The notes below the pieces were generated by a model. The model ran no database searches. It worked only from the letters and a program-made list of their open reading frames with translations, and was not told where the DNA came from. Position numbers and translations under genes: made by a program. A stretch of 43,719 nt of DNA from Gammaproteobacteria bacterium. Lineage in GTDB: Bacteria; Pseudomonadota; Gammaproteobacteria; Xanthomonadales; SZUA-5. This document shows, in pieces, positions 1 through 43,719 of this stretch (within the stretch, counting starts at the first letter, position 1; each line of letters starts with the position of its first letter). The DNA is taken from positions 1 through 43,719 of the forward strand of contig JAUIFV010000017.1 in NCBI GenBank assembly GCA_030430155.1, written 5' to 3'.

Positions 1-179
1 CCTTCCGGCAGCTTGGCGATCAGCGGCGTGGCCAAACGAGTGTAGATCTCACCGGCGAAGGGAATCAGCGCCATCAGCACCACGAACACCGCCAGCACCG
101 CGCGCAGCAGGCGGTCGCGCAGCTCGGCCAGATGCGAGATAAAGGGCAGTTCTTCGTCGTGTTCGGCGCTGCCGGCCAT
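1..179 (-). CDS. tatC: Sec-independent protein translocase TatC, N-terminal fragment
   Basis: This is the start of the multispanning TatC subunit, which with TatB forms the receptor for twin-arginine signal peptides in the inner membrane. About 59 residues are visible before the window edge. They show the family's N-terminal E-x-E-LPFI-x-HL-x-ELR-x-RL pattern followed by the first hydrophobic helix (roughly residues 26-42). The ATG at 177-179 overlaps the tatB stop codon as ATGA, so the two genes are translationally coupled. The remainder lies outside the window, so completeness cannot be judged. Confidence 0.93.
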   Translation of the reverse strand, partial: MAGSAEHDEELPFISHLAELRDRLLRAVLAVFVVLMALIPFAGEIYTRLATPLIAKLPE

Positions 180-694
180 CAGCTCTTGGGCTCCGTCGCG
201 GGGGGCTGCTCGCTGTCGCCGTCGCCGTCGGCCTTCTGCTCGGCGCGCGGAGTTTCGGCCAGAAAGGCATCGTCGGCGTCGATCTTGGCGGCGGCGCGCT
301 TGCTGTCCTCGTCGGCTGGCTCAGCGCTGGTCGGCGGCGCCGGCTGGGTGCCGGTATCGCGATCGCCTTCGCCAGCGTCCGCCGGGCTGCTTGCAGTCCC
401 GGGCTCGGGGTCGGTGCGCTGCAGGTCGGCGGTCAGCTCTGCGGCGCCGCGGTTGAGTTCGGCGGCGGTATCCTGGATGGACTGCAGCGGTTCGCGCATC
501 GCCTTGACGTTGTTGCGCATCTCCTCGGCCGCTAGTTCGCGCTCGATATCGTTCTTCAGCGATTGATAGCTGTTGCGGGCGCGACGCAGCAGCACACCGG
601 CGGTGCGCGCGGCCGCGGGCAGGCGCTCGGGGCCGAGCACCAGCAGGGCCACCACACCCAGCAGCATCAATTCGGTAAAACCGATGTCGAACAT
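179..694 (-). CDS. tatB: Sec-independent protein translocase TatB
   Basis: TatB is the single-span partner of TatC in recognising twin-arginine substrates. The 171-residue protein opens with MFDIGFTELMLLGVVALLVL, carrying the conserved glutamate at position 8 in the N-terminal membrane helix, followed by the GPERLP hinge. An amphipathic, charged helix covers about residues 30-70. The C-terminal half is a low-complexity tail rich in Pro, Ala, Glu and Asp, which is typical of TatB and poorly conserved. It lies 24 bases after tatA and overlaps tatC by one base, so tatA-tatB-tatC form one operon. Confidence 0.96.
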   Translation of the reverse strand: MFDIGFTELMLLGVVALLVLGPERLPAAARTAGVLLRRARNSYQSLKNDIERELAAEEMRNNVKAMREPLQSIQDTAAELNRGAAELTADLQRTDPEPGTASSPADAGEGDRDTGTQPAPPTSAEPADEDSKRAAAKIDADDAFLAETPRAEQKADGDGDSEQPPATEPKS

Positions 695-718
695 GGCTGT
701 TTCGCGCGGATCGGTGCC

Positions 719-946
719 CTAGGCCACCTTGTCCTTGTCGCTCTGCGTGGCCTTGGCCGCAGCCGGCGGATCGGCTTCCAGCCGCTCGGGCGGGGTCTCA
801 TCGCTGGACGAGTCCTTGAAGCTCTTGCGGAAATCACGCATCGCCGAACCCAGATCGCCACCCAGATTCTTCAACCGCTTGGTGCCGAACAGCAGCACCA
901 GCACGATGGCCACCACGATCCAGTGGCCGATACTCCAACTACCCAT
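719..946 (-). CDS. tatA: Sec-independent protein translocase TatA
   Basis: TatA is the small pore-forming or membrane-thinning subunit that polymerises on the TatBC receptor. The 75-residue protein has a short N-terminal membrane helix (about residues 6-20), the hallmark FG motif ([20 protein letters not shown]) and an amphipathic helix, then a charged tail. The opening MGSWSIGHW and the absence of the TatB-type early glutamate separate it from TatB. A good ribosome binding site, AGGAGTGA, lies about six bases before the ATG. It is the first gene of the tat operon. Confidence 0.96.
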
Positions 947-1020
947 TTCGATTCACTCCTAAATCACGTGCATATGATAACGCGCCGCCCGGCCCGCCGA
1001 TGACGTATCGCCAACCGCGA

Positions 1021-1512
1021 TCATCGCAGGCTGTAGCGCAACAGCGGCTGATTGGACCCGTCGAGCAGCACCAGGCCGTCGCCGTTGAGCGCGTAGCGCA
1101 CCACCTGCCGCAGCTGCTGCTGATAGCGCCGCGCGAAGTCCGAACTGGCCTGGCAATACATCTTGCTGGCGCCGATGGGTCCGATCTGCAGGCGTTCGCC
1201 GCTGATCTCAAGCTCGGCAAAGTACCGATTGCAGCCGTCGAAGCCTGACAGCTTGGCGGCACCGGCGTCCATGTGCTGATCGTCTATGCGCAGGCTGATT
1301 GGCTCGGCGATGGCGGCCAGCAGGGCTGGCGCCAGATCCTCACCGTTGATCTGCACAAGCAGCCAGTTCGGGCCGGCCAGCGTGTTGGTAGATGCATCGT
1401 TCATCGCCGACTCCGCTGCGCTGGCTGCATCGGTTTCCGGACTCTGCGTCGTCGACGGCGCGCATCCAACCAAGGCCAGCGTGCACAGCAGCGCAATAAG
1501 GGTGCGAATCAT
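1021..1512 (-). CDS. META-domain (HslJ-like) lipoprotein
   Basis: This is a 163-residue predicted lipoprotein. The start at 1512 is chosen because it gives an ideal lipoprotein signal: charged MIR, a hydrophobic run, and the lipobox LVGC with Cys17. The reading frame extends further upstream, but that extension has no signal-like character. From about residue 48 it matches the META/HslJ fold pattern: a leading W-x-L segment, a central SGFDGCNRYFAELE block, a K-x-x-C segment, and a final short strand with LLDGSNQPLLRY. In Escherichia coli, HslJ is an outer-membrane stress protein linked to novobiocin resistance. The role here is unknown. It stands alone, diverging from the gene at 1625. Confidence 0.82.
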   Translation of the reverse strand: MIRTLIALLCTLALVGCAPSTTQSPETDAASAAESAMNDASTNTLAGPNWLLVQINGEDLAPALLAAIAEPISLRIDDQHMDAGAAKLSGFDGCNRYFAELEISGERLQIGPIGASKMYCQASSDFARRYQQQLRQVVRYALNGDGLVLLDGSNQPLLRYSLR

Positions 1513-1624
1513 CAGATCCAGCTCCAAAGTGTGAACGAAGGCACGCAATCGGGCCCTACAAAGGTCAACCAGCGCCCTGTCGGGACGTTTTAGCTTAGCG
1601 AGATTACGCAACAAGGAGCACACG

Positions 1625-1966
1625 ATGAAACTGTCCACCACTTTCGCTATCGTCCTGGCCGCCAGCCTTAGCGTCGGTCCCTTCACCATCAACCAGGCCC
1701 AGGCCGCCGGCTGTGCCGCACCCATCAACGCCCGACAGCACAACCAGGATGCGCGCATCGTTCGCGGCGCGCTCAGCGGTGAGCTGACCGTCGTCGAAAC
1801 CGCTCGGTTGGGCGCACAGCAGCGGCGTATTGATCGGGTCGAGGACCGCTATCGGTCCAACGACGGCCGCCTTGGTCCGGCCGAACGCTGCGATCTGAAT
1901 CGGCGCCTGAACAATGCCAGCGGCAGCATCTACCGCAACAAGCACGACCGTCAGCGCTACCGCTAG
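1625..1966 (+). CDS. Small secreted protein of the R-IDR-E / IYR-x-KHD family
   Basis: This 113-residue protein has a clear Sec signal peptide (MKLSTTFAIVLAASLSVGPF, with cleavage probably after AQA at about residue 27). The mature part is charged and helical, with the pattern QDARI-x-RGALSGELT-x-x-E-x-x-RLG-x-QQRRIDRVEDR, then DGRLGPAERCDLNRRLN and a terminal IYRNKHD. I recall many uncharacterised proteobacterial secreted proteins with this same order (residues resembling EF-hand acidic loops, ending in IYRxKHD). No function is established that I know of. The start is supported by AAGGAG six bases upstream. Confidence 0.8.
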   Translation: MKLSTTFAIVLAASLSVGPFTINQAQAAGCAAPINARQHNQDARIVRGALSGELTVVETARLGAQQRRIDRVEDRYRSNDGRLGPAERCDLNRRLNNASGSIYRNKHDRQRYR

Positions 1967-1969
1967 AAG

Positions 1970-2254
1970 TTGCAACGGCGGCGCAGCGCGCGGTACATCC
2001 CGCGCGCTGTGGCATTCCCTGGCACTTCAGTCCCTCACTACGCCGTTGCAGAAACCGCTTGCGTGTTTGCCGATCTGCTGGAAACGGCCGAACCGCCCAA
2101 TAGCGCGGCTTGGTGGGCCACGCTGGCCTGGCTGCGAGCACGCGCCGGTGATCTTGATGGGGCCATCGACGCCTATCAGCGCACGCTGCCGCTCGATCCC
2201 GATGATGCGGCCAGCCGCCGCAATCTGCAGCGTCTGCGCGAGCATTCGGACTGA
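1970..2254 (+). CDS. Possible small TPR-repeat protein or remnant
   Basis: This open frame occupies the gap between the secreted protein and moeA. Its C-terminal half reads as a tetratricopeptide helix pair: a NSAAWWATLAWLRARAG segment followed by DLDGAIDAYQRTLPLDPDD and a final helix RRNLQRLRE. The match to TPR consensus (the W-L-G-Y-A-F-P positions) is good for one and a half repeats. The N-terminal 30 residues look non-coding, and only TTG (1970) or GTG (2009) starts exist, with no convincing ribosome binding site. It may be a real small protein of about 80 residues or the tail of a decayed larger TPR gene. Confidence 0.45.
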   Translation: MQRRRSARYIPRAVAFPGTSVPHYAVAETACVFADLLETAEPPNSAAWWATLAWLRARAGDLDGAIDAYQRTLPLDPDDAASRRNLQRLREHSD

Positions 2255-2324
2255 CTCAGATCAGGGATTGCGCGGCGCGGTCTGCCTATACTCCGTGCAT
2301 TGCAATCCACCCAAGGGTCGGCCT

Positions 2325-3566
2325 TTGATCAGCTACGCCGAGGCGCTGCGTCGCGTCCGCCAGCATTCGCCCTTGCTGGGCGTCGAGTCGGTGCCGGCCG
2401 CGCACGCGCTGGGTCGCGTCTTGGCCCAGCCGCTGCGCAGTCCCGCCGATCTGCCGGGCTTTGACAACTCGGCCATGGACGGGTGCGCCTTGCCCTGTGC
2501 CGGTGAGCTGCTGCCCGCCGGGACCGAGTTTGAACTGGCCGGGATGGTCGCCGCCGGCAGTCCTGCGCCGCAACTGGGCGGCGCCGCTTGGCAGATCATG
2601 ACCGGCGCGATCGTGCCGCCGGACTGCGCCACCGTGGTGCCCATCGAGCAGATCGAGGTGACCGGGCGCGACGCGGCCGGGCGCATCGCCGCGATCCGGC
2701 TGCGCCAGGATGCGCGGCGAGGCGTGCACATTCGCTGTGCCGGTGAGGACATTCGTCGTGGCGACGCAGTGCTGGCCGCCGGCAGCCTCCTCGGCCCCGC
2801 TCAACAGATGCTTTGTGCCGCGTTGGGTATCGCTGAGGTGCCCGTGGCGCGTCAGGCCAAGCTGGCGCTGATCAGCACCGGCAACGAACTGGTCGTTGAT
2901 CCCGCGCAGGGATTGGTCGCTGGGCAGATACGCGACTGCAACGGCCCTTATCTGCGTGCGCTGCTCAGCGGCGATCTGGCCCAGATCGTTTTCGATCAGG
3001 CTGTGCCAGATCGAACGAGCGCCTACACGGCCGCGCTAAGCGACGCGCGCGCCGAAGGCGCGGACATCATTGTCAGCAGCGGTGCGGTGTCGATGGGCGA
3101 GCTGGACTTCATCCCCGCCGCCTTGGCCAACCTCGGCGGCGAGATGGTCTTCCACAAGCTGCGCATTCGACCGGGCAAGCCGCTGCTGTTCGCCACCCTG
3201 CCCGGTGGCGCGCTGTATTTCGGCCTGCCCGGCAATCCGCTGGCGGCCGCGGTGGGAGCGCGCTTTGTGGTCAGCGCCGCGCTGCGGCAGATGGCCGGTC
3301 TGGCCGTCGAGCGGCCGCTGCGCCTGCCGCTCGTACACCGCACTCGCAAAAAGCCCGGCATGACCTCAATGCTCAAGGCCAAAGTACAGGTCGATGAGGG
3401 CAGGGCCAGGGTCAGCCTGCTGGCCGGTCAGGAATCCTTCCGGATTCGGCCGCTGCTGGAAGCCAACGCCTGGGCGATCCTCGACGAGGACGGTGACCAT
3501 TGTGAGCAGGATCAGCTGGTGGACGTGGTCGGTTTGGATGGACCGTTTGCGTTCGGCGCGCCGTGA
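2325..3566 (+). CDS. moeA: Molybdopterin molybdenumtransferase MoeA
   Basis: MoeA inserts molybdate into adenylylated molybdopterin in the last step of molybdenum cofactor synthesis in the cytoplasm. The 413-residue length (E. coli 411) follows from a TTG start at 2325, preceded by AAGGG eight bases upstream. A GTG at 2295 is the alternative. Visible signatures are PGFDNSAMDG near residue 44, the MTGAIVPPD-x-x-TVVPIEQ block, LALISTGNELV at about 187, and RPGKPLLFATLPGGALYFGL with PGNP near 300. The usual SGGVS(V/T)GD loop is SSGAVSMGELD here, a variant I recall in other proteobacteria. No other cofactor genes are adjacent, so the gene is solitary. Confidence 0.93.
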   Translation: MISYAEALRRVRQHSPLLGVESVPAAHALGRVLAQPLRSPADLPGFDNSAMDGCALPCAGELLPAGTEFELAGMVAAGSPAPQLGGAAWQIMTGAIVPPDCATVVPIEQIEVTGRDAAGRIAAIRLRQDARRGVHIRCAGEDIRRGDAVLAAGSLLGPAQQMLCAALGIAEVPVARQAKLALISTGNELVVDPAQGLVAGQIRDCNGPYLRALLSGDLAQIVFDQAVPDRTSAYTAALSDARAEGADIIVSSGAVSMGELDFIPAALANLGGEMVFHKLRIRPGKPLLFATLPGGALYFGLPGNPLAAAVGARFVVSAALRQMAGLAVERPLRLPLVHRTRKKPGMTSMLKAKVQVDEGRARVSLLAGQESFRIRPLLEANAWAILDEDGDHCEQDQLVDVVGLDGPFAFGAP

Positions 3567-3607
3567 GCTGTGCTTGGGCGACGGCCTTTCCCAATCCGCT
3601 CTGAGGA

Positions 3608-3628
3608 GTGCCGGCATCCTGCCGGCAC
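3608..3628. terminator. Perfect 9-bp hairpin between convergent genes
   Basis: GTGCCGGCA, a three-base loop TCC, and TGCCGGCAC form a perfect nine-base-pair stem between the 3' ends of moeA (plus) and the cysteine desulfhydrase-like gene (minus). There is no T-tract on either side, so it may be a bidirectional stop aided by other factors, or a REP-type repeat. Weaker outer pairing (GGAG with CTCC) surrounds it. Confidence 0.55.
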
Positions 3629-3661
3629 ATGTTGCTCTCCTGGATTCCGCCCGAGCCCAGA

Positions 3662-4732
3662 TCAACAATGCGGACCAGGCCCCACCCGCTCACGCAACCG
3701 CGCCAGCTCAGCCCGCGGGTCGATACCCCGCTGCGCCAGCCAATCGACGTCGAACAGGGTCTCCGCATAGCGCTCGCCGCGATCGCAGAGCAGGCTGACG
3801 ATGCTGCCCGACTCGCCGCGCTCGCACATCGCTTCGGCCAGCTGCAGACAGGCGATCAAATTGGTACCGGAGGAGCCGCCATAGCGGTTGCCCAACAGCT
3901 CGGTGAGCAGCCAGGTGGCAGCGACGGACTGCGCGTCGTCGACCTCGATCACCTTGTCGACCACCTCGAACAGGAAGCTGGGTTCGACGCTGGCCCGACC
4001 GATGCCTTCAATCAGCGTGCAGCTGCTGGCGCGGGCGTCCCTGCTCCGGGTTTGCCAGCCCACGGCGAAGGCGGCGCCGCTGGGTTCAGCCACGCACAGC
4101 CGGGTGGCCAGTCCGCGATAGCGCAGATAGCGGCCGATGGTGGCCGAGGTGCCGCCGGTGCCGGCGCCGCAGACGATCCAGGTCGGCTGCGGATGGGGCT
4201 CCAGGCTCATCTGGGCGATGATCGATTCGGCAATGTTGTTGTTGCCGCGCCAGTCGGTGGCGCGTTCGGCCATGCCGAACTGATCCAAGTGGCAGGCCCC
4301 GGCCGCCGCCATCGCCGCGGCGTGGGCGGGCACTGCAGCCGGATCGGTCAGCAGTTCGCAGCGGCCACCGAGGGCGCGTACCGCCTGGATCTTCGCCGGC
4401 GCCGTGCAGGCCGGCATCACCGCCGAGAAGGGCAGACCGAGCAGGCGCGCAAACCAGGCTTCGGATATCGCCGTGCTCCCAGAGGAGGCATCGACTACCG
4501 CTTGGCCCTGCGCCAGTCGGCCGTTGCACAGCGCGTACAGATACAGCGACCGCGCCAGCCGGTGCTTGAGGCTGCCGGAGGGGTGCGAGGCCTCGTCCTT
4601 GAAGTAGAAATCGATGCCTGGAAAGCGCGCCAGCGACAGCCGCAGCAGGTGGGTGTCGGCCGAACGTGCCGCTTCCTGCTGCAGCACGCCCACCGATCTC
4701 CGCAGCCACTGCCGATCCGTGCTGTCGCTCAC
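3662..4732 (-). CDS. PLP-dependent cysteine synthase-family enzyme, Cds1-like (cysteine desulfhydrase type)
   Basis: This is a 356-residue fold-type II PLP enzyme. The Schiff-base lysine is in HPSGSLKHRLA (K56), the substrate-carboxylate loop is SSGSTAIS near 84, and the phosphate-binding glycine loop is GAGTGGTSATIG near 188. The KDEASHPSGSLKHRLARSL pattern and the GGSSGTNL motif resemble the Cds1 branch (fission yeast Cds1, mycobacterial Rv3684), known to release H2S from cysteine, more than CysK or CysM. The exact substrate is inferred. Its ATG overlaps the stop of the upstream decarboxylase gene by four bases (ATGA), so both PLP enzymes are co-translated and probably act in one pathway. 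Confidence 0.85.
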   Translation of the reverse strand: MSDSTDRQWLRRSVGVLQQEAARSADTHLLRLSLARFPGIDFYFKDEASHPSGSLKHRLARSLYLYALCNGRLAQGQAVVDASSGSTAISEAWFARLLGLPFSAVMPACTAPAKIQAVRALGGRCELLTDPAAVPAHAAAMAAAGACHLDQFGMAERATDWRGNNNIAESIIAQMSLEPHPQPTWIVCGAGTGGTSATIGRYLRYRGLATRLCVAEPSGAAFAVGWQTRSRDARASSCTLIEGIGRASVEPSFLFEVVDKVIEVDDAQSVAATWLLTELLGNRYGGSSGTNLIACLQLAEAMCERGESGSIVSLLCDRGERYAETLFDVDWLAQRGIDPRAELARLRERVGPGPHC

Positions 4733-6717
4733 GACGCCATCTCCACGCTGTTCAGCAGCCGGCGGATCTCCTCGCCCAGGAAACGGAAATAGCCGTCGAT
4801 ATAGCTCAGGTCGTTGTGCTCGTCGAGCAGATAGGGGTTCATCAGGGTGTGGCGCAGGATCACCAGGCGGTCATCGCCGTCGCCGCCCAGGGTGGTTGGA
4901 TCGATGCCCAGCATCTGCATGATCCGTCCCATCTCCACCGCGCCCAGCGCGTCGGGACGCAGTGTGGTGGTCGAGGCGAAATAGGACTTGACCTGCAGCG
5001 GCTGCTGCGGATCGCAGCGCAGCACCTGGTAGAGCTTGCGCAGGAAGTGGTTGGCCACGCCCACATCACTGTTGCCGAGCGGATTGATCGCCAGGCAGAC
5101 CAGATTGCTGTCCGGCGGAAACGGAACGCAGACCCGCGCCACCTCCGCCATCGCGGTGGCGAAGCGCCTGGCGGCGCCCAGGAAGTGCTCGGCGGAGCGG
5201 ATGGTCTGCGCCTGCAGCCGGCCGAAATGCGCATGATCCAGCGGCAGCACCTGATGGCTGATGTACACCGCCGCGGCGGTGGCGCCGGACTTGGAACCTT
5301 CGGGGATGAATTGCCCCAGACCGCGAAAGCGGCGCATGTAGCTGTCGGCGTTGGCGTCGTGATAGACGTAGTCGGCTTCCTCGCGGAGCAGCTCCATGGC
5401 CCGGCCATCGCGGCAGATGAAGGCGCCGGCGCCGTAGGGCAGGTAGCCCAGCTTGTGCGGGTCGACGGTGACCGAGTCGGTCTTGCCCAGCGCAGCGAAG
5501 GCGGCATGGACGGTATCGGCGGGAAAGCTCTGAAACGGTCGGCCCACCTCATCGCGGCTGCGCAGACTGCCGTCTGGATTGCGAAACAGCGTCGCCAGAT
5601 AACCGCCCCAGGCGCCGTCGATGTGCACCCAGTGGCCCAGTCCTGCCTGCCCACTGCGCTGACGTGCAGCGACTACGCCGTCGACCGGATCGATGGTGCC
5701 GTACTCGGTGGTGCCAAGCACCGCCACGCTCATCAGTACCGGCTGCCTGTCGCGCTGGCACTGCAGCAGCGCCTCTTCCAGCGCATCGATGTCCAGGCGC
5801 ATCTCGCGTTCGGGCAGCAGCTGCAGCTGATTGCGGCCCAGGCCAAGCAGCTTCAAACCCTTGCTCCAGGAGTAGTGGGCGGTGATCGGCGCCAGCACGC
5901 GCGGCAGCGACAGCTGCCGGTGACCGGCGAAGAAGTCCACCATGCCGCGCTGCTCCAGGCGCTCGGCCTGTACCCGTCGCTGCCACTGCCGGCGCTGCGC
6001 GGGACTCTGCTGCGCCAGCCACCGCTGCCATTCGACCAGCAGCACCACGGCGTCGGCCGGATTCAGATTGTAGGCCTGCCAGTCATCTTCAGGCAGGGTA
6101 ATGTCCGGCACCTGTGCCGTCCGCAGCGCCACCGGGAAGGCCTTCAGGGCCAGGGCCAGGCGCAGAGCCTGGTAGTTGGCTACCGTGCCGCCAGAGCACA
6201 GATGGCCGAAGGCGCAGTCATCGCGGCTGGTGTCGTCGGGATAGCCGAGCATGCGCGCCAACTGCAGGCCGGCGCGCACCTCCAGATCAACGGTGACCGG
6301 GGCTGCCTCCTCGCTGACGTTGTTGGGGTTGTAGGGTAGGGTCAGGATCTGCGCGGCGACGCCCGGAATCAGCAGGTCGGAGACCATGTGGCCGAGATAG
6401 CGCGGGCTGTGGAAGGGCACGGAGCGCTTCAGCGCGGCCGACAGCCGATGCAGCTCGTGGCGCAGCTTGGCCTCGAAGGCCTGGTAGTCGGCCCGGGTAG
6501 ACGCGTGGGTGGGAATGGCCGGTGGATCTTCGGGATGGAAGTTGCGCCGCCAGTAGGCGTGATCGCGGAAGAATTCGACGATCAGCTTCTCCAGCAATGC
6601 GTCATTCTCGGCGTAGGGGCCGAGGAAACAGGCGTCCAGGCAAAAATCGTCGCTCACCGCTGCGGCCGGGGCATCCAAGGAGTCGTCAAGGCTAATCGCC
6701 GCCTCCGCTCGGTGCAT
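4729..6717 (-). CDS. Group II PLP-dependent amino acid decarboxylase (tyrosine/aspartate decarboxylase-like)
   Basis: This 662-residue fold-type I PLP decarboxylase has the catalytic lysine in TVDPHKLGYLPYGAGAF (K422), the aspartate that binds the cofactor ring nitrogen in HIDGAWGG (D367), and the histidine stacking on the ring in ITAHYSWSKG (H281). The length and the motif form TVDPHK-x-GY-x-PY resemble the long bacterial tyrosine decarboxylases and related PanP-type aspartate decarboxylases rather than the roughly 470-residue glutamate enzymes. The substrate cannot be assigned from sequence. The product would be an amine or beta-alanine made in the cytosol. No antiporter, which usually accompanies acid-resistance decarboxylases, is nearby. 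The partner is instead a cysteine desulfhydrase-like enzyme. Confidence 0.87.
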   Translation of the reverse strand: MHRAEAAISLDDSLDAPAAAVSDDFCLDACFLGPYAENDALLEKLIVEFFRDHAYWRRNFHPEDPPAIPTHASTRADYQAFEAKLRHELHRLSAALKRSVPFHSPRYLGHMVSDLLIPGVAAQILTLPYNPNNVSEEAAPVTVDLEVRAGLQLARMLGYPDDTSRDDCAFGHLCSGGTVANYQALRLALALKAFPVALRTAQVPDITLPEDDWQAYNLNPADAVVLLVEWQRWLAQQSPAQRRQWQRRVQAERLEQRGMVDFFAGHRQLSLPRVLAPITAHYSWSKGLKLLGLGRNQLQLLPEREMRLDIDALEEALLQCQRDRQPVLMSVAVLGTTEYGTIDPVDGVVAARQRSGQAGLGHWVHIDGAWGGYLATLFRNPDGSLRSRDEVGRPFQSFPADTVHAAFAALGKTDSVTVDPHKLGYLPYGAGAFICRDGRAMELLREEADYVYHDANADSYMRRFRGLGQFIPEGSKSGATAAAVYISHQVLPLDHAHFGRLQAQTIRSAEHFLGAARRFATAMAEVARVCVPFPPDSNLVCLAINPLGNSDVGVANHFLRKLYQVLRCDPQQPLQVKSYFASTTTLRPDALGAVEMGRIMQMLGIDPTTLGGDGDDRLVILRHTLMNPYLLDEHNDLSYIDGYFRFLGEEIRRLLNSVEMAS

Positions 6718-6754
6718 TGACGCCGGTCAATAAGGGCCAAGCCAGCCCCCTGAA

Positions 6755-6840
6755 CCCGTCGTCCCGGCCTTGAGCCGGGGCCTAGTTGGTGCCAGTCAAG
6801 AACGTCGCGAGCCACTGCACCCGGCGTTCGCCGGGGTAAC
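6755..6840. repeat. Two-hairpin dispersed-repeat-like element
   Basis: Two GC-rich hairpins lie about 40 bases apart: CCCGGC-CTTGA-GCCGGG (6763-6779) and CCCGGCG-TT-CGCCGGG (6820-6835). The unit begins CGTCGTCCCGGCCTTGAGCC, a wording I recognise as a common dispersed intergenic repeat of many proteobacteria. It lies downstream of the membrane-protein gene ending at 6863 and upstream of the decarboxylase start at 6717. It could terminate the first transcript or insulate the second. Confidence 0.55.
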
Positions 6841-6862
6841 GGCAAGGCCCGACCGCTACCGC

Positions 6863-7609
6863 TCAGCGCTTGCGCTGCGGACAGATCAGGCGGCCGTCGC
6901 CACCGGCGTGGCACTCGCTCTGCAGATCGACCATGTGCCGGTCGATGGCTTGTTCCATCGGTCCGGCCGCAACCAGCGAGTTGAGCCCGCTGCCGCCCAC
7001 CAGCTGATCGGGCGACATCATCCCGCCGAGCTGACGCAGGCGGTCGCGCGGGGTGGCTGGCGGGTCGCTCCAGCTGCGGCTGGAGTCGCCGGGCAGTGCC
7101 GGGATGGCTTTGCCGAAGCGCTCGGAGCCCGAGCCGGATTGTTGGCTCTGCGCACGGGCGGCGGCGTTGATTGCCGATTGCCAGTCGATGGCAATCCGTT
7201 CGCTGCGGCTGTCCTCGGCAACCGGAGCGGTGATCTCAGCCGGCACCGGGGCGGCTGCTGGTCTGGAAGCCGGAGGCAGGCGGTCGTTGCGCCGGGTGTC
7301 TACAGGCTGGTCCAGCGCTGGTTCGGCGGCGAGGCTGGGCGTGGCGACTGGCGGCGATTCCAGCAGCTGCACGGTGAGGCGTTCGACCGCAACCGGTGGC
7401 GGCAGCATCGCGGGTTCTTCGTCCATCCACAGGGCGACCAGCAGCGCATGGCCGAGCAGCGCCGCAGCCAGGGCGGTCAGTGTCGCCGGTCGTCGCAGCC
7501 AGCGCAGATCCCAACTCGCCATCGACCGCCGCCGACGAACACGGCCCCAGGGGCTGACTGGTTGGGGGCTGGCCGGCTGCAGCTGGATGGTCAGGGAGGT
7601 GGCAGTCAT
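6863..7609 (-). CDS. Proline-rich single-span inner membrane protein of unknown function
   Basis: This 248-residue protein is read from the ATG at 7609; longer in-frame extensions have no protein-like character. A basic cytoplasmic stretch (GRVRRRRS) precedes one membrane segment (about residues 44-62, ATLTALAAALLGHALLVALW). A long periplasmic Pro/Ala/Ser-rich linker follows, then a short C-terminal domain with PMEQAIDRHMVDLQSECH and two cysteines. The layout resembles the N-terminal anchor of TonB-like proteins, but the TonB C-terminal domain is missing. I do not recognise a family. It stands alone, divergent from yebC. Confidence 0.7.
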   Translation of the reverse strand: MTATSLTIQLQPASPQPVSPWGRVRRRRSMASWDLRWLRRPATLTALAAALLGHALLVALWMDEEPAMLPPPVAVERLTVQLLESPPVATPSLAAEPALDQPVDTRRNDRLPPASRPAAAPVPAEITAPVAEDSRSERIAIDWQSAINAAARAQSQQSGSGSERFGKAIPALPGDSSRSWSDPPATPRDRLRQLGGMMSPDQLVGGSGLNSLVAAGPMEQAIDRHMVDLQSECHAGGDGRLICPQRKR

Positions 7610-7833
7610 CGGTCCGCTCTGCTTGCCGCGGCCGTCGTTGTAGCGGGCCGTAGCTACACCGGCGCTGAAGCGCAACAGGATCGGAATGACTTCTGACCCT
7701 GGTCGCAGCGCGGCAGCGGCATCGGCGAACCGCGGCGATACTGGTTTGCGTGCGTCTGCCGAGTTAGGCTTCGCGCCCTCACCGATTCCAGCCGCCGCGG
7801 GCAGTCCGCTGCGGTGCATGACAGGACACGAAC

Positions 7834-8574
7834 ATGGCAGGACACAGTAAATGGGCCAACATCCAGCACCGCAAGGGCAAGCAGGACGCGGCCCGCGGTA
7901 AGGTCTTCACCAAGCTGGTGCGCGAAATCCACGTCGCCACCCGCACCGGCGGCGCCGACCCAGCCGGCAACCCGCGGCTGCGCCTGGCCATCGACAAGGC
8001 GGTGGCGGCGTCGATGCCCAAGGACAACATCGAGCGCGCGATCAAGAAGGCCTCGGGCGATCTGGAAGGGGTCAGCTACGAGGAACTGCGCTACGAAGGC
8101 TACGCCCCGGGCGGCGTCGCGGTGATCGTCGACTGCCTGACCGACAACAAGAACCGCACGGTGGCCGATGTGCGCCACGCCTTCAGCAAATTCGGCGGCA
8201 ACTTGGGCACTGACGGCTCGGTGGCCTACCAGTTCTCAAAGCTGGGCGTGCTCTCCTTCGCTCCCGGAGTAGACGAGGAGAAGGTGATGGAGGTGGCGCT
8301 GGAAGCCGGCGCCGAGGACATCCGCAGCTTTGACGAAGACGGTTCGGTGGAAGTGATCACCTCCCCGGAGGAGTTCGACGCGGTTTGCGCGGCGATGGCG
8401 GCGGCGGGCCTCAAGCCCGACGAAGCCGAGGTCACCATGCGCGCCGAGAACGACATCAGCCTGGAAGGCGAGCAGGCGCAAACCGTGGCCAAGTTCCTCG
8501 ACTGGCTGGACGAGATGGACGATGTACAGAACGTCTATTCCAACGCCGATCTGGGCGCGGATGCCTACGCCTAA
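7834..8574 (+). CDS. yebC: YebC/PmpR-family protein (TACO1-like translation factor or regulator)
   Basis: The protein has 246 residues and opens with the family signature [19 protein letters not shown]. The [17 protein letters not shown] segment and the acidic FSKLGVLSF / [11 protein letters not shown] blocks are also present. Members have been described as DNA-binding regulators, and more recently as relieving ribosome stalling, like mitochondrial TACO1. Length matches the family. It is followed after 28 bases by ruvC, the usual gammaproteobacterial order. Confidence 0.96.
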
Positions 8575-8602
8575 GGCCAGAGCGATTCGATGAGGGTCGG
8601 CG

Positions 8603-9109
8603 ATGCGCATCCTGGGGATTGATCCGGGGTCTCGGCGGACCGGCATCGGCGTGGTGGACTCGGTGGGTCACAAGGTGATCCACGTCCATCACCGGGTGGT
8701 CGCCACCGCCGATCAGGATTTCCCCAGCCGGCTCAAGGACATCTTCGAAGGCGTCGCCGAGGTCATCGCCGAGTTCGCGCCCACCGAGGCTGCAGTGGAG
8801 TCGGTATTCCTGTCGCACAACCCGTCATCGGCGCTCAAGCTGGGCCAGGCCCGCGGTGCGGCGATTTGCGCTGCGGTGGCGGCACGCATGCAGGTGTTTG
8901 AGTACGCGCCCACCGAAATCAAGAAGGCGGTGGTCGGCAGCGGCAGAGCGGACAAGGCGCAGGTGCAGCACATGGTGACCTTGCTCTTGGGACTGCAGAA
9001 AGCACCCGATTCCGATCCCGCCGACGCTCTGGCCGCGGCCATCGCCCATGCCCATCATCGGCAGACCGGTGAGCGGGTCGGGCTGCCGACGCGGTGGCGG
9101 AGGCGCTGA
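8603..9109 (+). CDS. ruvC: Holliday junction resolvase RuvC
   Basis: RuvC cuts Holliday junctions symmetrically within the RuvABC resolvasome. The 168-residue protein starts MRILGIDPGSRRTG and retains the four acidic catalytic residues at D7, E66, D138 and D141, the same numbering as E. coli RuvC. It probably shares a transcript with yebC. The expected ruvA-ruvB pair does not follow. Instead a repeat-rich gap and an opposite-strand hydrolase gene come next, so the helicase genes must lie elsewhere. Confidence 0.97.
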   Translation: MRILGIDPGSRRTGIGVVDSVGHKVIHVHHRVVATADQDFPSRLKDIFEGVAEVIAEFAPTEAAVESVFLSHNPSSALKLGQARGAAICAAVAARMQVFEYAPTEIKKAVVGSGRADKAQVQHMVTLLLGLQKAPDSDPADALAAAIAHAHHRQTGERVGLPTRWRRR

Positions 9110-9115
9110 CGCGCC

Positions 9116-9271
9116 AGGGCCCAGGGCTTAGGGCCCAGCAGAGCGGCCGTCGCGCCGCGGAGTTCTTCGCGCTTGTGTAACCCCGCTACCTGACTGGAAT
9201 CGAAGACGCTCCGGGGAAACGTCCTGCATCGCCGCCGCTGACCGGGCCCTAGGCCCTGAGCCCTGGGCCCT
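9116..9271. repeat. Inverted pair of GGGCCCAGGG-type repeats after ruvC
   Basis: A left block (9116-9138, with AGGGCCCAGGG and AGGGCCCAG) and a right block (9243-9271, with CGGGCCCTAGG and CCCTGGGCCCT) are in opposite orientation and could pair across about 100 bases. They sit between the convergent 3' ends of ruvC and the hydrolase gene. The same unit recurs near 14.3, 26.7, 27.3 and 31.9 kb. Confidence 0.7.
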
Positions 9272-9283
9272 CGCTCTTCGAGC

Positions 9284-9313
9284 GTAGGGTGGGCAAAGCG
9301 CAGCGTGCCCGCC
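9284..9313 (+). repeat. Short stem-loop repeat (GCAAAGCGCAGCGTGC core), copy 1
   Basis: This 30-base unit opens GTAGGGTGGGCAAAGCGCAG and ends CGTGCCCGCC. GGGC pairs with GCCC around the AAAGCGCAGCGT core. Two more copies lie at 26748 and, inverted, at 27268. It abuts the 3' end of the hydrolase gene. I recall similar wording as a dispersed repeat in other bacterial genomes. Confidence 0.65.
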
Positions 9314-9319
9314 TGACTG

Positions 9320-9970
9320 TCATGACGCCGGAAATCGACCCTGTTGGAGAAAGCCCACGGCCAGCTGGGCAACCTCCGCGGAAAATACCAACCCGGTATG
9401 CGATGCATGCACCTGCCGATGGTCGGCCAGGCCGGGTACCTGCGTTTCGGCCACCGCCACCGTGCCGTCGTGCGGTCGCGGCAGGGCGGCGAAGTACTGG
9501 CCCATACCGACAGCGCGAGTGCCAGCGATCATCCCGACCTCGCGATCGGCGGGAAGCTTGGCGGCTGCGAGCAGGCGCGGCGCGGCTTTGCCGACGGCCC
9601 AGCCCATCCAGCGTGAGTCGCTCAGGCGTCTGGCAATGGCGCTGCCGGCCAGTGGGCTGCCCAGACACAATACCCGTCCGGGAGGCAGATCCGGACAGCG
9701 CCGCAGGGCGGCGAGTAGGGTCAGACCTCCGAGACTGTGGCCGACGGCGTGCACCGGACCCGGACCCAGGTTTTGCCAACGCTGCTGCAGGTCGATCAGT
9801 ATGGTCTCGGGGTCGCCACGCACCGTGCGGTAGCCGTGCAGGTGCGGTTCAAAGCCCGCTTGCCGCAGCTGCCGGGCCAGAAAGCCCATCGCCGGCCGGC
9901 CCATCCATAGGCCGTGCAGCAGCAGTACAGGCGCGGGCGGCACTCGGATGTAGGGAGCAGGCCGTGCCAC
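9320..9970 (-). CDS. Alpha/beta-hydrolase (lipase/esterase-like)
   Basis: This 216-residue alpha/beta hydrolase has the oxyanion-loop HG pattern VLLLHGLWMG near residue 15, the nucleophile elbow GHSLGG near 77, and a final histidine in HASHTGLVFS that would complete the triad. The size and the R-V-L-C-L-GSPLAGS segment resemble short cytoplasmic or PGAP1-like lipase/esterase proteins. The start is a GTG at 9970, 20 bases downstream of the RDD gene stop, so the two may be co-transcribed. The natural substrate is unknown. Confidence 0.78.
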   Translation of the reverse strand: MARPAPYIRVPPAPVLLLHGLWMGRPAMGFLARQLRQAGFEPHLHGYRTVRGDPETILIDLQQRWQNLGPGPVHAVGHSLGGLTLLAALRRCPDLPPGRVLCLGSPLAGSAIARRLSDSRWMGWAVGKAAPRLLAAAKLPADREVGMIAGTRAVGMGQYFAALPRPHDGTVAVAETQVPGLADHRQVHASHTGLVFSAEVAQLAVGFLQQGRFPAS

Positions 9971-9990
9971 AGCTGTCCTCCGGCGCCCGC

Positions 9991-10845
9991 CTAACTGCCG
10001 AAGCGCGCCGCCTGCTCCACCAATCCACCAACGCTGCTGCCCATCAGGAAGAAGATCAGCACGATGGCCAGGAAACCGCGGCCAAAGCCGACCGGCTCAT
10101 GCAGCACCCGGGTGTTGCACTGGGCGTCCCAGGCGGTCTTGCCTTCACCGGTCAGGCGGACGAAGGACAGGATCAGGGTGACCAGCGAGATCAGCGGCAG
10201 GCCGAGGCCCCAGCCCATCAACCAGACCTTGGTCGAGCGACTGATCGCGGTGCCCAGATCAAGCCGCTGGCCGTCGTCTCGGACCACGCGAGCGCGCAGG
10301 AAGGCCTTGCCGGGGGTGGTGCCAAAGCGCGCCAGCACCAGCGCCTCGACCGGCACGAACAGGGCCAGGGCGAGCAGTTCCAGCATGAACATGCCCTGGT
10401 TGCTGAACGGCAGACCCAGCTCTCGTGCCAGCGGAATGACGATGAAGAAGAACAATCCCAGGTCGATCATTCGCGCCGCATAGCGAACGAAGGGACGGCG
10501 TTGGGTGACCATGCTGCCGCTATCGCCTGGGCGAATCAGCTCCCCGCCCTTGGCGGCCGGGGCAGTCGGCGGTAGCTGAGTTACGGGCGGCGAAGTCTGG
10601 GTCTTCTTCGGCTGCGCTGGCGGCGGTGCCGGCTGCACCACCGGCTCGGCGTCCACCGGGTCGGGAGTGCCAAACTGCTGCTTGAAGGGGCTGACATCGC
10701 CCAACGGCAGCCAGTCGCCGACGCTGTCCTGCCAGAGCAAATCATCGGGCTGATAGCGGCCTTCGCGGATCGCCCGCAGCAGTTCCTTTGCGGTGAACGG
10801 CCCGATCTGCTTTTCGTCACGCGCCACGAAATAGGATTCCGCCAC
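9991..10845 (-). CDS. GYF_2-RDD family inner membrane protein
   Basis: The protein has 284 residues in two parts. Residues 1-55 form a GYF_2-type domain (YFVARDEKQIGPFTAKELL, then DDLLWQDSVGDWLPL). After a Pro/Gln/Thr-rich linker (about 65-110), residues 115-270 form an RDD membrane domain with RYAARMIDLGLFFFIVIP at its first helix and TTPGKAFLRARVV before the next. Some RDD proteins act as ion antiporters, while others are assembly or sensory proteins. A role cannot be assigned. Two or three further membrane segments are visible to the C terminus. Confidence 0.85.
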   Translation of the reverse strand: MAESYFVARDEKQIGPFTAKELLRAIREGRYQPDDLLWQDSVGDWLPLGDVSPFKQQFGTPDPVDAEPVVQPAPPPAQPKKTQTSPPVTQLPPTAPAAKGGELIRPGDSGSMVTQRRPFVRYAARMIDLGLFFFIVIPLARELGLPFSNQGMFMLELLALALFVPVEALVLARFGTTPGKAFLRARVVRDDGQRLDLGTAISRSTKVWLMGWGLGLPLISLVTLILSFVRLTGEGKTAWDAQCNTRVLHEPVGFGRGFLAIVLIFFLMGSSVGGLVEQAARFGS

Positions 10846-10989
10846 TGAGCACTCCGTTTTGCTACCGCCAACTGTTTAAGTATGGCCGAAACAGCGAAAA
10901 CGAAGCACGACTAATGGCAGGGAGTCCGGTCTGGAAGTTCACGCAAGAGGCGTTGCTACGCGCTATGCTGAGCAGACAGGGGTGTGACT

Positions 10990-13863
10990 ATGTGGACTGA
11001 CCGCATGCGTGCCGCATGGGCGGCGGCGCTGATCATCGTCACGGTCGAGTGCAGCGCGGCAACCGCGTCGGCAGCGCTCGTCGGCGATCCGCCGGCGGTG
11101 CGGCACAAGGTTGACGCGCTGGCCGATCCGCAGAACTTCGACATCGTGCAGAACGGCTCCGGGCAGGTCTATCTGGCCAACGGTAGCGGCGTGCTGGTTT
11201 TCGACGGCGAGCGCTGGCGGCTGGTGCGCTTGGACAACCGCGAGATGGTGCGCTCGCTGGCGATAGATGGCGACGATCGGGTCTACGTCGGCGGCTACAA
11301 CAGTTTCGGCTATCTGCATCGCGATAGCGCAGGGGAAGATCAGTATGTCGACCTCAGCGGGCGCTTCGCCAGCCTGCTTGGCGGCCGCGAATTCAACGAC
11401 ATCTGGCGCGTCGTACTGACCCCGGAAGGGGTCTACTTCGGCGGCCTGCGCGATCTGTTCTATTGGGATCCGAGCAATGATGAGATTGGCTATTGGCGCC
11501 ACGAAGGGCGTTTTGGTGCGTTGATCCATCATCAGGGACAAACCATTGCCCAGTTCCGCGGCGAGGGCTTCAGGCGGCGCCTGGGCAGTGAGTGGATCGC
11601 GCTGCCGCACACCGCCGAACTCACCACCCTGCGCTTTGGCTTACTGCCGCTGGCTGACGGTCGATTGCTGGCACCGGGCGTTGATGGGCGCTGGATGCGG
11701 ATAGGCAGCGATACGGTGGACGAAGTGATGATGCCGGTCGACCTGCCCGCTTCCAATGCCTTTGAGGCATCGCTGGCGCTGGCCGACGGCACCCTGGTGC
11801 TTGGCGGCAGCGACGGTCAGGTGCATGTGGTTGATCCCAGCCTGCGCGCGGTACAGCGCTTCGCCCTGGATTCAGGATTCATCTCCGGTATCGCCGCGGC
11901 AACCGGCGGCGGCTTCCTGGCCAGTGCCGATCAGGCCTTCTACAGCGTCGCCTGGCCCAGCGCCTGGAGCGTACTGGGTGCCGAGCACGGCCTCGGTGAT
12001 CTACTCAACATCGGTCGCTGGCAAGGGCAGGACTATCTGCTTTCCAGCAGCGGTGTGCTGCGCATAGAGCCGCGCATGGGCACCACCCCGGCCCTGCAGC
12101 CGGCGCCATGGGGCGTCGCTCAGTACACCGCGTTGCAGCAGCTGGACGACGGTCGAGCGCTGCTGGGCACCGGCCACAAGCTGCTGCTGCTCGATGCCGA
12201 CGGACCGCGCGAACTCACCGCCGAACTGGTCTATCCACGCCAGTTCTACCCTTCGCGTTTTAGACCCGAACGGACCTATGTCGCCACCGAGGCCGGATTG
12301 CGCTACGTCGACGCGGTCGGCTCGGAGCTGTCGATTTCGCCGCCCAGTCTGCCGGCAGGGCAGGAGTTGCTGGTCAACAGCGTAGTCGAGGAAAGCGCGG
12401 ACATCCTCTGGTTCGGCAGCTTCCGTCGCGGGCTGTGGCGAGTCCGGCTGAATGCGGCCGGCGAGATTGCTGAGCAGCAGGACATGAGTGCGGCCCAGGG
12501 GTTGCAGCTGGGCGTCGGCAAAATGGTCGAAGTGTCCCAGATCGGCGAAGAGCTGATTGCCAACAGCAAGGCCGGGATTTACCGCTGGGAAAATGGGAGC
12601 TTCGTGGCCGAAAGCCTGCACGGCCTTGACCAGCTGCGTGAGCCCGAGGAACTGCTTAGCGTTGCCGAGCAGCAAGGCGGGGTGATTTGGGCCTATGGGC
12701 TGTATCGCGTGCTGCGTTACACCGCAGACGGTGGCTGGCAGACTCAGCCGGTGGACCAGCTGCGGCGCGGCGCGCTGCGCGCGTTGCGTATCAGTGACCA
12801 GGGCAGAGTCGAATTCGTTGCCACGCGGTCGCTATTGCTCTACGCCGGGAGCAGCAGCGGGGCAGCGCAATACCGTCCACAGGTGCGGCTGCGCTCGGTG
12901 AGCCTGGAATGGAATGACGGACGTAGGCAGTCGCTGCCGCTGCACCCCGAGCAGCCGCCCGAGGTGCCTTTTGGCGACTACGGGATCAGCTTTCAGTTCG
13001 CATTGCCCGATCTGGCCTACGACAGCGGACGCGCCTACCGCGGCCGGCTGCTGGGCTATGAAGCGGACTATTCGGCGTGGCGGGGCTCGCGCGGCTATTT
13101 GTATTCGCGGATGTCCCCGGGCACCTACACGCTGCAAGTGCAGGCCCGCGACGGCGCCGGGCAGATCAGCCAGATCCAGCCCTACACCCTGGTCATCCTG
13201 CCGCCCTGGTATCGCACCTGGTGGGCGATCGGCGCCGCGACAGTGGTCGCGACGCTGCTGTTGCTGGGGGTGATTCGAGTGCGCACCCAGCGGCTGGCGC
13301 TGGAGAAACGGCAGCTGGAGGCCACCGTTGCCGAGCGCACTCGCGATCTGGCCGAGGCCAATGCCCGATTGCAGACCATGGTCAACGTCGACGGTCTCAC
13401 CGGCGTCGCCAACAGGCGCCACTTGGATGAGTATCTGGTGGCCTGCTGGCAGCAGTGCCGCGAGCGCGGGCGCCCACTGGCCCTGTTGGCCATCGATGTC
13501 GATCATTTCAAGGACTTCAACGACAGCCATGGCCATTTGGCCGGCGACCAGTATCTGCGCGACCTGGTCGCCACCCTCGATCCCTGTCTGCGCCGTACTG
13601 AGGATCTACTGGCGCGCTATGGCGGCGAGGAGTTTGTCGCCATCATGCCCGGCGCCGATGCCGACATTGCCGCCAATGTGGGCGAATCAATGCGCCGCGC
13701 GATCGAGGCGGCGCAGCTGGGGACCACCATTTCGGTCGGCGTCGCTGCCGCCCTGCCCAACGGCAGCAGCCCGGAAGCACTGCTGGCCAGCGCCGACGCC
13801 GCGCTGTATCGCGCCAAGGAAGGCGGGCGCAATCGGGTCGTGGTTGCCGACCAAGCGCCTTGA
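10990..13863 (+). CDS. Periplasmic beta-propeller sensor diguanylate cyclase (Reg_prop-Y_Y_Y-GGDEF)
   Basis: This 957-residue membrane enzyme is predicted to make cyclic di-GMP. After a signal peptide (about 1-30), a long repeat region (about 35-635) reads as a two-component-regulator-type propeller, followed by a Y_Y_Y immunoglobulin-like domain (about 640-735). One membrane helix spans about 743-765 and a short coiled coil runs to 795. The GGDEF domain starts at VNVDGLTGVANRR (about 797), has the active-site motif GGEEF at 878-882, and an RxxD inhibitory site five residues before it (RTED). Both active-site and feedback-site residues are intact. The ATG at 10990 is preferred for its AGGGG upstream; a GTG at 10984 is possible. 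The sensed ligand is unknown. Confidence 0.92.
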   Translation: MWTDRMRAAWAAALIIVTVECSAATASAALVGDPPAVRHKVDALADPQNFDIVQNGSGQVYLANGSGVLVFDGERWRLVRLDNREMVRSLAIDGDDRVYVGGYNSFGYLHRDSAGEDQYVDLSGRFASLLGGREFNDIWRVVLTPEGVYFGGLRDLFYWDPSNDEIGYWRHEGRFGALIHHQGQTIAQFRGEGFRRRLGSEWIALPHTAELTTLRFGLLPLADGRLLAPGVDGRWMRIGSDTVDEVMMPVDLPASNAFEASLALADGTLVLGGSDGQVHVVDPSLRAVQRFALDSGFISGIAAATGGGFLASADQAFYSVAWPSAWSVLGAEHGLGDLLNIGRWQGQDYLLSSSGVLRIEPRMGTTPALQPAPWGVAQYTALQQLDDGRALLGTGHKLLLLDADGPRELTAELVYPRQFYPSRFRPERTYVATEAGLRYVDAVGSELSISPPSLPAGQELLVNSVVEESADILWFGSFRRGLWRVRLNAAGEIAEQQDMSAAQGLQLGVGKMVEVSQIGEELIANSKAGIYRWENGSFVAESLHGLDQLREPEELLSVAEQQGGVIWAYGLYRVLRYTADGGWQTQPVDQLRRGALRALRISDQGRVEFVATRSLLLYAGSSSGAAQYRPQVRLRSVSLEWNDGRRQSLPLHPEQPPEVPFGDYGISFQFALPDLAYDSGRAYRGRLLGYEADYSAWRGSRGYLYSRMSPGTYTLQVQARDGAGQISQIQPYTLVILPPWYRTWWAIGAATVVATLLLLGVIRVRTQRLALEKRQLEATVAERTRDLAEANARLQTMVNVDGLTGVANRRHLDEYLVACWQQCRERGRPLALLAIDVDHFKDFNDSHGHLAGDQYLRDLVATLDPCLRRTEDLLARYGGEEFVAIMPGADADIAANVGESMRRAIEAAQLGTTISVGVAAALPNGSSPEALLASADAALYRAKEGGRNRVVVADQAP

Positions 13864-13901
13864 ACTGCCAACTATTGCCCCGTTTTGGGGTCATCGCCAA
13901 T

Positions 13902-13929
13902 TTGCCGTTCACGCTTGACGGCGTAGTAT
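13902..13929 (+). promoter_or_regulatory. Candidate sigma-70 promoter for the tyrosine-rich lipoprotein
   Basis: TTGCCG (13902-13907) and TAGTAT (13924-13929) are separated by 16 bases and lie 40 bases before the ATG at 13970. That gene also has a strong ribosome binding site, GGAGGAG, at 13957-13963. The call rests on consensus similarity only. Confidence 0.4.
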
Positions 13930-13969
13930 CAGTAGCGTCCCGTCACCACCACTACTGGAGGAGACCAAC

Positions 13970-14290
13970 ATGTTCGGCAAGAGCATCTCGCGACTAGGCC
14001 TGCTCGCCATCCTTGCGCTGACCACCGTGGCCTGCAGCACCAGCTCGGCCAACTACTATTCGCGCGACGATCGCAGCGAGCGCAATCCCAACGAGTACCG
14101 TCGGCCCATAGGACAAAGCGTGTCCTACTACGACGGCTACAACGAGTACTTCGATCCGCACTACTACCACAAGCCGAAGCCGAAGAAGTTCAAGCGCGAC
14201 GGCTACACCCGCTACGACACCATTCGGTCGTACGAGCATGATCCGCGTGATTTGGACAAGCGACTGGCTGACGAGCGGGACGACGGGTAG
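13970..14290 (+). CDS. Tyrosine-rich putative lipoprotein
   Basis: This 106-residue protein starts with a charged tip and hydrophobic core (MFGKSISRLGLLAILALT) ending in TVAC, a weak lipobox that would lipidate Cys22. The mature part is very rich in Tyr, Asp, Arg and Lys (YYSRDDRSER, YYDGYNEYFDPHYYH, KPKPKKFKRDGYTRYD) and has no recognisable domain. The strong ribosome binding site suggests high expression. It stands alone, upstream of the efflux genes. Function unknown. Confidence 0.75.
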   Translation: MFGKSISRLGLLAILALTTVACSTSSANYYSRDDRSERNPNEYRRPIGQSVSYYDGYNEYFDPHYYHKPKPKKFKRDGYTRYDTIRSYEHDPRDLDKRLADERDDG

Positions 14291-14298
14291 GTCTGGAT

Positions 14299-14370
14299 AG
14301 GGCCCAGGGGCAAGGGCCCAGGGCCCAGTACGTCAAGCGCGCGGGCACACTCTGCTGGGCCCTGGACCCT
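14299..14370. repeat. Inverted pair of GGGCCCAGGG-type repeats
   Basis: A left block (14299-14328, three GGGCCC units) and a right block (14354-14370, CTGGGCCCTGGACCCT) face each other. AGGGCCCAG at 14320-14328 and CTGGGCCCT at 14354-14362 form a perfect nine-base-pair stem with a 25-base loop. The block follows the lipoprotein stop at 14290. Confidence 0.68.
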
Positions 14371-14475
14371 CACAGTCATCGGTACTCCTCGCGCAACGGC
14401 AACGCCGGTATCACGCCTTGAAGACAGAGCCGCGAGGTATGCTCTTCGGTCTGATCTTCACTTTTGTGATGCCCT

Positions 14476-15564
14476 ATGGTCCTAATTTCACGAATTCGCG
14501 CCGTCCTCGCCGCGCTCGCCGTCACCTGCGCCCTGTACGGGTGCACCGATACCAGCTCGGAACAGCGTGGTAGCGACCGCGGTGGCGCCGTCGGCGTGCA
14601 TGTGGCGCCAGTGCAGTCGCGCGCCTGGGTGGATCGCATCGAGGCGTTGGGCACTGCGCGCGCCAACGAGTCGGTCACCCTGTCGGCCAAGGTCGTCGAG
14701 ACCGTATCGCGGGTCAACTTCACCGATGGTCAGTGGGTCTCCGAAGGCGAGGTGTTGGTCGAGCTGACCGACCGGGTGGAGATCGCCGCGCTGAAAGAAG
14801 CGCAGGCGGCCTTTGCCGAGGCGCAAAAGCAGCTGGAGCGGCTACAGGAGCTGGTCAAGCAGGGCACCGTGCCGCGCTCGGCGGTGGATCAGCAGCAGGC
14901 GCTGCGCGATCAGAACCGAGCACGGATGGAGGCGATCCGAGCGCGGCTGTCGGATCGGGTGATCACCGCACCATTCGCCGGGCTGCTCGGATTCAGGCAG
15001 GTTTCGCCCGGTACGCTGGTCACCGTCGGCACCGAGATCGCCACCCTCGATGACATCGCCACCATCAAACTGGACTTCCCGGTGCCGGAGCGCTTTCTGG
15101 CGGCGATAGAGCCTGGGCAGAACATCGAAGCCAAGAGCAGCGCCTGGCCGGATCAGACCTTCGCCGGCATCGTCTCCAGCGTCGATTCACGGGTCGATCA
15201 GGCTACCCGTACGCTCACCGTGCGCGCGCTGATCGACAATCCCGAACGTCAGCTGCGGCCGGGCATGCTGCTGGTTGTCGAACTGCTGACCCCGCCGCGG
15301 GAGGCGCTGGTGATCGACGAGATCTCGCTGGTGCAGATCGGCACCGATGCATTCGTCTATCGCATAGACGCCGAGGGCAAGGCGCAGCGCGCCATCGTCG
15401 AGTTGGGTCGCCGCGCCGGTGGCCAGATCGAGATACTCTCCGGACTGCAGGCCGGCGATCGGGTGGTTACAGACGGCGTCGTCAAGCTGCGCCCGGGCAT
15501 GTCGGTAGCGATCCTGGCTGGTGACGACGTCGCTGCGCTGACTGCTGCCGCGCAGCTGCCGTAG
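14476..15564 (+). CDS. RND efflux periplasmic adaptor (membrane fusion lipoprotein)
   Basis: This 362-residue adaptor links an RND pump to an outer membrane channel. The N terminus is a signal with lipobox ALYGC (Cys23), so it is probably lipid-anchored. The HlyD-type order is clear: a first lipoyl half (VTLSAKVVETVSRVNFTDGQ), an alpha-helical hairpin (about 100-145, LKEAQAAFAEAQKQLERLQE), a second lipoyl half (ITAPFAGLLGFRQVSPGTLV), then the beta-barrel and membrane-proximal domains. It lies 13 bases before the pump gene, forming an operon. No outer membrane factor gene is present, so a shared TolC-type channel is likely. Confidence 0.93.
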   Translation: MVLISRIRAVLAALAVTCALYGCTDTSSEQRGSDRGGAVGVHVAPVQSRAWVDRIEALGTARANESVTLSAKVVETVSRVNFTDGQWVSEGEVLVELTDRVEIAALKEAQAAFAEAQKQLERLQELVKQGTVPRSAVDQQQALRDQNRARMEAIRARLSDRVITAPFAGLLGFRQVSPGTLVTVGTEIATLDDIATIKLDFPVPERFLAAIEPGQNIEAKSSAWPDQTFAGIVSSVDSRVDQATRTLTVRALIDNPERQLRPGMLLVVELLTPPREALVIDEISLVQIGTDAFVYRIDAEGKAQRAIVELGRRAGGQIEILSGLQAGDRVVTDGVVKLRPGMSVAILAGDDVAALTAAAQLP

Positions 15565-15577
15565 GCGGAGTCCCAAC

Positions 15578-18500
15578 ATGGTCATCTCCGATATCAGCGT
15601 ACGGCGCCCGGTACTGGCGATAGTCGGCAGCCTGCTGCTGGTGGTGCTCGGCGTGCTCAGCTTCCAGCAGCTGCCGCTGCGCGAAGTCCCCAACATCGAC
15701 CCGCCGGTGGTGTCCATTGACGTCAACTACCGCGGCGCCTCGGCGGCGGTGGTGGAATCGCGGATCACCCAGGTCATCGAAGACGCAGTGCAGGGCATTG
15801 CCGGCATCGACACGGTGGAATCGCGCAGCCGCGCCGGCCGTTCCGATGTGACGCTGACCTTCAATCTCAATCGGGATATCGAGGCGGCGGCCAATGACGT
15901 TCGCGACGCCGTGGCGCGGACGGTGGAGAACCTGCCCCAGGACGCCGATCCGCCGGAGGTATTCAAGGTCGAGGGCGATGCCGATGTGATTCTGTGGCTG
16001 AATCTGACCAGCGAGCGGATGGACACGCTGGCGCTGACCGACTACGCCGAACGCTTCGTGGTCGACCGGCTATCCAGCGTCGACGGCGTCGCCCGGGTCC
16101 GCGTCGGCGGCGGCCTGCGCTATGCGATGCGGGTGTGGCTGGATCGCGAGGCGCTGGCCGCGCGCGGGCTGACCGTCAGCGACGTCGCCTCGGCGCTGCG
16201 CCGCGAGAACATTGAACTGCCTGCCGGCAAGCTGGAGTCGGTGCAACGCGACTTCACCCTGCGGGTCAGCCGCGGCTACCAGGACGCCGATGACTTTCGC
16301 GCCCTGGTCGTGGGCCGCGCCGCCGATCAACGTCTGGTCCGTCTGGGCGAAGTGGCCCGGGTGGAGCTGGGGGCGGAGGAAAACCGCACCTACTACCGCG
16401 GCAACGGTCAGCCGCAGGTCGGCCTGGGCATCATCAAACAATCCAATGCCAATGCCATCGAGGTCTCCCGCGGGGTCAAGGCGGTGGCCGAACGAATCGC
16501 CGACAGCCTGCCCGAGGGCACCACTTTGCTGGTCGCGGTGGATACCTCCGAGTTCATTGAGGCGGCCATTTCCGAGGTCTATTTCACCCTGGCCATCACC
16601 ATGGCGCTGGTGATCGGGGTGATCTATCTGTTCCTGGGCTCGGCGCGTGCAGCGCTGATCCCGGCGGTCACCGTGCCGGTGTGCCTGATCGCCAGTTTCT
16701 CTGCCCTGTATGCGCTGGGTTTTTCGATCAATCTACTGACTCTGCTGGCGCTGGTGCTGTCGATCGGGCTGGTGGTGGATGACGCCATCGTGGTGCTGGA
16801 GAACTGCCAGCGTCGGGTGGACCTGGGCGAAAGCAGGCTGCTGGCAGCCTGGCGCGGCGCCAAACAGGTCGGCTTCGCGGTGATCGCGACCACCGCGGTG
16901 CTGATCAGCGTGTTTGTGCCCATCGCCTTCATGGAGGGCAATCTGGGACGGCTGTTCCGCGAGCTGGCGGTGGCCATCTCGGCTGCGGTGGCGGTGTCTT
17001 CGCTGGTCGCACTGTCGCTGTCGCCGGTGATGTGCGCGGCGCTGCTGACCCCGGCCAACAGCCATGCCGGCTGGGCGCACCGGGTGGATCGCTACACCGC
17101 CGCGCTCAGTGAACGCTACCGCGCGCTGCTGGAGCGCACCGTCGATCGCGTGGTTCCGATGGTGCTGCTGCTGGCCGTCGCCTGCGCAGGCGTCTATGGC
17201 CTGCTCAAGGTGATCCCCGACGAGTTGGCTCCACCAGAGGATCGCGGGGTCTTCTTTGCCATCCTCAACGGCCCGGAAGGCGCCGGTTTCGACTACACCC
17301 GGCGCAACATGGAACAGATCGAAGGGCGGTTGGCGAAGATGGTCGATGACGGCGTGATCCGCCGGGTCATCACCCGCGCCCCGCGCGGCTGGGGTGGGTC
17401 GTCTGAAGATATGCACACCGGCGTGGCCATCGCCATCATGGCACCGTGGAACCAGCGCCAGATGTCCACGCCGGAAGCCATGGAACGCTTCCGGCAAGAT
17501 CTGGACGACTTGCCCGGTATGCGCGTCTTCGCCCGAGCCCGGCAAGGGCTGGTGCGCACCCGCGGCACGCCTCTGCAGTTCGTGTTGGTTGGCCCCGACT
17601 ACGCCACCTTGGTGGAATGGCGCGATCAGCTGCTGGAGAAGCTGGAGGAGAATCCGCGTCTGGTCAGTCTGGACAGCGACTACGACGAAACCCGGCCGCA
17701 GATGCGGGTCGACATCGACCGCGTGCGGGCGGCCGATCTGGGCGTGTCCACGCAGGAGATCGGCACCACCTTGGAGACCATGTTCGGCGCTCGCCGGGTG
17801 ACCACCTTCCAGCGCGATGGTGAGGAATACGAGGTGATGCTGCAGGCCGAAGCCGAGGACCGCGCCGATCCCTCCGATCTGAACAACCTCTATGTGCGTA
17901 GCGACAGCGGCCAGCTGATCGCCCTATCCAATCTGGTCAGCCTGCGCGAGCTGGCCGAACCCTCCACCTTCAATCGTTACAACCGCCTGCGCGCGATCAC
18001 CATCAGCGGTCAGGTGGTGCCCGGCTATCCGCTGGGCGAGGCGTTGGCCTACGTTGAAGACGCAGCGCGCACGGTGCTGCCGGAGCAGGCCGCCTGGGAC
18101 TACAAGGGCGAATCGCGCGAATACAAGCTCAGCGGCGAGGCGGCCTGGATCAGCTTTGCGCTGGCGCTGCTGGTGGTCTATCTGGTGCTGGCCGCGCAGT
18201 TCGAGAGTTTCATCCACCCGCTGGTGATCATGCTCACCGTGCCGTTGGCGGTGCTGGGCGCGCTGATCGGACTGTGGCTGGCCGATTCCAGCGTCAATCT
18301 GTACAGCCAGATCGGCATCGTCATGCTGATCGGCCTGGCGGCCAAGAACGGCATATTGATCGTCGAATTCGCCAACCAGCTGCGTGACGCCGGCCGCACG
18401 GTGCGCGATGCGGTGCTGGAATCGGCGGCGGTGCGCCTGCGCCCCATCGTCATGACCAGTTTGTCGACGGTGATCGGCGCGCTGCCGCTGGTGCTGGCCA

Positions 18501-18700
18501 GCGGCGCCGGTTCGGCCAGCCGCTTCACCATCGGCGTGGTGATCATGGCCGGGGTGACCCTGGCCACCCTGCTGACCCTGTTCGTGGTGCCCAGCTTCTA
18601 CATGCTGCTAGCCCCCTACACCCGCTCCCCAGAGGCCCTGGCCCGGCAGCTGGAAAAGGACGAGCAGGGAGCGCCAGGTGGTGAGGAAGTGATGGTCTGA
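15578..18700 (+). CDS. RND-family efflux pump, inner membrane permease
   Basis: The 1040-residue hydrophobe/amphiphile efflux (AcrB/MexB-type) permease length is typical. The first membrane helix follows ISVRRPVLAIVGSLLL. Two large periplasmic porter loops follow, and twelve helices can be traced. The proton-relay acidic pair is D401-D402 in LVVDDAIVVLEN. The second-half counterpart carries the lysine in LIGLAAKNGILIVEFANQLR. The protein is predicted to exchange protons for drugs or other amphiphiles. Substrates cannot be deduced, and it is closer in style to simple two-gene MexK/VexF-like pumps than to AcrB operons. No regulator lies next to it. Confidence 0.94.
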   Translation: MVISDISVRRPVLAIVGSLLLVVLGVLSFQQLPLREVPNIDPPVVSIDVNYRGASAAVVESRITQVIEDAVQGIAGIDTVESRSRAGRSDVTLTFNLNRDIEAAANDVRDAVARTVENLPQDADPPEVFKVEGDADVILWLNLTSERMDTLALTDYAERFVVDRLSSVDGVARVRVGGGLRYAMRVWLDREALAARGLTVSDVASALRRENIELPAGKLESVQRDFTLRVSRGYQDADDFRALVVGRAADQRLVRLGEVARVELGAEENRTYYRGNGQPQVGLGIIKQSNANAIEVSRGVKAVAERIADSLPEGTTLLVAVDTSEFIEAAISEVYFTLAITMALVIGVIYLFLGSARAALIPAVTVPVCLIASFSALYALGFSINLLTLLALVLSIGLVVDDAIVVLENCQRRVDLGESRLLAAWRGAKQVGFAVIATTAVLISVFVPIAFMEGNLGRLFRELAVAISAAVAVSSLVALSLSPVMCAALLTPANSHAGWAHRVDRYTAALSERYRALLERTVDRVVPMVLLLAVACAGVYGLLKVIPDELAPPEDRGVFFAILNGPEGAGFDYTRRNMEQIEGRLAKMVDDGVIRRVITRAPRGWGGSSEDMHTGVAIAIMAPWNQRQMSTPEAMERFRQDLDDLPGMRVFARARQGLVRTRGTPLQFVLVGPDYATLVEWRDQLLEKLEENPRLVSLDSDYDETRPQMRVDIDRVRAADLGVSTQEIGTTLETMFGARRVTTFQRDGEEYEVMLQAEAEDRADPSDLNNLYVRSDSGQLIALSNLVSLRELAEPSTFNRYNRLRAITISGQVVPGYPLGEALAYVEDAARTVLPEQAAWDYKGESREYKLSGEAAWISFALALLVVYLVLAAQFESFIHPLVIMLTVPLAVLGALIGLWLADSSVNLYSQIGIVMLIGLAAKNGILIVEFANQLRDAGRTVRDAVLESAAVRLRPIVMTSLSTVIGALPLVLASGAGSASRFTIGVVIMAGVTLATLLTLFVVPSFYMLLAPYTRSPEALARQLEKDEQGAPGGEEVMV

Positions 18701-18781
18701 GTGCGGGAGCCCCCGAGCGCCGGCCGTTGTCGCTCTTGATTTTCTGGCTACTGGAACTGGCTACTGGTACTAGGCAGTTCC

Positions 18782-19264
18782 CTAATCTCTAAAGTTCTCA
18801 AACTGCAGCGGCATCTCCCACTCCTCGCTCTTGAGCAGGGCGATCGCCGCCTGTAGATCGTCGCGCTTCTTGCCCTGCACGCGCAGCTTGTCGCCCTGTA
18901 TCTGACTGTCCACCTTGAGCTTGGCCGCCTTGAGCTTCTTGCCGATCTCCTTGGCCATGGGCTGCTCGATGCCCTGTTTCAAAGTGGCGTGCTGGACGGC
19001 CTGGGACAGGTTGATCTCGGGGTCGGAGAGCTCCATGCACAGCACGTCGATGCCGCGATTGACCAGCTTGGGCTTGAGGATGTCGAGCATCTGCTGCAGC
19101 TGGAACTCGCTCTCGGTCTTGATCGTGATCACGAATTCGTTGAGCTCGAAGCTGGAGTTGGTGCCCTTGAAGTCAAAGCGGTTGGACAGCTCCCTTCGAG
19201 CCTGATCGACCGCGTTGATGACTTCGTGCTTGTCCAGCTTGGAGACGATATCGAAAGTCGGCAT
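18782..19264 (-). CDS. yajQ: YajQ-family nucleotide/cyclic di-GMP-binding protein
   Basis: This 160-residue protein matches YajQ along its length. It opens MPTFDIVSKLDKHEVINAVD, continues with RELSNRFDFKGT, and has the later K-x-x-KLKVDSQIQGD-x-LRVQGKKRDDLQ block. In Xanthomonas and Pseudomonas, YajQ proteins bind cyclic di-GMP and modulate transcription factors, and other work reports tRNA or nucleotide binding. The nearby diguanylate cyclase at 10990 is a possible but unproven source of ligand. It is a single-gene unit diverging from the propeller protein gene. Confidence 0.95.
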   Translation of the reverse strand: MPTFDIVSKLDKHEVINAVDQARRELSNRFDFKGTNSSFELNEFVITIKTESEFQLQQMLDILKPKLVNRGIDVLCMELSDPEINLSQAVQHATLKQGIEQPMAKEIGKKLKAAKLKVDSQIQGDKLRVQGKKRDDLQAAIALLKSEEWEMPLQFENFRD

Positions 19265-19443
19265 CGGTAGCCTCTGCGTCGCGAAAGCCCGCTAGTGTAG
19301 CCGAGCGTTTGGCGCCCAGCAGACCGGTGTGGTGCCTTCTGGCCACGACCTCAAGCAAACCTCAACCACAAATCGACCGGACCACAGGCCGACGATCGGC
19401 CGCTCGCGGATGCTTGCAGCCCCTGTCTACGGAGAGTTGGTAC

Positions 19444-20709
19444 ATGCTGCGCATGCTTGTTGTATTGCTGACGCTGGTCGGCCCGGTCAGCGCCCAGGAC
19501 GTGGCCACCGTGGTCACCGGCATCGATGCACCCGACGGACTGATCGTTGGCGATGACGGCACTCTGTATGCCGCCAAATACACCTTTCCCCCAGAGATAG
19601 GCGGCGTCTTTGCCGTGGACGGCAACGGCACTATTTCCACCCACATCGCCAACCTGCAGGGACCGGCAGGGATGGATTTCGGGGCCGATGGCGCGCTCTA
19701 TGTGGCCGTCTACAACGCCAACACCATCGTCCGCAGACTGCCCGGCGGTGCCGTGCAGACCTTCGCCACCGGCATGAATGGCCCCATCGGCATCGAGTTC
19801 GGCCCCGATGGGATGCTCTACGTCGCCAACTACGGGTCGACCAACATCGCTCGTATAGACGCCTCCGGCCGCAGCGAGCTGTACGCCCACGTCCCCGGAC
19901 TGCGTGAAGCCTCCAGCGTGACCTTCGACGACGCCGGCAACCTCTATGTGGTGGGCTACAGCGATGGTCGTGTCTTCAAGGTGACCCCACAGCGCGAAGT
20001 GAGCGTGTTTGCACAAAGCCCGGCCGGCTCCGGTTTTGTGCGCTACGCCAACGGCTTTCTCTATCTCTCCAATGCGGTCAATCACAGCATCGAACGGGTC
20101 AATGCGCAGGGCGTGGTGGAGCGCTTTGTCGGCGACGGCGTCGCCGGCTTTCGCGATGGACCGCGGGAAACCGCGCGGCTGAACTCACCCAACGGCATTG
20201 CGATCAGTCCCGACCAGCGCCGGCTGTACATCATCGAAGCGGGCAATCGCGCCATCCGCGTGGTGGCGCTGGACGACACATTCAGCATCAACCAGGGCAT
20301 GGCTGGCGCCTGGTTCAACCCCCAGACCAGCGGTCAGGGCGTGCTCTTCGATATCGAGCCGCAAAGCCGGTTCGCCTTCGCCGCGATCTTCACCTACGAA
20401 AGCGCCGTCGCGGCCAAGCTTGGCGCGCCCGAACACCGCTGGCTTACCCTGCAGGGAAACTACCAGGGCGATACCGCGCAGCTGCAGATCTTCCTGACCA
20501 GCGGCGGCGTCTTCGATCAGCCCGTGCCGACGACTACCGTGCCGATCGGCACCGCGACGGTGCAGTTCCAGTCCTGCCAGGCTGCGCGCATGGACTATCG
20601 GCTCGATCAGCCCGCGCTCAGCGGCAGCATCGATCTGCAGCGGGTGATCCCGGGTAGCGAAGCCCTATGTGAGCAGCTCGCGCTACCGACGGGCGTTCGC
20701 CTTCAATAG
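19444..20709 (+). CDS. Secreted NHL/SMP-30-type beta-propeller protein with C-terminal W-F-N-P domain
   Basis: This 421-residue secreted protein is read from the ATG at 19444, which has GGAG upstream and a signal peptide (MLRMLVVLLTLVGPVSAQD). Residues about 20-280 contain six propeller-like repeats of the form PDGLIVGDDGTLYAA / FGADGALYVAVYNANTI / SPNGIAISPDQRRLYI, typical of NHL/SMP-30 folds. The C-terminal part (about 285-421) starts MAGAWFNPQTSGQGVLFDIE. I recall this W-(Y/F)-N-P..GQG domain at the end of many secreted proteins of Lysobacterales, function unknown. There is no clear metal-site assignment. It converges on the regulator gene ending at 20769. Confidence 0.84.
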   Translation: MLRMLVVLLTLVGPVSAQDVATVVTGIDAPDGLIVGDDGTLYAAKYTFPPEIGGVFAVDGNGTISTHIANLQGPAGMDFGADGALYVAVYNANTIVRRLPGGAVQTFATGMNGPIGIEFGPDGMLYVANYGSTNIARIDASGRSELYAHVPGLREASSVTFDDAGNLYVVGYSDGRVFKVTPQREVSVFAQSPAGSGFVRYANGFLYLSNAVNHSIERVNAQGVVERFVGDGVAGFRDGPRETARLNSPNGIAISPDQRRLYIIEAGNRAIRVVALDDTFSINQGMAGAWFNPQTSGQGVLFDIEPQSRFAFAAIFTYESAVAAKLGAPEHRWLTLQGNYQGDTAQLQIFLTSGGVFDQPVPTTTVPIGTATVQFQSCQAARMDYRLDQPALSGSIDLQRVIPGSEALCEQLALPTGVRLQ

Positions 20710-20768
20710 CCGGCGCCGGCGCTGGTGCCCGAGCAGCGACGTCGGGTGCGGCGTCGGCGCGAGTGGGT

Positions 20769-22838
20769 TCAGCGCGGCGCGAAGGTCAGTTCCACCAGAT
20801 CCGTACTCACCGGCGTGGCGTGGCTCCAGGCCAGCTGTTCCAGGTCCGGCGACAGTGACACCGCCGTAGGTGCGGCTGCGGCGGGGAACTCAAAGACCTC
20901 GGTCATGGACTGGTCCGCAGGGTCCATGCGAACGAAGGTGGCGCGATCGTCTGACCAGACCACGCTGTAGATATGCTCGCCGCGCAGGGTCCAGTCCCAA
21001 CACGATGGCAGTGTCAGGGGCAAGGTCAGCGGCTGGTCCGTATCGCTCTGATACGGCCTGAGGTAGAGCTGACCGGTGTCGGCGTTGCAGTAGTAGAGGT
21101 CACCGCTGTCGTTGCTGAAACTGACCAATCCACCCTGGGTGTGCAATGGCACAGGCTCGGCGGCGGTGGTCAGATCCAGCGCGTAGACGTCCCAGCTCGC
21201 GCCATCGTAGGCCGAAAAATGGATGGTGCCAGGGCGCGAGGACCAGCTCGGAAATCGCGGCAGCGTCAGCGCCAACGGCTGCAGATCGGCGGGCGAGACC
21301 ACCGTGCGCACGACCTCCGCATCGACGTCTAGCAGGATGATGGAGTCATCCTGGAAGGCCAGCAGCTGGCGCCCGTTCGCGCTAGGCCGCAGCATGCCGA
21401 TCTCCGACATCTCATCGAAACGGGTGATCGGCCTGCTTTGGCCGTTGCCGCTGACCCAGATTTCCGGCCAGCCGCTGCGCTGGCTGACCCAGAACAGCCG
21501 GTCGTTGGCCAGCGCCGGTTGCGCATCGGCTGCAGTTGAATTGGCGTAATCCAGCGCTGCGCCTGAGCGCAGTGCAGCGAGTTGGATATCGCCCACGCCG
21601 CCGGAGGTCATTGTCATCGCATAGCGCTCCTGGCCAGGCGCGGCGGCGATTTCGGCGTGCCGGGTGGCCGATTCAACCCACAACCCGAGCTGCCCGGATA
21701 CCGGGTCGAGCAGGTCGGTGCGGCGCGGCGATGTGCCCAGCAGGATCTCGCCAGCGGCTGAGAATGCCAATCGAGGCTCCTCTGAACGAACTCGGCGCAT
21801 GCTGCGGTGGCTGTAGTCGTCGATGCTCACCAGCAGCACGTCGGTTTGGGTCCACTCGACGTTTCTCGCCACCATGATGCGCCCGCTGGCGGGGTGTGAG
21901 AGTACTTTCAGATCGCCACTGCCGGGACCGGGCGCGGCCAGCTCAAAGGGCAGCTCAGCACCCGCCAGGTCGACTCGACGCAGCCTGCTTTGCGCGCCTG
22001 ATGTCGTTTGATCGGTGTACAACAGGGACCGCCCGTCGGGAGCCCAGGCTACCGACGGCGGCCGCCGCAGTGAGCAAACCGGAAGCCGCTTAGGCGTCCT
22101 CTCGATGCGGCCATTCGCACTCACGTCGACGATACTGAGCAGACAGCGTTCGCCCACCGACCCGAATGCCAAGCGCCGTCCAGCCGGGGCCCAGACCGCA
22201 GGGCCTGGCAACCCGGAAACTTCCATCAGCCGCTGCGGCGATGACCCATCGGCGCGGAGCCAGCTGAGCCACAGCTCGTGGGCGCCGGTCTCAGTCTGGT
22301 AGTTGAACACCAGCCAGTCCCCGTCGGCGGAATAGGCCGGCGCCCACTCGTTGCCGCTCTTGGTGATCAGATTCCTGAACTTGGGGACCCGCGCCGAACT
22401 GCTGTGACCAGCGTCGTTGGGTCGGTAGAGCAGCGCCACGGCCAGGGCGATCAGCGCAGCGGAGGCGATCGCAAGCCATCGCATTGATAGCGTCGATGCG
22501 GCGGGAGCCGATAGCGCTCGTATCGGCACGGCCAGGCGGTAGCCGCGGCGCGGAATGGTCTCGATGACCTCGGCTGGAGCGCCGACTTCGACGAAGGCCT
22601 TGCGCAGCTCGGCAATGGCGCGATAGGCGACATGCTGGGTGACCACCCGGTCCGACCAGACTTCGGCGATGAGCAGTTCTGTACTGACCGGCTGGCCTGC
22701 GCCTCGGGCCAGGCAAACCAACACATCCATCACCCGCGCTTCCACCACCCGCGTGGTTGCGCCGCGGATCAGGTTGCGCGAGGGCAGGACTTCGATCTCG
22801 CCTATTCGAAAGCCGGTTCGGGCGTTCAACGGCGTCAT
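20769..22838 (-). CDS. Membrane-anchored winged-helix regulator with TolB-like propeller (CadC/ToxR-like)
   Basis: This 689-residue one-component regulator begins with an OmpR/PhoB-type winged-helix DNA-binding domain (residues about 10-105). Its key segments are REDUCED to VVEARVMDVLVCLARGAGQP, LLIAEVWSDRVVTQHVAYRA, and the wing ETIPRRGYRL. A single membrane helix follows (about 118-140, RWLAIASAALIALAVALLY). The periplasmic part is a WD40/TolB-like propeller with repeats such as YSADGDWLVFNYQ, WAPAGRRLAFGS and WAPDGRSLLY. This CadC-like layout is expanded in Lysobacterales. Ligand and targets are unknown. A palindromic repeat lies just upstream of the start. Confidence 0.9.
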   Translation of the reverse strand: MTPLNARTGFRIGEIEVLPSRNLIRGATTRVVEARVMDVLVCLARGAGQPVSTELLIAEVWSDRVVTQHVAYRAIAELRKAFVEVGAPAEVIETIPRRGYRLAVPIRALSAPAASTLSMRWLAIASAALIALAVALLYRPNDAGHSSSARVPKFRNLITKSGNEWAPAYSADGDWLVFNYQTETGAHELWLSWLRADGSSPQRLMEVSGLPGPAVWAPAGRRLAFGSVGERCLLSIVDVSANGRIERTPKRLPVCSLRRPPSVAWAPDGRSLLYTDQTTSGAQSRLRRVDLAGAELPFELAAPGPGSGDLKVLSHPASGRIMVARNVEWTQTDVLLVSIDDYSHRSMRRVRSEEPRLAFSAAGEILLGTSPRRTDLLDPVSGQLGLWVESATRHAEIAAAPGQERYAMTMTSGGVGDIQLAALRSGAALDYANSTAADAQPALANDRLFWVSQRSGWPEIWVSGNGQSRPITRFDEMSEIGMLRPSANGRQLLAFQDDSIILLDVDAEVVRTVVSPADLQPLALTLPRFPSWSSRPGTIHFSAYDGASWDVYALDLTTAAEPVPLHTQGGLVSFSNDSGDLYYCNADTGQLYLRPYQSDTDQPLTLPLTLPSCWDWTLRGEHIYSVVWSDDRATFVRMDPADQSMTEVFEFPAAAAPTAVSLSPDLEQLAWSHATPVSTDLVELTFAPR

Positions 22839-22848
22839 TGGCAGTTAG

Positions 22849-23024
22849 CCTGCATCATCCCGAATCTTCTACTGCGGATTCCGCAGACGAGCTGTGCCGC
22901 GGCTTGCTCCCTTCGGTCGACTTGACGTACAGCCGAGTACGCCTTCGTCGACATCAAGGTCCGCGATCCGCACCACAGCACGCCTGCGAAACCCTCGCGA
23001 CGAACATTCATGAATAATCCGGGC
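22849..23024. repeat. Long multi-arm palindromic repeat, copy 1
   Basis: This element of about 176 bases is homologous to the one at 25316-25498. Arms CGCAGACGAGCTGTG (22882-22896) and CACAGCACGCCTGCG (22974-22988) pair with two mismatches. A central hairpin has GTCGAC (22916-22921) pairing with GTCGAC (22947-22952) and GTAC pairing with GTAC inside it. The outer arms have diverged on the left side. It fills the space between the start of the winged-helix regulator and the stop of yicC. Confidence 0.8.
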
Positions 23025-23026
23025 GT

Positions 23027-23890
23027 CTACTCCAGGTTTTGCAGTTGCTCGCGAATCTGCTCCACCAGCACCTTCATCTCCACCGCCAGGGAGGTGCTGC
23101 CGGCGGCGACCGATTTGGAGCCGAAGGTGTTCACTTCACGCAGCAGCTCCTGGAGCAGAAAATCCAGCCGCCGGCCGACCGGCTCCGACAGCCCCAGCAC
23201 CCGGCGCACCTCGGCCAGATGGATCCCCAAACGGTCCAGCTCCTCGTCCACGTCCGAGCGGGTCAGCAGCAGCGCCAGCTCCTGCTCCATGCGGGTGGGG
23301 TCGACCTGCACGTCCAGATCGGCGATGCGCTGGGCGAGCTTGTCGCGCAGCCCCTGACGGATCTCCGGCAGCTGTTCGATGGCCAGCCGGCGCTGCTCCT
23401 CCAGGCCTGTGACGCGCTCCAGCATCAGCGCGGCGAGGCGGTCACCCTCGCGCCGGCGGGCGGCTTCAAAGGCATCCAGGAGCTGTTCCAGCAGAGCCAA
23501 CAGCTGGCCCTGCAGCAGCTCCAGATCGACCTCGGCGCGGGCCATCAGATCGGGCTGGCTGAGCAGCTCGGTGAGGCTGCCCGGGGCCAGCTGCGGGAAG
23601 CGTTCGGCGAGTTGGGCGATGACCTTGGCCAGGGCGTCGGCGGCCTGCTCGTCGACCTCGCCGCGGCGGCTCACTCCGGCACTGCGGATGCGCACGCTGA
23701 AGTCGGTCTTACCGCGACTGACCCGTTTGCCAATGGCCTGACGCAGTGCCGATTCCAGCGGCCGCAGCTCTTCGGGCATGCGTAGCCCCAGCTCCAGAAA
23801 GCGGTGATTGACGCTGCGGATTTCCAGGCTGAGCAGGCCCAGATCGGTTGCGCCTTCGACGCTGGCGAAGGCGGTCATGCTGCGCGGCAT
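23027..23890 (-). CDS. yicC: YicC family endoribonuclease/stress protein
   Basis: The 287-residue length equals E. coli YicC when the ATG at 23890 is used; a longer frame upstream is not protein-like. The N terminus PRSMTAFASVEG and the following EIRSVNHRFLELGLRMPEEL are the family signature. The C-terminal region includes RMEQELALLLTRSDVDEELDRL, the FLLQELLREVNTFGSKS block and VEMKVLVEQIREQ. YicC proteins have been reported to be RNases. It diverges from rph, a common gammaproteobacterial arrangement. Confidence 0.95.
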   Translation of the reverse strand: MPRSMTAFASVEGATDLGLLSLEIRSVNHRFLELGLRMPEELRPLESALRQAIGKRVSRGKTDFSVRIRSAGVSRRGEVDEQAADALAKVIAQLAERFPQLAPGSLTELLSQPDLMARAEVDLELLQGQLLALLEQLLDAFEAARRREGDRLAALMLERVTGLEEQRRLAIEQLPEIRQGLRDKLAQRIADLDVQVDPTRMEQELALLLTRSDVDEELDRLGIHLAEVRRVLGLSEPVGRRLDFLLQELLREVNTFGSKSVAAGSTSLAVEMKVLVEQIREQLQNLE

Positions 23891-23984
23891 GTGGATTCCC
23901 GTTGGTTGCGAGGTGGCCAATGGTAATCGATGGCCGGTGCTAAACTGCCCGACCTCTACATTCCAGCAATAAACGGAGCAGACC

Positions 23985-24707
23985 ATGGCACAGCGACCCA
24001 GCGGACGGGCCGCCGATCAGCTGCGCGCGGTGAGTTTCCAGCGCGGTTTCACCCGTCACGCCGAAGGCTCGGTGTTGGCCAGTTTTGGCGACACCAAGGT
24101 GCTGTGCACAGCAAGCGTGGAGGAGCGGGTGCCGGGCTTTCTGCGCGGCAAAGGCGAAGGCTGGGTGACCGCCGAGTACGCCATGCTGCCGCGCGCCACC
24201 CACAGCCGCAATCAGCGCGAAGTCAGCCGCGGCAGCCCCAGCGGCCGCACCCACGAGATCCAGCGCCTGATCGGCCGCTCGCTGCGCGCGGTGATCGACA
24301 GGGCCGCGCTGGGCGAGCGCACCATCACCCTGGACTGTGACGTACTCCAGGCTGACGGCGGCACCCGCACCGCGGCGATCAGCGGCGCCTACGTGGCGCT
24401 GGTCGATGCGGTGCGCTCGGTGCAGCGCAAGGGCCTGATCAAGAAGGATCCCATCCACGGTCAGGTGGCGGCGATATCGGTGGGCATCTACGGCTCGACC
24501 CCGGTGCTCGATCTGGACTACGCCGAGGACTCCAGCTGCGAGACCGACATGAACGTAGTGATGAATGACGCCCTGGCCTTCATCGAGCTGCAGGGCACCG
24601 CCGAGGGTCACGCCTTCCGCGACGAAGAGCTCAGCGAGATGCTGCGTCTGGCGCGCAAGGGCATCGGCGAGCTGCACGTCATGCAGATCCAGGCGCTGGC
24701 GGAATAA
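23985..24707 (+). CDS. rph: Ribonuclease PH
   Basis: RNase PH is a phosphate-dependent exoribonuclease that trims tRNA 3' ends. The 240-residue protein has the usual opening [20 protein letters not shown], the phosphate-site stretch [17 protein letters not shown][18 protein letters not shown], and the [20 protein letters not shown] block. The C terminus is complete, unlike the frameshifted gene of E. coli K-12. Its stop TAA overlaps the rdgB start as TAATG, so the two are coupled. Confidence 0.97.
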
Positions 24708-25318
24708 TGTCCGCACTTCCGACTCGCCTGCTGCTGGCCAGCCATAACGCCGGCAAGCTGGCCGAGCTGCGCGCCCTGCTGGCTGATTTGCCGCTGGAGC
24801 TGTGCGACGCGCTGAGTCTGGGTCTGCCGGTGCCCGAGGAACCGGCCGCCACCTTCGTTGAGAACGCCCTGCTCAAGGCCCGTCATTGCGCGGCGCTGAC
24901 CGGGTTGCCGACCCTGGCCGACGATTCCGGATTGATGGTCGACGCCCTGGATGGCGGCCCGGGACTGCACACCGCCCGCTATGCCGGCCCCGACGCCAGC
25001 GCCAAGGACAACATCGCCAAGCTGCTGGCCGCGCTGGGCGATCGACCGGATGCCGAGCGCGGCGCCACCTTCGTCGCCGTAGTGGTCTTCCTGCGCCATG
25101 CCGAAGATCCCCTGCCGTTGATCGCCCAGGGGCTGTGGCGCGGTCGCATCCTGCAGCAGCCCACCGGCAGCGAAGGCTTCGGCTATGACCCGGTGTTTTT
25201 CGATCCGGCACACGATCTGGGCGTGGCGCAGATGCCCGCCGAGCTGAAGGACCGCATCAGTCATCGCGGTCAGGCACTGAGCGCGCTGCGCGAAGGCTTG
25301 AGCCAGCTGTACAAGTAG
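24707..25318 (+). CDS. rdgB: Non-canonical purine NTP pyrophosphatase (dITP/XTP)
   Basis: RdgB hydrolyses dITP, XTP and related nucleotides to monophosphates, keeping them out of DNA. The 203-residue protein has the nucleotide-binding start LLLASHNAGKLAELRALL, the ADDSGLMVDALDG-x-PG-x-x-(T/S)ARYAG motif, and the C-terminal GFGYDPVFF and ISHRGQAL-x-AL blocks. It overlaps rph by one base. Its TAG stop is the first three bases of a long palindromic repeat that separates it from hemW. Confidence 0.96.
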   Translation: MSALPTRLLLASHNAGKLAELRALLADLPLELCDALSLGLPVPEEPAATFVENALLKARHCAALTGLPTLADDSGLMVDALDGGPGLHTARYAGPDASAKDNIAKLLAALGDRPDAERGATFVAVVVFLRHAEDPLPLIAQGLWRGRILQQPTGSEGFGYDPVFFDPAHDLGVAQMPAELKDRISHRGQALSALREGLSQLYK

Positions 25319-25498
25319 CCCGCATAATCCATGAGTCTTCTACTGCGACCGCCGGAGAGCCGCTGTGGCGCGATCTGCTCCCTACGATCGACTCGACGTA
25401 CTGTTCAAGTACGCCTTCATCGATCTCCAGTCCGCGGACCGCACCACAGCGGCTCTCCAACGCCCTCGCTACGAACACTCATGGGAATATGCGGGCTA
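25316..25498. repeat. Long multi-arm palindromic repeat, copy 2
   Basis: This 183-base element fills the entire rdgB-hemW gap. Outer arms begin TAGCCCGCATA (25316) and end TATGCGGGCTA (25498), about 20 bases each with one mismatch and one bulge. Middle arms GGAGAGCCGCTGTGG (25354-25368) and CCACAGCGGCTCTCC (25444-25458) pair perfectly. A central hairpin has GATCGA/TCGATC and GTACT/AGTAC. The element contains the rdgB stop codon and ends five bases before the preferred hemW ATG. Confidence 0.85.
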
Positions 25499-25503
25499 AG
25501 GCG

Positions 25504-26649
25504 ATGCTGACCCCGCCGCTGTCGCTGTACGTGCACCTGCCCTGGTGCGTGCGCAAATGTCCCTACTGCGACTTCAATTCCTATCAGCGCGGTACTGAAG
25601 GCATTCCCGAGCGCGGCTACGCCGAGGCCCTGCTCGCCGATCTGGATCAGGACCTGGCCTGGATCGCTCCTCGCCCGCTGCAGAGCATCTTCTTCGGCGG
25701 CGGCACGCCCAGCCTGTTCTCGGGTGAGAGCATTGCCCAGCTGCTGCGCGATTTCGCCCAGCGCCTGCCCTTTGCCGACGATATCGAGATCACCCTGGAG
25801 GCCAACCCCGGCGCCGCCGAGCACGATCGTTTCGACGCCTACCGCCAGGCCGGGGTGAATCGACTCTCGCTGGGGGTGCAGAGCTTCGACGATGTCACCC
25901 TCAAGCGCCTGGGCCGGATCCACAGCGCCGGTCAGGCCGAACAGGCCTTCGCCGCCGCCCGCCGCGCCGGCTTCAAGCGCATCAACATCGACCTGATGTA
26001 CGCGCTGCCGGCGCAGGACCTGCGCGCCGCTCGCGACGATCTGGTCCGCGGGCTGGCGCTGGCGCCGGAGCATTTGTCCTACTACCACCTGACCATGGAA
26101 CCGAACACCGCCTTCCACGCGCAGCCGCCGGCGGATCTGCCTGATGAGGATCTTGCCTACCAGATCCAGGATCAGGGCCAACGACTGCTCGCCGATGCCG
26201 GCTTTTCGCAGTACGAAATCAGCGCCTACGCGCAGCCCGGCCAAGCCAGCCGCCACAACCTCAATTACTGGCAGTTTGGCGATTACCTGGGGATCGGCGC
26301 CGGCGCTCACGGCAAGCTGACCCTGGCCGACGGTCGGTTGTGGCGCAGCGCCAAACGCCGCAATCCGCGCAGCTATCAGCAGCTGGCCGGCAGCGAGCAG
26401 CGCCTGGACAGCGCCGCCGCCATTGCCGACGAGCAGCGTCTGTTCGAGTTCATGCTCAATGCGCTGCGATTGCGCGATGGGGTCCCGGCCGAGCTGCTTA
26501 CGGAACGAACCGGGATGGACCCGGAGCAGCAGCCCGCCATCGTTGCAGCGCGGGCCAAAGGGCTGCTCGTTGACAATCCGAAGCGGCTGCAGGCCAGTGA
26601 ATTGGGCTGGCGGTATTTGAATGATCTGCAGGGGATGTTTCTTAGCTAA
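25504..26649 (+). CDS. hemW: Radical SAM heme chaperone HemW
   Basis: HemW is a radical SAM protein that binds heme and delivers it to respiratory enzymes; it was formerly annotated as coproporphyrinogen oxidase-like. The SAM cluster motif is CVRKCPYCDF (C-x3-C-x2-C). It is followed by SIFFGGGTPSLF, EITLEANPG, NRLSLGVQSF, NIDLMYALP and YYHLTMEPNT. The ATG at 25504 gives MLTPPLSLYVHLPWC, aligned with the family start and 381 residues (E. coli 378). An ATG at 25489 lies inside the palindromic repeat. The stop TAA sits in the first bases of a GGGCCCAGGG-type repeat. Confidence 0.95.
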   Translation: MLTPPLSLYVHLPWCVRKCPYCDFNSYQRGTEGIPERGYAEALLADLDQDLAWIAPRPLQSIFFGGGTPSLFSGESIAQLLRDFAQRLPFADDIEITLEANPGAAEHDRFDAYRQAGVNRLSLGVQSFDDVTLKRLGRIHSAGQAEQAFAAARRAGFKRINIDLMYALPAQDLRAARDDLVRGLALAPEHLSYYHLTMEPNTAFHAQPPADLPDEDLAYQIQDQGQRLLADAGFSQYEISAYAQPGQASRHNLNYWQFGDYLGIGAGAHGKLTLADGRLWRSAKRRNPRSYQQLAGSEQRLDSAAAIADEQRLFEFMLNALRLRDGVPAELLTERTGMDPEQQPAIVAARAKGLLVDNPKRLQASELGWRYLNDLQGMFLS

Positions 26650-26698
26650 GGGCAAAGAAAGGGCCCAGGGGAGAGCGGAGAAAGGGCCCAGGGCCCAG
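26646..26698 (+). repeat. GGGCCCAGGG-type repeat array, left arm
   Basis: The array begins CTAAGGGCAAAG, in which TAA is the hemW stop, and contains three GGGCCC cores. An inverted counterpart lies at 27319-27358. The two arms enclose the small secreted-protein gene at 26874-27230. Confidence 0.7.
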
Positions 26699-26747
26699 TT
26701 GGGAAGCCGGGATCTCGGGCTGAATCGCCTCCAACGGATGGCTCTGC

Positions 26748-26780
26748 GTAGGTTGTGCAAAGCGCAGCGTGCACGACTTC
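26748..26780 (+). repeat. Short stem-loop repeat, copy 2
   Basis: The unit begins GTAGGTTGTGCAAAGCGCAG and continues CGTGCACGACTTC. GTGC pairs with GCAC, where copy 1 has GGGC with GCCC and copy 3 has GCGC with GCGC, so the stem is kept by paired changes. Confidence 0.7.
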
Positions 26781-26873
26781 GTGCCGGCATGCGGAAGCGA
26801 GCCGCAGGGTTTCAGCGCCGATTGTTGATTCAAGATCTATTGTGTTGACGAGTGGATCCAGGCGAGGTTCCGA

Positions 26874-27230
26874 ATGCAATGGCGCGGGCTCGGTTTCAAC
26901 AGTGTCTTGTTCGCCCTAGGCCTTAGCCTCAGCCCGGCGCTTTTTGCGTTTCCGTCGTGCGGATCGATCGAGCCAGTTGCGCGCGGCGGGACTGAACCGA
27001 TGCGCGGGGTTATGCATCCGCCGAAGGCAGGGCAGGTCACCGTGCGCTTCAGCGTCGGTCGCGATGGTCTGGTCAGCGAGCTGCAGCTGATCGAACAGCG
27101 CTGGGAAGGCAGAACCGGTGAGGCCGATGAGGTCTTGGAGGAACTGCTCAACCGAATCGGCGACGGGCGATACGCACCGCGCGCCGATCCCTGCACGAGG
27201 ATCCTGGTGCTGAACTTCGAGCTGCGGTAG
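26874..27230 (+). CDS. Small secreted protein, TonB C-terminal-like
   Basis: This 118-residue protein has a likely signal peptide (about 1-25, with a hydrophobic SVLFALGLSLSPALFAF). The mature part carries HPPKAGQVTVRFSVGRDGLVSELQLIEQ, resembling the first strands of a TonB/AgmX C-terminal domain (G-x-V-x-v-x-F-x-V-x-x-x-G-x-V). It then departs from that pattern. There is no membrane anchor or proline linker, so it is not a TonB energiser. It is enclosed by two nested sets of inverted repeats. Function unknown. Confidence 0.68.
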   Translation: MQWRGLGFNSVLFALGLSLSPALFAFPSCGSIEPVARGGTEPMRGVMHPPKAGQVTVRFSVGRDGLVSELQLIEQRWEGRTGEADEVLEELLNRIGDGRYAPRADPCTRILVLNFELR

Positions 27231-27267
27231 AGCTGCGCCGCGGGCGCCTTTCCCGCTCTTCGCCAAA

Positions 27268-27297
27268 GTCGCGCACGCTGCGCTTTGCGCAACCTAC
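27268..27297 (-). repeat. Short stem-loop repeat, copy 3 (inverted)
   Basis: Read on the minus strand it begins GTAGGTTGCGCAAAGCGCAG and ends CGTGCGCGAC. It matches copy 2 except at paired stem positions and lies in opposite orientation on the other side of the small secreted-protein gene. Confidence 0.7.
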
Positions 27298-27318
27298 AGG
27301 AGCAGGTCCGGCCGCCCA

Positions 27319-27354
27319 CTGGGCCCTTGGCCCTGTTCCCTGGGCCCTTTGCCC

Positions 27355-27358
<4 letters not shown>
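27319..27358 (-). repeat. GGGCCCAGGG-type repeat array, right arm
   Basis: On the minus strand it begins CTGAGGGCAAAGGGCCCAGG, closely matching the left arm at 26646 (CTAAGGGCAAAG). The TGA at its start is the stop codon of hutH, so the array reaches into the coding end. Confidence 0.72.
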
Positions 27359-29216
<1,858 letters not shown>

Positions 29217-29220
<4 letters not shown>

Positions 29221-30626
29221 GACTGCTCTGACGCCGATTCGCCCAGCGGGCCCAGCGGCATGGCGCGGAACTGCTCGATCTCCACCCGCAGGCTGGCGAC
29301 CAGCTCATCGCGGGCTACCTCGAACTGCTCCTGGCGCTGCAGATCCTTGACCTGCACCACGCCCTTGGCAAGCTCGTCTGGGCCGACGATCACCGCGAAG
29401 GGGATGCCTGCCTTGTCGGCGTACTTGAGCTGCTTGCCCAGCTTGCCCGATTCCAGCTGCAGCTCGGTGTTGATACCGGCGCCGCGCAGCAGTGCGGCCA
29501 GCTCGGCGTATTCGGCAAACAGCGCCGGGTCCATCTGGGTCACCAGCACCGCCACCGAGCTGCGACCGCTGCCGATCAGGCCGGCCTCGCGCAGCTGCCA
29601 GTACAGTCGGGTGGCGCCGATGGATATACCGACCCCGGGCAGCTTGCTCTTGGTGTAGTTGCTGGCCAGATTCTCATAGCGCCCGCCGGAGCAGACGCTG
29701 CCGATCTCCGGATGCTCGGTAAGCACGGTCTCGTAAACGGTGCCGGTGTAGTAGTCCAGGCCGCGGGCGATGGCGCAGTCCCAGGCAAAGAAGGACTCAG
29801 GCACGCCGAAGGCGCGAACCAGGGTGATCACCTCACGCAGCTCGCTGATGCCCTGCTGCAGCGCGGCGTTGCTGTCCGGCAGCGCCTCAAGCTTGGCCAG
29901 CGCCTCGTCCACGTTTGCAGAGCGGAAGCCGACGAAGTCGAACAGCTGATCGATGGCCGCCGCGCCCAGACCAATCTCGCCGCCGGCCAGGCTCTGGCGT
30001 ACGTGGTCCACACCGCGCTTGTCCAGCTTGTCCACTTCGCGCAGCACCAGGGTCTGCATCTCGGCATCGGCCACGCCCAAGTGTTCGAGCAGACCGCGCA
30101 TCAGCATGCGGTGATTGACCCGGACCTGGAAGGGCCCGACCTTGAGCGCCTGGAAGACCTGATAGATCACCGCCACCAGCTCGGCGTCGAAGCGCGGCGA
30201 CAGGCTGTCCTTGCCGATCACGTCCACGTCGCACTGGTAGAACTCGCGGAAGCGACCGCGCTGCGCGCTCTCGCCGCGGTACACCCGCTGCATCTGATAG
30301 CGGCGGAAGGGGAAGTTGAGCTGATGCTCGTGCTCGGCCACGTAGCGCGCCAGCGGCACGGTCAGATCGAAACGCAGCGCCAGCTCCGGGTCGCCGCCCT
30401 TGTTCAGGCTGCCGGTGGACTGGACGAAGTAAACCTGCCGTTCGGTTTCGCCGCCGGTCTTGGTCAGCAGCACGTGGCTGAGCTCGATGGCCGGGGTCTC
30501 GATGGGCAGAAAGCCGTAGCGCTCGAAACCGGCGCGAATGCTGTCGAGCATCTCCATGAACGCGATCTGGTCCAGCGGCAGCAGCTCGAGCACACCGGGC
30601 ATGGTGCGCGGCTTGGTCAGACTCAT
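29217..30626 (-). CDS. hisS: Histidyl-tRNA synthetase
   Basis: This class II synthetase charges tRNA-His. The 469-residue protein has motif 1 in the IETPAIE region, the TERQVYFVQ segment, motif 2 [20 protein letters not shown] then [12 protein letters not shown], the histidine-binding loop [11 protein letters not shown], and motif 3 with [11 protein letters not shown]. The C-terminal anticodon-binding domain starts near 355 ([11 protein letters not shown]). It is longer than the roughly 425-residue E. coli enzyme. It is upstream of and overlapping hutH, so charging and breakdown of histidine appear to share one transcript. Confidence 0.96.
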
Positions 30627-30788
30627 TGGTACTCCTCAAACGGCATGACGACCCGCGCCTTCCAGGCGAGCGGGAAAAGACTGCGAAGTTTAACCGATGC
30701 GCGGCGCTGCGCCTGTCGCGACGCGGCTTCACTGGACTTGTCTGCACAACCGGCTATGGTGCCGGGCTGACTGTCGATAGGGATCACC

Positions 30789-31883
30789 ATGCTGCGTCTG
30801 GATCAGCTGGCCACAGTGCCGGTCTTCGTGCTGTTTGAGGTGGCTGAAAGCGACTGGTCGGCGGCCGCGGCGCAGCGTCTGCAGACCGCGCTGCCCCGCG
30901 CCGGCGCCGAGGAGTTGGGCATGCTGATGGCCCACGACCTGGGACGCATCGCGCCGCGGGTGCGCGAAGCCGGGGTGTGCATGGTCGGGGCCAGTTTTGA
31001 TCCGGCCGAGCTGCTCTCTCCGGGGCTGCCGCTGTTTGTTGAGCTGCACGATCAGTACCGCCTCAGCCTGTCCGGCGGCGGATTTGAGTCCCGATTGCTG
31101 TTCCTGGGCGCGGTGGATCGGCAGCTGCCCTCGCCCAAGCTGCAGCCCGATAGCGGGCGACCGCCGACGCCGCTGCGAGTGCTGCCGATGGCATTAGTCG
31201 GCGAGGCGCAAGCGCTCAACGCCGTGGACGAGCAGCTGGAGCAGGATCTGCTCGAGCGCGGCGAGTGCGCGCCACCGGTGGCGATGGCGCTGGCCAGCTG
31301 GTTCGGAACCCGGATCGCTCACGCCCGCTACATGACCCAGATGGACTTGCTTGCCCTGCTGCGTTCGCAATACGAACAGGCCAATCTGGGCTTGCTTGCC
31401 GACCTGCTGGAGGCCTGCCTGCTGCAGCCGCAACGGCCGGTGGTACTAGAGCATCCCAGCGGTGCGCACTGGGGTTGGGACGGCAAGCGCGCACGGATGC
31501 GTTTTCAACCGCTGGATCCGCAGCTGCCGGTCCCCGAACTCACCCGCAGCCGGCTGCGCCTGGAGCGCGCCGTGCAGATGGGATTGCGCCTGCACGGCGT
31601 GCCCTGGCAAGCCGTCGCCGCTCCCGCGCAGCCGCCGCAGGCGCTGCTGGACGGCCGCCTGCTCGACGGCAGCTTCGTCATCGAAGGCGACAACGACACT
31701 GCTCCCGACCGGCTGCGCGCGCATATGGATCCGGAGCTGGGTCTGCTCGCGGTCGATGCCGTCGGCGCCGACGGCCAGCCGCTGCAGCGCTTTCATCCGC
31801 TGCACGAGGGGATGGTGGCGGATCTGCGGCGGCTGTATCCGGGGGTGCCTTTGCTCAGCGAGAGCCCAGGGCCCAGGGAATAG
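30789..31883 (+). CDS. Uncharacterised cytoplasmic protein
   Basis: This 364-residue protein has no signal peptide, membrane segment or family I recognise. The ATG at 30789 has AGGGATC upstream and the frame has strong coding bias. Notable segments are PVFVLFEVAESDWSAAAAQR near the start, MALASWFGTRIAHARYM in the middle, and LEHPSGAHWGWDGKRARMRF with a hydrophilic C-terminal half. The last residues, ESPGPRE, and the TAG stop are encoded by the GGGCCCAGGG-type repeat, so the original C terminus may have been replaced. It diverges from hisS. Confidence 0.72.
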   Translation: MLRLDQLATVPVFVLFEVAESDWSAAAAQRLQTALPRAGAEELGMLMAHDLGRIAPRVREAGVCMVGASFDPAELLSPGLPLFVELHDQYRLSLSGGGFESRLLFLGAVDRQLPSPKLQPDSGRPPTPLRVLPMALVGEAQALNAVDEQLEQDLLERGECAPPVAMALASWFGTRIAHARYMTQMDLLALLRSQYEQANLGLLADLLEACLLQPQRPVVLEHPSGAHWGWDGKRARMRFQPLDPQLPVPELTRSRLRLERAVQMGLRLHGVPWQAVAAPAQPPQALLDGRLLDGSFVIEGDNDTAPDRLRAHMDPELGLLAVDAVGADGQPLQRFHPLHEGMVADLRRLYPGVPLLSESPGPRE

Positions 31884-31953
31884 GGCCCAGGGCACAGGAA
31901 AGGCCTGACTGGCCGCATCTCATCTGGGCCCTGGGCCCTATTCCCTGGGCCCT
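31868..31953. terminator. Thirty-base-pair repeat-derived stem between convergent genes
   Basis: The arms 31868-31897 and 31924-31953 are inverted copies of the GGGCCCAGGG-type repeat. The outer 23 bases pair perfectly and the full 30 bases carry one mismatch, around a 26-base loop. It lies between the plus-strand gene ending at 31883 and the minus-strand subtilase ending at 31958, and contains the former's stop codon. It has no T-tract, so termination is inferred from structure and position. Confidence 0.7.
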
Positions 31954-31957
31954 GAGC

Positions 31958-34900
31958 TCAGCGCGGCTCGCCGCCCATCCCGTTCCGAAACAACACATCC
32001 TCAGGAACGCAGCTGTGCACCTCAAAGTCATCCACATACCAGCCTTCCGTGCCCTGGCGGGCATCGTTGAGCATGCGGAAGCGGAAGCGCTGGGTTTGGC
32101 CGGCGACGCCGCGTAGGTCGACGATGGCGGTTTCGAATTCGGATTGTCCGCACCAGGCTGGGCGTCCTGGGCTGGGGCTGGTCGGTGCCATCAGCCGTTC
32201 CGGGCGGCCCTGTTGGAAGCGTTCGACGTCGATCGGCACGGTCCCGCCGGTCGCCGAACGTACGTCGAGGACGGCGCCGTCCCAGCACAGCTCGGCGTTG
32301 CGTCGCTCGATGTTGCGCCAGTGGCGGAAGCTGAGCACCGGTCGCTCGGCCGCTGGCGGCAGGTTGATCGGCGGCGAATCCAGATTCTGGTCGGCGGTGA
32401 CCCCAAATCCTGAAACCTTCCAGCTTCGGGTGGGACTGCTCGCACGCAGCGTCGATACGACCCAAGTGTTGATGGAATCGTCAGGGTTGGCCTCCCAGCC
32501 GGGCTGCGGCGGCTCCATGGCGTCGCGATAGAGCAGCATCTTGCGGGTGCCTTGCGGGCAACTACCAGGCGCGGCCGGAGTGCGGAAACTGGCGCTGCTG
32601 CTGGCCCCGGTGCCGCAGGCGTTGCTGGTGGTGATGCGCCAGTGGTACTGGGTCTCGGGCTGCAGATCGACCGCCGGGCGATAGCGAGTGTCGGTCAGAT
32701 TGAGGTCGACCAGCGGGTTGGAAAAATCGGCTGCCGTGGATAGTTCCAGTCGGTAGCTGCTGACCTGCGTGCGCGGCGACCAGCGCAGCAGCGGACGCAG
32801 ACTGCTCGCCTCCGATCCTCCCGTTGGCGCGGTCAGACTGCTTGCCGTCGGTATAGCCTCGGCCACGCTCAGCGCCAGTCTTTGCCCGAGCTGGAAGCTT
32901 GCCGAGGACAGGTTGAGGATGAATGCGTAGCTGCCACCCTCCACGCCGGCAGTCCCGCCGACGGTGACCTCAAATTGGCCATCGCCGCTTAGCGATCCTG
33001 GGCTGACAACCACATTGAGGCCGCCGGGGAGTGCGTCCAGACTGGCGCTGATGGTGCCCAGTCCTGGGGCCAAGCGCAGCACTGGGACCTCGAAGCTGGC
33101 CTGCTCGCCGGCGCACACGGCGGTTGAGACTATGCCGTCGGTGATATCGAAGCCTGCCGTCGGCGCGCAGTTGTGGCAGAGCAGGGCGTAGTCCTGATCG
33201 GTTTCGTCGCCGTGGAAGGGCACACCGTCACCGGGCAGTTGATGAGCCTTCACCCGCACCACCAGGGGCGCATCGGAGGGCGGCAGAAAGGCCTGTTCGG
33301 CGTTGTTGAGCCGATCCGGCGCTGCACCCAGGCTGGTGTGATTGCCGCCGGTCGGCACCGCGCCGCGCTGTACCTGCAAATCCAGGTCGTTGACCAGGGC
33401 CGGGGAAGCCCCGATTGCCCCGGGGGCGTCGGTCCAGGTCAGCACCACCCGCACCGGTAGCTGATCGTCGATAGGGGCGAGGGCAAACCGATGGATTTCG
33501 CCGCTGTCGTCGAGAGTCTCGGTCTGATCAATGACCCAGGGTGTGCGCCCTTCGCGAACCATCATCGGCAGCATCGCGCGGCCAAAGCCTTCCTCCGGGT
33601 TGGGCGTCACCGCCGCCACCGCCGCGCTGTCCTCGGCGCCTTCGATGAGCAGCGCCTTGAGCATGGCCGGCGAGGGTTGGCTGCCGGCGAACTGCTGTCG
33701 CCACCACTGCACCAGCAGCGCGGCCAGCCCGGAGACGTGTGGCGCGGCCATGCTGGTGCCGGAGCAGTAGGCGTACAGCCCGGCGGTGTCGGGAATCTCC
33801 GGTTGATTGCACAGCGTGCCGCCGTCCAGCCGTCGGCTGGAGGCGATATCGGCCCCGGGCGCAACCACGGTCGGCGCGATCCGGCCATCCTGGGTAGGCC
33901 CGCGGCTGGAGCCGGTCAAAACTTCGTCCGGGTCGCCCACTCGCGGCGACTGGGTGGCGCCGACCACGATGACGTTCTTGGCCTCCTTGGGTGCGGTCAG
34001 CGTGCTCACCGAAGGGCCAGAGTTGCCTGCGGAGAAGACGATGGCCAGCGGTTCCAACTCGGTGCTGGTGTCGAAGTTGCCGTCGCGGACCATCACGTCG
34101 AACAGCCGCTCGATGCTCTGATAGCCGTGCCGGATGCCCTCGCCGGTGGTGAAACTGGCGTTGGTGCCGATCGCGCCGGCTTCGATGGCGCGCTTGCTCA
34201 GCGACTGCCAGCCACCCTCCGGCGGGAAAGTGGGTGTGCCGCCGCGACAGAGGATGTTCTGGGCGTAGATCTGCACCTTGGGTGCGACCCCGACGCCGTA
34301 GTAGAAACCTGCCGGATCGGTGAACGATCCAGCGCCCGAGCCACCAAGGATTCCGGCGACGTGGGTGCCGTGGCCGCCGGCGTCGCTGTCGTCGCCAGGC
34401 CCGTTGCCGGCCGGGCAGCCGGGAAAGCTGTAGCCGGCGGCGATGCGTCCGGCGAACTCCGGATGGGTCAGATCCACGCCTTCATCGCTGACTCCCCAGC
34501 GCACTCCGGCGCCATCCAAGCCAAGCAGATTCAGGTAGGCCAGATAGCCCGGAACCGGAGTGCTGCCGTTGGGCGGATTGCCGGCCAGCACCAACGCGCT
34601 GAGCTCGTCCTCGCTGTGCGGTTGCGCTGCCGCCTCGCCGATCCAGATCACCTCGGCGATCTGCGCCAGCGCCGGTAGTCGTGCCGGATCGATCTGCAGA
34701 TAGGCATTGTGCAGTCGTCGGTCCGGTTGCGCCGGTGCCTCGGCAACAATGCGGGCGCCCAGGGCGACGAAAGACTGCAGCGACTGCTGCGCTGCGCCGT
34801 TGACGTAGAAGTGGACGCTGATCAACTCGGCAGCGCCGCTGAGTAGATTCGCGGAGGTCTTTAGGCCGGGTCCGAAATCGCCGCTCCAGCGCACGCTGGG

Positions 34901-35329
34901 GTCGCTGGCAATCTGTGCCAGCGCCGCGCTGTCGCTCCAGACCAGATAGCCGTTGTCCGGGTAATACTGCAGCGCCACGGCGCCGCTGGCCCGAATCCGG
35001 TCCAACTCGCGTTGGGTCGGCGCGTCGGTCCATTGCAGCAGGCGCAAACCCCGGCCCTGCGCGTCCTCGCCGGCGCTGCCGAACTGCAGTGCGGGCAGTC
35101 GTAGCGGGTCGAAGTCGCGACCGGCCACGCTCAGCCTGGCTGTCTGCGCCTCGGCACAGATCGGCAGGCCCACCAGCAACGCCAGCATGGGCGCGCACAG
35201 CAGCGAGATGCGCGACCGACGCCGGCACCCTCGACCCGTGCAGTTTGACAAGCTGTTGCTGCTGATACCGCTTACTCGATACTTCGCCGATTCGAGTCGG
35301 ACCGGCGCCCCTGTGTCACCGCAGCGCAT
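31958..35329 (-). CDS. Secreted subtilisin-like serine protease (S8), paralog A
   Basis: This large exported protease has about 1,120 residues from the ATG at 35329. The start is uncertain: TTG codons at 35350 and 35251 and an ATG at 35188 are alternatives. A signal-like stretch RRRSRISLLCAPMLALLVGL precedes the prodomain (about 70-270). The catalytic triad is D282 (SDEGVDLTHPEF), H320 (GGHGTHVAGI) and S526 (CSGTSMAAPHVSGL). Then come a jelly-roll-like region, a fibronectin type III-like domain (SYRLELSTAADF, YHWRITTSNACG) and a C-terminal domain ending GWYVDDFEVHSC. The tail LFRNGM is a degraded form of the FxxGFE tail of its neighbour. It is a tandem paralog of the next gene. Confidence 0.88.
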   Translation of the reverse strand: MRCGDTGAPVRLESAKYRVSGISSNSLSNCTGRGCRRRSRISLLCAPMLALLVGLPICAEAQTARLSVAGRDFDPLRLPALQFGSAGEDAQGRGLRLLQWTDAPTQRELDRIRASGAVALQYYPDNGYLVWSDSAALAQIASDPSVRWSGDFGPGLKTSANLLSGAAELISVHFYVNGAAQQSLQSFVALGARIVAEAPAQPDRRLHNAYLQIDPARLPALAQIAEVIWIGEAAAQPHSEDELSALVLAGNPPNGSTPVPGYLAYLNLLGLDGAGVRWGVSDEGVDLTHPEFAGRIAAGYSFPGCPAGNGPGDDSDAGGHGTHVAGILGGSGAGSFTDPAGFYYGVGVAPKVQIYAQNILCRGGTPTFPPEGGWQSLSKRAIEAGAIGTNASFTTGEGIRHGYQSIERLFDVMVRDGNFDTSTELEPLAIVFSAGNSGPSVSTLTAPKEAKNVIVVGATQSPRVGDPDEVLTGSSRGPTQDGRIAPTVVAPGADIASSRRLDGGTLCNQPEIPDTAGLYAYCSGTSMAAPHVSGLAALLVQWWRQQFAGSQPSPAMLKALLIEGAEDSAAVAAVTPNPEEGFGRAMLPMMVREGRTPWVIDQTETLDDSGEIHRFALAPIDDQLPVRVVLTWTDAPGAIGASPALVNDLDLQVQRGAVPTGGNHTSLGAAPDRLNNAEQAFLPPSDAPLVVRVKAHQLPGDGVPFHGDETDQDYALLCHNCAPTAGFDITDGIVSTAVCAGEQASFEVPVLRLAPGLGTISASLDALPGGLNVVVSPGSLSGDGQFEVTVGGTAGVEGGSYAFILNLSSASFQLGQRLALSVAEAIPTASSLTAPTGGSEASSLRPLLRWSPRTQVSSYRLELSTAADFSNPLVDLNLTDTRYRPAVDLQPETQYHWRITTSNACGTGASSSASFRTPAAPGSCPQGTRKMLLYRDAMEPPQPGWEANPDDSINTWVVSTLRASSPTRSWKVSGFGVTADQNLDSPPINLPPAAERPVLSFRHWRNIERRNAELCWDGAVLDVRSATGGTVPIDVERFQQGRPERLMAPTSPSPGRPAWCGQSEFETAIVDLRGVAGQTQRFRFRMLNDARQGTEGWYVDDFEVHSCVPEDVLFRNGMGGEPR

Positions 35330-35406
35330 CCGGCTCGCGGTCACTGTCAATTTATGCGCTGCGCGGCCGCTTGGCTACAAACGCGGCCGCGCGCGCCCAT
35401 GCTCGA

Positions 35407-38400
35407 CTATTCGAAACCGTTCTCGAAGATGAAGCTCCCGTCGGGACAGGACTGCACCTTGACGTCGTCCACATACCAGCCCTCGGCGCCAACGCTGCCG
35501 TCCGAGCCCAGCCGGAAGCGGAACTGCGCCGTTTGTCCTGCCAGCGCATCGATGTCGACGATGGCTCGGGTCCAGTCCTGAAAATCGCACCAGCCGCGCA
35601 GTCCTGCCAAGGGGTTGGTATTGCCGCTCACTGTTCCGGTGTAGGGGTCGGTGAGCATGGCTGGATCGAGAATCTGATTCCAGCTTGCGCCACCGTCGGT
35701 GGAGGCTTCCAGGATACCGGCATCCCAGCAGTTGACCTGCTGGTTGTCCTCAATATCGCGGCGGTGGAAGAACTGCAGGGTCAGCGGTGATTGATTGGCA
35801 GGCAGCGCGATCGGCGGCGAAATCAGGTGCTGATCGCTGACGCTGGTGGGATCGTTGGCATGCCAGGACGTGGTCCCGGAGTTGGCCTGAGTCGTCGACA
35901 GCTGCCAGGAGTTGTTGTTGCCGCCGGTGGTCCAGGCGCCGGGGCCGGACTCGAAGTCGGTGCTGAATGCGGTATTGACCTGATTGCCGATGCTGCAGTC
36001 GCCGGGCGCCGGCGCGGTGATGAAGCTGAATGCCGGTGCGCTGGCGCTGCTGCCGCAGCTGTTGGCGGCGGACACCCGCCAGTAGTAGATGCTGTTGGAG
36101 TTGAGCACCACCGCGCTGGTGTATTCGGCGCTGTCGACCATGGCGCTGTCGACGATGTTGCCAAAGCCCGGATCGTCGGCAATCTCGATCAGATAGCTAC
36201 CGCTTTGCGCCGGCGCGCTCCAGGTGAAGCTGGGCTGCACCGGCTGATTGTTTGCCGCATCGGCCGGCGTGAGCAGCATCGGCACGGCCGGCGCCTGCGT
36301 ATGCAGCTGCAATGGCAGATCGCGATTCTGCTGGCCCGAGGTGGAATCGGCCTGCACGTTGATGGTGTAGTCGCCGGCGCTGGCGGCGCCGGTATTGCCG
36401 ATGGTCAGCGTGCTGCTGCCCGGGGGATTGACCGGATTGTCGCTGAAGCTGACGGTAGCGCCGGCCGGCTCGCCGCTGGCGCTCAAGGTCACCGGATCGG
36501 TGTAGCCAAGGATTGAGCCGATCTGCAGATCAAAAACCGCATCATCCGGTGCGCACACCGACTGTCCGCCGCCGGTGGCGTTGAGTGCATAGTTCGGATT
36601 CTGCGCGCAGTTGGTGCAAACCAGGGCGAAATCCTGGTCGGTCATGTCGCCGACGAAGGGCACGCCGTCACCGGATATGGCGTTGGCGCGGACGCGGATG
36701 GTCACCGCGCCGCTGGCGCTGGCCAGGAACACATTCTCCAGGTTGTTGATTCGATCGGCGCTGCCGCCGGTGGCCGACAGTCCACTGCTGAAAACGTTGC
36801 CCAGATAGGTCTGACCGTCGACGTCCACCTCCAGATCCAGATCGTTGACCAGGGCCGGGTTGGCGCCGATAGCGCCGGGGGCGTCACTCCAGGCCAGGCT
36901 GATCCGCAGCGGCTCACCGCTGTCGACCACGCCCACCTGCAGCTCATACACCGCGCCCGCGTCATCGAGTATCTCGGTTTGGTCGATGTAGTGGCGCGAG
37001 GTGCCCTCGGCCAGCGTGTCGGGGATATGTATCCGGCCCCAGCCTTCGGTGTTGTTGGGGATGGTGGCCACGTTGGCCATGTCCTGCGCGCCGTTGACCA
37101 TCAGCGCCTTGAGCATCGCCGGGCTGGGGTCGCCACCGGGGCCGCGGGTGGCTCGCCACCACTGCACCAGCAGCGCCCCCAGCCCGGAGACGTGCGGCGC
37201 GGCCATGCTGGTACCGGAGCAGAAGGACATCTGATTGCTGGTGCCGGAAATGGGCGTACTGCACTGCGATGCGCTGGCCACCCGGCGGGTCGAGGCGATG
37301 GTCGCTCCCGGTGCGGCAATGGTCGGGAAGGTGCGTCCGTCCACCGAGGGTCCGCGACTGGAGAAACTGGCGATGCTCTCAATGGAACCGGCACGCTGAT
37401 TGTTGGATGCGGCGACCACGATCGGATTCTTGGCCTCCTTGGGTGCGGTCAGGGTGCTGGCGCCGGGACCGCTGTTACCTGCGGAGAACACGTAGTAGAA
37501 CTGTTCGGCCACCCCGGCGGTATCGAAATCGCCGTCGCGAACGATGAAGTCGAAGGTGCGCTCGGAATTCTGATAGCCGTGATTGGCGCCTTCGCCGCTG
37601 GTCCAGCTGGCGTTGGTGCCCACCGCGCCGCCGGCCAGCGCGCGCTTGCTCAGCTCCTGCCAGCCGCCGGCCGGGGGCCACGGCACGCCGCCGCTGCAGA
37701 TCGGGTTCTGGGCGAAGATCTGCGCGCCAGGAGCGACGCCGATGGCGTAGTTGAAGCCGTCGCCGTCGACCAGCCCGAGCACCCCGGGTCCGGCGACGAT
37801 GCCGGCCACGTGAGTGCCGTGACCGCCGCTGGCCGGGTCATCGCCGGGGCCGTTGCCGGCCGGGCAGCCCGGGTAGGTGTAGCCGCCGGCAATGCGGCCG
37901 ACGAACTCCGGGTGGGACAGGTCCACGCCGCTGTCGGTGACCGCCCAGGTCACCCCGCTGCCGTCGTAGCCGATGCCGGCGAGAAAACTCAAGTAGCCCA
38001 GCTGCGGGGTGCCGCCGACATAGTTGCCGCCGACGATCTGGCTGGACATTTCGTCCTCCAGCTTGCCTTCGGGGCTCTGATAGCCGTACCAAAGCACTTC
38101 GGCGATGCGCGCAAAGCTGTCCAGGCGCGCCGCATCGGCGACCACGATGGCCTCGTAAAAACGCTTATCCGGCTGCGCCGCATGTGAGCTCAACACCTGT
38201 GCGCCGGCGTTGCGCAAGGCATCCAGGGTCTGCTCGACGTTGCCGTTGTTGATGAACTGCACGGCGACGTTTGTAATCACGCCATTGCGCTTGGCCAGAT
38301 CGGCGCTGGCTTTCAGCGATTCGCCGAAGTCACCCACCCAGCGCACATTGCCGAGCGCGCGGGTGGCGTTGCTGGCGGTCTGATCACCCCACACCAGATA

Positions 38401-38799
38401 GGCATTCCCGGGGTAGTACTGCAGCGGCTGCAGGCCCGCATCACGCAGCGCATCCAGATCGCTCTGCCGCGGCGGTCCGAACCACTGCACCAGTTGGAAA
38501 TAGCGGCCCTGCGCGTCGCGCGGCGCCAATAGTGCCGGCGCGGCCTGCAGCGGATCGAAGCGATGCGCGCCGAAGCTGATCACGTCGGCATGCTCGACCA
38601 CCGTATGCGGTGTGCCGGCGCGCCGCAGTTCGGCCAGCGCCGCCTGATCCAAGCGCAGCAGCTGGTAGCTGCCGTAGTCCAGCTGCCTTTGCACGCTCAG
38701 GGCGGCGGGCACGGCGGCGGTACCCTCGACACGAACAACGACATCGGCGTTGGCCAACATCGGCCAGGAAAGCAGCGCAAGCAGCAGGCGCAATCGCAT
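35407..38799 (-). CDS. Secreted subtilisin-like serine protease (S8), paralog B
   Basis: This 1130-residue exported protease has a clean signal peptide (MRLRLLLALLSWPMLANADV) and GGAG before the ATG. The prodomain region (about 20-275) shares LQYYPGNAYLVWGD and QPDKRFYEA with paralog A. The triad is D289 (TDSGVDLSHPEF), H327 (GGHGTHVAGI) and S531 (CSGTSMAAPHVSGL). A fibronectin type III-like module (SYLIEIADDPGF, YYWRVSAANSCG) and a terminal domain ending EGWYVDDVKVQSC follow. The final residues FIFENGFE match the F-x-x-G-F-E tail I recall on many Lysobacterales secreted proteins. It lies upstream of paralog A with a gap of about 80 bases, and both may share a transcript. Confidence 0.92.
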   Translation of the reverse strand: MRLRLLLALLSWPMLANADVVVRVEGTAAVPAALSVQRQLDYGSYQLLRLDQAALAELRRAGTPHTVVEHADVISFGAHRFDPLQAAPALLAPRDAQGRYFQLVQWFGPPRQSDLDALRDAGLQPLQYYPGNAYLVWGDQTASNATRALGNVRWVGDFGESLKASADLAKRNGVITNVAVQFINNGNVEQTLDALRNAGAQVLSSHAAQPDKRFYEAIVVADAARLDSFARIAEVLWYGYQSPEGKLEDEMSSQIVGGNYVGGTPQLGYLSFLAGIGYDGSGVTWAVTDSGVDLSHPEFVGRIAGGYTYPGCPAGNGPGDDPASGGHGTHVAGIVAGPGVLGLVDGDGFNYAIGVAPGAQIFAQNPICSGGVPWPPAGGWQELSKRALAGGAVGTNASWTSGEGANHGYQNSERTFDFIVRDGDFDTAGVAEQFYYVFSAGNSGPGASTLTAPKEAKNPIVVAASNNQRAGSIESIASFSSRGPSVDGRTFPTIAAPGATIASTRRVASASQCSTPISGTSNQMSFCSGTSMAAPHVSGLGALLVQWWRATRGPGGDPSPAMLKALMVNGAQDMANVATIPNNTEGWGRIHIPDTLAEGTSRHYIDQTEILDDAGAVYELQVGVVDSGEPLRISLAWSDAPGAIGANPALVNDLDLEVDVDGQTYLGNVFSSGLSATGGSADRINNLENVFLASASGAVTIRVRANAISGDGVPFVGDMTDQDFALVCTNCAQNPNYALNATGGGQSVCAPDDAVFDLQIGSILGYTDPVTLSASGEPAGATVSFSDNPVNPPGSSTLTIGNTGAASAGDYTINVQADSTSGQQNRDLPLQLHTQAPAVPMLLTPADAANNQPVQPSFTWSAPAQSGSYLIEIADDPGFGNIVDSAMVDSAEYTSAVVLNSNSIYYWRVSAANSCGSSASAPAFSFITAPAPGDCSIGNQVNTAFSTDFESGPGAWTTGGNNNSWQLSTTQANSGTTSWHANDPTSVSDQHLISPPIALPANQSPLTLQFFHRRDIEDNQQVNCWDAGILEASTDGGASWNQILDPAMLTDPYTGTVSGNTNPLAGLRGWCDFQDWTRAIVDIDALAGQTAQFRFRLGSDGSVGAEGWYVDDVKVQSCPDGSFIFENGFE

Positions 38800-38978
38800 A
38801 TCAGCACTCCAGGCAGCGGGTGGCCGCCGACGTTACCTGAATCGGGTGTTCACATTCCACATTAACCTTGCGCCGAGAACGTTCGTGTGCATCCCCGCAC
38901 GCAGCAGGGAAACGGATTCACCTCCGCGTTGCTGCCGTGGCAGACTGACCGCTTGCATCGGCGAAACGGAAACGACCA

Positions 38979-39896
38979 TTGGCCAAGCGCAGACCGCTGC
39001 TGATCGACACTGACCCCGGGGTCGACGATGCCTGGGCCATACTGATGGCCGCGGCGGCGCCGGATATCGATCTGGCCGGGCTGACTGTGGTCGGCGGCAA
39101 CGTTGGTTTGGCGCACACCTTGCGCAACGCGCGTGTGCTGGTCGATCTGATCGATCGACCGGTGCCGGTTTATCCCGGCGCGCAGCGACCGCTGCTCGCA
39201 TCCACCGGCGACGCCGCACACGTGCACGGCAGCGATGGATTTGGCGACGCGCAGCTGCCGGATCCGCAAGCGCCGCTGTCGACCACAGCGGCCGCCGTGG
39301 CCATGTTGGAACTGTCCCATAGCCATGCCGGCGAGTTGGAGCTGATCGCGCTGGGGCCGCTAACCAATCTGGCGCTGGCGCTGCGATTGGATCCGCAGCT
39401 GCCGCAGCGCATCAAGCGGCTGGTGGTGATGGGTGGTGCTATTGATGGCCCTGGCAACACCACGCCCTACGCCGAGTTCAATATCGGTTTCGACCCCGAA
39501 GCCGCCGAGGTGGTGTTTCGCGAATGGCCGGAGTTGGAATTGGTGGACTGGTCGGCGACGCTGCGCTACGCGCCGGCAGTCGCCGCGGTCGAAACGCTGC
39601 TCGCCGCCGACACCCCAAAGGCGCGTTTGATGCAGCGCATCAGCCGCCGCACCGCCGCCTTCGTTGCCGCCAAGGGTGCGCAGACCTGGGCCTTTGCCGA
39701 CCCCTTGGCGATGTTGGCGCTGCTACACCCGGCCGCCAGCAGTGGTCGCCATGGCGCGCTGGCGGTGGAATTGGCAGGCGAGCGGCGAGGGCAGACCACG
39801 CTGAGCGAGGCCAGCAAGGATCGAGCGCGTGTGCGGGCCCATGAGAGTTTCGCTGATGGAGCCTTGCTGCACGGCTTGGAACTCGCATTGGTTTGA
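38979..39896 (+). CDS. Inosine-uridine-type nucleoside hydrolase
   Basis: This 305-residue enzyme cleaves the N-glycosidic bond of ribonucleosides. The calcium-binding signature PLLIDTDPGVDDAWAILM is at residues 6-23, followed by VGGNVGL, HGSDGFGDAQLP, ALGPLTNLALAL and LVVMGGAIDGPGNTTPYAEFN (about 150-170). The start is a TTG at 38979, with GGA about ten bases upstream. There is no signal peptide, so it acts in the cytosol, probably in nucleoside salvage. It diverges from subtilase B. Substrate preference (purine or pyrimidine) cannot be decided. Confidence 0.91.
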   Translation: MAKRRPLLIDTDPGVDDAWAILMAAAAPDIDLAGLTVVGGNVGLAHTLRNARVLVDLIDRPVPVYPGAQRPLLASTGDAAHVHGSDGFGDAQLPDPQAPLSTTAAAVAMLELSHSHAGELELIALGPLTNLALALRLDPQLPQRIKRLVVMGGAIDGPGNTTPYAEFNIGFDPEAAEVVFREWPELELVDWSATLRYAPAVAAVETLLAADTPKARLMQRISRRTAAFVAAKGAQTWAFADPLAMLALLHPAASSGRHGALAVELAGERRGQTTLSEASKDRARVRAHESFADGALLHGLELALV

Positions 39897-39987
39897 CAGG
39901 TCCGTGTCTGTCGTGAGAGCGGTTAACCTAGTGTTGAGGATCCTGCCGGCATAGTCTGGCAGGGCAATCCAGGGCCAAAGGGGTGCT

Positions 39988-40566
39988 ATGAGCGAAGCTG
40001 CCGTGCAAGTCACCGCCCTGCTGTCGCGTTGGCGCGAGGGCGACAAGGCGGCCCGTGAGTCGCTGTTGGAGGCGGTCTACCCGGCGCTGCGGGCGATGGC
40101 GCAGAAGCAGCTGGGTGGCGACTCGGAACACTTCACCCTGCGCCCCACCGAGCTGGCCCATGAGGCCTTTCTGAAGCTCAGCGATCAGCGCGTTTGGTGG
40201 GAGAACCGCGAGCATTTCTACGCCGTGGCGGCGACCCTGGTAAGGCGGGTCGTAGTCGATTACCTGCGCAAGCGCAACAGCCTCAAGCGCGGCGGCGCGA
40301 CCCCCTTCGTTGCGCTGGACGAACTCACCGATGCCGAACATCCGGTGCTCGACGAATCGGTGGATTGGCTGCTGGTGGACAGCGCCCTGACCGATCTGGA
40401 GGCCGACGATGCGCCGCTGGCGCAGGTGGTGGAGTTGAAGTTCTTCTCCGGACTGAAAACTGAAGAGATCGCCAAGGTGATGGGCTCTTCGACCGCCACC
40501 GTTGGCCGTCAGTGGCGTTTTGCCAAGGCCTATCTGGCCAAGCGGCTGCAGGCCGCTGCGCCCTGA
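39988..40566 (+). CDS. ECF-like RNA polymerase sigma factor (TIGR02999-type)
   Basis: This 192-residue sigma factor has region 2 in LLEAVYPALRAMAQKQL through PTELAHEAFLKLSDQ and REHFYAVAATLVRRVVVDYL, and region 4 in VVELKFFSGLKTEEIAKVMG with STATVGRQWRFAKAYL. The PTELAHEA(F/Y)L and HF-x-A-(V/A)-A-x-x-x-RR-(V/I)-(V/L)-VDY wording is that of a sigma group widespread in Xanthomonadaceae and planctomycetes, often followed by a Ser/Thr kinase gene. Here no kinase or anti-sigma gene follows; the next gene is the opposite-strand C25 peptidase. Ribosome binding site AAAGGGG precedes the ATG. Confidence 0.9.
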   Translation: MSEAAVQVTALLSRWREGDKAARESLLEAVYPALRAMAQKQLGGDSEHFTLRPTELAHEAFLKLSDQRVWWENREHFYAVAATLVRRVVVDYLRKRNSLKRGGATPFVALDELTDAEHPVLDESVDWLLVDSALTDLEADDAPLAQVVELKFFSGLKTEEIAKVMGSSTATVGRQWRFAKAYLAKRLQAAAP

Positions 40567-40592
40567 CTGGGTGCGAGCACGCGCACACCCAG
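40567..40592. terminator. Hairpin between sigma factor and C25 peptidase genes
   Basis: CTGGGTG (40567-40573) pairs with CACCCAG (40586-40592), immediately after the sigma factor stop and just before the 3' end of the convergent peptidase gene. There is no T-run, so its strength as a terminator is uncertain. Confidence 0.45.
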
Positions 40593-40607
40593 CTCGATGG
40601 CAAAGGC

Positions 40608-43600
40608 CTATCGCAGCGGCATGCTCGGATCACCAAGCAGAACGGTGCCCAGATTGACATCGATAGCCTGTGGGTCGCGCCGTATCTGTTCGGCCAGTCC
40701 ACTGCGCCAGACGTCACCGAGGCGTGCATCCTTGTCCAAGCGCGTCAGCATGGCGGCGCCCAATGCCGTGGATGGTCCGGTTTCGGTCAGCGTGGATGCC
40801 CCGATCACCGCGACGGCGGCGCGCTCGGAGGCGAGCAGCGTGTGGGCCAGCGAGTTGTACTCGGGCAGTACGAAGTAGGCACCCCAGCAGCCCCATTGGG
40901 TCGCCAGGAAAGGTTCGGCGGTGTCGGCCAGCAACCCATTGGCGACGTCGCTGGCGCTGAGTAATCCATCGCCAGTCCAGCGTGAGGGGCTGGCGTGACC
41001 GAAGTAGTTCAGCCAGCGGCGGCCGTCCGCCAGCGCGTCGACGAGTTGGTTGCGGGCCAGCGCGGTGCCGGTGCTGCCCGCGGAAAACTGATTCAGATCC
41101 AAACTGCTCTGCAGGCCGCCATAGCCGATTCCGGCTGACATGATCAGGTTCTGCTCGGCGAAACTGTATTCGTCGGCGTTGCGGTCGGAGACCAGCAGGG
41201 CGCCAGATTGGGTCGCGTTGGATCCGAATTGCAGCGTCTTGGCGACCAGCCTTTGCACCTCGATTGCGCTGCGGACCGGCCAGCGGCCAACCGCGATATC
41301 CGGCTGCCCGTCGCCATTCAGGTCGGCGTAGGGCAGGTCCGTGGGCGCGTGGCTCACCAAAGTGCCGGTGCGGCGGTAGAAGGTGGGCAGGAAGCTGCGG
41401 CTGCCCAGTCCGAGCACGTCGTCATAGTCGTAGCTGTCGCCGCCGACCAGCAACAAGTAGCGTGGCTGCGCGCCGCTGGCACCCTGGTCGCGCAGAAACT
41501 CGGCAACAACCGTTGCGCTGGGATAAGCCGCCAGTTGCTGCTGGTAGATCGCTTCGGTGGTCACCACTTCTGTGAGCAGCCCTTCACTGCGACGCTGCGC
41601 GACCAGTGGTGCCAGCGCCTCGACGAAGGTAGGGTGACTGATGATCAGCAGATCGACCGCCTCCAGGCGTGGCGGGGTCGCACTCGGGACGCTGATCTGC
41701 GGCGTCAGCGCCGTATCCACGGCCACATACTCGCCTGGACCAGGGACGGCAACGAACCAATCGTCGCCTTCCGGCTGCGCGCCGAGCAGCTCAACCACAT
41801 CGTCGCCGTTGACTTGGAATAGCTTCGGCGCCGCATCAAAGCCGGCGATGCGATAGGCCGCGCAATCGGCCAGGCAGTTGCTCGGTTCGACCGACTCGAA
41901 ACCGAGCGCGGAGATGGCGCTGGGTGGAGTTGGTGTCTGGCCTTCTTCAGGAGCAAGCTGTACGACCCACCGTCCGTCGGCGGCAGCGCTGGCGCCGACG
42001 TAGTCGATCTGCAGCGATTCAATGTGGACGCGATCGGTGGGATAGCCGGTGGGTAGCAGGCTGATGGTCACCTCGTTGGCGCCTTCGACCAGCACGCCAG
42101 GCGGAACCTCGATGCTGCGTAGCAGCGCATTGACCCCGTCAAACCGATACTCGGCGAGCGGCAGCCCATTGATCGCCACGCTGACCGCGTGATCGGCATC
42201 AGCATCGGGATAATCGAGGCCACCCCAGGCGCTGAGCCGCAGCCGCGCCGGCTGATCGATGGCTACCCCGCTGAGCTGCAGCGACTCGCTGACGCTGTTC
42301 ATTGCCGCACCGCTGCGCGAGAGCCGGCGCAGGAACCACGGGTCGCTCAACGGTGATCCAACCGCATAGGCGCGGTTGTCGTCCAGACGAACGCTGCGCT
42401 GCTGCAAGCCAGCAGCCGATGCGGGATCTGGTCGCTGCATGCTTTGCGGCCAGTCCTTGGCCATCCCCGGACGCTGGGTCAGCCAGTAGCTGCGGGTGCG
42501 CCCGTAATGAGGCTGGGCGGGCGCATTGGCGTAGAACTCGATAAAGTCGCCCGTGCCGAAGCTGCCGTCGGCGCTGAGGATCGATCTTGCGATGGGCCGG
42601 CCGTCACTGATCAAAGCCAGTTCTTGGACCGGGATACTGCTCAGATCCACTCCCGCGGCCAACAGCGTGGCGTAGTCGACTCGATAGAGCCCACTCTGGT
42701 CGATCTTCAGCTCGGCCATCGAGGTGCCCGAGCGCGGCGCGGCAGTGGCTTCGAAACGGGCCTGCTCGGCATTGATGGCGAGCCAGTCGACGCGATTGCG
42801 GGTGAGTCGTTGGCCGTGCTCTGCGTTGCTGGCGTAGGGCCCGAAGCGTTGGATCTTGCCGCCGTACTCCACCTGTTCGATCAGGAACCGGCCGGCGCTG
42901 GGCGCTCGCATCGCCACGCTGTACAGGCTCGGTTCGTGGTCCGCAGTGGCCTTGGCGCCGATCCGCTCGGCAAGTTCGACCTCGGGTCGATCGGCATCGA
43001 GCACGCGGAAATACAGACTGCCAGTCTCCGACAGGGTCTCGAATTCCAGGGCCACGCCGCCGGCCTCAGGCTGTGCGCGCACGTAGCCGATGCTCACCGG
43101 CACGCTGCTGTAATCGGTGCCAGTCTCAATTGCCAGCTCACACAGCGGTCCCAGACGAAAAGCTGCGCCGGTCTCGTCAAGGATATTGGCGGTGGTGCCG
43201 GTGGCGGTGGTTGCGGTCAGCCGGTGCCTCCCGGTGTTGATGGGCGTGACGCTGATCTCATATGAGGCGTCGCAGCTGCCGCCGGCGGCAATGCTGCCGG
43301 GATTCCAGGTCAACGCGCCGCTGCCACCGATGCTGGGTTGACTCACCACAGCGCCGCAGTTGGTGGTGAAGTTGCCTTGGTAGCTGCGGGTGGCGTTGGC
43401 ATCGCTGGCCGGCACGGTGACCGCAACCAGGTTGCTGGCATTGAAGGTGATTGGATAGGGCGTCGGGTTGCGGATTGCCAGGCCGATCCGGAAACGGGTC
43501 GGTGAACCGGTGACCGGCGTAGTGGCGCCGCTGACTACCGTGGTGATGGAGTGACGGAAGATCGGCTTCACCGGGGCGCTGCCGTCATCGCGCGGGAAAT

Positions 43601-43649
43601 AGATGCGGAATGAATCGGCGTTGGGATTGGTCACCGCCGGGGGCGGCAA
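40608..43649 (-). CDS. Gingipain-like C25 cysteine peptidase, N terminus interrupted or incomplete
   Basis: This frame of 1013 residues ends in a C25 (caspase/gingipain fold) peptidase domain: LLIISHPTFVEALAPLVAQ starts it, YLLLVGGDSYDYDD and DLNGDGQPDIAVGRWPVRS follow, then the catalytic histidine in LNYFGHAS (about H885) and cysteine in TQWGCWGAYF (about C921). The N-terminal part (about 1-170) is a beta-rich conserved-repeat-like region with paired cysteines. No signal peptide is present. An in-frame TGA at 43656-43658 stops the frame, and only TTG (43649) or GTG starts exist, yet upstream codons still look coding. The gene may be truncated by a nonsense change or sequence error. Confidence 0.8.
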   Translation of the reverse strand: MPPPAVTNPNADSFRIYFPRDDGSAPVKPIFRHSITTVVSGATTPVTGSPTRFRIGLAIRNPTPYPITFNASNLVAVTVPASDANATRSYQGNFTTNCGAVVSQPSIGGSGALTWNPGSIAAGGSCDASYEISVTPINTGRHRLTATTATGTTANILDETGAAFRLGPLCELAIETGTDYSSVPVSIGYVRAQPEAGGVALEFETLSETGSLYFRVLDADRPEVELAERIGAKATADHEPSLYSVAMRAPSAGRFLIEQVEYGGKIQRFGPYASNAEHGQRLTRNRVDWLAINAEQARFEATAAPRSGTSMAELKIDQSGLYRVDYATLLAAGVDLSSIPVQELALISDGRPIARSILSADGSFGTGDFIEFYANAPAQPHYGRTRSYWLTQRPGMAKDWPQSMQRPDPASAAGLQQRSVRLDDNRAYAVGSPLSDPWFLRRLSRSGAAMNSVSESLQLSGVAIDQPARLRLSAWGGLDYPDADADHAVSVAINGLPLAEYRFDGVNALLRSIEVPPGVLVEGANEVTISLLPTGYPTDRVHIESLQIDYVGASAAADGRWVVQLAPEEGQTPTPPSAISALGFESVEPSNCLADCAAYRIAGFDAAPKLFQVNGDDVVELLGAQPEGDDWFVAVPGPGEYVAVDTALTPQISVPSATPPRLEAVDLLIISHPTFVEALAPLVAQRRSEGLLTEVVTTEAIYQQQLAAYPSATVVAEFLRDQGASGAQPRYLLLVGGDSYDYDDVLGLGSRSFLPTFYRRTGTLVSHAPTDLPYADLNGDGQPDIAVGRWPVRSAIEVQRLVAKTLQFGSNATQSGALLVSDRNADEYSFAEQNLIMSAGIGYGGLQSSLDLNQFSAGSTGTALARNQLVDALADGRRWLNYFGHASPSRWTGDGLLSASDVANGLLADTAEPFLATQWGCWGAYFVLPEYNSLAHTLLASERAAVAVIGASTLTETGPSTALGAAMLTRLDKDARLGDVWRSGLAEQIRRDPQAIDVNLGTVLLGDPSMPLR

Positions 43650-43655
43650 GACGAG

Positions 43656-43719
43656 TCATGCCGTGATCGTCGCCCGATCCATGAACATCCCGGCGGTGGT
43701 CGGGGTGCATGGAGCGATG
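43656..43719 (-). other. Coding-like sequence upstream of the C25 frame
   Basis: Read on the minus strand in the same frame as the C25 peptidase, this edge segment gives APCTPTTAGMFMDRATITA and then TGA. Third codon positions are G or C in about 16 of 20 codons, as in real genes here. It is either the missing N-terminal part of the peptidase, separated by one stop codon, or the end of a preceding gene cut by the window. Confidence 0.45.

Follow-up and report, generated by a model that had tools for sequence, protein, structure and literature searches.

The closest described relatives of the two enzymes considered here belong to the following families. The bacterial tyrosine decarboxylases (TyrDC): these are represented by solved enzymes of Levilactobacillus brevis and Enterococcus faecalis (TIGR03811; PDB 5HSI, 7CWX). 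In the L. brevis enzyme (LbTDC) roles have been assigned to the catalytic and PLP-binding residues H241, D328, H391 and K392, and an S586T variant retains more than 10% of the activity (PMC4904194). The Psilocybe cubensis noncanonical aromatic amino acid decarboxylase (ncAAAD; PDB 6EBN): this is a fungal protein of 1013 aa. The L-cysteine desulfhydrase Cds1 (Rv3684; NF052478): in Mycobacterium tuberculosis this enzyme converts cysteine to H2S, pyruvate and ammonia (PMC8389258).

The locus we report couples a relative of the first two families, here termed DEC, with a relative of the third, and lies in a 43,719-nucleotide stretch of DNA (the window) with the following features:

3662..4732, minus strand: Cds1-like fold-type-II PLP enzyme (P0001), 356 aa, GTG start
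4729..4732, minus strand: stop/start overlap GTGA, 4 bp, translational coupling
4729..6657, minus strand: DEC, TyrDC/ncAAAD-type group II PLP decarboxylase, 642 aa from the probable GTG start at 6657
4729..6717, minus strand: DEC reading frame as first proposed (P0002), 662 residues, ATG at 6717
6717..6730, minus strand: putative FNR/DNR-type operator TTGACcggcGTCAA, a perfect palindrome, its centre lying ~66 bp ahead of the likely GTG start

Both reading frames are open on the minus strand of the window at these coordinates and, as originally predicted, encode two PLP enzymes of different folds that are translationally coupled via a four-base overlap (GTGA at 4732-4729). On the 5' side of DEC lies an unrelated same-strand ORF (6863-7819) without a Pfam match, and on the 3' side of the pair a convergent MoeA gene; the window neighbours are TatB, MoeA, YebC and RuvC, i.e. 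not an anaerobic island. The further claim that the pair comes with neither a transporter nor a regulator is correct for the adjacent genes; however, a regulator site is present in the form of the FNR-type box.

Family affinities of the two enzymes

P0002 matches the Pyridoxal_deC and tyr_de_CO2_C domains, and its nearest solved relatives are tyrosine decarboxylases, in agreement with its prior assignment to the long tyrosine-decarboxylase type. Among solved structures, the L. brevis and E. faecalis TyrDCs and the Psilocybe ncAAAD score 250-264 bits with DEC, and the next protein only 67; with a profile of 30 DEC sequences the TyrDC families and the Psilocybe ncAAAD reach 429, 428 and 388 bits, followed by 122 for the next. 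Homology to the bacterial TyrDCs is full-length (phmmer E ~1e-77; ~25-27% identity in structural alignment). That to the Psilocybe ncAAAD, the third nearest solved family, is long and covers the N-terminal part and the core, and the fungal protein, unlike DEC, carries an extra C-terminal region. The same L. brevis, E. faecalis and Psilocybe families are the top three recovered by Foldseek with a predicted DEC model; this model, built from the 30-sequence alignment, has a pLDDT of 79 with a poor N-terminal part and is adequate for a fold search, not for substrate docking, and no substrate claims are drawn from it. The score of DEC with the tyrosine decarboxylase equivalog TIGR03811 (295 bits) is below the cut-off of 905.

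The equivalents of LbTDC H241, D328, H391 and K392 are all kept in DEC as H281, D367, H421 and K422 (the PLP lysine), and are invariant in the 30 sequences; the E299 equivalent is likewise kept in the clade, and the Y395 equivalent mostly so (F in 4 of 30). Given this retention of the PLP lysine and catalytic residues, amino-acid decarboxylation by DEC is credible. The original prediction had put forward an inspection of the pocket as a check: while the TyrDC catalytic residues are kept, the substrate side has clade-invariant changes, among them Y331W and A585H. T103L, E102D and M505L are also invariant in the clade, A295L is found in most members and S586T in 29 of the 30; G296 is kept, and the Y398 position is Y in 17 sequences and F in 12. 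By descent, an aromatic amino acid is the most likely substrate. The lactic-acid-bacterial tyrosine decarboxylases being the nearest characterized relatives of DEC (PMC4904194), one might suppose that it helps the cell to withstand acid or to gain energy through amino-acid decarboxylation, as happens in lactobacilli that produce tyramine. We consider this quite unlikely: the pocket is changed at Y331, A295, A585 and S586, and no amino-acid/amine exchanger was seen beside DEC in the heuristic gene calls of the window and the mapped loci.

The resemblance of the partner to Cds1, also part of the original prediction, is upheld: it is a fold-type-II PALP enzyme whose top NCBIfam match is Cds1 (NF052478; 451 bits over the whole length against an equivalog cut-off of 600, with the next family at 138 bits). 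The fold-type-II core is evident from the PALP match, a model with a pLDDT of 89 and Foldseek matches to OASS/CBS, and the PLP lysine K56, the substrate-loop motif SSGST and the motif GTGGTS show no variation among 21 sequences. The order holds two Cds1-like clades, one 63-82% and the other ~50-55% identical to the window protein; all DEC partners fall into the former (hereafter the partner clade), which is separate and fully supported in the tree, and the latter is never found directly behind DEC. Thus, the window protein differs from mycobacterial Cds1 both in its sub-cut-off score and in its membership of a clade of its own. As both proteins score under their NCBIfam equivalog cut-offs, we infer, on family resemblance, an H2S-releasing cysteine desulfhydrase reaction for the one and a decarboxylase reaction for the other.

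Linkage and separation of the gene pair

We surveyed 200 genomes of the order, which are related, such that the counts are not independent. DEC was found in 35 of these and partner-clade Cds1 in 22; 15 genomes carry both, 14 of them as direct neighbours with order and orientation unchanged. The pairing is thus conserved in relatives, as had been anticipated, namely in 14 of the 35 genomes with DEC; in addition to these, Arenimonas maotaiensis has an adjacent DEC-Cds1 pair. The same 4-bp overlap recurs in five further loci (L088, L090, L096, L097 and L100, with heuristic starts), and partner-clade Cds1 occurs in 15 of the 35 genomes with DEC versus 7 of the 165 without it. A search of genome contigs with DEC returned only two full-length relatives.

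The two genes are also frequently found apart: partner-clade Cds1 is absent from 20 of the 35 DEC genomes, and DEC from 7 of the 22 genomes with partner-clade Cds1. The DEC tree shows roughly four changes of the pairing label, and the Cds1 tree roughly seven changes in whether DEC is present. Loci keeping Cds1 without DEC contain no DEC remnants, and in a genome of the same genus (G045) the place ahead of Cds1 is taken not by DEC but by a GNAT gene, which overlaps it by 4 bp. Beyond the order, six of the other genomes sampled from the class contain DEC relatives, with no Cds1 beside DEC in the stretches mapped. On the basis of the pairing survey, the changes on the trees and the lone Cds1 loci, the genes are linked yet separable.

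These observations bear on a single pathway of the kind originally envisaged, in which a sulfur amino acid is either formed or cleaved by the Cds1-like enzyme (formation of cysteate from cysteine and sulfite being one instance) and is itself converted by DEC to taurine or a similar amine. The adjacency and translational coupling in many genomes, the co-distribution (15/35 versus 7/165) and the partner Cds1 being a fully supported clade of its own all accord with it. Against it, each gene is often kept alone, frequently in the same anaerobic neighbourhood, and both family comparisons point away from a taurine-like amine derived from cysteine or cysteine sulfinate: the DEC family profile scores 71 bits with cysteine sulfinate decarboxylase (CSAD) versus 429 with TyrDC, and the Cds1-like protein 86 bits with cysteate synthase versus 451 with Cds1. 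The taurine route via cysteate synthase and a sulfinate/cysteate decarboxylase was rejected on these scores; with the genes separable and distant from the enzymes that this route needs, a shared pathway is weakened, and we regard it as improbable.

PanD (PF02261) is present in 123 of the 200 genomes of the order and was not found in the whole genome to which the window belongs. This absence raised the prospect of DEC being a PanP-like aspartate 1-decarboxylase that supplies beta-alanine for coenzyme A in a PanD-less genome. The clade-invariant W370 of DEC at the TyrDC Y331 position would suit such a role, Trp being the residue at this position in GAD/CSAD enzymes. However, 23 of the 35 DEC genomes have PanD, on which grounds its replacement by DEC was rejected at the family level; its absence from 12/35 genomes with DEC and 65/165 without shows no replacement pattern. 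Moreover, DEC scores 103 bits with the PanP model (TIGR03799), below the 606 needed, and the genome encodes two further group II decarboxylases that outscore it on this model. This role is accordingly very unlikely.

The FNR/DNR-type box and the anaerobic neighbourhood

The palindrome ahead of DEC is the sole match to TTGAY-N4-RTCAA in the 43.7 kb window (0.04 expected). In a scan of 40 upstream stretches of DEC of 350 bp each (one, from a truncated contig, is longer, which only adds chance), exact sites were found at 11 of the 40 loci (0.04 expected by first-order Markov shuffling) and relaxed sites at 19 (0.3 expected), with none inside the DEC coding regions. At loci without a box, DEC often stands behind SirB, NorB or NnrS, where a box would be expected ahead of the leading gene. 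A further intergenic box, TTGATACGAATCAA, is found before NnrS in the window's own genome. As this genome also encodes an FNR-type regulator and a palindrome stands ahead of the operon, the pair has the marks of a candidate FNR/DNR regulon member, and we infer FNR control of the operon in this organism.

The box also bears on the 5' end of DEC. The A of the ATG at 6717 is the last base of the box; hence, the first proposed start is probably wrong. Codon 21, a GTG at 6657, gives MSDDFCLDACFLGPY, which resembles the starts of relatives (MSDPALYPCFLGPY and MSDPLLHPCFLGPY), and is probably the true start; transcription is predicted to begin near 6682.

In maps of regions of up to 16 kb with heuristically called genes, DEC and/or Cds1 adjoin genes for an FNR-type regulator, quinol NO reductase (qNorB), NnrS, a SirB-like protein, UbiD, UbiU and UbiV (families checked), as well as HemN, FabA and FabB (identified by reading the sequence only), both within the order and outside it. 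Examples include: an operon HemN-DEC-FNR (L143); DEC-FabA-FabB with NorB and UbiV nearby (L140); DEC with UbiV-UbiU-UbiX-UbiD (L141); and islands with a lone Cds1, such as NorB-SirB-Cds1-TyrA-like-UbiD (L114) and FNR-NorB-NnrS-SirB-Cds1 (L118). qNorB is found in 22/35 DEC genomes versus 20/165 others, and UbiU in 20/35 versus 36/165. The distance to DEC is under 10 kb for qNorB in 10 of the 22 genomes having both and for UbiU in 11 of 20; each such closeness has a chance of less than 1% in a several-megabase genome, with relatedness inflating these figures. The window's genome (G000) has, on another contig (C246, L135), an island with a SirB-like protein, quinol NO reductase, NnrS and an FNR homologue bearing CSTCVFGNLC cysteines and an ETVSR recognition helix next to qNorB-SirB. 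Thus, in many relatives DEC and Cds1 are located inside norB/nnrS/fnr/hemN/ubiUV neighbourhoods with FNR-type boxes. This link to denitrification and oxygen-independent biosynthesis, like the box, had been missed in the original prediction. Our searches of the open-access literature surfaced no report of DEC or this Cds1 as members of such neighbourhoods, and nothing on the gene pair or on DEC in NO/FNR regulons.

A few further features recur in these regions. A prephenate-dehydrogenase-like (TyrA-like) gene lies next to DEC or Cds1 in L084, L089, L091 and L114, and in three of these four precedes UbiD with 4-bp overlaps; it was not counted as a hint of an aromatic DEC substrate, as a role in making ubiquinone is just as plausible for it. 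A small protein, rich in His and with the look of an exported one, has no match in Pfam or NCBIfam and is found repeatedly in the vicinity of DEC, Cds1 or UbiD (L081, L083, L084, L088-L092, L096, L097, L107, L108 and L115). In L092 a second, shorter group II decarboxylase (4966-6285) is situated directly ahead of DEC.

Functional readings of the operon

We favour, with a probability of roughly 0.5, the interpretation that the pair is a two-gene operon of a low-oxygen/NO (FNR/DNR-type) set in Xanthomonadales-like gammaproteobacteria, with the two enzymes performing separate amino-acid reactions. On a drop in oxygen, the box at 6717-6730 would be bound by a regulator of the CRP/FNR type, for instance the FNR homologue that the window's own genome encodes next to norB, and transcription of the operon would start. 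DEC would then convert a free amino acid and one proton to an amine and CO2, and the coupled Cds1-type enzyme would release H2S, along with pyruvate and ammonia, from cysteine. Rather than being successive steps on one molecule, these conversions would proceed side by side under a common switch. Certain observations weaken this interpretation: the window neighbours of the pair are not an anaerobic island, UbiU is absent from the window's own genome, and qNorB and UbiU are both missing from 7 of the 35 DEC genomes.

Alternatively, membership of one operon within a low-oxygen cluster could be all that connects the genes, which would then be functionally unrelated and, in this organism, free of FNR control. 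Their frequent decoupling is compatible with this, as is the GNAT gene in the place of DEC in the same genus. Conversely, the window has no second such box, boxes of this type recur ahead of DEC at other loci, and the pairing persists across several families, making this alternative unlikely.

Under the favoured reading of parallel reactions, possible uses to denitrifiers are removing cysteine and releasing H2S in the face of NO stress, balancing pH or redox state, or providing a biosynthetic amine. More tentatively, DEC might be a so far unrecognized, standing part of an anoxia toolkit, in which it would feed an oxygen-independent biosynthesis or a step that protects against NO, while Cds1 would provide sulfide for that programme. 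In this rather doubtful though conceivable reading, the step so fed would explain the retention of DEC beside UbiU/UbiV, HemN, FabA/FabB and NO reductase. The favoured reading would tie two unassigned PLP enzymes to denitrification and to growth without oxygen in bacteria of soil and water; should low O2 or NO prove to induce them, and H2S or an amine prove to be made, endogenous H2S and amino-acid decarboxylation would join the bacterial response to NO and anoxia.

Elsewhere in the window, a histidine-ammonia-lyase-type enzyme and a histidyl-tRNA synthetase gene overlap by 4 bp on the minus strand (27355-29220 and 29217-30626). The lyase-type protein, at 621 aa, is longer than the 506-aa model and matches it in two stretches; a similar lyase/synthetase pair, by reading of the sequence, occurs near the lone Cds1 of another genome (G003, L119). 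Also on the minus strand are tandem subtilase (S8) genes of 1130 aa each, which resemble a duplication (31958-35350 and 35407-38799), and a gene for a 1013-aa C25 peptidase of the gingipain type (40608-43649).
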